64,000 bases of DNA from Atopsyche davidsoni. Its lineage: Eukaryota; Arthropoda; Insecta; Trichoptera; Hydrobiosidae. Location: the NCBI GenBank assembly GCA_022113835.1, contig JAILWY010000001.1, positions 13,942,501-14,006,500 of the forward strand, in the 5' to 3' direction. Under the pieces are notes generated by a model. That model had not been told where the DNA came from and did not search any database. It was given only the letters and a program-made list of their open reading frames with translations. Of this stretch, positions 1-64,000 are shown in pieces. How positions within the stretch are numbered: the stretch's first letter is position 1; the number at the start of each line of letters is the position of its first letter. Position numbers and translations under genes: made by a program.

Positions 1-599
1 TTGTGAAAATGGTTATTAAAACGATAGGAAAACCCTTTACTGTCAACATTGTCTTTTTAATGATTTTAAATTTAATATAAAGTATACAATTGTTTTCTCG
101 CTATGAATTTGAAAATAAAATGATAATTTTGAAAAATATGTTATTAAAATTATATTTTGTTCAAACTAATTTTTAGTTTTTTTTAATATTATTTAAGTGT
201 GTTGCATTATTTTTATAATTAAAATCACTGGAATTTATTTTCCTACAAGTTTACTAGTATTAGTAGAAAACCAAGTAAGCGAACACATTTAATATCAACG
301 TATAATTACCTTTATAGATTCAATTCATTTTAAAATAAAAAACATTTTATGTAAATAGATACATTTTTATTATAAGGATGACTTTTTTGATACGTTAACT
401 ATTTATTCATGTTTATAGTATTTTTTCAACCCTTAGATTCCAACAGTAAAACTTTGATAAAAATGTTATATGAACAATTCTTTGAACACTGAATGTGTAT
501 TTTTTCAAAAACATTGAATCTAAATAAGCATTAAAACAAGTTTTTTTTTATAAATTGTGATAGATGATAACATACTCGTATTTTCTCTGCAGTGTTTAG
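1..599. other. A+T-rich DNA, nothing recognised
   Basis: Long A and T runs with no open frame of note, no palindrome and no match to the repeat families found elsewhere in the window. I see nothing to annotate here. Confidence 0.5.
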
Positions 600-850
600 T
601 CAATGCAGTATGAGCATCGACTGGGATTCTCTGCAGCAGAGTTGCGGCTGCCTGCGTTGTCTCCTCGGGTCTTCAGTCAATTTCAGAGCTAGTCACGTTT
701 CGCTCCAGTTCTGGTGACGTTCGTTAGACTCGTGAGGAGTGAGGAACTGGAAGTTGGGGCTAGATGCTCTTCATGGCTTCATGCTCACGCGACTGGAAGA
801 ATCACAGTGGTTTCGTGACGCTTGCTCGAAGTACTGTACAAAATTGCTTG
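600..850. other. G+C-richer island, possible regulatory or exonic DNA
   Basis: Composition rises sharply against the flanking A+T-rich DNA, with CpG dinucleotides retained. No long open frame, splice-site pair or known motif set decides its role. In this window such islands recur every few kilobases outside the repeats, so a conserved non-coding element or an unrecognised exon are both possible. Confidence 0.3.
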
Positions 851-1068
851 ATTTCATAACAAACCTTGTAAATCAATATTAAGAAACTTTATCGTTACTA
901 TCAATTAGCAGAACGACTTTCTAATAATTTAATAAAATTTTCTAGTGGCTCTCTTTCTATTTCAACGGTATGTATTATAATAAATTCTTCCGATAAGTAT
1001 AAAAACATTTTTAAAAATTCGATACATTTAAAAACGTAAGATTTCATAAACAGGTAACCTCAATATAT

Positions 1069-1597
1069 AATGTCTATTTTTTGGATTGAACGTCAATCAG
1101 ATGCGTATTTATTACCCATTACGGTTTTATAATATTATTACTAATATGATTAGGCACATTAATTCACACATAGAAGATGATTAAAGAAATTCTCAGAAAA
1201 ATATCATCGTGATTTGTGTGGGATTTGAACCCACATAATGGGTAATAAATACGCATCTGATTGACGTTCAATCCAAAAAATAGACATACTTATATGATGG
1301 TGCGCGTCTTGGCTAAATCAATAGATTTTAAAAATAATATCCAGATGGGATTAAAATCGCTTCACTTGTTACTTTGTTAAAAAAGTCCAGTGCTTGCAAA
1401 TCACTAAATATTGGTTGGCCTGGGCACATTGGTTCATATGTAGAGTATGATTGCTAAAAATTCTTGGTTGACGGATGTGATTCGTTAGTACAAGGGTTAG
1501 TACACCGGCCATGTAAGCCAGGGGATGTGAATTTTCTGAGAATTTCTTCAATCATCTTCTATGTGTGAACTAATGTGCCTAATCATATTAGTAATAT
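1069..1597 (-). mobile_element. Family A tRNA-palindrome element, copy 1 (rearranged)
   Basis: The element is flanked by the exact 10-base repeat CTCAATATAT (1059-1068 and 1598-1607). It reads tail-first, so its sense is the minus strand. The family tail lies at 1070-1125 and is followed by part of one arm, with the inverted 3' half of the tRNA-like domain near 1207-1231. A second, oppositely oriented tail follows at 1236-1286, then the family loop, then the other arm (about 1481-1595). The second tRNA-like domain is cut inside its T arm near 1530. The internal extra tail means this copy has been rearranged or is a composite of two units. The arm end (CTAATCATATTAGTAAT) is shared with the other copies. 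No protein is encoded. Confidence 0.75.
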
Positions 1598-1639
1598 CTC
1601 AATATATTACATAAAAATAAAATATTTTGCTTACCGCGC

Positions 1640-1975
1640 CCATTTAAATAATTTCCTCTAGGATGTAAATTAGATCGCAAGCCGCAGTCGGCAACTCTGC
1701 AGCTCGGCGTTTGTTTATAAAAAACCTCCTCGTGTTTCAAGCATATTAGGCAAACAGTCGCCGCCTCGCTCGCCGTATGATACACTCTGCTCTGCCCTGC
1801 TGAGAATGAGGCTTGCATGCTAAGTAAATCCTCTTAGGGTGGATTATGTGTCGCGAGCACCCCCAGCCGAGGCTCTGGCCGTGACGGGCGCAAATACGCG
1901 GCGAACGGCAATCCGGAATGCTTCGATTCGCTGAGAAGCCGCAAGGTGTGTTCACTGAGAACAACTAATTTTCTT
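1640..1975. other. G+C-richer island
   Basis: A CpG-containing stretch with no open frame longer than about 75 codons and no similarity I recognise. The short minus-strand frames here lack protein-like composition. It lies between two tRNA-palindrome insertions. Confidence 0.3.
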
Positions 1976-2080
1976 ATAAAAATGCATTTCATTTTTTATA
2001 TCATTTGATTCATAATGATTAAGTACATTTTTTTTTAAATATTGAAAATTGATTAAAGAAACTCTCAGAAAAATATCATC

Positions 2081-2156
2081 GTGATTTGTGTGAGATTTGA
2101 ACGCACATCCCCAAGCTTACATGGCCGGTGCATTACCAATTATATCAACGAATCAC
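2081..2156 (-). other. tRNA-like domain (A' left arm)
   Basis: A 76-nt tRNA-like unit on the minus strand. The acceptor ends pair over six of seven positions, and the T arm and B-box region are recognisable with one change (TGCGTTCAAATC). The anticodon-loop area reads CATGTAA. It is a module of the surrounding mobile element rather than a free tRNA gene: base 33 is not T, and the same unit recurs in every copy. Confidence 0.6.
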
Positions 2157-2246
2157 TGGTACATAGCAAGAATATTAAACAATCATATCCTATAAATGAA
2201 ACAACGTACTTATTATGCCAATTAAATATTGTGTGACTTTCAATAC

Positions 2247-2474
2247 ATATATCTTATTTTTTATTAACGTCAATCAGATGCGTATTTATTAAATTATTAT
2301 GCGTTAAAAATTCTCGATAAACGGAAGTGATTCGTTAGTACAAGAGTTAGTACACCGGTCATGTAAACCAAGGGATGTGGGCTCAAATCCCACACAAATC
2401 ACGATGATATTTTTCTGAGAGTTTCTTTAAATCATCTTCTATGTATGAACTAATGTGCCTAATCATATTAGTAA
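2247..2474 (-). mobile_element. Family A tRNA-palindrome element, copy nested in A'
   Basis: Inserted in the loop of the A' element and flanked by an exact 12-13-base repeat (T)GACTTTCAATAC (2234-2246 and 2475-2487). It keeps a shortened tail at the left (about 2256-2300) and one full arm at the right with an intact 76-nt tRNA-like domain at 2327-2402. The second arm is lost. The insertion must be younger than its A' host. The terminal sequence CTAATCATATTAGTAAT matches the other A copies. Confidence 0.8.
2327..2402 (+). other. tRNA-like domain, 76 nt
   Basis: Begins GTGATTC and ends AAATCAC, giving a six-of-seven base-pair acceptor stem. The D-arm region GTTAGTACAAGAGTTAGTAC resembles the A box of tRNA-Asp/His-type genes. 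The T stem GTGGG/CCCAC is perfect, and the B box reads GGCTCAAATCC. It carries no CCA or discriminator context suggesting a working tRNA. It is part of a repeated element. Confidence 0.65.
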
Positions 2475-3000
2475 TGACTTTCAATACTCGACTTTTAACC
2501 GTTTGAGTGAAGCGTTTAAATCCGATCCGGTTATTATTATTTTTAAAGTCTATTTAATTTAGCCAATACGGTCGGATTTAAATGCTTTAAAAGTCTAGTA
2601 TTGCCAGTCACACAATATTTAATTGGCATAATAAGTACGTTGTTTCACTTATAGGATATGATTGTTTACAATTTTTGTTAAGTACCAGTGATTCGTTGGT
2701 ATAATTGGTAATGCACCGGCCATGTAAGCTTGGGGATTTACGATGATATTTTTCTTAGAGTTTCTTTTATCAATTTTCAATATTTGAAAAAATGTACTTA
2801 ATCAATATCAATCAATAAAACCTGTATAGGCAAAATCGTACTTCTTGTGAGACGGTATTCACAAAAATCAATAATACATCATTTGATTCATTGTTTAAAT
2901 AAATAAAATAATAAAAAAACTTTCTCTCAGTGACTTTTTATTACAGATTCTTTCTAACTCGTGCAATTGAATAATATATGAAAAATAAAATATTTGCTCT

Positions 3001-3192
3001 TTATAATAATGATATTGAGCAGCAGCAATATCCAGACTTTTCCTTCCAATATAAAACTGCGGTGCAAATGACCCGGGGATATATTTTCCCCTTATAAAAC
3101 CATGAATACAGGCTCAGCATGGGTATATGCTCAGTGAAACGGTCGCCAACCTCCTCTGAGGAGATACACTTGATAAAGAAGATATAATGTGA
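3001..3192 (+). repeat. LINE-tail repeat (family E), copy 1
   Basis: Homologous to stretches near 31683-32081, 42331-42677 and 60401-60707, which run on the opposite strand. Read in this direction it contains codons for MLSETVANLL followed by TGA and then G-D-T-L-D-K-E. That matches the C-terminal end and stop of the LINE fragment at 9405-9680 (MVTNLL, stop, GEA). It is therefore a truncated non-LTR retrotransposon 3' end, or a SINE carrying that end. Confidence 0.55.
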
Positions 3193-4930
3193 ATATCCTC
3201 CCAAAGGAAAAATCTTAGTGAACTTTGCTACCATTCTATAATATCTTCTCCTCACTAGATCTTTTTGATGGTTAGGTTTTTGTGTTTTACTAGATGAAAA
3301 ATAACTATTCACGTTAAATTAATAAAAAGTTTTTATATAAATAATATAAAAATTTACTTTTAAAAAATTCTTAGCTTTTATTCGCTCAAAGGCTATTTTG
3401 TTAATGTGTGTGTTTAAATTATATATTAACACGCCTGCTGCTAAAAAGGTTCTAAATACATCGGCGTCCTAGAAAGAGTAAGCCCAGCTATTGTGATGTG
3501 TCGGTGTCACATGTGTGCCATATTAACATTTAACGAAGAAAAGTAAAACCTTTATACTTTATAACATTGGATTATGCTAAATAAAATCATTATTTAATCA
3601 ACGTAATACTTTTTTTGATTTGATAGATTACAATTATATTCAAAATGTAATGTGGTTAAACTAAAATCGAATCATTATTTGCCAACAATTATATATCTAA
3701 ATTAATTACCGTTGAGTGATTCAAAGCATGATTGATTTCAAAATCATTCACTCAAAATATACACACGCTATCCGAAAAGTTTACACTTGAATGTTAAAAT
3801 AACTTTTCAGCGATATATATCTGATGAGGAGATGATTATCTGCAAATTGTTTTACTCTAATCGATCAAAAACTATTAAACGAATCTATTTGAGTATGGCG
3901 TATATAATTAAACCTGTCGCTCAACAAGTAACATGTAATATTTGGGATTGTTCATTATTTATTGGGTACGCATTTTATAGAGTTTAAAAAAATAATTTTA
4001 AAAGAAGTTGTGTGTTATTATAAACAATTATTTCAAATGCTGAAAAAGCATAGTGAATTTGATAATCATAATTCTTTTATTGATGTTTTAGGCCATTACT
4101 AAAAGATGTAAATATTTACAAGAAGTTTTTAAAAGTATATTTTAAATAGAGTGTGAAAGTTCAATGATTGCACGAAACAAATATTACCGTAATGAATTTT
4201 TAAAAATATTCATAAAAGTAAAAATTATTTTTGATAAAACATTTTTTTTTAAAGGTCTAGGTCCCATAATAGAGTTTTTTTTATCATTTTCTAGTCCGTT
4301 TAGCGAAAAATCGATTGCACCAATCAAAAATATTTAAATGCAAAAAGTTTGATACATCTTTTCTTCCGAACACAATATATTTTTATTTCTTATAAATTTA
4401 CTATTAATATGATAAATATGTGTTTTTCCGATTGAGGTGTAGGAATTTGGAGATTCGTCCGGTACATTTTCCAAGAATCCTAAACATTTAAAAGTCTTTT
4501 TTTCAATTGGAATTTAAAGACTAAATATAAACTATGTGCGTCTTATTAATTAAAAAATTTAAAAAAAATTAATCTTTAACAAACTTTGGTTTTGAACTTC
4601 GTCATTTTTTCCAATTTTTCAACATCTTCAAGATTTTATTTTACCCTAAAAATGGACGTAAATTAAATTTAAAAAAAAGATAAATATAATTCATAGTTTT
4701 CTCAATACTTTGTAAAAATATCAACTTTCGACATGGAAAAATAAAGTGTCAATATAATTAATTAAATGACACGATTTCGCCAGGTAATGGACTGCCTCTC
4801 AATTAAAAGGCTAGAAGCAACTGCTTTAAATAATTAATTTGATTAAAAAAAACAATCAAACAAATGTTTTATATAGCGTACAGCGAAAAAGTGTGATTTT
4901 TAACTTGGTGTTGTAGTATTCATACATGTT
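3193..4930. other. A+T-rich DNA, nothing recognised
   Basis: No repeat family, credible exon or structured element is visible. Homopolymer runs and short frames only. The 66-codon frame at 3787-3987 has no recognisable features. Confidence 0.5.
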
Positions 4931-5300
4931 GTATAATATTTCGGGTTGTGGTTCCCAGTGCGCAGTTTTAACTCGTACGTGCGCGCTTTGACACAAACGA
5001 ACGAATAAGGTGTTTTCATAACCCAGTTTCAGGACGCCGTGGATGTTATAAGATGGCATGCCATGGCGTAGGGTGGCTTGAGGGGAGCATGGGAGGGGGA
5101 TGTCCCCGTCTCCATTCGGGGGCTGCGGAAACACTTCCGGCGCGCGCTGTGTTTGAATTAAGGAGTTACTCAAGTGGGAGATCCCCAGAAACTTCCCGCT
5201 GTGTGGATACTTTGTTTTTTTTTTCCCGAAGCTTGTCTGAACACATGCGTGCTGTTCGTTAGCTGCGGGTCGTTCTGTGTCTATCTCACATACCTCAGCA
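4930..5300. other. G+C-rich island
   Basis: CpG-rich against its surroundings, with overlapping frames on both strands (4856-5173 minus, 5053-5262 plus) that neither resemble a known family nor show a convincing splice structure. Candidate regulatory DNA or unrecognised exon. Confidence 0.3.
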
Positions 5301-5500
5301 ATAAGCTTTAAATGTATTCTGCACCCATTTGGGATAGAACTTTATAGATAGAAAAACCTGCCGTGAATATTGATATAGATGTATCAAAATGCAATATAGA
5401 TTTTTGACATAAAAAATTGGACACGCCTACTTAATTCTTTTTAACATTTATCATATTTATTACACTAGTATTCTAAGTTCTTTAAGTATATATATTTATA

Positions 5501-5732
5501 AAGGCTGTCCCAAAATTAACGCAAGACTTGAATTTGTCGCCATTTTTGCAGTAAAATTTTGGGAACACCAGCTGACAGTTTAGGGTTAATAAAAATGGAG
5601 CGTTACACGATAGAACAACGTGTTTTCATTATTGAACAATATTTCAAAAATACTGAAAGCTTGGCAGCCTTTTTAAACATTACTGCAAATATGACGACAT
5701 ATTCAAACCTTGCGTTAATTTTGGGACACTTT
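5501..5732 (+). mobile_element. IS630/Tc1-mariner-type miniature element with transposase start
   Basis: Inverted ends carry TGTCCCAAAATTAACGCAAG (5506-5525) and its mirror (5709-5728), and the element sits between TA dinucleotides (5499-5500 and 5733-5734). This is the target-site hallmark of the Tc1/mariner superfamily. Inside, an ATG at 5595 opens a frame reading MERYTIEQRVFIIEQYF, the N-terminal helix-turn-helix start typical of these arthropod transposases. After about 26 codons the frame is lost by an internal deletion that joins directly to the right end. A second copy of the same family, rearranged, lies at 61203-61672. No active transposase can be made from this copy. Confidence 0.8.
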
Positions 5733-5739
5733 TATATAT

Positions 5740-7100
5740 GAGTAAGTTTCATAAACGATTCTACAAACGATTTAACATCGACATGTTAATAAGGGTAAAT
5801 TTATTGAAATCAAAGCATCAATACAAACATTTATATCTAATTTTTTTATGAAAATATATGTTTATAAAATCCAAATGGAAATAAAATGTCAATTTAAAAA
5901 AAATGTATATTAAAGACTGCGTGCTTACACTTGAAAACTTTAGTTTTGAAGTTGTCACATGTCATGATAACAGTTTAATTGAGGGTGATTTTTTTTATGA
6001 CCGGTAATATTTTAAGACCTCTTTTTTATTGAATTTCATAATACTTATTAGTTTAATATAGTAAATTCTTGCCAAGTTGTAAATCAATTTGAAGGTGCAG
6101 CTAGTGGCCTCTTTGACTTTGCCACATTGGAATAACAGAGGTCGTTTTTTAGGCCGTCTAGTAAACCAATCATATAATTATTTTCCCGTGACTGTTAACT
6201 TCAATAACAGCATTACTTTGCCGTGAACAAAATATTTGTAAAATCATTACTCTCAACATTACTTACTGAAATTACTCCATTTAGTGAATTCGAAATTATC
6301 TTCTGCAGACATCTCCGTATTGAATTCGTGTTTGCACGGAACGCTTATCAATTTACTCCGCTAGTAGAATCGATTAACTGACATGGTACAACATAACAAT
6401 AGCCTTGGAGCTGCTTACAAAATCCAATACCGACTTCCGAAATAACATTAAATTTCGCAATTGTACCGAATGATCAGAGCCGCTCCACCGAAATCTGCAC
6501 AAGTTTATAATGACTTTGGCCGGGGCTAAGTCAAATAACATTATGCTAGGTAATGAAGCGATTAACGGTAAACTCTAACAGCTTATTATGGCGTATAAGT
6601 ATAAATGCACAATGACGTAATGCCCTTCACTAAACTGGGGACTTAGTATTCACAATTCTGTAATGAGGTTATCAGATTTGCATGTATTTGATTTCAATGC
6701 TAAATTTAACAGTTGTTCGATTATGGAGCGTTGTTAGTGTTCATTAAAATTTGATAGAAAATATTATTGCCATCAGTGTAATTGGCAGTTCCTTTATTGA
6801 AGCGACATTTGATTATGAAGCAGCCAACCGGCTTTGTATTCATCGAGCGATTAAATTTTATATTTGCTATTATACCAAAGAAGAAATAACTAAATTATAG
6901 AACACTTTATACGACTTGCCGAGTGAAATATTTTATAAGGTGGCTTTGATATTACAAATTACTTTATTTCAAAAAAATTCTGTAAAAATAAGTAAACTTA
7001 AGTAACAGTCTGTGATATTAAACCCTTTTAAGGCGTCTAAGCAACTTTAAAAACAAATATTATTCGTATTTCATATGCATTTGGACATTATTGTTTATAA
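5740..7100. other. Unannotated A+T-rich DNA
   Basis: No open frame, repeat or palindrome recognised. The part between about 6300 and 6860 is somewhat less A+T-biased and could hold conserved non-coding sequence, but nothing specific supports that. Confidence 0.4.
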
Positions 7101-7105
7101 CAGTA

Positions 7106-8314
7106 TACGGTGTGTGCATTATTTTTTTTTTTAGAATTTTTTTGAAATTGGATCTTTATTATAATAAATTAGTACAATATATTCTATTCAAAGTATTGCC
7201 CATCGCTAGCCACTGCTTTTTCCTATCTTTCGGGCAAATTATGGATTCCATCCCAAAAGAACTGGTCTTTTGAAGCCAAGAAAGAATCAAGCCAATTTTT
7301 GATTCCCTGTTCAGAAGTGAAGCGTTTTCCAGAAAGGGCATTCTGCATCGATTGAAACAAGTGGTAGTCGGAAGGGGAAAGGTCTGGGCTATAAAGCGGC
7401 TGAGACAGAACATCCCATCCACTGTTTTCCAAATAGGTTTTAACCAATTTAGCAACATGTGGCCGAGCATTGTCATGATGGAAAATTACAGACTCGTGCC
7501 CGGTCGCATATTCTGGCCGTTTTTCTTCCAATGTTCGCTTCAAACGCATCAATTGTTGTCTGTAGAACTCGGCCGTGATAGTTTGGCCTGATTTCAGCAG
7601 CTCATAGTGGATGATACCCTTCTGATCTCACCAACTACACAGCATTACCATGGCGCCATGAATATTTGGCCTGGCCGTCGATGTTGATGCATGTCCAGGC
7701 TTACCCCATGATTTTTTACGCTTCAGGTTGTCGTAGCAAATCCAGTTTTTATCAGTGATGATACGATGCAAAAATGACTTCTTTTTGTGGCGTTCAAGCA
7801 GCATTTCCGAAATGAAAAATCGCCTTTCGACGTCTTTCAGCTTCAATTCATGTGGCACCCAATTTCCTTGCTTTTGAATCATTCCCAATGCTTTTAAGTG
7901 TCTTAAAATTGTTGCTCGATCAACTCCCAATGATTCTGCGCATTCTGCTTGCGTTTGACAAGAGCCTTTATCGAGCAATGCCTCTAATTCTTCAACTTCG
8001 AATTTTTTTGGTCGGCCTGGACGTTAAAGCGTCGAAACCAGTTCTCACACGTTTTTTGCGATGGAGCATGTTCACCCTAAACTTCACACAGCAATCGGTG
8101 ACTTTCAGCTGGTTTTTTCTTCCAATTGAAACAGAAAAGTAAACCTTCCCGCAAATTGCGTTTTGTTGGTACAAAAGTTGACATGTTGAGAGCTCAAAAA
8201 AAAATGTTGTATACACTTCAGCGATATGACTGAAAACAAAAACGCAATAATGACGATTCAATAGTAGTAACGCTATATCTTAGAAAATCCGAAAAAATTA
8301 ATGCACACACCGTA
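7106..8314 (-). mobile_element. mariner transposon, complete ends, decayed transposase
   Basis: Both terminal inverted repeats are present: TACGGTGTGTGCATTA at 7106-7121 and its mirror ending at 8314. Each is bordered by TA (7104-7105 and 8315-8316). The span of 1209 bases is the usual mariner size. The minus strand encodes a mariner transposase, described separately. The right end is repeated as a fragment at about 11755-11970, so at least one relative inserted nearby. Confidence 0.9.
7184..8184 (-). pseudogene. mariner transposase pseudogene
   Basis: Cut-and-paste transposase of the mariner family, read from an ATG at 8184 down to a TAG at 7184. Recognisable parts in order: the N-terminal DNA-binding region with the CENWFRRF segment; a second helix-turn-helix with CQTQAECAESLGV (7950-7910 area); the linker phrase GMIQKQGNWVPHEL; KSWGKPGHASTSTARPNIHG; the HHDNARPHVAKLVKTYLE block with the second catalytic Asp; and YSPDLSPSDYHLF with the third, a spacing fitting the D,D34D signature. 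The usual TGDEKW block at the first Asp reads TDKNW. An in-frame stop interrupts the N-terminal part, frameshifts occur near 7980-8010 and 7552-7628, and a TAG replaces the Trp after NLPER. Length and ends are normal, but the gene is inactive. Confidence 0.9.
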
Positions 8315-8355
8315 TATACATAACTTAAAAACGATGTGTTATCATTTATCATATT

Positions 8356-8757
8356 AAGAAATTCAATATTTTTGACAGAGAGTACTTGGTGGAATTCCAT
8401 TTTAATATTTTTGAATAAAATACTTGAGTGATTTTCCACATTTTTGTTTTTATTAGTGACCGGTTTCGCCAACCTTTCACGTTGGCATTATCAAACAGAG
8501 TGAGATTTTATATAATATTAAGCAATTAGGTACCGATTTGTTATTTGTTAGGTACATTAAAATCACATTAGCCCTTACCACCTGACAATCATTCTCTCTC
8601 TTTCCAACAACCTCTCCCTCTAACAATTGTTTACCTAATTGCTTAATATTATATAAAATCTCACTCTGTTTGATAATGCCAACGTGAAAGGTTGGCGAAA
8701 CCGGTCACTAATAAAAACAACAAAGTGGAAAATCACTCAAGTATTTTATTCAAAAAT
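8356..8757 (-). mobile_element. Family B hammerhead-like palindrome element, copy 1 (best copy)
   Basis: Flanked by an exact 12-base repeat ATTTATCATATT (8344-8355 and 8758-8769). The one-sided tail is at the left (AAGAAATTCAATATTTTTG onward, about 8356-8410). Two inverted arms follow (about 8411-8530 and 8635-8757) around a pyrimidine-rich loop. Each arm carries the motif GACCGGTTTCGCCAACC...GGCATTATCAAA or its mirror. On the plus strand at 8670-8706 this reads as a degenerate hammerhead-like core: TTGATAA, an extra T, stem GCCAAC/GTTGGC, GAAA, then C-CG-G and TC. No protein frame. Copies B2-B6 lie elsewhere in the window. Confidence 0.8.
8670..8706 (+). other. Hammerhead-ribozyme-like core, degenerate (family B)
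   Basis: TTGATAA stands where the hammerhead CUGANGA box would be, so C3 and G8 are changed. It is followed by an extra T, a perfect 6-base-pair stem (8678-8683 with 8691-8696), GAAA (8697-8700), a C-CG-G mini stem and UC before the predicted cleavage position. Stem I is only about two pairs. The changed core bases make activity unlikely in this copy. The mirror arm carries the same motif on the minus strand. Confidence 0.45.
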
Positions 8758-8869
8758 ATTTATCATATTTACGATAAGTTAATGTTACAGATATTTTATC
8801 AAACGAAGACATCGGAATCCGCAGCACATACATATCACAAAATATTTTTAGCTTCAAAAGACAAACTTT

Positions 8870-9090
8870 AACCTTATGTGGGGCTATTTATCAGGATCTC
8901 GGTTCTCGCCTAGAAAAACCATTACCCGGGCAGTCCTAGTGGAGCCTTCGCCTTTCAGGTCCGTGTTGACAGTGTCCACAGCCCCGGGCCCCGCCCCGGC
9001 GGCCCATTCAGCCGCCCACGCCAAAGCTGCGCTACACCTGCTGCTCGGTTTATTTAGAGCTTCGTATATCACCACCGTGACATTTTCATT
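8870..9090. other. G+C-rich island
   Basis: A strongly G+C-rich stretch with a run of CCCCGGGCCCCGCCCCGG type near 8983-9000. Short frames on both strands (8876-9103 plus, 8884-9075 minus) are unrecognised and lack a convincing splice context. Candidate promoter-like or conserved non-coding DNA. Confidence 0.3.
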
Positions 9091-9404
9091 AGTATATTTT
9101 TAGTAATACTATTCCATATTATTCCAACACTATTTTTTTCAAGAATCTTTCGGAAAAACAATGGTGCTCTTGTATACGAACTTTGAACGATTGCGAAAAT
9201 CAAGCTCACGAGTAGACACTTACTTAAGAATCACATTATCACATTTATCACATGTTGATAAATCATATGTTTATTAAAATGTTTTAATTTATAAAAAATG
9301 TATTAATTTGTTTGTAAATAAGCTCCTTCATCGTTTTGTAGTATATTATCAAATGAAACTGTCAATATATATTGCTTATATATATATAATCTTTTGTTGC
9401 CTCT

Positions 9405-9680
9405 CCTCATAGGAGGTTGGTGACCATTTCCTTGAACTTGTCTCTATCCTGGGCCGGTCTTACGAGTCCGGCTGCACTTCCGATCTCCATCCACTAGCGT
9501 AAATTCCGCATCCACGTGAACTTCCTTCTTCCAATGCCCCTTGGATGCCTTTCGCTTCTTTACCAACGTCAAGAGTTCCCTTTCTTTGCGCATTCTGTGC
9601 AAGACTCTTTCGTTTGTGACGCGGTCAACCCATGGTATCTTAAGGATTCTCTTACACATCCACATTTCAAACGCTTTAAT
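9405..9680 (-). pseudogene. Non-LTR retrotransposon (LINE) reverse-transcriptase C-terminal fragment
   Basis: The minus strand encodes RIKAFEMWMCKRILKIPW, followed by VDRVTNERVLHRMRKERELL. This is the stretch seen just downstream of the reverse-transcriptase domain in many arthropod LINE ORF2 proteins. It diverges after LVKKRK, where the usual block with a glycine-histidine motif is missing. It then returns to a recognisable C-terminus (DRDKFKEMVTNLL, stop) at about 9410-9450. The 3' end past the stop (GEA, then a short tail) is shared with repeat family E, suggesting family E copies were moved by this LINE. The fragment is 5'-truncated and abuts a Tigger-like remnant at about 9680. Confidence 0.75.
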
Positions 9681-9882
9681 TCTCAAAACACTTTATTCAG
9701 TATTACGTGTTATTTTTACTGAAAAATACATGTACTGTCTTTTAGGTAGCGTTTCTTTTACGTTCTTGTAAAATACGTTCATAACACCCAACGCTGTTTT
9801 TAATTGTTAAGAGAAGTCAATGACTACATTATGTTCATACACATTCTTAAATAAGAAATTCACGTAAAGCGGGGTATAACTG
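9681..9882 (-). mobile_element. Tigger/pogo-like miniature element, 3' part
   Basis: Closely similar to the right half of the complete element at 28990-29408, including the blocks TTATTTTTACTGAAAAATA and ACACCCAACGCTGTTTTTAA. It ends in CGTAAAGCGGGGTATAACTG followed by TA (9883-9884). The left half is missing, replaced by the LINE fragment at 9405-9680. Non-coding. Confidence 0.7.
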
Positions 9883-9953
9883 TATATAATACGAAAGTGT
9901 AGAAGGGCTGCTATACAATTTCTCAGATTCTTAAAATTAAACAAATTTAATTT

Positions 9954-10220
9954 TGTTGAGGGACAAGGCATTTGATTCGTGAAGATCCATTATTATAATG
10001 ACAAAAGTAACTTTGTATTTTGTCTTCGCATTGAGTTAATTTAAATTATTTGCATTACTAGTTTCGACCCGATACCCTGCGTCATCATCAGATGCTTAAC
10101 TGAACATGAGTTTAGTTGAGCATCTGATGATGACCCAGTGTATCGGGTCGAAACTAGTAATGCAAATAATTTAAATAAACTCAATGTGAAGACAAAATAC
10201 AAAGTTACTTTTATCATTAT
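9954..10220 (-). mobile_element. Family C hammerhead-like palindrome element, copy 1
   Basis: Tail at the left (TGTTGAGGGACAAGGCATTT onward, 9954-10000), then two inverted arms of about 100 bases around a short loop near 10096-10119. Flanks match over 10 of 11 bases (AAATTTAATTT 9943-9953, AAATTGAATTT 10221-10231), a likely duplication with one change. Each arm contains GTTTCGACCC...GTCATCATCAGATGC or its mirror. The right arm gives a complete hammerhead-like fold at 10120-10163; the left arm has a mismatch in stem II. No protein frame. Confidence 0.75.
10120..10163 (+). other. Hammerhead-ribozyme-like fold (C1, right arm)
   Basis: In order: stem I strand GCAT (10120-10123), core CTGATGA (10124-10130), one extra T, stem II GACCC/GGGTC (10132-10136 with 10145-10149), GAAA (10150-10153), mini stem III C-TA-G (10154-10157), UA (10158-10159), predicted cleavage, then ATGC (10160-10163), which closes stem I with GCAT. 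The only departure from the hammerhead consensus is the extra T between the core and stem II. A one-base-pair stem III resembles the weak stem III of hammerheads reported in Penelope-like elements, which may need a dimer to cleave. Confidence 0.55.
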
Positions 10221-10299
10221 AAATTGAATTTATTGCTTGTATATAATAATACAATAGCATAAAAAAATCTGCTATAGGATATTAATTGTTTCGAGCACT

Positions 10300-10600
10300 T
10301 TAGTTTCAAATGCAGAAGTACTTCAGTATACGTCTGTACGGCTGCAGGGTGGCTTTGTGCAGGCTCCTCGGGGGACGCCGCGGCTCTATGTATTCATGGG
10401 GAGCGTCTCCCATTAGTGCAGCTTTGATGCAGCTGCGCTCTGCATGCGATGCGTCGGGAGGTAATCAACAACAATCATCACGGAATCATTCAGATTGAGA
10501 GCTTTATTGCGGCTGCAGAGAGCGAACCCCGTCTCTCATGCTCTCCAGCACGTTTGAGTGCACTTCAACGGACCACTACACGTATTCAGCATCTCCCAGT
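10300..10600. other. G+C-richer island
   Basis: CpG-containing stretch between C1 and C2 with frames at 10310-10498 and 10449-10670 that I do not recognise. No splice-site pair stands out. Confidence 0.3.
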
Positions 10601-10692
10601 AACTGTAAAAGATTTTATATTATATATGTATAATGAAAATAATATTTTTTTATTTAAATCTTCACAGTGAGTTTATTTAGAATATTGTATTG

Positions 10693-10736
10693 GCATAACT
10701 AGTTTCGACCCTATAAACCGGGTCATCATCAGATGC
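10693..10736 (-). other. Hammerhead-ribozyme-like fold (C2, left arm, minus strand)
   Basis: The mirror of the right-arm motif and intact: GCAT, CTGATGA, extra T, GACCC/GGGTC, GAAA, C-TA-G, UU, ATGC, read on the minus strand. Confidence 0.5.
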
Positions 10737-10763
10737 ATGCCTTAAACGCATCAAAGACATCAT

Positions 10764-10807
10764 GCATCTGATGATGACCCGGTTTATAGGGTCGAAACTA
10801 GTTATGC
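10764..10807 (+). other. Hammerhead-ribozyme-like fold (C2, right arm)
   Basis: GCAT (10764-10767), CTGATGA (10768-10774), extra T, stem II GACCC/GGGTC (10776-10780 with 10789-10793) closed by an 8-base loop, GAAA (10794-10797), C-TA-G, UU as the UH site, and ATGC (10804-10807) completing stem I. It has the same 44-nt layout as C1 with a different stem II loop and a different H17 base. Both arms keep the fold. Confidence 0.55.
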
Positions 10808-10924
10808 CGATACAATATTCTAAATAAACTCACTGTGAAGATTTAAATAAAAAAGTTATTATTTTCATTATATTAATGGATCTTCACCATTCAAATGCCT
10901 TTTCCCTGAACAAGTTTTTATATT

Positions 10925-11750
10925 TATAGAAAATTAATACGTACTGCTTATTCAAAAATGTACTTTATATCATCACAATATACATTATAATTAAAAAAAA
11001 CCACAATACTTAATATTTCTAAGCAGCAAGTATAAGCTTCATTTTTCAAGTATATTGAAAAATACAATAATTGCAATAACAAAGCATACTGAACTGCTTT
11101 GTTACATTTTTTTTTTATCTGATATTTTATAACGACTTACTTTTCCAAATAGAAAATAAACAAAAAAAAAATGGTTCACGGATTTAAGCAGAAATTTTAA
11201 GTACTAAAAAAAAGTTTGTATTCTATAAAAATATATACCAGAAGAAAGTTTTAATCCAGGTCAAATATTAACGCACAAGCGTGGTGTTCTTCACGGTGAA
11301 GTTGAAAGCAGTTATATGAGTTTCAGGAAGAAAATGATTAAATCAACTTTTTTCCCCCGGCTTATTCGTCTTCCGCAACCCCATGATTCCGCAGAAAGCA
11401 ATCGAGCACAGCGGTCTGCTCGTTCTGTGAACTTACTGATGCGGAGAGTTTATAAAAGGTGAATGAGGACAAATAGGAAGTGTATCGCTTTGTTCAGAGT
11501 TTTATTCGTTGCAAACATTCAACTCGGGTCATATTTAAACGCAACAGAACGAATGTTTACCTTTTCTTGTAAATATACTTTGATTCCAGGTAATCAACCT
11601 ATTATTTGCTTTTGCTTATCTTGCTTCTCTTCATGAAAAAAAACTCTTCTTTGTAGGAAAAAGGAATTCAGGTTAAACCAATTCCGCCCAAAGACATCTT
11701 TTGTGAATTTTCTTGAAACTTTTAACTAATAACAAAAATATATATATATT
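10925..11750. other. Unannotated DNA
   Basis: A+T-rich with a modest composition rise around 11330-11480. No frame, repeat or motif recognised. Confidence 0.4.
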
Positions 11751-11754
11751 GGCA

Positions 11755-11970
11755 ATCCAATCGAAACAGGAACGAAAGTCTTCCGCAAATTGCGTTTTGT
11801 TGGTACAAAAGTTGACATGTTGAGAGCTCAAAAAAAAAATTTGTATACACTACTGAAAAATAAAGCGCAACAATGACGCTTCACAATGAAGTTAAATAAA
11901 GTATAGCAAATGCGATTCAATACTAGTAACGCCATCTCTTAGAAATTCCTTAAAATTAATGCATACTACT
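11755..11970 (-). mobile_element. mariner fragment (5' end of the transposase side)
   Basis: Shares about 200 bases with the right end of the mariner at 7106-8314, including CGCAAATTGCGTTTTGTTGG and the transposase start codon context GACATGTTGAGAGC. It lacks the transposase body and has a decayed inverted repeat (TTAATGCATACTAC). It comes from a second, deleted mariner copy. Confidence 0.75.
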
Positions 11971-14900
11971 AATATATATATATATTCTATAAATATTGGT
12001 AGGGCTGTGAAGTAACTCCCCTAATATTATATCATTTCGTCGTTTTGTTTTCTTTGTATCATTATATTTTTTTTGTATCAAAATTATCTTCTTGATGTTT
12101 AATATATATCACGTTGTTTTTGGAATATTCTAAGACGAAATTTTGTACATTTTTTGTTTACTTTGTGGCCAATGTACTTCAGTGTTTGAGGTGTATTAAT
12201 AAATTCTCTCTTTTCACCGCCTTAGGAGACTTGACTCCTAAGAAGATCTATGGTATTTGAAATGAAATTATTCTACCAAAACAGGTTATGCTGTGTTAAC
12301 AAAGCCACATTCTTTTTTTTGAGATTTATAGTTTAAAAAAACTTTTTATCGCAGTGGTTCATCAAGAAACAGGTCAATTTATAACGGGGGAGTTTTTTGA
12401 GTTGGAAAAGATTAAGGCTCTCTCTTAGACAGATTCAGAGCTACGAAACGTTCAAGGCTCCGTAGAGTCTCACCTACTTTAAGTGTGGAAGTAATACATT
12501 TTGGACTGTGCGCTTCGCACTAAAAGCAACTGCTCAAGTCATGCTGGGAATATTTATCACTTTAATATTTTTTCATATTATCTTTTTCATACATGAACAT
12601 GTTTCACTCCGACAACATAATTTATAACCATTATTATGCTTTCACGGTTCTCAACACACACTGCCAAGGAAGCAGTACGTATAGTACAGTAATTACAATG
12701 AAACATCAGCAATTTAATAAAGGCCAACTGAAAGCATTCCAGCACTCGAAATTGTTCGCAGCCGGTAGATAAATTACCAGGCATTTTCACGTGAAAATAT
12801 TATGCCAGTTTTCTTATTTTTACAGTTCCAACGCGCTTCGCCTCAACTATATATAGGTATTTTTGTATCTTTTAACTGAATTTTTTAGAGCATGTTTCTG
12901 AGTCTTTTTTCTGAAAATTTAATACATTATGTAAGTAATCGGTTTACATATTAATGAAATTCTCAAAAAAAATGTTTGTTTAAGAACCAGGAAGAATCAA
13001 ACCCACAATATCTGACTATCGCGGCTTGGCATCATGTGATGTATGTATGTTTCAAACACTGCAACTCTATGTTAGTAAAAATTGAAATCCTTCAACACAA
13101 TTTGTGTAACCAATGTGACTAGTTGTTAATCAATATTTTATGACTTGTCATCATTTTGAAATCTTATAAATTCCAAGTGACCTTATTTATTTAAACCAAG
13201 TTTAACCGATGATTAATGGCAATGACATAGATAACTGTATTGTAAATTTGGTTGGCATCTTTGCTACATAAAATAATAGTTTGAATTAATTTGTACTTTA
13301 AATTCCCATGGTTAGGTTGAGATGGTATTTTACTAACATCAGCATCTTCTAAAACAATTGCTTTGAGCGAAATTTCCAAAAGGGCTTAAAGTATTTCAAA
13401 TACTAATGAAATTGCACGGATTCCGAGAAACTGAACTCTAGCACAGAGTACAAATTTCTAAATACATAACGTTTAGTAGATCAACTCCTATAGATTATAT
13501 GAAGCAAGTCGTAATATCTTCATAATAAGTTTTACTCGATGATGAAGTTACTTGAACTCCGAAAGCGAAAAATGGATTACTTTTTATAAATGAAATAATT
13601 TTTTCAACGAACGAGTCAACTAACTTTTAAATGCTTGAGTTAAAATAAACCCAATAACTGCAATCATAGTGTTTCAATTTGAGGAGATTAAATTAGTTAA
13701 TTTATTAAGTGTAATGATCTTGAAATAGATACGTTTATGAAACAAATGTTACTTAAAAGTAAAAATAAAAAGTAATGGAATCGACTATATATTTTTTATT
13801 CGAATGCAAATAAACAAAATGAATTGATTATTCCCATCACTAGTCTAACTGCGGCCAAAGTTTTGATGAGCAATATACGAGATAGCGTGAATCTCGAGCA
13901 AACATAAACATTCAAGATAACTTGTATTTGGTTTGACTTGGAAATTAATACTGGGAATGTGGCCCGCGCTACATATTGAATTTAATCACTGATACATGAA
14001 ACTAGCTGGAGGTGATGATTTAAGTAAGGCAAAATAAACATTTTCCTAAACCATACTGTACTTTTATATATTGTTTTAAATTTAAATTTATTTTCAAAAC
14101 TTAATTAAGAAAGTTACAAGGCTTTTTGATCTCTATTTAAAACTCTTTAAAATATGAAAATACAAAGTTCATAGCCACAGAAATACACAACAAATTCAGT
14201 CAAATCAAGAAACATCTAAAGGGAGAGTCATCTATGAGTCGTTTTATTTCTTTATTTTGAAGATATTTTATTTTTTCACTAGAATTTGAACGCCAGATAG
14301 CATAATCACTAAACAAAGATATAGTATTATATATATATATATATATTCATATATAAAAGTTACTTGTATGTTTATTAAATTTATCTCTCAAATATTGTGA
14401 GCATATGGAATTTTTTATTCAACAGAAATCATTTGGTACATTAATCCTAATTTAGATTCAGGATGATTTGATTGTAATTAAATTAAATTGTAATAGAATT
14501 GAGTTGTATGGCCAAACAATATGCAATCAAATACGTCGATTGAATAATAAATTCAAAACATTATTATATTTTGCGCTTCGTGCTGTCATTTGAAGCTCTG
14601 TCCTAACGATTTGTTTTTCATTAACCAGTAACTAGTTCATTTTATTCAATGTGGAGTTTGTACGCATTTTAACTGACTGATTTATATAACGTACAACTTA
14701 TTAAATAGTTGATTTGTAAGAAATTAAAATTGATCGAACGTGTTTAAGTCCAATATACCACGAATTTAAATAAAAAACATGTTTTGTTTTCTTATCCATG
14801 AAACTCTGTATAAAATACTTTTTACTATAAACATAGTTTTTATGATTAACGAAATACGATTTTTCGAAATTTTTCTGCTCCTGGTATTCTGTCTAATATT

Positions 14901-15325
14901 ATTTTTTATTATGTTACCTCCATGAAAATCACGGCACACAACACGGAAAAAGAAAGGGTGAAGTTACTTAAAATGGTAATTCGGGCCATACATTCTCCCT
15001 AACGAGCCTCTTACTCCTACTCCATGTGCTCGAGCACGAAAAATAAACGTAATCATTTATCACTAATATAAGTGAAAACAATATATGGTCTTATTATAAA
15101 AAAAATGTACATTTAGTGCTTTTATGCTGAAAATATAGCAAATGTTCGGTTTATTTATATGCAATATGAACCTGAAAAATATTATCTAACAAGACATAAA
15201 TTAGAATACATTTTTAACGTTTTTTAAACTGTGATCATAAAATACAGATTTGATCATTTTTTTTATCAAACATTGTAAACATTCGATATATACAATTAAT
15301 TGTTATATAAAATGTATGTTTTTTA
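11971..15325. other. Long A+T-rich stretch, nothing recognised
   Basis: About 3.3 kb without a credible exon, palindrome or match to the families in this window. A short TA microsatellite lies at about 14329-14346. Frames at 12587-12790 and 13191-13379 look random. Confidence 0.5.
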
Positions 15326-15329
15326 ACAA

Positions 15330-15810
15330 CTGACTAGCGCCTTTTAGGCTCGAAGCGATAACGAAAAACAACCATACAAAATTAAAATGTCCGGGTAATT
15401 TGAAATAAGCTTTAATCGGTACGTTTGCGTCATTCTAGGTATCATTTGAATGTGTTATTAAATCTAATGCCATCAACTTGTTGCAGAATATTGTATAGCG
15501 CTTAGCGGATACAGGGGGCTTCTAGGCCCGGGGCGATAACAAAAAACGTTTCTTTCCTACGATTAGTCGCAAACATTCCATTTTACGGCAGCCTCCCCGG
15601 CCAGCGAGCAGAGCAATAAAAATGGAGAGCACCCTCCCAGGCCTCGCGTTACAATAAAGGTGACACCCGACATACCGAAACACGGGCGAGATCAAAGGGG
15701 CAAGGCAGCCGCCCTCTCGCTCTGGTGCAGCGCTCCCCAACATCTGGTCCGCGGCCCGCAGTGAGCTCAAGCGAGGTTTTATCATGAAAAAAATACACCA
15801 CATTCTCATG
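15330..15810. other. G+C-rich island with an internal near-duplication
   Basis: The block TTTTAGGCTCGAAGCGATAACGAAAAAC at about 15340-15368 recurs in altered form at about 15517-15548, with GCGATAAC and an A run conserved. A frame on the minus strand (15522-15809) is unrecognised. Candidate regulatory island. Confidence 0.3.
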
Positions 15811-16031
15811 ACAACACTGCAAAATTTATTTTAAATTTTAAATAAATTATGCACTATATCGTTTTTAAATAAAATCAAATAATTGATATCAAGATTCATT
15901 AAGCTATGCTTAAAATGCGGTGTGTGTTCTTGCGTGCAGGTTGTAGGGCTTATTGGATTTCTCTCTGAGTAGAAGAATAAGGTAATTTTATATATCGTGG
16001 TTATAGATTTAAAGTAGTTGAGAAATAATAT

Positions 16032-16343
16032 TATATTTTTGAGTAAATTACTTGAGTGATTTTCCACATTTTCGTTTTTATTAGTGACCGGTTTCGCCAA
16101 CCTTTCGCGTTGGCATTATCAAACAGAAACTCTGTGGAAAATGTGTAAAATTACTCAAGTACTCTCTTCTCACAAGTCACGATGATATTTTCTGAGAGTT
16201 TTCTTTAATCGTTTTCAATGTCTGAAAAAATGTGCTTAATCACATAAACATACTAATACCTGCATGGGTAAATAAAAACGCATTCTGATTGACATTAATC
16301 TAACTTAATACAAGTACTCTCTGTCAAAAATATTGAATTTCTT
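16032..16343 (+). mobile_element. Family B palindrome element, copy 2, carrying a nested family A fragment
   Basis: The left arm (16032-16125) contains the B core in the orientation GACCGGTTTCGCCAACC. The second arm is reduced to about 16130-16165, and the tail (TCTGTCAAAAATATTGAATT) is at the right end. A 9-base repeat AAATAATAT flanks it (16023-16031 and 16344-16352). The arm-tail junction is shortened relative to B1. A family A fragment inserted at 16168 splits the tail. Confidence 0.65.
16168..16310 (+). mobile_element. Family A fragment, 5'-truncated, inserted in B2
   Basis: Flanked by an exact 12-base repeat CAAGTACTCTCT (16156-16167 and 16311-16322) that belongs to the B2 tail, which fixes both borders. 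It contains only the last part of the sense arm (from the end of the tRNA-like domain) and the full-length tail, including ACCTGCATGGGT. Loss of the 5' side with the tail kept is what target-primed reverse transcription from the 3' end produces. Confidence 0.8.
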
Positions 16344-16359
16344 AAATAATATAATGACT

Positions 16360-17740
16360 AATAAAATGTTTTAAGAAAAACGTCAAGTGATATTTAATAC
16401 AGCGTTTTCGTGCGCTCTGCCTAGACAGGAAAGAAAAATAATCTTTCTTCTTATCCAGAAGATAAAAAACACGAAAGACGTCATTTTAAATTACCAGTGG
16501 CAATATAACCCAGTAAAATACTACATACTATTAAATAACACACGGAATAGTATTTAATATTTTTAATTATTCACGAATGTTACTCGATGTACATAAAAAA
16601 ATCGAATTTATATGATTATGAGTGGGTTATATGTCTTTTTTTTGTTATGTTGAAATTAAAAAAAATGATTGTTGTAAACGTATTGTCTTATCATACTCTA
16701 AAGAAAATAAATCATTGCTTTACTTCCTTTATATGGATAAAGCACAATTGCAAATATTTCAGAGAGATACCGAGTAAACTTTATAGCGGATTGTTAACAT
16801 GTAAATAGTTTTTATTTATATATTATGAATTGAAAACAGTTTCAGTCTACGTCATAAAAATTGAAGGTAGTTTTTGGGATGTTTAACAACTGGAAATGAA
16901 TTTTTAACGGAAAATGCATCAAATACTTTATTTAACTGCCATTTGCTTTGACTTTGAATATATTTGGTGACTAATTTTGATGTCTCGGACTCAAATCTGA
17001 GTCAAACAATATATATGCATACAATGCGGTGTGCAATTCTACGCACAGGTTGTGGGGCTTACATGTTGTGGTTTAGGTGGTAGTTACGTGGATTTATCTA
17101 ATGTTACTAAGAAAAAAAAAACATTAAATGTTTTACTGTGATATCTCTTTAGAAAACCAGAATAAAATGCTAAAACATGTTAAGAAGAACAATGCCACAG
17201 TTGCCTGTTTTTACATTGATCTGCTCACTTGTCAGCTTTCTCTTCATGCGATCTCGTATTCTTTAAGAAAAAGACGGTACGCAATTTTATCGTTCAGATT
17301 ATCTATGCTTGGGTGCCTATAAAATCTCTTGTATCTTAAAAAAATGAAATTGAATAACTTTGACGAAGGTTAACACACTTTTAAAGCGGTCGACGGCGTG
17401 AAAAGTTTCACAGCCACTGCCCTAGTTTATGAAGGCCGGTGAAGTTGAACGCTGTCGGCTGTCTGGGGGTTTCGTGTTTTCATAATAAGCTCTGCGTACC
17501 TGCGCCGCAAGGGCGAGAATCGCATGAACGGAGCGCTGCGTAATATCGGACATGACGGAATTCGTAATTTTAAAATGCGCTTTGATGCCAAAGCCTTGTT
17601 AAAATTGCAAGGGGTCAGTTATTTATTTACTTATTTGTCATTTTTAGCGTTATAAAAATTGTAAAACACATTTGATACGACAAAAAATTCATAAACAGCT
17701 CAAACAGCACGTAGACTTAGATTTTATATTTTGCAAATGG
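16360..17740. other. Mostly A+T-rich DNA with a small island
   Basis: Nothing coding recognised. About 17380-17600 is richer in G+C and CpG. The frames at 16587-16808 and 17128-17322 look random. Confidence 0.4.
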
Positions 17741-17753
17741 GTCGTTTTAATAT

Positions 17754-18258
17754 CATTACTAATATGATTAGGCACATTAGTTCGCACATAGAAGATGATT
17801 AAAGAAATTCTCTGAAAAATATCATTGTGATTTGTGTGGGATTTGAACCCACATGCCCTGGCTTACATGGCCGTTACACATCACATCCGTTAATCGAGAA
17901 TTTTTAACAATCATATGAACCAATGTGCCCAGGCCAACCAATATTTAGTGATTTCCAAGCACTGGACTTTTTAAACAAAGTAACAAGTGAAGCGATTTTA
18001 ATCCCATCTAGATATTATTTTTTAAATCTATTGATTTAACGGATGTGATTCGTTAGTACAAGGGTCAGTACACCGGCCATGTAAGCCAGGGGATGTGGGA
18101 TCAAATCCCATACAAATCACGATGATATTTTTCTGAGAATTTCTTTAATCATCTTCCATGTGTGAACTAATGTGCCTAATCATATTAGTAAATATAATAA
18201 AACCCGTAATGGGTAATAAAAACGCATCTGATTGACGTTCAATCCAAAAAATAGACAT
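17754..18258 (+). mobile_element. Family A tRNA-palindrome element, most complete copy
   Basis: Flanked by an exact 11-base repeat CGTTTTAATAT (17743-17753 and 18259-18269), so the borders are certain. In order: left arm from ATTACTAATATGATTAGGC (17755) with an inverted tRNA-like domain partly deleted (about 17830-17888); a loop of roughly 150 bases; the right arm with a complete 76-nt tRNA-like domain (18045-18120); the mirror of the left arm end (to about 18190); and a one-sided tail (18191-18258) with the hairpin ACCCGTAATGGGT and the end AATAGACAT. No frame is shared with other copies, so it is non-autonomous. Confidence 0.88.
18045..18120 (+). other. tRNA-like domain, 76 nt
   Basis: GTGATTC/AAATCAC acceptor pairing, D region GTTAGTACAAGGGTCAGTAC, anticodon-arm region CCGGC-CATGTAA-GCCAG, T stem ATGGG-type with GGATCAAATCC as B box. 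Overall size and A/B box spacing suit a type 2 RNA polymerase III promoter. It is a module of the element, not a host tRNA gene. Confidence 0.65.
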
Positions 18259-18269
18259 CGTTTTAATAT

Positions 18270-19270
18270 GATAAACGTGAAATCTTGATCAAAGCAACAT
18301 GAAAATGAAAATTTAAAATAAAAAAAATAATATTATCACGTATAGTTTTTTTTATTGAAAAATCGATCAAGAGACAATGAATATAATTTATTAAATCTAT
18401 AGCCTCTACGGTTTAATGTAGTATCGAGTTCCTTATAAAGAAAAAAATATGTATTTGGAGATGTTGTCGAATGAATAGCGGAAAGTCGATAGTGACTGGC
18501 GATGATAAACATAATGATAGACTAATAAATAGAAAATTATGTAAGAACTATTTTTGGAAAAATCGTCAAATATATAATGAAGAGTAATTCATGTCAAATT
18601 TGACACGGGGTAATTGTAGTACAGCATATATATAGCTATCAATACTTTGTATCGCAACATTAGTTTTTCTCACAAAGCCTGATTATGTATAATAACTTGT
18701 TCTTTCATCAAAATATGATTATGCGTCATAATAAGCTTTGATAAAGCTCCGGCCATTGTGTCGCCGCACAATGGTCTCGGTATAAGTAAAAATCTCGACT
18801 ATGAACTTATTCGAAAAGCTCTGAATCCAATTTTCTGAAGATAAAGAAATGGAATTGCACGAGCTGGATAGGCCAGTGTAACGTTAATCTATTATGACTA
18901 AGTGACATAGATAAATACAGCCTCATTCGTATCGTATTACAATACACGCAGGAGCGACATATTGATAAATATCACATTTCTTAAGAATGTTTTGTCTACC
19001 CAGTGAGCTACTTAATAGTACTCATATTAGCTAGTAGCTTTAATATTGATAAAAATTATTTCAAACAGTTTAATGTCTATCTCTTTATTTTCAAAATCAT
19101 TTTTCATACACCACGACGCTGCATACACTTCAAAATAATAATTTAATTTTAACAAAAATTTTACAAGTAATAATTAATAAAATATGTAAATCAAATATCT
19201 TTACGCCTAACACCATTAAGGCTCCATCTTTTCTGTTACTTTTTTTAAAAATATTCTTATGTTTATAATT
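18270..19270. other. A+T-rich DNA, nothing recognised
   Basis: No frame, repeat or palindrome of note. Confidence 0.5.
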
Positions 19271-19273
19271 GTG

Positions 19274-19330
19274 CTTTCAAGGTTTTTGAGACTCTTAGAT
19301 GATATCTAAAAGTCTCAAAAACCTTGAAAG
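19274..19330. repeat. Perfect short hairpin, 57 bases
   Basis: Twenty bases starting CTTTCAAGG (19274-19293) are repeated exactly inverted at 19311-19330. Inside, TTAGAT (19295-19300) pairs with ATCTAA (19304-19309) across the 3-base loop GAT, leaving one C/A mismatch. This amounts to one nearly continuous 27-base stem. No copy of it was seen elsewhere in the window. It could be a microRNA-like or siRNA-producing hairpin, or the result of a replication fold-back. Confidence 0.6.
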
Positions 19331-20766
19331 TCTTGTCATAATTTATTGTTAATAATAAAACTTATATTTATCACAAAGAGTACCTGTAAAATTGAAACCA
19401 TCTTTGCATTTTATTATTACGAAACACAACATAAATATTCTAAGTATTTTATAATAGATACGATTTTAATATACAAAAAAACATCACGATAAATTTTATA
19501 CCATATAAAATATAAAAACATGTTTTTTATTGAACTTTCTTTATAATGGCTAACATTTTCGTGGCTTTAAATATTTTTTTACATTTCAGAACAAACATAA
19601 GCTCGAAAAATTCCGATAAAATATCCAAACAACCATTATTAACTAAATTATAAAAAAATCTATTGAATAAACTTGTGAAAGGCTGTTTTCTTGCTCGGTC
19701 TAGAACCCTCATACAATATACAAAAGTTCCTGCCTACATTGACTTTCCCTCGCGATAAACATGTCGATATCCGAGGCAATTCTATTGAACAGGGCGATCA
19801 ATCTCGACAGGCTTGACCAACGGCATTTTCAAAATAGCCCTCTGCTACTTTATATTCTCGCTGTCACATAGAAAATAACAAAAACATACAAAGAGATTAC
19901 TTCTATACTATCGCATCACAACGATACCCAGTGATGAATACAAGTTAACTGAAGCCTTCCACACACGCTGTGATACAACCGACAAATAAATGCTAACTAG
20001 CCGATAGTATTCTCTTTTGTGATATTCAATAAACTAAACCATAAAAAATACCCCAAATAAATAAATCGCTGCGCATGTAGCCGACTTTCAACTTTAAAAT
20101 GGTAACTAGCTAATAGCACCCATATTTGCGAAATTTGTTGAGCAAAGCCATAAAAAAAACACCCAAAGTGTAAAGACGCTATTATCTACTATAATTGCAA
20201 GTTCTATCAATGCGTATAACAGGGATTTTATATAAATAAGCATTTTTTTCCCTCATAAGCAAGAACTATTTATAAAAAGTCTAATGTTTATATGAGTAAT
20301 TATTTTTAAATGCTATTTATAAAATTATTTTTTAATAGATGTTCGTTATCAACATAATGCGAGAATTGTTAATTAAATTACACTCCATATATAAGACTAA
20401 TATATTAATTAAAAAATAAATTAAATATCATTTTTTTATTACCAGGCCATTTATATTAACTTTTTTATAATAAAATAATAATATAATAAATAATACTTTC
20501 AAAAAAGAGCTCACACAATAACGTAGTTTTTTTTATTAAAATGTAATCACAAATCATATCAAAATAATCAATAAGCATATAGCAGTAATAGTCAATTTTA
20601 TTTGAAAACACAAAGTAAATAGTACGAACTATACAAATAATTATATCACACAAAATGAACCATTAGTTACGAGAATTAATAAATTCACTCATCAAGCCTG
20701 TGAAAAGTTTGGTTGGTAAAATTAAATATATTTTCTAATGAGTGGTTACACATATGCATACTTGTC
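19331..20766. other. A+T-rich DNA, nothing recognised
   Basis: Very A+T-rich, with a somewhat less biased stretch at 19720-20200. No coding or repeat assignment. Confidence 0.5.
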
Positions 20767-20778
20767 AATATATTATAT

Positions 20779-21108
20779 TATTATTAATATGATTAGGCAC
20801 ATTAGTTCATATTTGGAGGTGATTTAAAGAAACTCTCAGAAAAATATAATCGTGATTTGTGTGGGATTTGAACCCACATCCCCTGGCTTACATGGCCGGT
20901 GTACTAACCCTTGTACTAACGAATCACTTCCGTTTATCGAGATTGTTAAAAATTCTCGATAAACAAATCACGATGATATTTTTCTGAGAGTTTCTTTAAA
21001 TCATCTTCTATATATGAACTAATGTGCCTAATCATATTAGTAATAATATAATAAACCCGTAATGGGTAATAAATACGCATCTGATTGACCAATCCATAAA
21101 TAGACATA
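20779..21108 (+). mobile_element. Family A tRNA-palindrome element, collapsed loop
   Basis: Flanked by an exact 12-base repeat AATATATTATAT (20767-20778 and 21109-21120). The left arm is whole, with an intact inverted tRNA-like domain at 20852-20927. The loop is shortened to a near-perfect inverted repeat (TTTATCGAGATTG...ATTCTCGATAAA) and the sense tRNA-like domain is deleted. The right arm end and the tail (with ACCCGTAATGGGT) remain. The deletion lies at the centre of the palindrome, where replication slippage would act. Confidence 0.85.
20852..20927 (-). other. tRNA-like domain, 76 nt
   Basis: Complete on the minus strand: GTGATTC...AAATCAC ends, A-box-like GTTAGTACAAGGGTTAGTAC, anticodon-arm region CCGGC-CATGTAA-GCCAG, perfect T stem GTGGG/CCCAC and B box GGTTCAAATCC. 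This is close to the family consensus. Confidence 0.68.
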
Positions 21109-21124
21109 AATATATTATATATAA

Positions 21125-21540
21125 CATCTCGTATTACATAAACAATGTTTTATGTTTCTAATGCTTCTCGACTGTGAGCTTCCACGTGCGAGCGGTTTCT
21201 ATTTGAATAATGCAGTCCCAGTCCACACTCCTACCCCTCGCGGAGGCTTCTGGGGTAATTCGGCAAATAGATCCTTTGCCATTCTTCACAGAACTTTATT
21301 ACGATTCGTTTCCGTCTCCCGAGCACACAACTTATTTCAGGCCTTTGAACTTGTACCGCGACAGGCCACGCGAGGTTCACTCAATGTCGTCCTGTCGCTT
21401 TGTTTGCTTCCTCCAGGGTCTGTCATGGAGGGTGTTTCGCTTTTCAGGAATGTAACAAACGTGCATGTGCATACATGCATGCCATCATTTTATGAACCTG
21501 CCGTCACTACAACTTGACGCAAACGAAATTTTTTGTCATT
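21125..21540. other. G+C-richer island with a 121-codon frame
   Basis: A plus-strand frame runs 21152-21517 and another overlaps it (21210-21455). The longer one starts in an A+T-rich stretch and shows no signal peptide, domain or motif I recognise. The island could hold a real exon, but overlapping frames of similar quality argue against choosing one. Confidence 0.25.
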
Positions 21541-23400
21541 TTCGCGGTTCATAAAAAATACTGCTTTTTTATCACAATTTTTATTTTGTTTTAATTAACA
21601 CCAATTCAAACATTTTTTATCACCTTTGCGTGTTTTTCTTTACGTTGCACTAAAGATCAGAAGAAAAATTTCTTAAAACTAAATCTTATTTATTATTTCT
21701 TTCTGCGTAAACGTAAAACGTGTTAATTATAACACAAATTTATAAATATTACTCAAAAGTGTTTCTTAAGTTTATAACTACTTCTCTAACGTTTTCAAAT
21801 CTTTTTTTTTTATTAAGAATTAAAATTAATAATTATTTGTATAGTGTTATATGCAGTCTTAAAGTGATACCCAGAATACAAAGAGGCAAGCAACAGTAAC
21901 ATGAAAACCCATGCATATTTGCAATGACTTTAACACAAAGTGTTATTTACAATTTTTTCGTTCAAAGCCTATAAATGAAGTAAATTGTTACTTAATAATA
22001 AATAATAATACAGTTTTAAGCTTCGGCTAATTCAGAGTTTTCCCAAAGTACACGTTTAGGACAATGCATGTAAATGTTACCTAATTAATTATGCGATACA
22101 TGAACTCATCCCCCAGTCATGCCCAATGACTGCACCTGCATCAGTGTTCCTGTCACAGCTCTATACCAGTGACCTACTGTATAATCATGATTCTACAGTG
22201 ACAACATATTCATTTAATTAACTCACTCAAATACAGTAGAACTCAATCCCATGATTAGTATATTACTTGATTGCCTACTGGTGCATTGGTTAGTGAAACA
22301 CTATTAAGCCTTTTTTTTTTTATTTACAACCAAAATTTTACTATGCCTTAGTCTTGTCATATAATGATTTTTTTGAGGTGCGCGTTTTTTTAAATTTATA
22401 GATAAAGTATTTTACTCCACTCATAATATCACAACTAGGTTCTGAAACATACCTACTTTAAGTGCTTTTTCTTCCACCAATATGCCGTACATTTTGCGGT
22501 GTAGTATTAATGGAGGTTTTACTGTTGGCTCGCTCTCGTATTGCGACGCCCAATTCTTTTAGGGTAGGATGTTGTGTAAGGTAGCTTCTAACACAGTTTG
22601 TCTTGGGGAAGATGTGTCCTGAATATGAACTCTTATACAAAAAATGCTAAGTGTGTACCTACAAGGTTCTCGTATAGAAGCTACCCAACCTAAAACTCAA
22701 GTGTATCATAAAAACCGTTTCAGATATTTTGAAATTTTATAATTATCTCCAGGTTCAAATATAGAAACAATTAAATATTTTATCAATTATTTCTGCAGAC
22801 GTCTAAATTTCAAGAAAATAATACATATATATTTATAATATTTTCCTTATAATCATATAAAGCTCTCAATTGACAGATGTAAATTTATCCTGTTATCTTC
22901 AAATTCATAAAAAATCTACATTTTTAAAATAATTATTGTTACAATGGTTTTGAATTGCAATTGAAATTAATTTCAAATGTATACTTTGTCTATTTGATTA
23001 CTGAAATTCTAATTTAGTATAATACTTTTTAATAATAAATCGATCAATTAAATAATTCATTCAATAAATCAATTATTCATCCGTCCAGTTGAATGGATTC
23101 AACAATACTACCGCTAATTACGCCAAGACCTTGACTTGTTCGATTTCGGACTAAACGGCAAGAGCTATTAATTATTTTTATTTATTATTCTCTCTTAAAT
23201 TTAATTTGAGCTAAACCAAAACAAACCGTTAAAAATATTCACAAAAAAACTAGAAATTTTCATAATTATTACGATTATTGAGCCCTTAGATCTAGATATG
23301 AGCCTAAGTATGCCAAACGTGATTCATTTGCTTACATAATTCAAAGGCTTTTTTTTTTTTTTATAAACAGTGGTTTTGCTGAGAAATGTCAATTGATTTC
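21541..23400. other. A+T-rich DNA, nothing recognised
   Basis: No repeats or exons recognised. A small island at 23090-23160 contains GCTAATTACGC and CAAGTCAAGGTCTTGG on the minus strand, resembling homeodomain and FTZ-F1/ERR-type sites, but single sites are weak evidence. Confidence 0.35.
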
Positions 23401-23885
23401 TCGGCCAACAAGGCTACGCTAGCCACCATTAATCCATGATTTACATAACCTTACAATAATTTCAGCTTTGTTTTGTTTCAGAGCCCCGCAGTGATTGGCC
23501 GACCGCGCTCCCTGCATTCGTTTTGCCGCATAATTATTATTTTGACACGCAATCCGAATGTGCCAAAGCCCCGAGAGCCTAATAGACGTCGCGGGAAATG
23601 AAGTGAACAAACCGTGAAAAGAAAACCAAAAAAAAAACTTATTATTTCTTCCAAACTAAACATATTTCAGCTACGCAACTTTCGGGGTAATTGCTCTCGC
23701 GGGATTGAAACGTTATAAATTATTCAGACTGAGTAGTCAAAAGACTGGATTTTTTTTATAAAAACGTGATTGTTTTTAAATATGAAGAATGTATGGGCGG
23801 GTAAAGTAGAGTTTGGGGTTACGTAGTGTTTTGTGTATCGTTAACCGGGTGAGTTTATTAGACAAGTGGCTTGCTTAGTGACTTC

Positions 23886-23933
23886 ATGATGAGTTGGTTC
23901 TCGCCTGTGAGCGTCCACTTCTGGTGTCAGTGA
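23886..23933 (+). other. Possible upstream open reading frame
   Basis: ATG-ATG at 23886 opens a 15-codon frame ending TGA at 23931, just upstream of the signal-peptide exon start. It would matter for translation only if this part is in the mature leader. A perfect GTGAGT at 23849-23854 and AG dinucleotides at 23930 and 23942 mean it could instead lie in a leader intron. Confidence 0.3.
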
Positions 23934-23945
23934 TAGTCTGCAGTG

Positions 23946-24036
23946 ATGATGAGGTGTGAAGCTATGGGAGGGTTGTGGTTTCCGGCGCAGGTAGCTGGGT
24001 TGCTTCTGCTGGCCTCCTTCTTCCACCCCAGCTATG
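23946..24036 (+). CDS. First coding exon of a secreted or membrane protein (signal peptide)
   Basis: ATG codons at 23946, 23949 and 23964 are in frame. The one at 23964 has G at -3 and +4, the best context, and gives a compact signal peptide GLWFPAQVAGLLLLASFF ending HPSYG. The frame stays open to a strong splice donor: the exon ends in G at 24036, followed by GTGAGT (24037-24042), leaving a phase-1 junction. Composition is much richer in G+C than the surroundings, and third positions are mostly G or C, as in coding DNA. No downstream exon is recognised in the window, so the intron would be long. The protein cannot be named from 20-30 residues. Receptors, ion-channel subunits and other secreted proteins often have such a separate signal exon. 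Confidence 0.5.
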
Positions 24037-24042
24037 GTGAGT

Positions 24043-25988
24043 CCTTTTAATATAATCCTACACCTTAAACTATTTAGAGACAAGAAATTTCACTCACACG
24101 ATGATGTATAGAGTAGTAACTCGAGAATAAAGGTATGTTATGATAATGCGATTTTAGCATTTTAGTGTTTTAGACACAAGGAAATTAAAACTTTCTATTT
24201 AAATATCACTCAATAAATAATTGTTTCGCGTATTATTTGCTTTTTAAAAAGACGAATTATCATAAATTCAGAAACTACAATCAAATTTCTATCTTTATAA
24301 GAACACGAATTTAAAATTAAATATTTACATAACACGAATTACTAATCGAAAACTTCTTCTATAGTGAATATGAAAAATCATTTACTATACCTAACTTTTT
24401 TAATCATATCCATAATAGACTACATCATGATAATATCTAAATCTTAAAAAAGAGCATCATAAATTCATGTAAAATATTTTAGATTCAGCATACCCCTAAA
24501 GATAACATAATGAAAGGTTGGATGTTCTCTTGCAGTCATCACCTCGGCACTTCCCCGGTGACAGCCTCTCTAGCTCGAGGGCCGTATATAGATCAGTTTC
24601 TATGCCATTGTCGCTATAATGAGACGTCGTTTTCTTCTACCCCAGTGGTGATTAAGCCTTGACTTATCGCTCGAGCCAGATTCCTGGTCTCGTGGGGAGA
24701 GAAAAATTGATGCACACATTTTATTAAATAAAAAACTAGTAATCAAATAACGTTTAATCCAATTATTGTATTATATTAAAATATATACAGTTTTTATTTA
24801 AATTATTTTAAAAATCTGTAGATATATAAAAAAAACTGTTAAAAATTAATAAAAAAAAAAAAACATCTTATATCCATAAGTACTCTTTTGTATTATTATA
24901 ACTTATGTCGCATAAATAAAAGTATTATTATTTAACGGGATTAAATTTTTTTTAACCGGAATTATTCAGTAACCGAAATACTTAAATTTAAAAATAATAT
25001 TTTATTATATGTTAAATTATTTAAAAAAGAGTTTGATTTGAGTTTATGCTGTTTTTTGTAAATATCTCAAATTTAATGATATAATACAGTGGAAGCAAGT
25101 CCCGTGTGTATTGTAACACACAAGAATGTAGGAATAAAGAAAAGCCATTGAAAAAACACTAAGGTTTCAGCTCGGCTGTCAGGCAATGGATCAGGATAAA
25201 CTGCATGCGAGGTGGAATATCAGGACTTCGCTGTAACCCCAGGAGGACGCAAAAAATATGCTTTTAAGGATAAGATACTTCAGATATCCGGATAGTGTGA
25301 GCCTTTAAAGATATCCTCTAGGAATATAAGATATACTTGTGATAGATTCAATATTGAATTTCGTAGTATTTATAAAAATCGGTGGCATTGAAGTAATAAA
25401 AACATTAAAAATAAAACTCACGAGAATATTTAAATTCTGTTCAAAATATTATGCTTTTATTCACTGCAATTAAACAACTTTAAACATTTTTAAAACCACA
25501 CAATTGATTACTACTAATGAATGATTTTAATTACTTAGTTTAATGAATTTGATAGCAAAAATTAAGTAACGTATGCCCGATTACTAGCTTATATCACAAA
25601 TAAAGTTTATAATATATTTCTGCACTAAATTATCGTATCCCTTTTGAATCGGAAGTACAAAGTTTTCTTTAAAATTAGGTCAACCCATAAAAGTTTTTAG
25701 GTTCTGTGAACTAGATACAAAAAATAGTTGCATGAATAGCTGACACCTCGACGTGAAGGAGAAACCCTCGCTAACAATACGAGTAGAGACCTACCTGCTG
25801 CTAAAAGTTTGATCATTACTCAGGGCTGATAAAAACAGCGTCTACAGCAAAGTTTACACTAAACACGACTTGAAGTAACTCTTTATTGCTGTCTCCAGAA
25901 CTCGCGAATAAAGAAACATTCCACTTCTATGAAGTAAACAGTGAATAAATTTTATTAAAAAAAAAAAAGAAGATATTAAAAATATTAC
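24043..25988. other. A+T-rich DNA with one island
   Basis: The stretch 24535-24715 is richer in G+C and begins after a pyrimidine tract and CAG (24533-24535). It reads to a stop within nine codons in the phase needed to follow the signal-peptide exon, so it is not the next coding exon. The rest shows nothing recognisable. Confidence 0.35.
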
Positions 25989-26017
25989 TACATGCTCACT
26001 GAGGTAGTGAGCATGTA
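25989..26017. repeat. Short perfect hairpin
   Basis: TACATGCTCACT (25989-26000), loop GAGGT, then the exact inverted repeat AGTGAGCATGTA (26006-26017), followed by a T run at about 26021. A structured RNA or chance palindrome; no copy seen elsewhere. Confidence 0.4.
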
Positions 26018-28240
26018 TATTTTTTTATGGAACCAATTTAACAGCTTTTTTATCTATTCAATACTTAGGACAACCTCAAGCAAACAAAAAAAAAACATCT
26101 GCGACAACATTTGTATCAATATTGGAAAAATACTTCGCATCAATCGAATAGAATAAAGTGTCAATACAAGCTGTATCCATGAAACGCGATAAGTAGATGT
26201 ATTGAATGGATAAGAGAGGAGGCTTTCCCGGGAAGGCTTCGTATCGATTTCCTAGAGAGTGGGCTCGCCTAAGGGATGTTATAAGACACCGCGGCTGCGG
26301 GAAACGTGAATTGATAGTGTTGACGGAAGCTTGGCAAACATGAGTTATGTATTGCCTCTGGAACATGCCATTTTTGGCCGAAAAAAGATATTAGCACGCC
26401 AGTCCGCATTTTTTTCGTTGTTATTAAATTTGAGTTTTTTCAGCCGTTATATTGACACTAAATTTCAATTCATGTAACAATTTTAATCTAAGAGAATCAG
26501 TATTCTATCATATTACGTTTTTAAACATAAACGTTCAATGGGATGAGAAAGACTTTCTGATATGTGCTTTACGTAATAAACCCTTCCAAACCACGACTGT
26601 CAAAAATCCAATTATACTAAATTGAAAATCCATCGAGATGGTTTTGCATATTTAATATATATTTTTTTTTAAATAAGCGTTCAATTTTATATGATTTACT
26701 TTTTATGATCAAACTATAATTGCTTTTACTTTTTATTTTAATAAAATGTTTATATAATTTTATACTTAGTTACTACAATTTCTAGTTAGGTTAGGTAAAT
26801 GAGTATTTCAAAATAAATAACCAGCCAGTAAAAATAATTTTTATTACGTGAATATTTTAAATATATCGTCAATTTAATTACTAACGGATAATAAAATAAA
26901 ACATAAAACTGTTTGAAGAAAAGAGTAAATATAAAATAATAAAATGTTTTGTAATTTAACACGAAAATAAAATAGGTCACAGCGATAAAGTTTAGCATCA
27001 ACCCTAAGGTTATATTTATAGTATACATGACTTCAGTTCAAGCGTCCCCTTCGAGGCCCATCCGAAGGACTTTAAGAATTCTTAAGGGAATAGGGTGTGA
27101 TGTGTGATGTGATTCAAGGTCCGTACGGAGGCGTGAGTGATGGTCCTCCAAAACATGCACAAGAGGAAAACTCCTGAGAAAACGGTGGAAAATCAAAATA
27201 CCCTCCTTATTTATTTTTTACATGTAAATATGAGCATTTTAAGTATAGGTGTGACTTTTTTTGTATATGGCAAATTAATAAAATTTAAAAATATATATTT
27301 GCTTTAAAATATATGTAAATAATACTAGTATGAGATAATCGAGAAACTTTTAACTCTATAGTTAACTTTATCAACAAAAAAAAATTAAATTAAAATATTC
27401 GCAACTTGCTGTTTGAGCAATTTACACATACAATGGAATTAAGCCGATAGTTAAATATGAAATAAATCAGAATTTAGGAATTACAGTGTCAATGATTTAT
27501 TTTTAAAAATACTAGAAATAATCTGTATTTGAAAATGAAATTATTTTACGGTATTTATTTTAAATAATTACAGTCTGTTTGATATATTCACAATCAAACA
27601 TCAAAAATATTTATTTTCAATTTTGTTTTTACATACACGAAAAATATAGGGCTCTTTTTTAATATAGTTTATGTTTTATATTCTGGCTTTTATTTCAAAC
27701 ATCGACTATGTGAAATTAAAAATAAATAGAATATTTTTTGATTTAAACTTCAAATAGAAATAAGACATTCAATGTCATTTTTTCACATTAAAAGCAACAT
27801 TAAAAAGTACGAATTACAAATATTTTAAATATATCAGAGCGTTATTTGTATGTCAAAAGCTTTACATACATTTTCAACACTGATAAAAAAAAGTTTCCTG
27901 AATTATTATACTTTTACACTGAACAAAGTTAAGTAGGTAATGAAAAAAAAAAAACAATCTTTCATTGTCTTTTTTTGATAAAAATAAGGTTGACTAAGTC
28001 AAAATAGTTTAAAAAAATATTCACTGTAATATATTACACGATGGATAAAGAACATGCAAAACATGTCAGGTATTAAAATCGATTGATCAAAAAAAAATTT
28101 TTGTTCCAAAAACACTACGTGCTATATTATTATGAATTAAATTTTAAAAATTAACCGTTGACATCTGAAAATATATTTTTTTCTTATAAATAAAAATATT
28201 AATATTATCTTATGCAAAAAGCGGTTTTTTAGAGCATAAT
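26018..28240. other. A+T-rich DNA, little recognised
   Basis: Small islands at 26195-26350 and 27025-27185 without a recognisable frame; otherwise A+T-rich. Confidence 0.4.
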
Positions 28241-28284
28241 AAAATATGAGAAAAAGTATAATGTTTACTCTTTGCTCTCGGTTC

Positions 28285-28510
28285 ACCTTTATATTTCACG
28301 TAGATATCCCCCCAGGGGCTCAGCCCCCGGCCCCCCTGGCGAGTGGACGGCGAGCTCGTGCTATCGGAAAAGCGATCCCCAGTTTCTTATCCTCCAGGCG
28401 AATTTATTTCATATGTGAGCCGCAAACCTGCCTGAAAGACGGCCTCAAACCGAGTATAGCCTCATCAACTGGGACGAGAACCACAACAGACCGATTTAAT
28501 GTATGATGTT
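28285..28510. other. G+C-rich island
   Basis: Starts with a C-rich tract (CCCCCCAGGGGCTCAGCCCC, 28310-28330 area) inside very A+T-rich DNA. A plus-strand frame 28246-28506 spans it but is unrecognised. Candidate regulatory island. Confidence 0.3.
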
Positions 28511-28657
28511 CCATATTTAAACAATAAATATGATCTACGTAATCTTCTAGCTTAATGGCTAAGAAATTAAAAATCTTTTGGTTTAAGTGTGATTTTGTAT
28601 TTCAATGCTTTTTTTTGTGAATGCAAGAGCGCTAATAAATACAAAATATATATACGT

Positions 28658-28977
28658 ATGTCTATTTATTGGATTGAACGTCAATCAGATGCGTATTTAT
28701 TACCCATTACGGGTTTATTATATTATTACTAATGTGATTAGGCACACATCTGAATCACCTTTGACCAGGTTGGCCTGGGCACATTGGTTCATATGTAGAG
28801 TATGATTGTTATAAATTCACGATTAATGGATGTGATTCGTTAGTGCAAGGGTCAGTACACCGGCCGTGTAAGCCTGGGGATGTGGGTTCAAATTCCACTC
28901 AAATCACGATGATATTTTTCTGAGAATTTCTTTAATCATCTTCTATGTGTGAAGTAATGTGCCTTATCATATTAATA
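28658..28977 (-). mobile_element. Family A tRNA-palindrome element
   Basis: Tail at the left (ATGTCTATTTATTGGATTG, then the ACCCATTACGGGT hairpin), only a stub of the first arm, then the family loop and a full second arm with a complete 76-nt tRNA-like domain (28832-28907). Target duplication is ambiguous because both sides are runs of A and TA; AAAATATATA occurs at 28643-28652 and 28982-28991. The Tigger-like element at 28990 abuts its right end. Confidence 0.75.
28832..28907 (+). other. tRNA-like domain, 76 nt
   Basis: Complete length with a D region GTTAGTGCAAGGGTCAGTAC, anticodon loop CGTGTAA (one change from the family CATGTAA), T arm GTGGGTTCAAATTCCAC and acceptor AAATCAC. Confidence 0.6.
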
Positions 28978-28989
28978 AAAAAAAATATA

Positions 28990-29408
28990 TAGTAATATCC
29001 TGCTTTACGCGAGAAATACGTTCGGAAAAAATCACGTTAAGTGAAATTTGCGTATATCGGGGTTTACGATTAAACATACATACATAATCAAAACTTAATA
29101 CAAAAAAATACGAATCATTTGAATCAATCACTTTAATTCTAAGAACACTTTATGCAGTATTGCATGTTATTTTTACTGAAAAATATATCTGTTGTCTTTT
29201 GGGTAACGTTTTTTTTACGTTCTTGTAAAATACGTTCATAACACCCAACGCTGTTTTTAATTGTTAAGAGAAGTCAATGACTACATTATGTTCATACACA
29301 TTCTTAAATAATAAATTCGCGTAATGCGAGGCATTGTAACGTGAAATATGAAATTCGCGTTATAGTGAAACCGCGTATAACGGGGTCGCGTAAAGCGGGG
29401 TATTACTT
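28990..29408 (+). mobile_element. Tigger/pogo-like miniature inverted-repeat element, complete
   Basis: Ends AGTAATATCCTGCTTTACGCG (from 28991) and its mirror CGCGTAAAGCGGGGTATTACT (to 29407), with TA on both sides (28988-28989 and 29409-29410). The ends resemble pogo/Tigger terminal repeats with several GCG repeats. The 419-base interior has no transposase frame. A related right half is at 9681-9882 and a left end at 61681-61745. Confidence 0.8.
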
Positions 29409-29410
29409 TA

Positions 29411-31320
29411 CTCGTGACATTAGACTATTTGTATTTAACACACTTAAAATTATGAAATAAAAGTTACAGTGTATAAATGTTCAATACATGTTGCTTTATG
29501 TCGCTTTTCGGAAAAAATAATAGTCGAATAAAAAAAGTACGTCTAGTAATGCGTCATCAAGCGCGTATGATGATGATGATGTCTGAAATTACAGCCTTTG
29601 GCTGGTGGTTGATGATCGTTAAAGTTCGTATGTAAATCGTTTATTTCTCCTTGACATCAAAAAGGCAATATATGTACTAATGTGCCCATAATAACGCATG
29701 CATATAAAAATATAGCTTTTATAATTAATGGTCAGTAAATGTCTTCTAGGTATAGGGTTTTTATATCTGCCATATCTTATATTTAATAGCTAATAAATGG
29801 GCAGCGGTACTTCGATAGGAATCAGCAGGGTGCACTTTCTTCAGGAATTTCAGCAATTTCAGGGAGTAACGAGCACAATTAAAAATATTTTCGTAGATAA
29901 ACGATAGTGCCACTGTAAATTTGTACGAAATATTTGTAATTACTTTTTACCATGACAACATAAATCACACGAGACTAACAAATTTAAATGTATTAGGAAA
30001 AAACTAAAATTAAAAATAATTGAAATTTATTATGCATCGTTTCCGGGTATTTAATAATAATTTATTTTCGTGTTGATAATATATATTTTTTAATTTACTG
30101 TGATGTTCTAAAAAATGTGTTTTAGTATAATGTGAATAAGTATTATAAATTTAAAATATTAATTTTGAATTGTCAAACGTTTTCATGAATATTCACCCTC
30201 AAAATGTAAGCAATTATTAAATAGAATATTTATGTCGAAAATAATTTATTAATAAAAATAATAATTTATAACAAGAATGATTTTATAACAATCTATTTTA
30301 TTATTTTGAGTTTTTTCTTTTCTATTAATAAATACGCACCCTAATATATTAACTAAAACTGACAAACGTTAGATAAAATCAAACGATAAATAAACTTACA
30401 TCTAATTTATGGAAGTGGGAATTAAAAGGGTGGCTTTATTCATTAATAAACTATAGGGCAAAAAGCTCCAAGCCAAGGTCGAAAGTAATTATTAACTCGC
30501 GTCACGAATTTATATGAAACACAAGTGTGTTTGTCGAATTGAGACATTTGATATGAAATAAATTATACAACTGTATCGATTCGATTCATAATAATTGGAT
30601 CGGATTTATTTACATAGAGATAGTGAAGTTCTGAGTTGATTAGAATTCATGTGATACGTACTAGGCTGATACTTTTAGTAAACCTAAAAATCTACCAACA
30701 CTTATGCAAATTCCTTATTTGAGGACTCATTAAACCGTAATTGAATTTAATGTGATTAAATTTGTGCGACAATTGATTAAATTTTATTAAACTTTAAAAG
30801 TGATAAATAATAACTGCATTTAGTAAAAACTGGAAAACACACTTTTGAAACTAAGTTGGAAAGGCAGTAATTTTTTATGTTCTCTCAGATAATATTTATA
30901 TGTGGCTATAGTTATAGATTAATATCTGAACAAAAAGGAAAGGAATGAAGAACAGAGTGATTATTATTATAAAAACTTAATATTTTGGTCATGTGAGATT
31001 AAAAAGTTGTGAGACCAGAGGGTGTGAAATATGAAGTATGTATGAAGTTATAAAAGATCACAAAAAACAGAAAATTCTTATTATCATGGGTACAAAATGA
31101 ATGAAGACTGAACACATTAGACTAATACGACTGCAAGTATTATCAACAAGGGAAGCGAGGTCACTAAGAGTACATGGCAAAAGGTGTTCTGGCAATGGCC
31201 GAGAGACCCACTTCGACTCGTACCACCCCACACGAAGCAAACACCACACTTATTCCCTTTCGACAATCACTAATCTCATTAAGGGAAAGCTCGTTTGGAA
31301 GGCGGCGTTTAGAGAATTCT
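29411..31320. other. A+T-rich DNA, nothing firm
   Basis: A short TGATGA run lies near 29569. The segment 31030-31320 has overlapping frames on both strands that I cannot assign. Confidence 0.4.
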
Positions 31321-31324
31321 TCTA

Positions 31325-31500
31325 AGATCGATACGTGAGATTGTTGCCGGCCACCGTCAATGCGATGCGAGTACGTTAACGTTACCGGGCCCGTTCACGT
31401 GATAACGTTTCATTTCGATCCACGCGGACATGTTTATGCAAATGCCCCGCATTCATAGCGCGGTCAGCGCGGGACGGCGGATTGATGTTTTCGAGATATT
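31325..31500. promoter_or_regulatory. G+C-rich island with possible factor sites
   Basis: CpG-rich and non-coding. It contains CACGTG (about 31397) and TTTATGCAAATG, which holds a POU-type octamer (about 31433-31444). Several sites together in a compact island suggest an enhancer, but this is inference from motifs alone. Confidence 0.3.
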
Positions 31501-31682
31501 CGCAGAATGTTAATTAGCGAACCAGTCCTTTTTGCTGTTTTGTTGATTCGAGCGTGTAAAAATGGATTGGATTTTTTCCGGTTAACGATACTGATTGCGA
31601 TGCTTTATTGGAGGGTAACTCCAGTGACTCCCAACTGAAATATAAATAAAAATTTTGGCACAATGCATGTGCTACATAAATA

Positions 31683-32081
31683 TTTTTCTCTTGCACCAAG
31701 TGCTTCTCTTCAAATGAAGTTGGCGACCTTTCACTGAGCATATACTCTATCTACTAGGTTTTCTAAGGGGAAAATAGTGTAGTGGGTCCCCGTATCCTTC
31801 TACACTGAGGTTTAATAATAGAAGAAAATGTCTACATGTTGCTGCTGCCCATTAGCATTATTATATAATCCTTTCTTTACAAAGCTCTGAAACTTAAATC
31901 TGATACTCCTTTTGAACCAGGCTACAGAAAAAATAGCGGGAGCCCCCCCGCCTCGACAAAATACTTCCAGAGCACATCCCTTCACAGTGATTCCAAGTTC
32001 ACTACTCCATTACAGATCCATTACACGCCTTCAAGGTACAAAATGTCAGCCATGCACAAGCAATAGAATGGAGAGAATGGC
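31683..32081 (-). repeat. LINE-tail repeat (family E), copy 2
   Basis: Minus-strand sense. It is homologous over its length to the copies at 42331 and 60401 and to 3001. Read in sense it ends with KVANF-I, stop, REALG, the family C-terminal and tail segment. The block CTTTACAAAGCTCTG and the stretch ending CATGCACAAGCAATAGAATG mark the family. It is diverged and has no open frame. Confidence 0.6.
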
Positions 32082-32089
32082 TATAATAG

Positions 32090-33600
32090 GATATCATATA
32101 AATATTTTTATATGAAATCATTTATTAACAATTATGGTTTTTATTTTACAAAAATAGATTTTTTAAGACAATGCAAAATCAATAGATTATTTTTTACTTC
32201 TGAGTTTCATAATTTTCGATTTTTTTATTGATCGAATATAAAAACCTGAAATCTTGGCGCATGCTAATCAATCATTAAGTGCTTTAATTTTCAAATTTAA
32301 ACGATCTCCAGATACTTAATTTGGCTTCATAATTGTTTTCTGTCATTTCTTTGCATATTTTCAAACGTTACAACTAACTTGCGCGATTATTTATCTTGAG
32401 ACCTTTTGCTTTACGGATTAGTATGATTGACAGCCTGTTTGTGTATATAATATGAGTTCTAGTGTCAATTACCCGTGGAGATAAAATAAGCACCCAAATT
32501 TATTTAATATAAATAGAATATTATTATTTTTTTCGTAATTTATGAATACTCTTCGCATAACAAAAACTCGTAAACCATAAGAATAAATGGTTTTCTTATA
32601 TGAAGCATTATGAATCAGAACAACTGCAATTCACACTTTATACGTGAATATTGAATAGCCTCCTGTATTTTGATTTAAAGTACCAACAAAACCTCGAAAA
32701 ATCCAATCGTATAAAGGTACGACGAATGAAAAGGCAAGGAAATACGTATTTTCCCTATTTGTACTGAAACCTGAGACTTAGTTTGGTGTATTTCAATTTT
32801 CTTTTTTCAATATTCCAAGCAACGAAAACATAAGCGCTTTTCAATTCTTGTATTTAGAAATAAACAAATGATATTTTATGTTACTATTGAAATCGGTTAT
32901 TTTTTATGATGTTTTTTTAAAATCTGATTTATTAAAAAATTTCACCATTTAAAACTATTTTTTTCAGTATTTAATATCTGTAATGAAGTTTTGATTATTA
33001 TTTGGAAGTTTAATAAAAATTGTTCTGAAGGCCAAATTGCACATTATATTTCTAAGGAATGTGTTTGTTTTCTTATTAAAAAAGGATACACATTTCTCTA
33101 ATAAAAGATATCAAAATGGTTTCCAAAAATAAATAAAACAAAGTTTAGAATCGTTGATTCTTAATGGAGGACCCTTTTATCGATGTTATTTATAGCAGAG
33201 TTAATCAAATTAATTGGGTTTATTTGCAGATTGTATGCGGTTTTATAATGAATATGAAGCCGAATAACTTTTATATCTTGAATCAATACTTTTTTATTGT
33301 ATTTTTATTGGCTAAGTTTTTAAATAAAGATGATAAAAACAATCACACAATATGTACGACAGATTTATTTCAAAATCGATATAGCATTTCAAATACACTT
33401 GAGATAATCAATTAATATCAAAATAACACAGTATAACACATTTTTCAAATTTAATGCCTAAAAACTATTTGATAAAGTCAAAGACGTGAAAACTCACGTT
33501 ATCTTAAAAACCTCTTCGAACAATTATTTTTTCAATCTTTTTTTTAATTTTAAACTAAAAATACTATATTTACCCTAATTATTCCATGGCATAATATATA
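32090..33600. other. A+T-rich DNA, nothing recognised
   Basis: No repeat family or exon recognised. The frame at 33164-33415 has no features beyond random A+T-rich composition. Confidence 0.5.
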
Positions 33601-33714
33601 AAAGAAACGTGGTACGAGCAATTTTTCTCATTGTCAAGTGCAAACAAGCATTCGAGATGTTGAAAATAAGAATAAAGCAGATAATTTATGGTTCGCTAAT
33701 GTGCAATTCTCGAG

Positions 33715-33921
33715 ATGGCAACTCGAGACGTTCTCGGTGCTTTGTTACGTTTTTTATTATTTTGTATCTTGCAAGCCTTCGTCCCTTGCAGCCAGACAGG
33801 AGATAAAAACATAATTGAGAACGACCTATCTGCATACAAATTGCGTCTAGAAAATTCGATTGCGAAAGCTGATAACTTGCTGGAAATTAATCACATCAAT
33901 TCGAGACTTATCGATTTATAA
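33715..33921 (+). CDS. Possible small secreted peptide, 68 codons
   Basis: ATG at 33715 with G at -3 and +4. The N-terminus MATRDVLGALLRFLLFCILQ looks like a signal peptide with a plausible cleavage after VPCSQ. A hydrophilic 40-residue remainder rich in N, E and L follows, with no cysteine, and a TAA stop. Composition and codon use are better than the surroundings, but there is no homology I recognise, no visible promoter and no conserved motif. A chance frame is quite possible. Confidence 0.25.
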   Translation: MATRDVLGALLRFLLFCILQAFVPCSQTGDKNIIENDLSAYKLRLENSIAKADNLLEINHINSRLIDL

Positions 33922-33929
33922 CTTTTGTC

Positions 33930-36625
33930 TGAACTTTAATTGAGCGGTATTTAATATCCAGCTCAGTTTGCGCTTTAAAAATAAACGATCGCATTAAAAA
34001 TTTTGGAAAACGTGTATAATTACTATGTAAAATTAAATGAAATGAGAAATGAATACGTTTGATATTCTTTACCAAAATTTATATTAGAATAATCGTCACT
34101 CAATGCGACATACATTTGAAAATAATATTTAAAAGTTAGTTTCTTTTAAAATTTTAATTCTTTAATTGTAAAATAACAGGATCTTCTGAAGTTAATTTTG
34201 CTAAAATATTCTCCAGTAAAAACGATATAAGTGGTAGAAAATCATCGAATTGTGCTACAAAACTTTACATGTCAAAAAAAAAGCCTATGTAACTTATTTC
34301 TTATTATATTTTCAAAATCATTGTATTCAAGTAACAATGATTACGATCGAGATTTTTTTAAGGTGAACCTATTTTTATTTTCTTTTAAACAATTGTAAAT
34401 TTTGATTAATTTCTATTTTAACCTCAATTTGATTATGGCAGACTGATTCTCATTTTCCATATATTTTTTGGAAATGATAATATTTTTTAAAAAGCCAAAA
34501 ATGCTGAATCAAAATATTTCCTTACTTTAAGCTCCGGTTGAGCTTAAAATATTCTATGAACTTGCTTTTCTCTCTACCTCCACTCTATATTCTAAACAAG
34601 TTTGGGAAATCCATACGATGGCACTCTCAGTACCACGTCCCATCCATATACTTTGTATAAAATACCACTCTAAAGGAAGATGTCCATTCAAAGTAAGTTC
34701 TGCGATTTATTTCCTCGAATTCCATAGGGCGTCCATATTTATTGTTATGCGCGAGAGCCTTCAGAGTTGCATGCAATACGGAGAGGATGTGCCGTGCAAT
34801 TTGGCACGGGTAGTTTTTCCCACCCCTTTATCTGATTCGGGTCATTTCTCCTTCTGTCAGCGGCCCGGAGACGAAGGCTTCCGAGGATTTGGTTGACGAC
34901 GCATGGACGTCAGAACGAAAAGGGAGAAAAGGGGGTGCTTCTGAAAAAAAAACAAAAGCATGGAAAGCCCCGAGGACTCCCCGGGAAAGGTAATCCCTCG
35001 TGACGGAATATTTATGACATCAATCTTTTTGGCTTTATAAAATTCTCGAGTTTTGCTTATTTTAACAACAAATGGGGTATTATAAAAAAATAAAACAAAA
35101 ACATGTCTACTTTTTACAGTTCACTTCTTTGAAGATCTTAATGAACTGCTTCTTGCGTTTGTAATTCATTAGCATGCAATAAAACGATTCTAAACGAGTC
35201 TGTAAACCAAACAATTAGATGTACGAAACTGGTTTTATTTGATATTTACTGGTTTAACTTGATATTTATTATTTGCTATCAAACTTTATGACTCTTTTTT
35301 TCTACATACTTAAAAAAATCTGCTTTAATTTATGAGTTAAAGTTATTTGCTCCTTCCAACTTTTGTACGCTAAATAAATGTAGGTTAATTTATAAAATTT
35401 TTGATATAATAAAATTTATATGAAAATATTTTAAGGCTTAAATACACATTGTATTTTATAAAATACACCTTGAAAAGAATGTAATAAAATACTACTCAAT
35501 ACATTTGCACAGTAAGATGGATGAGTTTAAAAAGAGATACTGTTTTTCGGAGTCTTCACTTGATAGATCGCATTGATGATTGAAAGCTCTCAAACTTTGT
35601 ATGCGAGGTAAATAATTTTATTTTATATCAAGAGAATTGGTATAATATATTTGTTTTTAAAGTAAGTATACAACAAAGAGATCCACTCAACTTATTATAG
35701 GTATTTTAATGTATATTAGCATAATCCATCACTCAATTTACTATAAAATAAAGTATGAAAGAAACGAAAAAAACATTTGTAGAAAACTTTAATACTTTTA
35801 TAAAGCAAGAATCAATATTTTTATTAAAATATTTCAAGTACAATTAATCAAAAAAATATTTATTCAAGATATTATCTGATGATAACGGCGTGCAGAAAAC
35901 ATGATGTTTATTTGATTTTTACCTCCATGTAGAAAGCGTTGAAAGTAACCTTCTCGGTCGTTAAATTGAGCATATATTTATTAGGTAACGAAAGCAATTC
36001 CAACGGGTATATTTACAGAAACTCGGTAAAGTAACCTTCGTAATGTATCGTGCCGGGATGGCTGGCGTAGCTCTGCTTTGTTACGTATGGCCGAGGATTG
36101 ATATTGAGCTATCAAATTAATTGATACATTGCGTGTGATTCGCTTTTAATTCAGGTCGAACGATGTTCAAGCTATTTACGAAGAAAATTGGCTGTATTTA
36201 TCCTCGCATTACGTTGATTCCTTTGATCTTTATGTTGAATTTACGCAATATGCATAATGGAAATACTATATTTTTTATTTAAAAAAAACTCAATAAACGT
36301 TTACTTATATGTTTGTGTAGATTACGAATATAACGAATCGGTAACATAACGTTTTTGTTGTATAATATCAATTTGTGTATTTCATGCTGTTGACTTTAAA
36401 TGTATATTTAATCTTCATGTCGAATCTTTTGTCAGTACAAAAAATATTCAATTGAATCTTAATCCTGATAATATCGAATTTTTGACAACAGCTACTTTTT
36501 CGTATTGGCTTATTGGTCTTTTTATACGATAATTGATTCTCCATCAATAGTTTGCTTGTACCCTATATATACCCTATTTCGTTAACGTGTGTGTTTTTGA
36601 ATAGGTATAAAAAAATAACTTGAAC
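33930..36625. other. A+T-rich DNA with one island
   Basis: The stretch 34600-34990 is richer in G+C and carries an unrecognised frame (34618-34896). The remainder has no feature I can support. Confidence 0.4.
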
Positions 36626-36637
36626 TATAATTATTTA

Positions 36638-36841
36638 ATCTTGTTGAGGGACAAGGCATTTGAAGATCCATTATTATAATGATAATTGTAACTTTGTATT
36701 CTGTCTTCACTTTGAGTTTATTATATTTTTTGCATGACTAGTTTCGACCAAATAGACTATGTCATAATCAGATGCATAGCTAAACTGAGTTATGCGTTAG
36801 TTAGCAGCATAACTAACTTAGAATAAAAAGTTACTTTTATC
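36638..36841 (-). mobile_element. Family C palindrome element, copy 3, degenerate
   Basis: Flanked by an exact 11-base repeat ATAATTATTTA (36627-36637 and 36842-36852). The family tail (TTGTTGAGGGACAAGGCATTT) is at the left, followed by an arm with GACTAGTTTCGACC...GTCATAATCAGATGC. The second arm is short. The hammerhead-like motif on the minus strand has a changed core (CTGATTA) and weakened stem II. Confidence 0.75.
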
Positions 36842-36859
36842 ATAATTATTTACATTTTT

Positions 36860-38520
36860 TTTTTATTTAATAGAAATAAGACGTATATATTTATATTTAA
36901 ATGTATCTAAGAATTTCCTGGATACAAAATAGAAATACTTAATATTTATGATTTCTCTTTTTGAGCTTTTCCTTTATGTACAATTTTCTACTAAATCAAA
37001 CATGTAATATTTTGATAATTTTTTACTGTATATAAAATGATAACATACGTGCTTTAGAACCAACCATTTTAGGTGAAGTTAGAATATCTTAAAGCGTGGG
37101 AAGTAATTTTGTAACCAAACAAAAGTATTGATCCTCGCAGAGCAAGTCCCTAATATGGCCAGTTACCATACTAATACACCGTTTTATTTTATTTGAGAAA
37201 ATAATTAGCCTATACACATTGAGTGAATTTGGTTTGATAAAAAATACACAATACATTTTTTTTTCTTTGTTATGTTATTAATTAGTTTCAGTAAAAAAAA
37301 CATTTTAGATTAAATATTATTTACCCTTCTATCAAGTAGTTACATTTTTTGAAGACTGAAAAAATTCTTAATTTTACTCAAAAACGGGATAATATTTATC
37401 TTTTGCAATATATTCTATCAGAAGCTTTGGTTTAAAATGGTGCGGTATGTCATGTTAACATGTATTATTATTATTAATTATTACTAAAACGAAGATTAAA
37501 CATTTTTTAAAGTTAATAAATAAGTTAATAAATTTGGCGCATTTGCTGTTGTATATTACATTGATTTTCATTATAAGTATTTTGGAGATCTGTGATGGTC
37601 TCATAAAAAAATATTATGATGTTTCATGTTATTAAACTTGAAAAATAAATTTAAATTGGAAATTCTTACACAAGGTGAAATATATTTTTCAATTTGTTAA
37701 TACTTATGGGGTTCTGATTAATCGTTTTGATTTCAATAATAAATTTTAAACATAAGAAACCACATAAAATTAACTTTAAACCTAAATTATTATACAATAT
37801 ACTTATAATTTCTCTTTTGCGTGTTAAGGGTAGCAGTGGAGGTTAGAGAGTTGAAAACATCGCACGAAATAACGTTAGCACCTCTAGCTACCACGTTGAG
37901 ATAGAAAACATCAATATAGAATGAGAGATGTGAAAGCCTTTTAATGTCAGCCTGATTTAAAAAAAAAAACTGTTTAAATGGTCATGTCCACTGGACATGA
38001 GTGGAAATAAAACGTTGAATATTCATAAAACGACGATTGTTCCCATGAGAGCCGTGCCATATCGCGTTTTATAGAAAGGTGATTAAAGAATTTAGGTTGG
38101 TTAAATCACGATTTAACTTTTTATATGATATTAATTCACATTTCTAAGCTTTTGATTATCAATACTCTTGAAACCGATTATTTTAACATTCTGAAAACAA
38201 CCAGAATACAATACATTTTATGATTGTTAGGACTTTGCACTCTAAATTTTGAAAATACATGTATGTAGGTTAGTGGGTATAATGATTTTATTTACATAGA
38301 TTACAAGTTTTAAAAGAAATACATAAAAGTACTTTCATACGTATTTTTTTTTCTTCTTCAAACGGCTTTAACCGAAACGAGGCCACGCAAAAATAAAGCA
38401 AGCAAACTTTACAATCATATTATGCAAATCCGATCTCCAGGAGCATGTTCCCAAACACCCGTTCAATAATGTTGAAAAGAAGATTATATTAAAATATTCA
38501 TACAAGCGGATCGTCAGTGA
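36860..38520. other. A+T-rich DNA, nothing recognised
   Basis: No frame, repeat or palindrome recognised. Confidence 0.5.
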
Positions 38521-38529
38521 TTCAAATTT

Positions 38530-38945
38530 AAAAGTCGAGAGTGCGCCGGAAGTGAGGGCGTGCGCGGTCCCCGGCCCGAGTCAAACAATTCCTCCTATTT
38601 CAGGTCGCAGGCTGGGACCTGAAACCTTTCATCCCCTAACGCTTTTGAACTTTCCATTCATATTGACACGGTTTGGACCGCTTCCAATGCCTCGGCCTTA
38701 TCATAAACCTCGCGCCGCACAATGGGGGTCCAATATAAACAGGACCGCAGTGTTGCCTGCGAAATATGCAACGTTTTTACTCGCCGCCAACTTGTATAAA
38801 ATAAATTCGTATTGCATAACTGTCTGCATGAAGATACGCCGTTGAGATAGTGTCTGTGTTTTCGATATGTTGCTTCCGTTATATGAAAACCTCGGCTGTT
38901 ATGTAAGAGGTGCAACGCAGGGAGCTTTATTACGTCACGTGATGT
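38530..38945. other. G+C-rich island
   Basis: Frames run on both strands (38552-38845 plus, 38658-38915 minus) without a recognisable product. TATTTCAG at about 38598-38605 could be a splice acceptor, but no matching donor closes a convincing exon. Confidence 0.3.
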
Positions 38946-38970
38946 CTTTACCGACTACACTTTGTTTATA

Positions 38971-39178
38971 AGAAATTCAATATTTTTGACAAAAAGTACT
39001 TGGTGGAATTCCATTTTAATATTTTTGAGTAAAATACTTGAGTGATTTTGCACATGTTCGTTTTTATTTGTGACCGGTTTCGCCAACCAGAGTCTCTGTT
39101 TCTGAGAGTCTCTGAATCAAACTCTGAAATAAAAACGAACATGTGGAAAATCACAAAAGTATTTTACTCAAAAATATT
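38971..39178 (-). mobile_element. Family B palindrome element, copy 3
   Basis: Tail at the left (AAGAAATTCAATATTTTTG, 38971 onward), arms at about 39027-39085 and 39124-39178. The core is rearranged to a short loop of GAGTCTCT repeats, so the ribozyme-like motif is lost on one side. Flanks ACTTTGTTTATA (38959-38970) and ACTTGGTTTATA (39179-39190) agree at 11 of 12 bases. Confidence 0.75.
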
Positions 39179-39217
39179 ACTTGGTTTATACTTAAACGCA
39201 TGAGTTCAAATGTAATT

Positions 39218-39349
39218 AAGAAATTCAATATTTTTGACAGAGAGTACTTGGTGACTCTGTTTGATAATGCCAACGTGAAAGGTTGGCGAAACCGGTCACA
39301 AATAAAAACGAACATGTGGTAAATCACTCAAGTATTTTACTCAAAAATA
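39218..39349 (-). mobile_element. Family B palindrome element, copy 4, one arm only
   Basis: Exact 13-base flanking repeat TTCAAATGTAATT (39205-39217 and 39350-39362). The tail is joined directly to one arm carrying TTTGATAATGCCAACGTGAA and GGTTGGCGAAACCGGTCAC. The other arm is absent. The clean duplication shows it inserted, or was later reduced, as a tail plus one arm. Confidence 0.8.
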
Positions 39350-39364
39350 TTCAAATGTAATTCA

Positions 39365-41680
39365 TTAAATATTCTAAGCTCAAAACATTTAAGCTTTTTA
39401 TATAAAATTTACACTGTTCGATTAAAAACTTTCAACCTCAAAAATAACCGTTGTAAATAAAACAGATAATTTATATTTTTATTTAATTCTATAGTATATT
39501 TAAATAAATTTTGGTGTTTTAATATTGTAATCAAAGTTAAAAACAATTTGTATAGTAGTGAATGTTTTATGCAAGGTATAGTAACATTTCTTAAAAAGTT
39601 CTAAATATGCTCCCAAAATACATACGAGATATTCATTTATAATCGTTAATTTGAAAATCTAACTTATTTTCAACGCATTTTAAAGACATTTGATATCCTT
39701 TAAGATGAATGTTTACTTTTAATTTTGTCAAAAAAATATAAACAGACGCATTATTTAAATTAATAGCCAGTCATTAAAATAAAAAAAACATTTGAGTTTT
39801 AACCATTATCATTGAAGGTCACCAATTATATTATAATAATTTCAAATAATATATTACACCTGCTTATGTGTATTTTATATGCGTAATTAAATTAAGTACT
39901 GTAATGTGACAGAGATAACAAACAATGAAATATAGTTAACCATAATAGCTTGAAAATATACTTATAAGTCAGAATTCAAAGCTAGAAAAATGAATATGCA
40001 AATAAAAATATTCATAGACATAATTATACACCTGCTTTCATAATTAAGTGCGTAAAGTGTAAAATTTTAAAAGGTAAAATATTTTTTAGTAATTAGGTTT
40101 ATTGGTCATTATAAACATTTTACAGTATATCTAAAGAACAAGCATAAATTTTATTTACATTAAATATTTTTTTTAATGCAGGTTAAAACGAAGAAATTGA
40201 TTGATATGAGTGGTTAAATTTTGTATTTAGTCTGTATTTCCTATAATAAACTGTTATAAAAAATATATATAAAAGATAACATTTCTAGAATTTTTTATTT
40301 TATGTCCTAAGGATTGTCGCAGTGGCATGGTGAAGGCGTATACTGAATAAAATATTATAATAAAACCGTTTCCTATAGCTGTATTTGATTCTTATCTTGA
40401 AAATTAATGGTCTAATAATTCACGTGGTTCTCATTAACAGATTGTTATCTCCATACTGGTCCTCTAAATATCATATTTAATATTTTCTACAGCCAAAATA
40501 ATGGATTCATATATTTTAGTGCGGAGATAAGACGCGTCACTTTGAAAAATGGAAATTCTATAAAGATACCGGATCGGGTCTCGTTCAACCGATTCGTTTG
40601 CATCAATCACTTCCGAATTTTATTTTTAGTTTCAATTGTCCCATCAATCAACCTATTTTCATGGAGAATGGGTTGCAACGATTCGTTATTTGATTAATTG
40701 ATTTTAAAATACGCGGAACAAAACAACCTCTAAGCTCTTCTAAGGGTTAAAAATAGCTGTCTTTTTATAAACTGGTGATTTACATATATAATATACATGC
40801 AAGATGGATAAATGTATAAACTGAACAATTTTTCAAAATTAAATATTTTCATTTCGCAAGGGTTGTTAAAATGATATTTTTTCAGGTTTAGAAAAATTAT
40901 TTAAATTCGTTCGTTTAATAACACGAGATGACGTAAAACCTTTATACTAGTAAAATTATTACAGTAAGTAGTCTAGTAGATATTATATTCACTTATCGAT
41001 CGTGTATTCTCCGGGTTTGAACTCGGAAAGAGCAATAGACTTTTTAATTCTGTAAAGAATGAAAAATGTTTTTATATGAAAAGAGAAAGAGGATTCTTTT
41101 ATGATTTCATGAATACAATAAGAAAACGATGGCGTCTTAAGCTTAATACAGTCATAATTGCCCCCCAAGATGCTTTAGACTGCTTTGAAACCTGTTTTTT
41201 ATTCTTAAAACTTATTTAATAGAAAAACAAAGTCTCTGCTTTTTTGCATAGAATATATAAGCTTGTATTTCTTCCGCGAATGAAATAAGCCATTAAAAAA
41301 TAACTAAATATATTAACTATCGGAAGCCAAATATTGTAAGGTAAAGTAAATAGTTCTTTGGAGTCTAGAAACTGCGTGGTTTTTTTTTATTTTGGCATAA
41401 AAGACTAAAGTTGAATGTAAATAAATACCAATTAGAGACATGGAGATATGTTAAACAAAGTATATGTCGTGCAAGTATTGTATTGAGTATTGAGTCATCC
41501 GTATTCACATTAAATTTTTTCAAGGTTTCTTAACTACGTATATTTTTCATAACATCTACCGGTTAAAAACTACCTTTTCATGAGTGTTTTTTTTTAGTAA
41601 TAAATATCAATAAAAATATTGATATAACCTATCTTACGCTTAAGCAAGTCAAACTTTGATTTCCAAAGTATATTTAATCA
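39365..41680. other. A+T-rich DNA, nothing recognised
   Basis: No coding, repeat or structured feature recognised in about 2.3 kb. Confidence 0.5.
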
Positions 41681-41689
41681 GAACCGACA

Positions 41690-42110
41690 AACAGTCCGCG
41701 GCTTCCCATTCTTATTATTTGTTTTTCGCTCTACCCGCAATGAATAATTCCATTACACTGTAACACTGTGCAGGCCCTGTTTATCCGAGAGGCAATCAAA
41801 GCGCGTGTTTTTGAAGTATTCTTTGCCATGGTCGCAAATATGTCAAACAAGATAATGCTATTCACGGAATCGCATTACGCCGGCATAAAGGCGGGCAAAC
41901 ATCGATAGTTCCCTTCTCTTCTGCGGATCCCCGACAATAGCAGGAGGAGATAAGGGCGAATAAAGCGAACAGTGTTCCGGACGACTCTGAAAGCTTCCAG
42001 TAGAAGCGTCCAATTTTTTTACTGCCCGGTTATTTTATTTTATGCGCGCTTCAATCACGGCCGGAAGGAATGGATCGCGCTGTTATGGCGGAGAAGGCGT
42101 TTTTGACAAA
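41690..42110. other. G+C-richer island
   Basis: CpG-containing, no assignable frame, ending in a purine-rich stretch. Candidate conserved non-coding DNA. Confidence 0.3.
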
Positions 42111-42330
42111 ATTTCACTCCCCCTTTGGCCTCTTTTGTTCGACTTGAGAATTATTCGCGTATCGATGGCTGAAATATGCTTGCGAAATGGAAAGAAATAA
42201 AATCCGGCGAGCGATTTGCGCGTTAAAGTAAATTCGCAAATGTAGATTTTTTACGGATATAGTTTGGAATTGTGAATATGTAATTTTCACCCTAAATATA
42301 TATGAAAAACAATAGAAATTATTTGTTATC

Positions 42331-42677
42331 TTCTTCTTTATCAAGTGCCTCTCTTTAGAGGAGGTTGTCGACCATTTCATTGAGCATATACTCATGCTGA
42401 GCCAGTGTCCCCGGTTCCTTCTAAACCGCAGTTTTATATTGAAAGGAAAAATCTTCGTATTGCTACTGTCCAATAGAATTATTATATAGTCTTTTCCTTA
42501 CAAAGCTCTGACGCTTAGATCTGATACTCCTTCTGCAGCAAGCTACAGAAACAATAACAGGAGCCCCCCAGTTACTTCCAGAGCAAATCCACAAATCCAT
42601 TACCGATCTTTTACACACGCTCAGGGTATAGAATGACAGCCATGCACAAGCAACAGAATGGTGAGTGCAAGGAGGCT
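42331..42677 (-). repeat. LINE-tail repeat (family E), copy 3
   Basis: Minus-strand sense. The end nearest 42331 is an AAGAAGAA-type tail. Next to it are codons for MLNEMVDNLL, stop, REAL. It shares blocks with copies 2 and 4, including CAGCAAGCTACAGAAACAAT and CTTACAAAGCTCTG. Truncated and non-coding. Confidence 0.65.
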
Positions 42678-42679
42678 TA

Positions 42680-43470
42680 TTTTTTGTACAATCTTTAAAT
42701 AAAACGTTGCCTTTATTAAATCAAAATTCAAATAAAATAATACAATATTTGTGCTATTGGTTTAACGTTGTAAAAAATTTGAATTAACTAAATTTATTAA
42801 AAGACCCATAACAAACAAATTGTTTTAACTTCTATTTAAATGAATGCCTGTTTCGTGACATTGTCAAAACGGTTTTTTTTATCGAAACTGATGTCGGAGT
42901 TCTTGCCGCACCAAATTGGCTTTAACGTCCGAACATCCCAATACATTTAATATGGAACGAAATAAAATATTTATTGGAATTACAGATCGAATTATACCTT
43001 ATGCTGGTTTTCGTCTTTAATGCTAACAGTTTGGCCTTTTTCAATTATTTTAGTAGCTCTTACGTTCTCTTGTATCTTTGACTCTAAAACAAACATCGGG
43101 GCGGCTTCGGACTTATCCATAATTCATCTTCTTTAGAACATTTATTGCCGGAGTTCAATGTCTTTTCAGTGAGGATTCAATATTGTGAGTTTTTCCCTAT
43201 TAACTTTCGTACAAGAAACCACAGAGTATTTATGTAATTAATTAGTTTGACAATTGGTTTATTTAAAAACTTTAACTTATAAATAATGATAAATTAACCA
43301 ATAGGTTATGATTTTCCTCTTAAACCACATTTCAAATGCCTAACATAGATAGTAATTCAAGTTTTATACAACTTTTGAAACTCTTATGCCTAAATTATGC
43401 CTGTTAATAAACAGATATTTTAAGGTATAAAAACTTATTAAAAACAAATATAAATAACCAATTTTTATTT
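42680..43470. other. Unannotated A+T-rich DNA
   Basis: Nothing recognised. Confidence 0.45.
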
Positions 43471-43473
43471 ATT

Positions 43474-43550
43474 GACGCGACTAGTTTCGCCAAGACATAA
43501 GACTGTTTTGATATACGAAACAAGCATATTGGTGAAACTAGTAGTAACAA
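43474..43550. repeat. Degenerate hammerhead-like palindrome remnant
   Basis: GACTAGTTTCGCCAA (about 43479-43493) and its near mirror TTGGTGAAACTAGTA (about 43530-43544) face each other. Both keep the GAAAC-TA-GU pattern of the family C/B motif, but the core box is lost. No tail or flanking duplication could be identified. Confidence 0.4.
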
Positions 43551-43559
43551 TTAATTTAA

Positions 43560-45228
43560 AGTTAAATTTTACTAAAAATAGTTTTAAAAAAAAATAAGGT
43601 AATGTCTTCTTCATTGATTAAAACATTAAAATATTCACTCTCGCTCAAAAGCAATCAACTAGTATTATTGAAATATCTTGTTTTGCAATTTGTGAACTTA
43701 AAATACAAACGATCTCATTAACTGATACAGAAACGGGTCGCTTTAACGACTTTTGTAATTTTTAAATTAGAAAAGTTGACAACGCAACTCGACCTGACAG
43801 TGACAAATGACAGTTTTCGTTTAATATCACATTTACATTGAAAGAGCACAGATATAAAAATAGCTCGACAGAGGACCTTTTAAAGTATACTCACATGGTT
43901 AAAACAACAAAGCTATACGACCTGTCTGTTATAGCTGTTTAAATATCATAATAAAATGACACGATCAAGTTACTAACCAATTTGCTCTCTAACCGTAAAT
44001 ATAAACCCGAATGAAGCAAACAGTTCATATTTATTTATTAATGTTACAATGAAATCTTTATAATGGGAAATAAATTTTAGTTGATTCTATTAAAATAAAG
44101 CTAGGCATATAACACAGCCGGGATTGCCTTTAAATGCTTCTTACAGCATTCTTGTTTCTTGCAGACTAGTATTTTTACAATGTGTTTATTTTAAGCTATA
44201 TATTATCAGATTTTCAATACTCCATATCATTGATTTGTGAAACAAATATAATTAAACAGACCATTAAATATTTAAAAATTCTAAGTATTATAAAATACTT
44301 ATATAATATTCACAAAACATAAAATAATGTATGTGTATAAGCATTTGTATTTTAAACACAATTCATCTTCTTCTTCGCTGTATGCCAGAGGTATAGAGTC
44401 ACCCATTATCTTAATAATGGCGTACGGAACCTTTCTGTGCTTCTACCATTGTCAGTCATAAAATACCAACTACCCTCAGGGCTATATACTTTCAGCTAAG
44501 AGGTCAGAAAGGAAAGAAGGTAACAAACATCCTGAAAATAACAGGGGAAGATTAAGAAAACAAGCAAGTGAGTTTGTTTTCAAAGATTTTTTTTTAGAGA
44601 AATGAAAATGAAAAGATCTTCTAACTCACATGTTTTATTGATATTAGATTGTAACAAATTGGAAAATTCTCGGTTTTTTTTGTTGATGTAATCGATTACA
44701 TAAAAATACAAAAGACCCGTAGTAGTTAAAAATATGGATTTAGTCACTAAAATAAAATAAAATTCAAAGATTTACATATTAAACAGAATATCTTTAACCG
44801 CCTGAAAAGATATGGTTTTCGCGTCAATGTTTGTTATGATATAATTATAATATAGTTTGCAAAAATATTTTTATATCCTCGACTTACACATAAAATGATT
44901 AAATAAAATCCTTATAAACATTATTCAAGATATAATCGGGACTTGAACCTCACACGTCCTAGATATCGTATTCATTTAAACCACCATATATCTGCAACAA
45001 AGAGAGAATTTAAACTTTACATACAACATTTGTTCCGTGAATATTCAATTCACATGTACTTCATTTAAATAAAACTGTACGATGAAAATTTCAATTTAAT
45101 TAAATTAAGGAAAACTTACCTTCTACGTATTATGTTGTTCGAGTAATAGTAATTATTGTAATAGTAACTACAAAACTGACGTTCATCTAAACTCTAAAAA
45201 ATCAAAACACGAATTACTGATTGAAAAT
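43560..45228. other. A+T-rich DNA, nothing firm
   Basis: Near 44365-44540 a stretch beginning TCATCTTCTTCTTCG resembles the GAA-rich 3' tail of a LINE on the minus strand, but the match is too weak to call. The rest is featureless. Confidence 0.35.
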
Positions 45229-45288
45229 TTAACAAGGATTAGTTTCCTTGTACACAAATCCTAAATCAGAATTTAATTGATTCCTCAC

Positions 45289-45395
45289 CCTGCCCTGGGA
45301 GGGGTCATTAGCAAGGAGGGCGTATCCGTTCACCTGCGATGCAGGTGCTCCCTGTACTAGCTGGGCGTCGTGGACGTGGGGAGAATCGTTAATCG
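45289..45395 (-). CDS. Candidate internal coding exon, 107 bases
   Basis: On the minus strand a pyrimidine-rich tract ending TTACAAG precedes position 45395, and GTGAGG follows position 45289, so acceptor and donor bracket 107 bases. With two leading bases of a split codon the frame is open for exactly 35 codons and ends on a codon boundary. The translation includes QLVQGAPASQVNGYALLAND. Codons are mostly of RNY type with G or C in third position (GTC, GAC, GCC, AAC, TAC), against A+T-rich flanks. The wider open frame runs 45229-45462, but its ends read into non-coding-like sequence. I do not recognise the protein. The family A insertion at 45481 lies about 85 bases upstream, inside the presumed intron. 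Confidence 0.42.
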
Positions 45396-45480
45396 CTTGT
45401 AAGGGCGAAAACGACAGGGATGCTTGTGGCCCACAACTACTAGTACGTTTAAAACTGAACATTTATTAAAAAAAAATTAT

Positions 45481-45718
45481 TATTACTAATGTGATTAGGC
45501 ACATTAGTTCATATATAGAAGATGATTTAAAGAAACTCTCAGAAAAATATCATCGTGATTTGTGTGGGATGATACGATCACGATGATATTTTTCTGAGAG
45601 TTTATTTAAATCATCTTCTATGTATGAACTAATGTGCCTAATCATATTAGTAATAATATAATATACCCGTAATGGGTAATAAATACGCATCTGATTGACG
45701 CTTAATCAAAAAATAGAC
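45481..45718 (+). mobile_element. Family A element, tRNA-like domains deleted
   Basis: Exact 12-base flanking repeat AAAAAAAATTAT (45469-45480 and 45719-45730). Both arms are present, but the centre has collapsed. TCATCGTGATTTGTGTGGG joins almost directly to ATCACGATGA at about 45562-45586, removing both tRNA-like domains and the loop. The tail with ACCCGTAATGGGT is complete. Confidence 0.85.
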
Positions 45719-45734
45719 AAAAAAAATTATAGTT

Positions 45735-48055
45735 AAATTTACATACAATACTCGGTTCTTGTTGCTATGCCACATTTTTTCTTTAAAATTTCGACGTTTC
45801 AGTCGCGCTTGGTATTGGGGTCATATTAAAGGATTTTACAAATTGGTGGCCTATGATTCAATATTCCATGTATATATTGTTGCATGTTTATAAATATCTC
45901 AAATACTTTAAAAGTTTCTGTATAATATGTTACAGTTTTTATTTTTTAAGCACTTCACATAAATGAAAACACTAGCACAAATGCACCATATAAAGCAAAA
46001 CACAGAAAAATAGACGATCTTGAATTTAAGGTCCAAAGTTTTAAGCTTATGAATTAGAGTAATATGTTTTCGTGCATTTTCATTGAGAAAAGAATTGTAC
46101 GTTTTCGGTTTTGGTTGGTTGCCAAAATCTTCCATTACTGATTTTTCCGGCAAGCAGATTTTATTATAACAGCGTGAAAAATCGACTTTAAGTGAAAAAT
46201 CGGTACGTCCTTTCAGCTGTAAAGCGCTGAGAATGAATTACGTAATTTTATTACAACTCTTTTAGAAATACATATAAAAAATACGTTTTTTATATTTGTT
46301 GTTTTTTACTGTCATATAAACACAAATAATTTGCATATTCATAACATTTAATACAGTTTTACAAAATGTATAACCTTATGAATAAGTATTTGAGTACTTT
46401 GTGTGTTGTTGCATAAAATGTACATTGAATTAAGCTATTTTTGTAACTTAAATAACTGATTTTTTTGAGTGTTGGTTTTAAGTCTTTTTACAATGGCCAT
46501 GTTCAAAGAAAGAATTTGAAACAGTGTTTTAATAAATTATGTTTTTTTATTTATTACATAGAAAACATTCGTTAAGTTATCCTACTTATATGATTGTAAT
46601 AAATACATTTATTGAATATACTAATCATTCAGTATCTAATTTAAAGTATATACTTAACAATACAATCCGAGTTTTAATTGCTTATTTATTTTATGATCTT
46701 ATTGTAATATTCACGTGACGCTGAACCATAACCAAATGCAAGAAAGTTTTTTGCTTTATTTGTTGTTGCACGCACAGCTTTGTTAAATAAAATCTTACCA
46801 CCAAGTAAGATTTTCAGAGTGCTTCTATATATAGCAATATTACAAATGCATGCACACGATAAAAATAATAATGAGGAATGAGTGTCTGAGTAAGTGATTC
46901 ACCATTCAATAAACCCATTATCATCACCATTGAATAAACTCTTCGGAAGAACCAAGTTCTACCATACATCATTGTATTATTAAAATTATAAATAAACATC
47001 GGTAATTATTGAGATTCTGCCCTAAAAAAATATTCAGGAATAAAACAATAAATAGTTGATAAATTTTCACATATTGAATTGCAAATGTTATGTTTTTAAA
47101 AGTATATATTAAAGTCGATTGATTGATATTTTTTTTATAATTTAAGCAGTATATATTCTAAAGCCCTGGATTTCTAATGTTAGTGTCTGTCCTTCTCGGT
47201 ACTAGAAATTAATTGATGCATATTATTCCATTAATTTAGAGCAATAAAATTTAACGGTATAGGCTTCGGACGTGAAAGGTGTGTTTTGAATTTAAAGGTA
47301 TTTCGGGTAACCCGGCGTATTCATTGTGTACATACGTACGTACATATTTTGGTAGGCTTTGCTCGCAATGTTCATGCTATCGAGCGAATCGCAAACAAGA
47401 TTTGGACTATTTCGAATAGTTAAATATTGAAACTACAATACATTTTATGGATATTATATAAGAGCAAATATTTAAAAAAAATTGTAACGGACTATGACTT
47501 ATATAGTAAGTGTTTAATTTCAACAAGCATTTCATTATTATACACAAAATAATAACACAAATTTGATGATATAAAACAGGTGATATTTTCAAATGTATTA
47601 TTTTCACCATGTTATTAAAAATAATTCAATAATAACAATGCTTTGTTAAAACAATTTTTTTTTTTTTATATCAAGAGATTATTTAATTTAGTTAAATATA
47701 ATACAGACTATAAGATATATTTTTCCAACGTTATTGATTTTTACAATAAGTAATATATTTTGTTAATCACTTCAACAATTTCAAATTTCATATCAAATCT
47801 TGTACATTGGTGTTTATTTTACAATCTCACAGCAATTAAACGTTTTATTCTGTGACTTATATATCTTACTGATTTAAGTATTCTGATTAAAAAAGTCTGC
47901 GATGGTGTATTGCTTGATTCTATATTCTTCTTGGTACAAATATATAATTTTGAAATTAAATTTTCTTATAAGGTTGAGCATATAAAACATAGTTGCATGT
48001 TGTAGGTAAACACGTATTTTTTAAAGTTGCAAAGCTATTTTCTAAGTGTAAACTT
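45735..48055. other. A+T-rich DNA, nothing recognised
   Basis: No repeat, exon or structured feature recognised; frames at 45908-46153, 46814-46999 and 47407-47610 look random. Confidence 0.5.
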
Positions 48056-48059
48056 GATA

Positions 48060-48567
48060 CAGTAAAACCTTGATATGACGGACAAAAAACATTTTAAATG
48101 CGAAAATGTAATTTTTTTTCGTTATTTTCCGAGAATTGATTACAAAAAAGCAGCAAACTTCAAAAGTGCACACAAAACTTGATTCCTTTTCCGTCGTCGA
48201 TATCAAACAGTGACGTCACTTCAAGACGAATATCCGAATACAATTAAATATAATTTTGCTGTTGAGGGACAAGGCATTTGATTCGTGAAGATCCATTATT
48301 ATAATGATAAAAGTACCTTTGTATTCTGTCTTCACTTGGAGTTTATTCATATTATTTGCATTACATGTTTCGACCCAAAACACTGGGTCATCATCAGAGG
48401 TACTTGTATCATTATATATATAATTTTGTTTGTGTTTTGTATTTTTTATTTATATGTAAATACATAGTATATTTTATTAATTTTAAACCTTTTTTTATAC
48501 AACGGAGTTACGGTTTTAACGGACACCCCCCTCCCCCCAATTGTTCCGTTTTATTGAAGTTTTACTG
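48060..48567 (+). mobile_element. pogo-like miniature element interrupted by a family C copy
   Basis: Ends CAGTAAAACCTTGATATGAC (from 48060) and its mirror ending GAAGTTTTACTG (to 48567), with TA at 48058-48059 and 48568-48569. Apart from the C4 insertion and its duplication (about 170 bases) the element would be near 338 bases. The ends resemble pogo/Tigger repeats but differ from the CAGTAATACC family at 28990. No transposase frame. Confidence 0.75.
48259..48417 (-). mobile_element. Family C palindrome element, copy 4, nested in a pogo-like element
   Basis: Exact 11-base flanking repeat ATATAATTTTG (48248-48258 and 48418-48428). The tail is at the left (GTTGAGGGACAAGGCATTTG), then one arm and the motif. 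On the minus strand the motif reads CTGATGA, extra T, GACCC/GGGTC, GAAA, C-AT-G, UA, ATGC. The mini-stem loop is AT rather than TA, while its C-G pair is kept. The second arm is largely missing. Confidence 0.82.
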
Positions 48568-48609
48568 TATTTAGAATTTCCCAACTTATTGACCGAGCGT
48601 TAAAAATAA

Positions 48610-48895
48610 AACCAGAATAACGTTCGAGGTGTTCGAACCTAAGCTGCGCCACGTCCGATTACATCAAAGCTACACCAGGGGCTTCAGGATTAGCGCCCCC
48701 GAGGAGGTCAAATCGCTCGGAGTCAAGAACGTGCGCCGTTTTTGTTCGGCCCCGCAAGTCCTCCTGAGGTCACATACTGAGCGGCCCGTAAAAGGTCAAA
48801 CTGATTTTCGCGTGAAAGGGCGCCTTGACACGGTCGCCTATAAAACAAAGCGATATCTTTGACCTTGCCTGGAAGTGGGGCCGACGCGAGATTAC
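48610..48895. promoter_or_regulatory. G+C-rich island with nuclear-receptor-type half sites
   Basis: Compact CpG-rich island. AAAGGTCAAA (about 48794-48803) and, on the minus strand, CAAGGTCAAAG (about 48857-48867) are AGGTCA half sites; the second fits the extended FTZ-F1/ERR monomer type (CAAGGTCA). Overlapping frames on both strands (48629-48862 plus, 48723-48917 minus) are unrecognised. Enhancer or unrecognised exon; motif evidence only. Confidence 0.3.
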
Positions 48896-48899
48896 AAAT

Positions 48900-49380
48900 C
48901 ATTTTTAAATATTTCATTTAATTATGACATAATTTTTGCAGTGAAATAAAAGTTGTTTAGGTTTTTTGAATTAGAATAGCAACTTTAAATGTTAACGGAC
49001 TGAGATTTTTTTTTAACTGATTTTGTTGGAAACCGGTTCGTTTTTTTTTTTGATTTGTCAAGTATATTTATTTTTTTGAAACAAGATTTTTACACGGTCT
49101 ATTTTTTATTTAACAGCACATTTAGCAGATCTATATTGAGTATATCAACTACAACATTATATTCGCGCATTAAGCTAATACTTTGAACACAATTTACTTA
49201 TTCTTTGAATGTAAATTAAAATCAGTTTATTTCTCCCATGAACTATTTTTTTAAGTGTATTTACAATAATTATATGAACAAATGATTCAGTAACATAACT
49301 TTACTAACGCATAATATTTGTCTGAGAACTCAAAACGCAGTTTATCTATAAAATGTCTAATTAACGTACGGTTTATATAT
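48900..49380. other. A+T-rich DNA, nothing recognised
   Basis: T-rich tracts only. Confidence 0.5.
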
Positions 49381-49392
49381 ATTTATATATTT

Positions 49393-49554
49393 TAAATAAA
49401 ATATTTGTGTGATTTTTCTACATATTAATTTTTATTAGTGACCAGTTTCGCCAACATTTTACGTTGACATTATCAAACTGAGTGATTTAAGTATTTTATT
49501 GAAAATATTAAAATGGAATTTAAACAAGTACTCTCTGTCAAAAATATTGATTAC
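49393..49554 (+). mobile_element. Family B palindrome element, copy 5
   Basis: An arm at 49393-49455 carries GACCAGTTTCGCCAACATTT and is followed by a shortened mirror arm. The tail (CTCTGTCAAAAATATTGA) is at the right. Flanked by TTATATATTT (49383-49392 and 49555-49564). Diverged from B1 by many substitutions and so probably older. Confidence 0.7.
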
Positions 49555-49569
49555 TTATATATTTAAGTG

Positions 49570-52500
49570 TAATGTTTTTTACATAGGCTTGACAAACATA
49601 TTTTATTTTCAAAAGGTTGTTACTTTAAAAAAAAAGTTGAAAGCTTTATCTCTTGAATGAAAAATATCAAATTACATCCTGAATTTCCAAACAATACATA
49701 GAATAAAACAAAGCAAGAGTGACTTTTCAATTCGATAGTATTATAGACGCGTTTCACAAAGCTGGAAACTGAAGACTTTCTAAAGAGACACTCGCAGTTT
49801 CAATGAGTAATTTTCTTAAACACTCAGCCGTTTCTTTAACAGTTCAATTGAATCAGATACATTTTACGTTATTTCGGATTAGGTTCCTTAGCTTAATCTT
49901 AATTTCACTCAGATATTTGAGACGAGCTCAAAGGCACCGGGCTGCTGCTGATTTTTCATTTTGCTGCCCCTGCCTTTAGAATCAACTCTGGAAGTGTGAC
50001 TCTCTTTGTTTTTATTTCGATATCTATATCTTACCAAACAGTTTAACTTAAAATTCGTAGTAGCTTGTTATTATAAGATATTTGGGAATCTAAATAGAAA
50101 ATCACCTAAAAATTATACCGGGTCTATTATTTTTGGGCTTAGCCCTTTTCTCTGAGAAATAGTTGACTATTTTTAGTTAAAATTTGGTTTTGTGTGTAAA
50201 TTCTATTATCTATTATTATTTTGATTGATTGATGGGTTTTAATATTTTGTGTTTAATAATCACTGTATACTAATCACAAATATTACAAAATTATTTTAAA
50301 AAATCCCAAAAATTAGCATGTTATGCATTTTCAGATACTTCTGTGGAATTTTTTTTTATTAAATGCGAGTTTGAGAAAATTAGTGATATAATTATATCAA
50401 GTCATGAAATGACTTTCAAAATTATTCATAGAAATATAGATTAAGAATGAAATCATAAACAAAATAGCTGGGTGTGACGTTTAAACTTTAATTTGACCTT
50501 TTTTTATTTGAGATTATACAATATTCTGAAAAAATTCATCTATAAATTGGTAAACGATAAAATGAGACGCTTTTTATATTTGCTTTTTAAATTGATAAGA
50601 ATCAGATTAAAATTTCTCAAAAGTAAAATTTAAATCTTAGGTACTTTCTGATTTAGAGAGCGCCTTAAATTTCTAGTAATTATTAATTAACATTCAAGTT
50701 CATTAGTGTTTTCAAATAATTATAAATTACAAAGAGAAAATTTCGGCCCGGGCCTCCGACACCAGTTTGTTCAAAATTTATTTTCAAAATATTCCGTTAA
50801 AAAGCATGTTTTTCAGATTCAATTAAGCGTATCAAGTTGCCCGATAATAGATTTCGTGAACAATGACATTTAAATATATAACGAACCCTACACAAGTTTA
50901 ATTATAATGTAAAGTGAGAGTGTACGGCAGGATCAACATAAAACCCGCCTTAAGTTCAGCGTTATTGGTAGCCCTTTCTTAGTATAAAGGGTTGAACATT
51001 GCCTTTATTTTACGCGTAAGGTTTCTAGCCAGTTACCCTGGCGTTGAGTCGCACACTTTATGGAAAGGGTAAATTTGTTCAGTGAGGAAATAGGTACTAG
51101 CTGGAATCTTTTAACGTAATGAAATATATAAATCACTTCAAATAGCGTATAGCCGATGAATAATTCAACCGATGGCAGTAAAAAAAATCTGCTGGGTTTA
51201 AATTTGCAATACAGGGATTAGAGAAGGTAAAGAAATATATAAACGTGATCTGTTTATCTTCCGGCAATCTCGACCCCTGACATTTCGGATGTTTTGACCT
51301 TAAATTTGGGTACATAGGATCTTTCCGATAACGCAAATTAATTTCTGATTGCGTGTCGGACTTGTCTTCGCGGAGTTTGCTCTCCCGAATGAACATTTTG
51401 GGCGTTGAGTATTTTTAATTTAATTGAATTATGAGAACTCTTTTAAAAATATATAATAAAAACAAATTAATTTATCACATAAAATATTTAGAAAAAACGA
51501 TTTAAACAAGAAAAACAACATTTTTTAATATTAGAGACCTTAATCGTGATTTCCATTAATTCTGAGAGAACAACATATACAGATACATTGTTATTGTGTG
51601 AAAAATAGGGTTTCTTTTGATAAATTGTTTCAAATTACAACAAAAACAGAGATAAATAATATGGAAGAAATTTTTTATTTTTTTTAAAAACGTTATTAAA
51701 TTTCTGGTAAGATATAATGGACGTTAACATTATTGAAGCGTCAGCTGCTGTCAATCTACCCCTTCTAAAACCTTTCAGGCTCTTTTACTATTCCTTATCA
51801 GGCTCCACCTTGTGACACTTGCAGCCTTGGCTATTTCATGACCTATTGACATTGGCCTGAAACGTTCTCGAGGAAACTTTTTTTCAAAGAGTAGATTACT
51901 TTGTTGACCTTGCGAGACCTGTATGTAAGAAAAATAAGGCTTTCGTCAAATTCTTGTTATCTTTAATTGAAAAAAAGGTCTCTTTTGATGTGTATCTTGT
52001 AGAAAGTAAATAAAGTAAGGTTTTTACGAAATGTAATGACTTCTCATTGCTTCGGAAATGAGTCTTTTCATTGATGTGATTTTTGTGAAGGCTATATTTT
52101 ATATACTTTATACAAAAAAAAATCAATCTGGAAACAAAATAATAAACTTTGGAAAAAAATTGTAGAAATATAACACGAAAATAGTTCAGAAAACAAGTGT
52201 TAGTTATTTAGACGTCAAAAATATTAAAACCTTGTAAGTATTGCAATATACTTACATAAGATGTTCTTAAATTGGCATCATTTACGTCTTGTGTATTTTT
52301 ACAGTTAAAAATAGAAAATATTGATGTTATTTCAAAATAAAATAAAAAATAAATAAATAAAAATGTCATCTCTATTTATTAGATTATATTGCATGCAAAT
52401 TATTTTCTTCATATTTATCAAATCAAAATAACCAATGGCGTTTGAAATCAGGCTAAAAATATTTGTATAAGAAGTAACTTTGTTAGAAATTGTACAGAAT

Positions 52501-52580
52501 ATGTTCAAAAGAATAACGTTTGTTTTATTATAGCAATCATATTCGGTTGTGTCAATTCAATCAGTTGTACTCACAACGTG
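49570..52580. other. A+T-rich DNA with weak islands
   Basis: Modestly G+C-richer spots at 50930-51090, 51180-51400 and 51735-51870 hold no recognisable frame. The minus-strand frame 51133-51396 is unassigned. Otherwise featureless. Confidence 0.4.
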
Positions 52581-52594
52581 TGCGTACAAACAAT

Positions 52595-52795
52595 CAAATA
52601 AACATTTTCGGGGGTAAAGGCACACAACATCCCGGCATCTCAGAGTCACCCTTGAATTCAGCAACCCTCAGTTTGAAAATCTCTTTCCGGCTGATGGGCA
52701 GCGAGGCGATAACGGAAAATTAGTTCTGTAATGGCTACTAATCCCCCCGCTTCCCCACCCTTAGCTCATTATCGATCGATTTGCCAACCTTTTTT
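52595..52795. other. G+C-richer island
   Basis: Contains GAGGCGATAACGGAAAA (52704-52720), a motif similar to those at 15355, 15533 and 61015, then a C-rich run and ATTATCGATCGATTTG. Candidate regulatory DNA. Confidence 0.3.
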
Positions 52796-52958
52796 TACAA
52801 ATTTACGTTATATATATTTATCTAGAATTTATTTTTTTTAATTATGTGTTTACTTGCCAAATATTTTAAGAAATCATAAATTTTAATTTATTTCTTATTT
52901 TACATGAAAAAAAAATCCTATTTGGTAAATATATTTAAATTTTGACAATACATTTTAT

Positions 52959-53130
52959 ATGTCTATTTTGTGGATTGAACGTCAATCAAGTGCGTTTTAA
53001 TTATCTTTACATGCTTATATTACTTACTAATATGATTAGGCATATTTTTTCGCATATTGAAAATGATTCAAAGAAACTCTCAGAAAGTCACGATGATATT
53101 ATTCTGGGAGTTTTTTCTTGAATAATAACA
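52959..53130 (-). mobile_element. Family A element, strongly collapsed
   Basis: Exact 12-base flanking repeat AATACATTTTAT (52947-52958 and 53131-53142). Tail at the left (ATGTCTATTTTGTGGATTG), first arm to about 53090, then a direct jump into the mirror arm (GTCACGATGATATTATTCTG). Both tRNA-like domains and the loop are missing. The distal arm end is truncated and diverged. Confidence 0.82.
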
Positions 53131-53144
53131 AATACATTTTATTA

Positions 53145-53915
53145 TATGAGAACAATTTTGTCACCTTTGATTTCGTTAATCCCAAAACAAAACCAGTGAT
53201 TTTGTGAAAACTAATATTAGCATTTGTAGGAATGTCATAATTTCAGTGCAAAAATCTATATTTACATTTTTATAATATTGTATTGTATTACCATATGTTC
53301 CTTAATAAATTGTTATTCATCATTACAGAACAGGAAAATATTATAAAAATATTTTTAAAAAATAAAAACCCAAATCTTACGGGGTAAGTTTAGGATACGC
53401 AAAAGCGAAAATTTTAGGGGCAATTTTACACTATTCAGGTCTGTGAAACATTTACACAAATATAAATGCATCCTTCGACCATTGCAACTTTTGAAATTCC
53501 CACTTAATTATTATGAATTTGCCGCCGGTGGTGCAACTTTGCGGTTCGGAATTAATTCTAGCCTAGAAATAAGCTCTACTGTGCAACCTACAGGGCGAAC
53601 GGTTCAGTTTATTTTCGGAGGGTAGAAAACAGGATTAACCTCACGGCGGGCATGTTTTCCATTCTGGTACGAGTTCAGAAAGTAGCTTAAATTAAAGAAG
53701 TAACGAAATTGTTTCCTTCCTTTACAATACATAAATTAAACTCTGAAATGTTTCTAGAGTAATGCAAAGACGTGTTCTTAAGCACGTCTACGATAACCAT
53801 GGTCCATTGTAGTCATAGTATTTGTACTAATTGTTTATACTATCTATTTTGATTGTGTCATATATTTTTCAAATAAAGCTTTCTTTATTTTTAAAAAGTT
53901 TTGATACCATATTAA
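53145..53915. other. A+T-rich DNA with a small island
   Basis: 53510-53665 is richer in G+C; nothing assignable. Confidence 0.4.
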
Positions 53916-53929
53916 ATAAGATATATTCT

Positions 53930-54312
53930 ATATTATTGATTTTTGTGAAGACCGTCTCACAGGAAGTACGATTTTACCTATATTGGTTTTATTGATTGAT
54001 AATGATTAAGTACATTTTTTCAAATATTGAAAATTGATTAAAGATACTCTTGTAAAAATATCATCGTGATTTGTGTGGGATAAACATATAATACAACATT
54101 TAATAAGCATAATAAGTACGTTGTTTCACATATAGGATATGATTGTTAAAAATACTTGCTTAGTACAAGTGATTCGTTGGTATAATTGGTAATGCACCGG
54201 CCATGTAAGCTTGGGGATGTGGGTTCAAATCCCACACAAATCACGATGGTATTTTTCTAAGAGTTTCTTTAATCAATTTACAATATTTGAAAAAATGTAC
54301 TTAATCAATATC
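53930..54312 (-). mobile_element. Family A' tRNA-palindrome element, copy 2
   Basis: Exact 12-base flanking repeat AAGATATATTCT (53918-53929 and 54313-54324). Tail at the left with GTCTCACAGGAAGTACG and CCTATATTGG, a first arm without its tRNA-like domain, a shortened loop, then the second arm with the best-preserved A' tRNA-like domain (54169-54244). The tail matches the right-hand tail of the element at 2014-2877, confirming A' as a separate lineage with its own tail. Confidence 0.85.
54169..54244 (+). other. tRNA-like domain, 76 nt (best A' copy)
   Basis: GTGATTC/AAATCAC acceptor with one mismatch. D region GTTGGTATAATTGGTAATGC, close to the A-box region of tRNA-Asp-type genes. Anticodon-arm region CCGGC-CATGTAA-GCTTG. 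Perfect T stem GTGGG/CCCAC with loop TTCAAAT, and an exact B box GGTTCAAATCC. If read as a tRNA the anticodon triplet would be TGT (Thr), but base 33 is A instead of T, so a decoding tRNA is unlikely. Confidence 0.7.
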
Positions 54313-54324
54313 AAGATATATTCT

Positions 54325-56560
54325 GATATAAAATGAGACAATCGTGTATCAGGGATAAAAATGTAAAAACTATGCTTTCATATTAAAAGATAAATCTACT
54401 CATTGAAGGCACAGTTTTTTTTTATTATATAAAATATATTTATAAATGTTTAACTACGTACAAATACAGGTATTTAAGGAGCACTAAGAGAATTTACTGT
54501 ACTTTTTATTACGCAAAACCACAACACAAATCCACAAAACAGGTTACCGTAAAGTGGTGTAACGCGAAAAGCAGCATCCGACCTAATTTTCCTTTTCACT
54601 TTTATTATCTCTTCAGAATATTCCGACTGGCCCATAAATCTATCATACAACAATGGCTTAGCCCTGCACAGCAGACCTGCTCATCCTCCCTCACGCTGTA
54701 CCCTCCCTTTGTATGGGTTTCTTTAAACTTATCTCGCTTCTAACTCGCTGAAGTCCAAGACGCGAGTTTTCAGGAAAAGCCGTCTTGCAGCCTTCGTATA
54801 GTCTTGTATCGAGAAACACAGCGCTGAAAAGCTACAACGATTTCTTGTGTGATTTTTTTTTATTAAAATTGTTTAGTCACTATATGTATAAAACTAATGA
54901 CTCAGAAATAACTTGATTATATTATGAAATCGTCCAACGTTGAAAAAGACTTCGATGTTTTATTCCAGACGAAGTAACATATCCGGAGCTTTATATACGT
55001 ATGACTCAAAAAAATATTTGACAGGACAATTATCTTCACACTAAGCTCAGCAATTACATCTTCATACGATAATACTATTTATCATTGCGTAAAGCGTACA
55101 AAACAAGAAAATATATCGTAACTCATATTTGTTTAAAGCTTTTTAAATTAGTTTTTTTTTGTTTAAAGGTAAGCGATACGAAAAAAAAAATTTTGACAAT
55201 ATTACACATGAACAATGTTCATACATTTTTTATGTCATGATCATTGTGTGGATTTAAGTTTTAAATGGTAAATTATTTTTATAGCAACTATTTTGGGCCT
55301 GGATCTTATTTTCAAGCTGTTAAAAAATTAAAAACCTATAGAAAATTAACATCTTAAATACAGATCCACATATATATTTTCTATAGCAACCTAGCCTATC
55401 ACACTAGAATCATGCTTTTATAGAAATATTGAACAAGACTTTTATAAGTATAATGAGCTGTAAAAGTAAGTTGATTTAAAATACTTCAACAAAAATAATT
55501 TCAGTTTATTTTAAAGTTTCAAATCCCATTGCAAAATCAACACCAGTTTTGTAGGAAGTTGTGTTCAGAATAATTTATTTATTTAACCTTAATTTTTTCA
55601 AAACTTTGAGCTTAAATAATTCATGTTTGTGCTCTATTGCTGATTCTATGGAAATGTTTACTCGCTTCGCTCAAAATAATTTTAACACTCGCGTACGCAA
55701 GCGGACTAAACCAATAAAAAAAACTTTTTTTTATTTCCGCTATCGGTCGTCATAATATTACGAGTAAAATATAAAACTGAAAAATACAACCTAGAAGCCT
55801 GCGCGATGATGTGTGTGACAGTTTATCTGACTCGGCCGCTCTGAACTTTCTGAAAATATGCGAGTAAAGTTTAATATTCAAGAAATTGAAAAGTGAAAAA
55901 GTTAATAAATTAAAATTTTGCTCGACCGTCTTCATCCGCAGTCGTTCTATATCATCTGAGATTAGATCATCGTATTTTTTTAAAAATTATTTAAGGGTGA
56001 ACAAAATTTTTCTCTCATCGGAAATACACTGGTTGAATTAAGCATGCTGGTTTATTACTAAAGGAAATATTTTATTTATTTTAACAATTCATTTATCAAA
56101 GCTTAAAAACAACGGAACCACATACAGCATAAAAAATTAGCAAAACAAACAACGTAAGAATTAATTAAGGCAAAGTGTAATAAGTGCCTCGCATTCCCAA
56201 GACTGATCAAAAATATACGGTAATAAATTTTCTCTTTGGAGTTAAGAAAATACTATAGTGAGGACTGATTCCCGTATTGTTATAAGGTTATTTCCCTTGA
56301 GACAGATTCAGGTTAATCTGTCGGTGCTGTTGCGGTATCTAGAGTGAAAGATGCTGAGTGCAAATATATAGAAATAACGTTTAATTTCTGCTCCTCTGCT
56401 AGATAAACAGTAAGAGCCCATACTTTTTGTTGATTTAAAGAGCAAACATACATTCCATCTTGTGACACACGACTTTTTTTATTTAATATCATTCAATTAC
56501 TTTGAGTATATGAAAATTACAAGTGCTTTTTTTGTAATACTTATTTTTATAACAAAAAAT
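54325..56560. other. A+T-rich DNA with a weak island
   Basis: 54590-54840 is richer in G+C with no frame. The rest shows nothing recognised. Confidence 0.4.
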
Positions 56561-56566
56561 CATATT

Positions 56567-56980
56567 ATTACTAATATGATTAAGCACATTAGTTCGTACA
56601 TAGAAGATGATTTAAAGAATCTCTCAGAAAAATATCATCGTGATTTGTGTGGGATTTGAACCCACATCCCCTGGCCTACATGGCCGGTCTACTATACATA
56701 TTAGTAATTAATGGAACAGGTATTTATTTTGTAATACTCCATTTTATTACAATAAAATAAAACCAAATTGTTTTGAAGACTACGTTAATTTCACTATTAG
56801 CGAGAGCTCTTTCGCCGAACACGGCATCTTCAAGTCTTGAAGATGCCGTGTTCGGCGAAAGAGCTCTCGCTAATAGTGAAATTACCGTAGTCTCCAAAAC
56901 CATTTGGTTTTATTTTATTGTATTGCATATTAGTAATAATATACTTAACCCGTAATGGGTAATAAATACGCATCCAAAAA
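56567..56980 (+). mobile_element. Family A element interrupted by palindrome D
   Basis: The left arm is present with most of an inverted tRNA-like domain (from 56640). The domain breaks after GGCCGGT. The centre is reduced so that the arm end CATATTAGTAAT follows almost directly, and then comes the tail with ACCCGTAATGGGT, shortened near its end. Element D is inserted at 56709-56925. The same centre deletion style is seen in the copy at 63852. Confidence 0.78.
56709..56925. mobile_element. Element D: near-perfect 175-base palindrome with hammerhead-like motifs
   Basis: Bases 56748-56922 form an almost perfect palindrome centred on 56835 with essentially no loop. It is preceded by a 39-base unique segment. 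The insertion is bounded by an exact 12-base repeat CATATTAGTAAT (56697-56708 and 56926-56937) that belongs to the family A host. Each arm holds TTGAAGA, an extra T, stem GCCG/CGGC, GAAA, G-AG-C, UC (plus strand 56837-56866; mirror on the minus strand). Architecture and duplication length match families A-C although the sequence is unrelated. Confidence 0.82.
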
Positions 56981-56989
56981 AATACTATA

Positions 56990-57400
56990 TCATAGTAACA
57001 TCGTTATTTCAGACGGAATGCTAGTAGGGTGATATTGCAAATGCACGCAAACCTCCGGTGCAAAACTAAGTGCTTGACACCTGTTTTTTTCCACTCTGGT
57101 CGAATCGAACATCACCACATAAGCATCATGGTGATTTACGGTCTTATGGAGGTAAATGATTTCCAATCCACACCAACTCTGAGGCTCAGCTGGGGTGCAA
57201 TCGCGCTGTAGTGTTTGATTTAGGGCTGCGGGTGGCGGAGTCCTGCCCGGCGGACAGCGAGCCTAATGGCCGGGTGATTCGGTTTGACTCCGGCGGACTG
57301 TGCAATTAGCGGGGTTAGTTGTGGGCGGGGAGGGGTTGATTACGTGATGGACGGCGCCCGCCGTGGGTTGGAAATTCGGATTCAGAAATGCTGCCTAATT
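56990..57400. other. G+C-rich island
   Basis: One of the most G+C-rich stretches in the window (57190-57370 especially), CpG-rich, no assignable frame. Candidate regulatory or unrecognised exonic DNA. Confidence 0.3.
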
Positions 57401-57599
57401 GAATTAGTTTAAAACAAAAAAAATGTTATTTATACGCGGTCCTGGGGTTTGCTACGTAACATTGTTTAGAAAATGGTTTGTAACTAATCTAAACGATAAA
57501 TATGTTATTTTAAAGTAATGACTTATTGTTGTATGAATAATATTGAATTAAACTGGAGAGCGCTCTTGCAAAGACACTGAATTAAAATTAATCACGTCA

Positions 57600-57670
57600 G
57601 GGTCACCAATTTCGCCGATCGATAATAATATGTTGATAAAAAGGTTGGCGAAATATTTTCGTATTCAATT
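57600..57670. repeat. Degenerate family B-like palindrome remnant
   Basis: GGTCACCAATTTCGCC (57601-57616) faces GGTTGGCGAAATATTTTCG (57643-57661), recalling the GACC-GGTTTCGCC and GGTTGGCGAAACC parts of family B. Tail and duplication not found. Confidence 0.4.
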
Positions 57671-57789
57671 TAATAATGAACAAGATAGATTAACAATATA
57701 AAAGGAAGCGTGGTTACTGGGGCTCTTAATTAATTCAAATAAAACCTTTCATTTGTTTCGATTTTGACAAGTTAGATTTTGTTTTAGAA

Positions 57790-57822
57790 TTGTAGATCGG
57801 TGCATGTGCACCGACCGCTACA
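57790..57822. repeat. Short inverted repeat next to the putative LTR
   Basis: TGTAG (57791-57795) with CTACA (57818-57822) encloses CGGTGCATGTGCACCG. It may be the end of another element or a chance hairpin. Confidence 0.35.
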
Positions 57823-57842
57823 TTATTATTTTTTTATATTAC

Positions 57843-58132
57843 TGTTACTTGATAGCTTGGTAGCTTGAAAACGGTCAAAATGTTTCTACCGAGCTCCCGT
57901 ACGTTCCAGAAACTTCTCGGTGCATCTCCAAGCCATTCTCGTATAATCGAACGGCAGTCTTTGAGATATAAAAGGCGACCAGCGGTCAGCTCTCAGTCAG
58001 TCAGTCAGTCAGTCAGTCAGTCCTCAGGAGACAGTCCTCGACAGTGTTGATATAAATACTCTGTATGTGAATAAGTTAAATATAACTAGTGTAATATAAA
58101 TAGTTTTTTAATTGTGGTCCCGACTTGTTACA
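57843..58132 (+). mobile_element. Putative solo LTR with its own promoter
   Basis: Starts TGTTAC and ends TTGTTACA, so the TG...CA rule for LTR ends holds over 290 bases. In order it has a heat-shock element, a TATA box, a tandem initiator array, an A+T-rich region with AATATAAATAG, and a short conserved-looking end. No primer-binding site or retroviral frame follows, and no second LTR is present. The flanking 4-5 bases do not give a clear duplication. A host heat-shock-type promoter is the alternative, but no coding region follows within 2 kb. Confidence 0.45.
57904..58022 (+). promoter_or_regulatory. Heat-shock element, TATA box and tandem initiator array
   Basis: TTCCAGAAACTTC (57904-57916) is three perfect alternating heat-shock-factor units. 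TATAAAAG lies at 57967-57974. The first arthropod-type initiator TCAGTC has its A at 57995, 28 bases from the TATA start, the normal spacing. TCAG is then repeated about seven times to 58022, so several start sites in a 4-base register are possible. Confidence 0.6.
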
Positions 58133-58139
58133 TTATATA

Positions 58140-60395
58140 TCAAAAAAATTGTTGAAAAGATAGACATGATCTCTTCTGGTTTTCAAACGATTCTATTTGC
58201 GAAAAAATATAAAGCACATATGATGATATCTCAGAGATACTTTTTTTGATTGTACACGTTTTGACATTTACGGGAACTCAAACCTAGTTTGTTTTGATTT
58301 GCATGTCTATATAATCGTCAACCTGTTGGATGATCAGATGATCTAGGCTCTAGGGGAGGTTGTTCGAATAGCCCTTCGCATCTTCACTCCGAACGTATGT
58401 AAAGATAATAGAGGCAGGAATAAATAATGACAATGAAAAAATATGTTATACTGTTAGTTTAAAAAAATTAAAACTTATATTTTATCATAATGAATATTAT
58501 AAAAAAATATATATTACACATTATCTTCGTTCATTTGAAAGTAGAAATTACTTTCATTCAAACATTTGATGAAATAATTTTTTCAAGTAATATTAAACAT
58601 TCTTATTATTTTTGGACAAGACTTGTTACATGATTTATTCCTAAATAGCAATTTTTAATCAAAATTGAAAATGAAAAATCTCGCAAGAATCGTAAATTAG
58701 AGACTTTTTTGCAATTGCGTAGAAAATTGAATAATTTGGTCTTATTTTTAAAAAAAGGTCCAAATGATGAAACACATTTTTTCGTTTATTATATTCAACT
58801 CTAATGAACGCGACGATTCCTCTCTCTATTGTTCCCGCGGCTCGTAAAAAAGGCAATTCATTGCAAGACGAAAATTTCCTTTGACATTATAATACAACAT
58901 CATATTATTTGAAGCCATATTTTTGATGTACGACAATTATTATCCTTCCAGTGATTACTCAGTCGTGAAGAAATGCCGAATTTCAACTCTTAAAGAACCC
59001 GAAAGACAAAGAAAATTGTAATGAACAGAAAAAAGCGAGACGCTTCTAGAAAAAACAAAAAGAAGCGTAAGGAAACTGGAGAAATAAATTTCCTCGTCCC
59101 TGAAACAGACTGAGGTGGATTTCATTCCTAAATTAATACTCCTGGTTGAATTGAAAGAATTGTCTTGCATTTTTCACAGTAAAGATCTCTTAAATCTCTT
59201 TTCAGAAAGCATACAAATGCATGCCAATAAGGCATAAGACAATCAATTTCGATGTGTTTCGTACACATTTCTGTAAATATGATAAAAAAATTCTTGAACT
59301 GAATAAAGATCCCAACTTCGATTGTATACAATTGAAAAGGTATGATTCACAAAAGTTATTTAGCGCGTGTAGATAATTTACATTTATAAAACACTGTTTT
59401 TTTGTTGTTGTTCGGTATTATAGCGATTTCAAAAAATAAACATTATGTTGCTCATTGTCACCTAGTATTATATGTTTTAAAAACAGCAAAATACTTAAAT
59501 GTTTTTATTTCACAATAAAATAATGAAAATTTTATTCACTATTTGTGTACACGAAAACTCAATAAAATAAATTACACATATTACCATTCATTTATCTACA
59601 CTAGACTTACGCCAAGGCAAATATTTTTACTCATAAATCCACGGAGCCCAGCCCCTAAGACCAAAGTGCTGTGTAAACACTTCTACTGTACGTGTATTAT
59701 TTATTTGGGACAGATTGTATATATCAATTAACAGATACTTCTCAAGGGAAATACAAAAATATATTGGATAAGGTGACATCAATCTGGACGACAGTTGTTT
59801 CTTGCGTATTCTAATCAAGATGCATTTCTAAACACGTAACGAATTCCGTACTTACATTTAACGAGTCAAAAAAAAAAAACACTGGAAAAATGGCATGTAT
59901 GAAAGTACTCAGTGAAATATTTAATTGTTTTATTTTTTTATTATGGTTTATTCAATCAATGCTGAGTATCCCCTCTAGCCTGGAAGGTTCTCAAGGAGCC
60001 CCCTCATTATTAAGTTGTCGCATCCGCCTGCCGCATTGCCGCCCGAGCGACGCTTTTTCCCCGATGCGTTTTCATTTCCCGGAACTTTTTCTAATTCCAG
60101 AGTTCATAAGTGCCACACCGAGGGCCCTGAAGATAAGCACTGGATAAACGCGATGGGTGTCCCAGGAAGTGAGAGGGCCCATTCAATTATTAAATACAAC
60201 TTAAAAACACGACTTTAAATTCGGGGAAAATTCTGGCACTTGTTTTTGATTTATTTTATAACTTAGTTCTCGGAGAATTTTTTTAGTTACGCTATTAATA
60301 TCGTTATTTAATACAGCATTTACGCATTAACGGGAATGATATGTTTAAGGTTTCTCAACGTTAAAACGTTTTTAATTTAACACAGTAATATATGT
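58140..60395. other. A+T-rich DNA with one island
   Basis: 59950-60185 is richer in G+C with overlapping unrecognised frames (59890-60147, 60015-60218). The rest is featureless. Confidence 0.4.
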
Positions 60396-60400
60396 ATTTT

Positions 60401-60707
60401 TCTTCATCAAGTGCCTCGCCTCAGAGGAGGTTGGCTACCATTTCACTGAGCATATACTCATGCTGAGTCAGTGCTCATGGTTTTCTATGGGAAACAGGTG
60501 TCTGCCTAATCGTTTTATTATAAATCATTTCCTTACAAAGCTCTGGCATTTAGATCTGATACTCCTTCTGCAGCAAGCTACAGAAACAATAGCAGGAGCC
60601 ACCCAGTTACTTCCAGAGCACATCCCTCCAGAATCATTCCAAGTCCACTACTCCATTTCCGATACTTAACACACGCTCAAGGTACAGAATGGGGAGAGCG
60701 GGGAGCC
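60401..60707 (-). repeat. LINE-tail repeat (family E), copy 4
   Basis: Minus-strand sense, ending in codons for MLSEMVANLL, stop, GEALDEE and a GAAGAA tail. It shares CAGCAAGCTACAGAAACAAT and CTTACAAAGCTCTGG with copies 2 and 3. It is the closest of the four to the LINE C-terminus at 9405-9450. Confidence 0.65.
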
Positions 60708-60829
60708 TTTAATAAAAAAACGTATATTTATATATATATTGTTTCACGGAAAAGTCGTTTGCGTTATTCTGGGAAAGACGCTCGAGTACTCTTTTCACTT
60801 TTCAGAGATTCAGCAATTTGGAAAGCGGA

Positions 60830-61140
60830 TCATTTGACGCGCCCTTCACGCTTTGTAATCGTTTCTCTTTTTGCAGGCTCTCCCGCAACGCCGCTGACCG
60901 AGCCGGCGGTTTTTTTTTTTATTTATTTCGCAAATGAGTGTGCCCCTCGGCCGGATGGCGTGCCGGGGGTGTCGCGTGCAGGGGTGGAACGGGTGGCTCG
61001 GCTGAATTTCTTTCGCCGATAACAAAAAGCCCGACACGTGGCGGTGCGTGCGCTAAGTGCCCCGGCGCTTAGGGTTTTATAGGATCCCCGCCTATTGTCC
61101 GGCTGGTCGAATCGTGGCGCGTTCCTAGGGCGCTTGATCT
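60830..61140. other. G+C-rich island
   Basis: CpG-rich with frames on both strands. CTTTTTGCAG at 60868-60877 resembles a splice acceptor, and CGCCGATAACAAAAA (61014-61028) is one of four similar motifs in islands. No exon can be closed convincingly. Confidence 0.3.
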
Positions 61141-61202
61141 TGACTCTTTTGGTTAAACTGTATTTACACGCAATATATACTTTTTTTATATACATATATA
61201 TA

Positions 61203-61672
61203 CAGGATGTCCCAAAATTAACGCAAGATTTGAATTTGTCGCCATTTTTGCAGCAAAGTTTTGGGAACACTTTGACAGCTGACAGTTTAGGGTTAGTAAA
61301 AATGAAGCGTTACGCTATAGAACAACGTGTCTTCTCCTGAAAGCTTGGCAGCCGCAGTTCGAGAATTTTAACTTCGTCTCTCTTCGCTGTTCATGGTCAT
61401 TAAGCTTCAGTTCTTGTGTTAATTGAATTTTGTAAGCATGGAGACACAGATCTTTAGTTAGTATACGCTGTAGAGAGCATCTTGAAATTTGCGATTCTTG
61501 TCCACGACGCCGAATTGAGGTTCCTGGATTGTCGCCGACACTCTTACCCACTGCTTCGATATTGACACTTGAACGGCTTGTTATTGGACGACCAGTGTGT
61601 TTAGCGTCTCCAACGAATCCAGTCTCCTTGAATTTTTCAATTAATCTCTTCACAATTGACTATATATATATA
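61203..61672 (+). pseudogene. Rearranged IS630/Tc1-mariner element with inverted transposase segment
   Basis: The left end CAGGATGTCCCAAAATTAAC follows TA at 61201-61202 and matches the element at 5501. A transposase start (ATG at about 61301, MKRYAIEQRV) runs forward for some 20 codons and reaches the SLAAAVREF region by about 61368. From there to 61653 the opposite strand encodes the next part of the same transposase: RLIEKFKETG, then GDAKHTGRPITSRSSVNIEA, SVGDNPGTSIRRRGQ and ILTKDLCLHAYKIQLTQEL. The segment is therefore inverted relative to its own start. The catalytic domain and right end are missing, and a TA microsatellite (61661-61680) follows. Confidence 0.82.
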
Positions 61673-61680
61673 TATATATA

Positions 61681-61745
61681 CAGTAATACCCCGCTGTACG
61701 CGAGTGAACGTGTTAAGTGAAATTCGCGTATATCGAGGTTTACTC
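61681..61745 (+). mobile_element. Left end of a Tigger/pogo-like miniature element
   Basis: CAGTAATACCCCGCTGTACG preceded by TA, then the GCGTATATCGAGGTTTAC block, as at the start of the element at 28990. Interrupted at about 61745 by family B copy 6; the remainder was not found beyond it. Confidence 0.65.
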
Positions 61746-62100
61746 TAAGAAATTCAATATTTTTGACAGAGAGAATACTTGGTGATATTCCATTTTAATA
61801 TTTTATAAATAAGTAAAATACTTGAGTGATTTTTCCACATATAGATTTTTATTGGTGACCGGATTCATATATATACAAAAACATTTGATTTGTATAGAAT
61901 CGTTTCACAATAATTTGCAATTATGTAGAACCCTCGATTTGTTAGGTACATTAAAATCACATTACCCTACCACCTGACAATCATTCTCTCTCTTTCTTAC
62001 AACCTCTCCCACTTACAATTGTTTACCTAATTGCTTATTATTAAATAAAATCTCACTCTGATTGATAATGCCAAAGTAAAAGGTTGGCGAAACCGGAAAA
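61746..62100 (-). mobile_element. Family B palindrome element, copy 6
   Basis: Tail at the left (AAGAAATTCAATATTTTTG from about 61747), first arm to about 61865, a loop homologous to that of B1 (GTTAGGTACATTAAAATCAC and CACCTGACAATCATTCTC), and part of the second arm ending near GGTTGGCGAAACCGG. An unrelated A+T-rich segment replaces part of the first arm's core. The right border and duplication are unclear. Confidence 0.7.
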
Positions 62101-63845
62101 AGTATAAAATATTAAAAATTCTCTTGATATCTAAAAAATAATATTCACATTCATATATCGCATTTTTCAATTTTTTTATTCAATATATTTTATTTACAAT
62201 ATTACAATATAAATATTTACAATTAAAAAATTGAATACATTGAGTTTTTTTAATTAATCTGGTGACCTAATTCAAATAAATCTTTTTTATGGCTATTTTT
62301 TTAAATTAAAAACTCCATTAAGCCTACTCGGCTTGACCCTCTCCCAGCGTTTGGGGAGCGTTTTTCTATTTATTTTCCACGGCGATTAAGTTCTCGTTTA
62401 TCCTTTCCTAATTCTGAAAGGACTCGGACCATTATCCGGACAAATTTTCAACACCCATCTTAGCCTATTATCTTGTTACTGAACACTCCTCTGATTTAAT
62501 TATTATGGCGTAAAAAAAGTTGCTTAATGAGTAACGATTAAAGCTGAAAATTGCAATTGCGAATATAAATACACAATTTAAAACAATGCTTATTGTAAAA
62601 CTTTTTTGAAATAAAATTTTATTTTTAAGGTTTACGATATATTCGATGGTGTCGTGTTAGAATTTCACCTTGACTGTAGTTTATAAGAGCTTATGAAAAT
62701 TCAAAATAAGTAAGAAACTAAGACTTATTAATAGATAAAATGTTGTTACTTTTTACAAACACAAAAAAAATTATTCATAAAACACACTTCATAAATATAA
62801 TATCCCAAAGTTAAAACTTTTTAAATTCCATTTTTTTAACCAAAGTATTTGTCAGTATAAAACGTAAGAATTATTGTTAATCTGATATTTGCAAACATTC
62901 TCGAAATCAGTTTAGAACTTTTTGGTGAACTTAAAAATTACAACATAAAAACTCAGTTTTTTTGCTAATATTCTTATTTTCCTTCAAGGTATTTTGGCGT
63001 TCTTCGGTATTTGTATGATATCGGTAATTTTTTAACTGCACTTCTGAAACAAAATATCTCAAAACTGTCTTAAACATCACCGAAGCCGCCTTCGTCAGAC
63101 AACGATCCGCTCGGATACAAGAGCCTCCACAAGTACGAGGAGCCGTAAAATTTTGAATCTCGCCACACAGCCTGAGTTTGTACACATTTATTGGTTATTT
63201 ACCTGGCCTGGTGGAAAAGTGCGTGGAAGCCTGAATCCAAGCCTGGTATTTCAGTAGCGAGTAGGCGCACATCTTGATGCCTTCTCACCCCCCATTAAAC
63301 TGCCGTTTCTTTCAGGCGTTATCTTTTATTGTTGGCGTTTTTACGGCGGGGGGTGAGGAAATGTTTTTGATTATTGGGTTTGAATAATTTCCGTGAAAAG
63401 ATTACTTGGGCTAAGCGTGAGATAAAAAAAAGACGTTTCAAATTCTGATACCTTTATAAACCACTTAAATATGATATATTCGCATGGTTTTGGAGAGTCG
63501 CTGATAATCGATCTATTTACTCAAGTGTTATGACTCTGTACGTGGTTGTTATGAATCCGGCGTATACGCCATAAACTATTTTTATAACAAAAGGCAAGAT
63601 GCAAAGAAAGCTGAATTTAGGAGAAGAGTTAAAAACTTCGTAAAATATCAACTACGAGTATTAACAAATTCACGTATTTTTTACTGAAGTAATACTAAAA
63701 ATCTTACTTTATCTAGATTTTAACTCTCACTATTGGCAAGTAAGCGAGCTAGTTGTAGATTCACGGATCTCTTTAAAACAAGTTTATACGACTATATTTA
63801 CATGACTTCATAATCTAAGCTTTTACGAAGTTAAAAAAGAACTTG
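62100..63845. other. A+T-rich DNA with two weak islands
   Basis: 62330-62465 and 63060-63365 are richer in G+C. The minus-strand frame 62931-63185 overlaps the second but is not recognised. Nothing else is visible. Confidence 0.4.
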
Positions 63846-63851
63846 AAGATT

Positions 63852-64000
63852 ATTACTAATATGATTAGGCACATTAATTCATATATAGAAGATGATTTAA
63901 AGAAACTCTCAGAAAAATATCATCGTGATTTGTGTGAGATTTGAACCCACATCTCCTGGTTTACATGACCGGTGTACGAACCTAATCATATTAGTAATAA
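63852..64000 (+). mobile_element. Family A element, cut by the window end
   Basis: The left arm begins ATTACTAATATGATTAGGC. It contains most of an inverted tRNA-like domain, then jumps after ACCGGTGTACGAA to the arm end CCTAATCATATTAGTAAT. The tail, if present, lies beyond the window. Confidence 0.8.

Follow-up and report, generated by a model that had tools for sequence, protein, structure and literature searches.

Penelope-like elements (PLEs), such as those of a lizard and of Adineta vaga, are among the closest described systems for the element analysed in this work. The purified protein of a lizard PLE cleaves and extends both strands and prefers A+T-rich sites, and in vitro it starts at two internal sites of the RNA, the tail being the sequence between them (PMC11167929). 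In A. vaga, the accessible part of PMC3846280 describes PLEs with inverted repeats, one of which may bear a tail, and reports that Penelope repeats can mobilise foreign DNA in trans. The origin of the PLE inverted repeats is unsettled, since self-priming is put forward in that part of PMC3846280 and extension from both strands in PMC11167929. Short non-autonomous elements are represented by the animal retrozymes, whose units of 150-450 bp occur in species also holding PLEs (PMC7229834, in the part available).

In this work, we have analysed a stretch of 64,000 nucleotides from Atopsyche davidsoni (the window) and related loci of the same genome, starting from one palindromic copy, copy D, at 17742-18269. 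Our results show that copy D is flanked by an exact target-site duplication of 12 bp, TCGTTTTAATAT (17742-17753 on the left and 18258-18269 on the right), so that the original prediction was right about an exact duplication and one base short in giving its length as 11. Both arms lie within this single duplication, which excludes a chance neighbouring insertion as the source of the inverted arm. The two inverted arms with tRNA-like sequence in each, also predicted, are borne out: 17744-17873 and 18074-18203, of 130 nt, show 92% complementarity, the right arm carries a tRNA-Thr(TGT)-like gene at 18047-18120 (plus strand; ARAGORN, Rfam), and the left arm contains the reverse complement of tRNA positions 30-76, the 5' part of the tRNA being absent there. 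The arms are in fact longer than 130 nt, as the palindrome extends inward beyond the tRNA, through a segment that we call up and on to another called X; since the arms include sequence upstream of the tRNA, the tRNA is no terminal 'head'. Reading from the outer end E1, the left arm (17754-18038, minus strand) comprises the body, the partial tRNA, up and X, all antisense. The right arm, on the plus strand, begins with the inner part of up adjoining the arm junction (18039-18046, placed by blast), the exact position of this junction being uncertain because the blast placements of both arms overlap at 18006-18038. It proceeds through the tRNA-like gene to the body (18121-18192), which has a run of five Ts, a possible Pol III terminator, soon after the tRNA and terminates at E1. 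A tail of ~65 nt follows, from E1 to E2 (18193-18257, plus strand), and this tail is present on the right side alone, as had been described. No ORF of at least 130 aa was found in copy D, and thus no RT/GIY-YIG ORF lies within the element. The original prediction knew of no described SINE class with such a fold-back layout; inverted terminal repeats with an optional one-sided tail are, in the accessible part of PMC3846280, a described property of PLEs.

The unit from which these copies derive is ~405 nt long and consists of X (126 nt), up (64), the tRNA (76), the body (74) and the tail (65), as read from a tandem array (locus L042, G000:C24:5061000-5063200). This array holds three tandem units and a partial one, some of them internally deleted, and is a possible source of multimeric RNA. 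Segment up resembles part of the body in reverse complement (~76-83% over 30-43 nt), which suggests that the unit is the relic of an older fold-back event. Structure prediction places up, the tRNA and the body in a single long hairpin whose tip is the tRNA region (-74.2 kcal/mol, z -5.8); the predicted fold of a copy of the T2 subfamily is weaker (z -1.7). When 21 chosen arms out of 46 were aligned, paired changes were seen at 9 of the 46 predicted pairs, cloverleaf pairs among them (five sequences at columns 80:91, three at 100:108 and three at 70:139). Since these changes are mostly confined to a few T2 arms of common descent, they are a hint, not proof, that the tRNA fold has been kept by selection. 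The tRNA, called as Thr-TGT in 28 of the 30 ARAGORN calls among the loci, may serve as a promoter, in RNA processing or in RNP binding.

The window contains 12 copies of this dispersed family, the number originally counted: A, B1, B2, C, D, E, F, G, H, I, J and K. Copy A (1059-1607, minus strand) has an exact 10-bp duplication, and one of its arms continues past X and enters the tail of the adjoining tandem unit. Copy B1 (2000-2890, plus strand), which has a 13-bp duplication with E1 on the left and E2 on the right by eye, contains the nested copy B2 (2234-2487, minus strand), with a 13-bp duplication of its own and a right arm formed by the tail alone. Copy C (16156-16322, plus strand) is a single arm, of the E2 side only, within a 12-bp duplication. 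Duplications of 12 bp also flank E (20767-21120, plus strand), G (45469-45730, plus strand, with short arms), H (52947-53142, minus strand, left arm partly deleted) and I (53918-54324, plus strand, with E2 left and E1 right by eye), and one of 10 bp flanks F (28643-28991, minus strand). Copy J (56562-56985, plus strand) is without a clear duplication, and K (63843-64000, plus strand) is cut by the window end. B1 and I belong to subfamily T2, which has a different tail and shows the same ends in these, its two readable window copies. The loop of J holds a separate, near-perfect palindromic repeat (56748-56922, 87-nt arms, 97%), probably a nested small element. Other inverted-repeat elements of the window lie at 8404-8760 (140-nt arms, 96%) and 39006-39363 (83-nt arms, 95%), and two adjoining ORFs at 7223-8023 resemble a mariner transposase; in a search with 7628-8023 the best matches were ~70% identical and mostly without a name, one of them bearing the name mariner Mos1 transposase. 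Two pattern scans of viral contigs gave one match and none, and the match, which showed the pattern alone, was taken as chance.

Beyond the window, a first look through the 370.7-Mb host assembly (80 contigs) yielded 4551 candidates for the given copy, and scoring 40 of them gave 136 matches. The 39 loci that we fetched are the best matches to this copy, so its layout is favoured among them. In 126 kb fetched for PLE loci, that is, for another purpose, there were five matches to the tRNA element, two of which are look-alike neighbours in one locus (L076); this suggests a genome total of very roughly ten thousand copies, as an order-of-magnitude guess. One complex copy with the tail at both ends occurs at three places on contig C15 with equal match scores (L025, L047 and L048), by a recent larger duplication or as an effect of assembly. 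L047 and L048, as copies of L025, were excluded from the arm-divergence, shared-variant, end and ARAGORN counts and included in the count of T runs in 50 arms given below.

The outer ends of the copies are constant: E1 is the border between body and tail (zone bo67-ta4) and E2 is the end of the tail (zone ta61-X6). A duplication score of at least 10 was obtained for 30 of the 45 copies examined, with lengths of 10 (2 copies), 11 (2), 12 (15), 13 (6), 14 (3) and 15 bp (2), the mode being 12, and these duplications are 85% A+T, compared with ~69% for the window. Controls reach a score of 10 in ~2%: the maximum was 9 among 110 mismatched flank pairs, 2000 random window positions gave at least 12 in 6 cases and at least 10 in 39, and 1406 mismatched pairs of genome copies gave 12 in 3 and at least 10 in 30. 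The left end is E1 in 26 of the 30 copies with such a score; the exceptions are L031, which begins inside the antisense tRNA, the single-arm copies L044 and C, and the deleted copy H. The right end falls in the E2 zone by script in 25 of the 30, with 13 to 24 of 24 bases matching, and the diverged tails of L011, L012, L014, L019 and L024 were judged by eye. In total, an E1 end is combined with an E2 end in 31 copies whose duplication is readable, 21 of them by script and 10 by eye (five partly by eye, together with L041, L015, the L076 copy and window copies I and B1). No E1/E1 or E2/E2 copy was seen among those with a readable duplication, in a set found and oriented via the tail, which would leave E1/E1 copies underrepresented. 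L025 and its two duplicates, with their tails at both ends, are apparently E2/E2 and have no readable duplication. The 15 copies scoring below 10 include the tandem copy L042 and, at first, L041, which shows one E1 and one E2 end after proper end setting.

The inner junctions behave otherwise than the outer ends. In a 190-kb sample formed by the window and the PLE loci, which was not selected by layout, though the window itself was selected for this finding, the inner arm-end pairs all differ. The junction sequences inspected in the fetched loci also differ from one another, with breakpoints that recur near certain positions and with overlaps or fillers of a few bases. In an arm-divergence test on 20 hand-picked copies, the mean distances were 0.070 between left arms, 0.066 between right arms and 0.067 between left and right arms, the observed difference being reached in 1883 of 2000 permutations. 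Variable inner junctions, and arms without left- or right-specific divergence, indicate that the palindrome is most likely made anew at every insertion. The copies examined uphold the one-sided tail of the original prediction, with duplications of 10-15 bp, and not a fixed inner layout, as the junctions vary by copy; its view of the family as a SINE with its own head and body repeated, inverted, in front of it is not supported.

We propose that this family is a non-autonomous, tRNA-bearing, ribozyme-less retroposon with a unit of ~405 nt, sometimes in tandem, which is inserted by a PLE-type mechanism, and we consider this reading likely. Most copies consist of two arms of one unit set back to back between A+T-rich duplications of 10-15 bp. 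A putative PLE-type RT/GIY-YIG protein, acting in trans, would make a staggered break with two 3' ends ~12 nt apart, and both 3' ends would serve as primers on a multimeric (or circular) RNA, with copying begun at E1 from one of them and at E2 from the other. The cDNAs would extend for variable distances before their ends are joined, and the tail would correspond to the sequence separating the two start sites. The arms of window copy A and of L011, L034, L041 and L043 cross into the next unit, reading E1, body, tRNA, up and X and then the tail of the neighbour, and the first bases of X are present in many right ends; both observations imply that the template RNA extended past the unit border. 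The tRNA element fits the scheme of the lizard and A. vaga PLEs, and by analogy with these a PLE protein would act on it in trans.

tRNA-derived elements are usually moved by the LINE machinery. One rival weighed was a LINE-dependent tRNA SINE, with a master copy that is itself a palindrome (inverted arm, loop, arm, tail), is transcribed and copied whole and suffers internal deletions later. Such a SINE, too, would be expected to leave fixed outer ends, target duplications and single-arm copies produced by truncation. An inherited palindrome is nevertheless rejected on the inner junctions, which differ among copies, and on the lack of side-specific arm divergence, left arms being no nearer to left arms than to right arms. 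Furthermore, a run of at least four Ts follows the tRNA in 49 of the 50 arms carrying the tRNA 3' motif, so that a Pol III transcript should terminate ahead of the tail, the tRNA is internal in the unit and not at its 5' end, and poly(A) is absent, by eye, at the right ends inspected. We regard LINE-driven copying as improbable.

The PLE-type insertion could also take a different course, in which the palindrome arises by self-priming, through fold-back of a cDNA or of an antisense RNA, and not from two separately primed cDNAs. Self-priming has been proposed for the PLE inverted repeats (PMC3846280, in the part accessible), and the arms of the same copy are closer to each other than permuted pairs (mean 0.052 versus 0.066, with 0 of 10000 permutations as low) and share 28 variants as compared with 10.6 in permuted pairs (0 of 5000 as high). 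Fold-back, however, predicts that the first end dictates the second, in place of a second start site that is fixed; the arm nearest to a given arm is its partner in just 7 of 40 cases; and the private variants shared, 2 against 0.75 expected by permutation, show no clear excess (reached in 887 of 5000). Against it there is also the unequal divergence of the two arms from the consensus in 2 of 10 copies (10 and 1 changes in L027, 4 and 18 in L025, which has no readable duplication), the other eight not showing it. These arm comparisons agree with one template as well as with two. Self-priming is given little weight, about as much as the LINE-dependent course, and two separately primed cDNAs remain our preferred origin of the palindrome. 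A foldback-type DNA transposon or MITE carrying a tRNA gene would account for the inverted arms and the nearly constant duplication length, but we reject it as very improbable indeed, since E1 and E2 are different sequences and not inverted repeats, single-arm copies occur and arms read through the borders of tandem units. LINE twin-priming yields inverted and direct parts taken from separate stretches of the template, and the arms here, which overlap over the tRNA and body, do not fit such an inversion.

The same genome contains a PLE (locus L074, G000:C2:1713500-1721500) with an uninterrupted ORF of 826 aa, which includes RT and GIY-YIG, and with a hammerhead core pattern; the best match of its protein is in the butterfly Parnassius mnemosyne (41% identity). 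This local PLE has inverted arms of variable length, tandem repeats and an extension of ~43 bp on one side, and its duplications, of 11-16 bp, are readable in 11 of 20 copies (10 of 16 loci and one of four window copies); at locus L071 the duplication score is 14, with an exact stretch of 12 bp. A motif scan of 17 PLE loci found both E1 and E2 ends in 10, E1 alone in 6 and neither in 1, and a readable duplication is present in 7 of the 10 loci having both. In the copies with an ORF, it is mostly at E1 that the ORF arm ends, and the PLE and the tRNA element therefore differ in their orientation relative to the tail. We find no convincing sequence kinship of the unit with this local PLE: around E1 and E2, 17 of 400 shuffles reach the score obtained in a comparison with one PLE family. 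The hammerhead core pattern, present in the local PLE, is absent from the unit, and in 3 of 39 loci it lies outside the mapped element. In L042, L074, L013 and L070, a hammerhead was not reported by Rfam at E<=1, and as L074 is among these, Rfam missed the PLE hammerhead too. A string common to the tail and the PLE ribozyme, GCATCTGAT, was seen by eye and was not accepted as evidence. Copies near PLE loci were judged to be background, because copies are frequent. Degraded PLE copies, kin to the 826-aa PLE, lie in the window at 9947-10222, 10629-10913, 36633-36776 and 48246-48398; of these, 9947-10222 and 10629-10913 are solo palindromes formed by the PLE repeat, with an extension on one side and, judged by eye, a string resembling a hammerhead.

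Taking these data further, our current and tentative hypothesis, to which we give somewhat less than an even chance, is that the element is 'Penelope's SINE', a parasite of the PLE machinery with thousands of copies. Here cDNAs primed at E1 and at E2 would nearly always be paired at a break staggered by ~12 nt, the template would be a multimeric or circular RNA, and the tRNA fold would replace the hammerhead as the module for RNA processing or recognition. If true, this would give the PLEs a tRNA-based partner, beside the LINE-dependent SINEs and the ribozyme-based retrozymes. With a short parasite present in thousands of two-ended copies, the origin of the inverted repeats becomes a statistical question, and the rule of one E1 plus one E2 end is a direct prediction for a purified PLE protein. 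In the titles and abstract openings of the papers listed, no tRNA-carrying element ascribed to PLEs was found; PLE-type insertion is known, and the small, ribozyme-less, tRNA-bearing, high-copy variant appears to be new within the literature covered.

How does this element compare with the known systems? With the PLEs of the Penelope/Poseidon group, which have GIY-YIG, it shares inverted and tandem terminal repeats, variable arm lengths, A+T-rich targets, duplications of ~12-13 bp in the same genome and a one-sided tail between two start sites, which in our case are read from the ends and thus putative. In contrast to the PLEs, it has a unit of 405 nt without an ORF and without the hammerhead core, it carries a tRNA-like gene, and its sequence does not convincingly match the single PLE analysed. 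The animal (non-LTR) retrozymes resemble it in being non-autonomous and in their short, A+T-rich tandem units, but the defining feature of a retrozyme is its type I hammerhead, whereas a tRNA fold, and no hammerhead core, was found here. The tRNA SINEs of Lepidoptera (Metulj, PMC4016481; PMC8848866; PMC8010984), as described in the accessible parts of these reports, have in common with it a tRNA-like domain, a high copy number and target duplications; unlike them, the element has an internal tRNA in both orientations and two start sites in place of a single LINE-like 3' start. Finally, the host sequences mobilised by Penelope in Adineta vaga are foreign sequences moved in trans by Penelope terminal repeats, and movement in trans is what we propose for this element, but in the part of PMC3846280 available those are few and bear recognisable Penelope repeats, while the tRNA element is far more numerous and has arms of its own.
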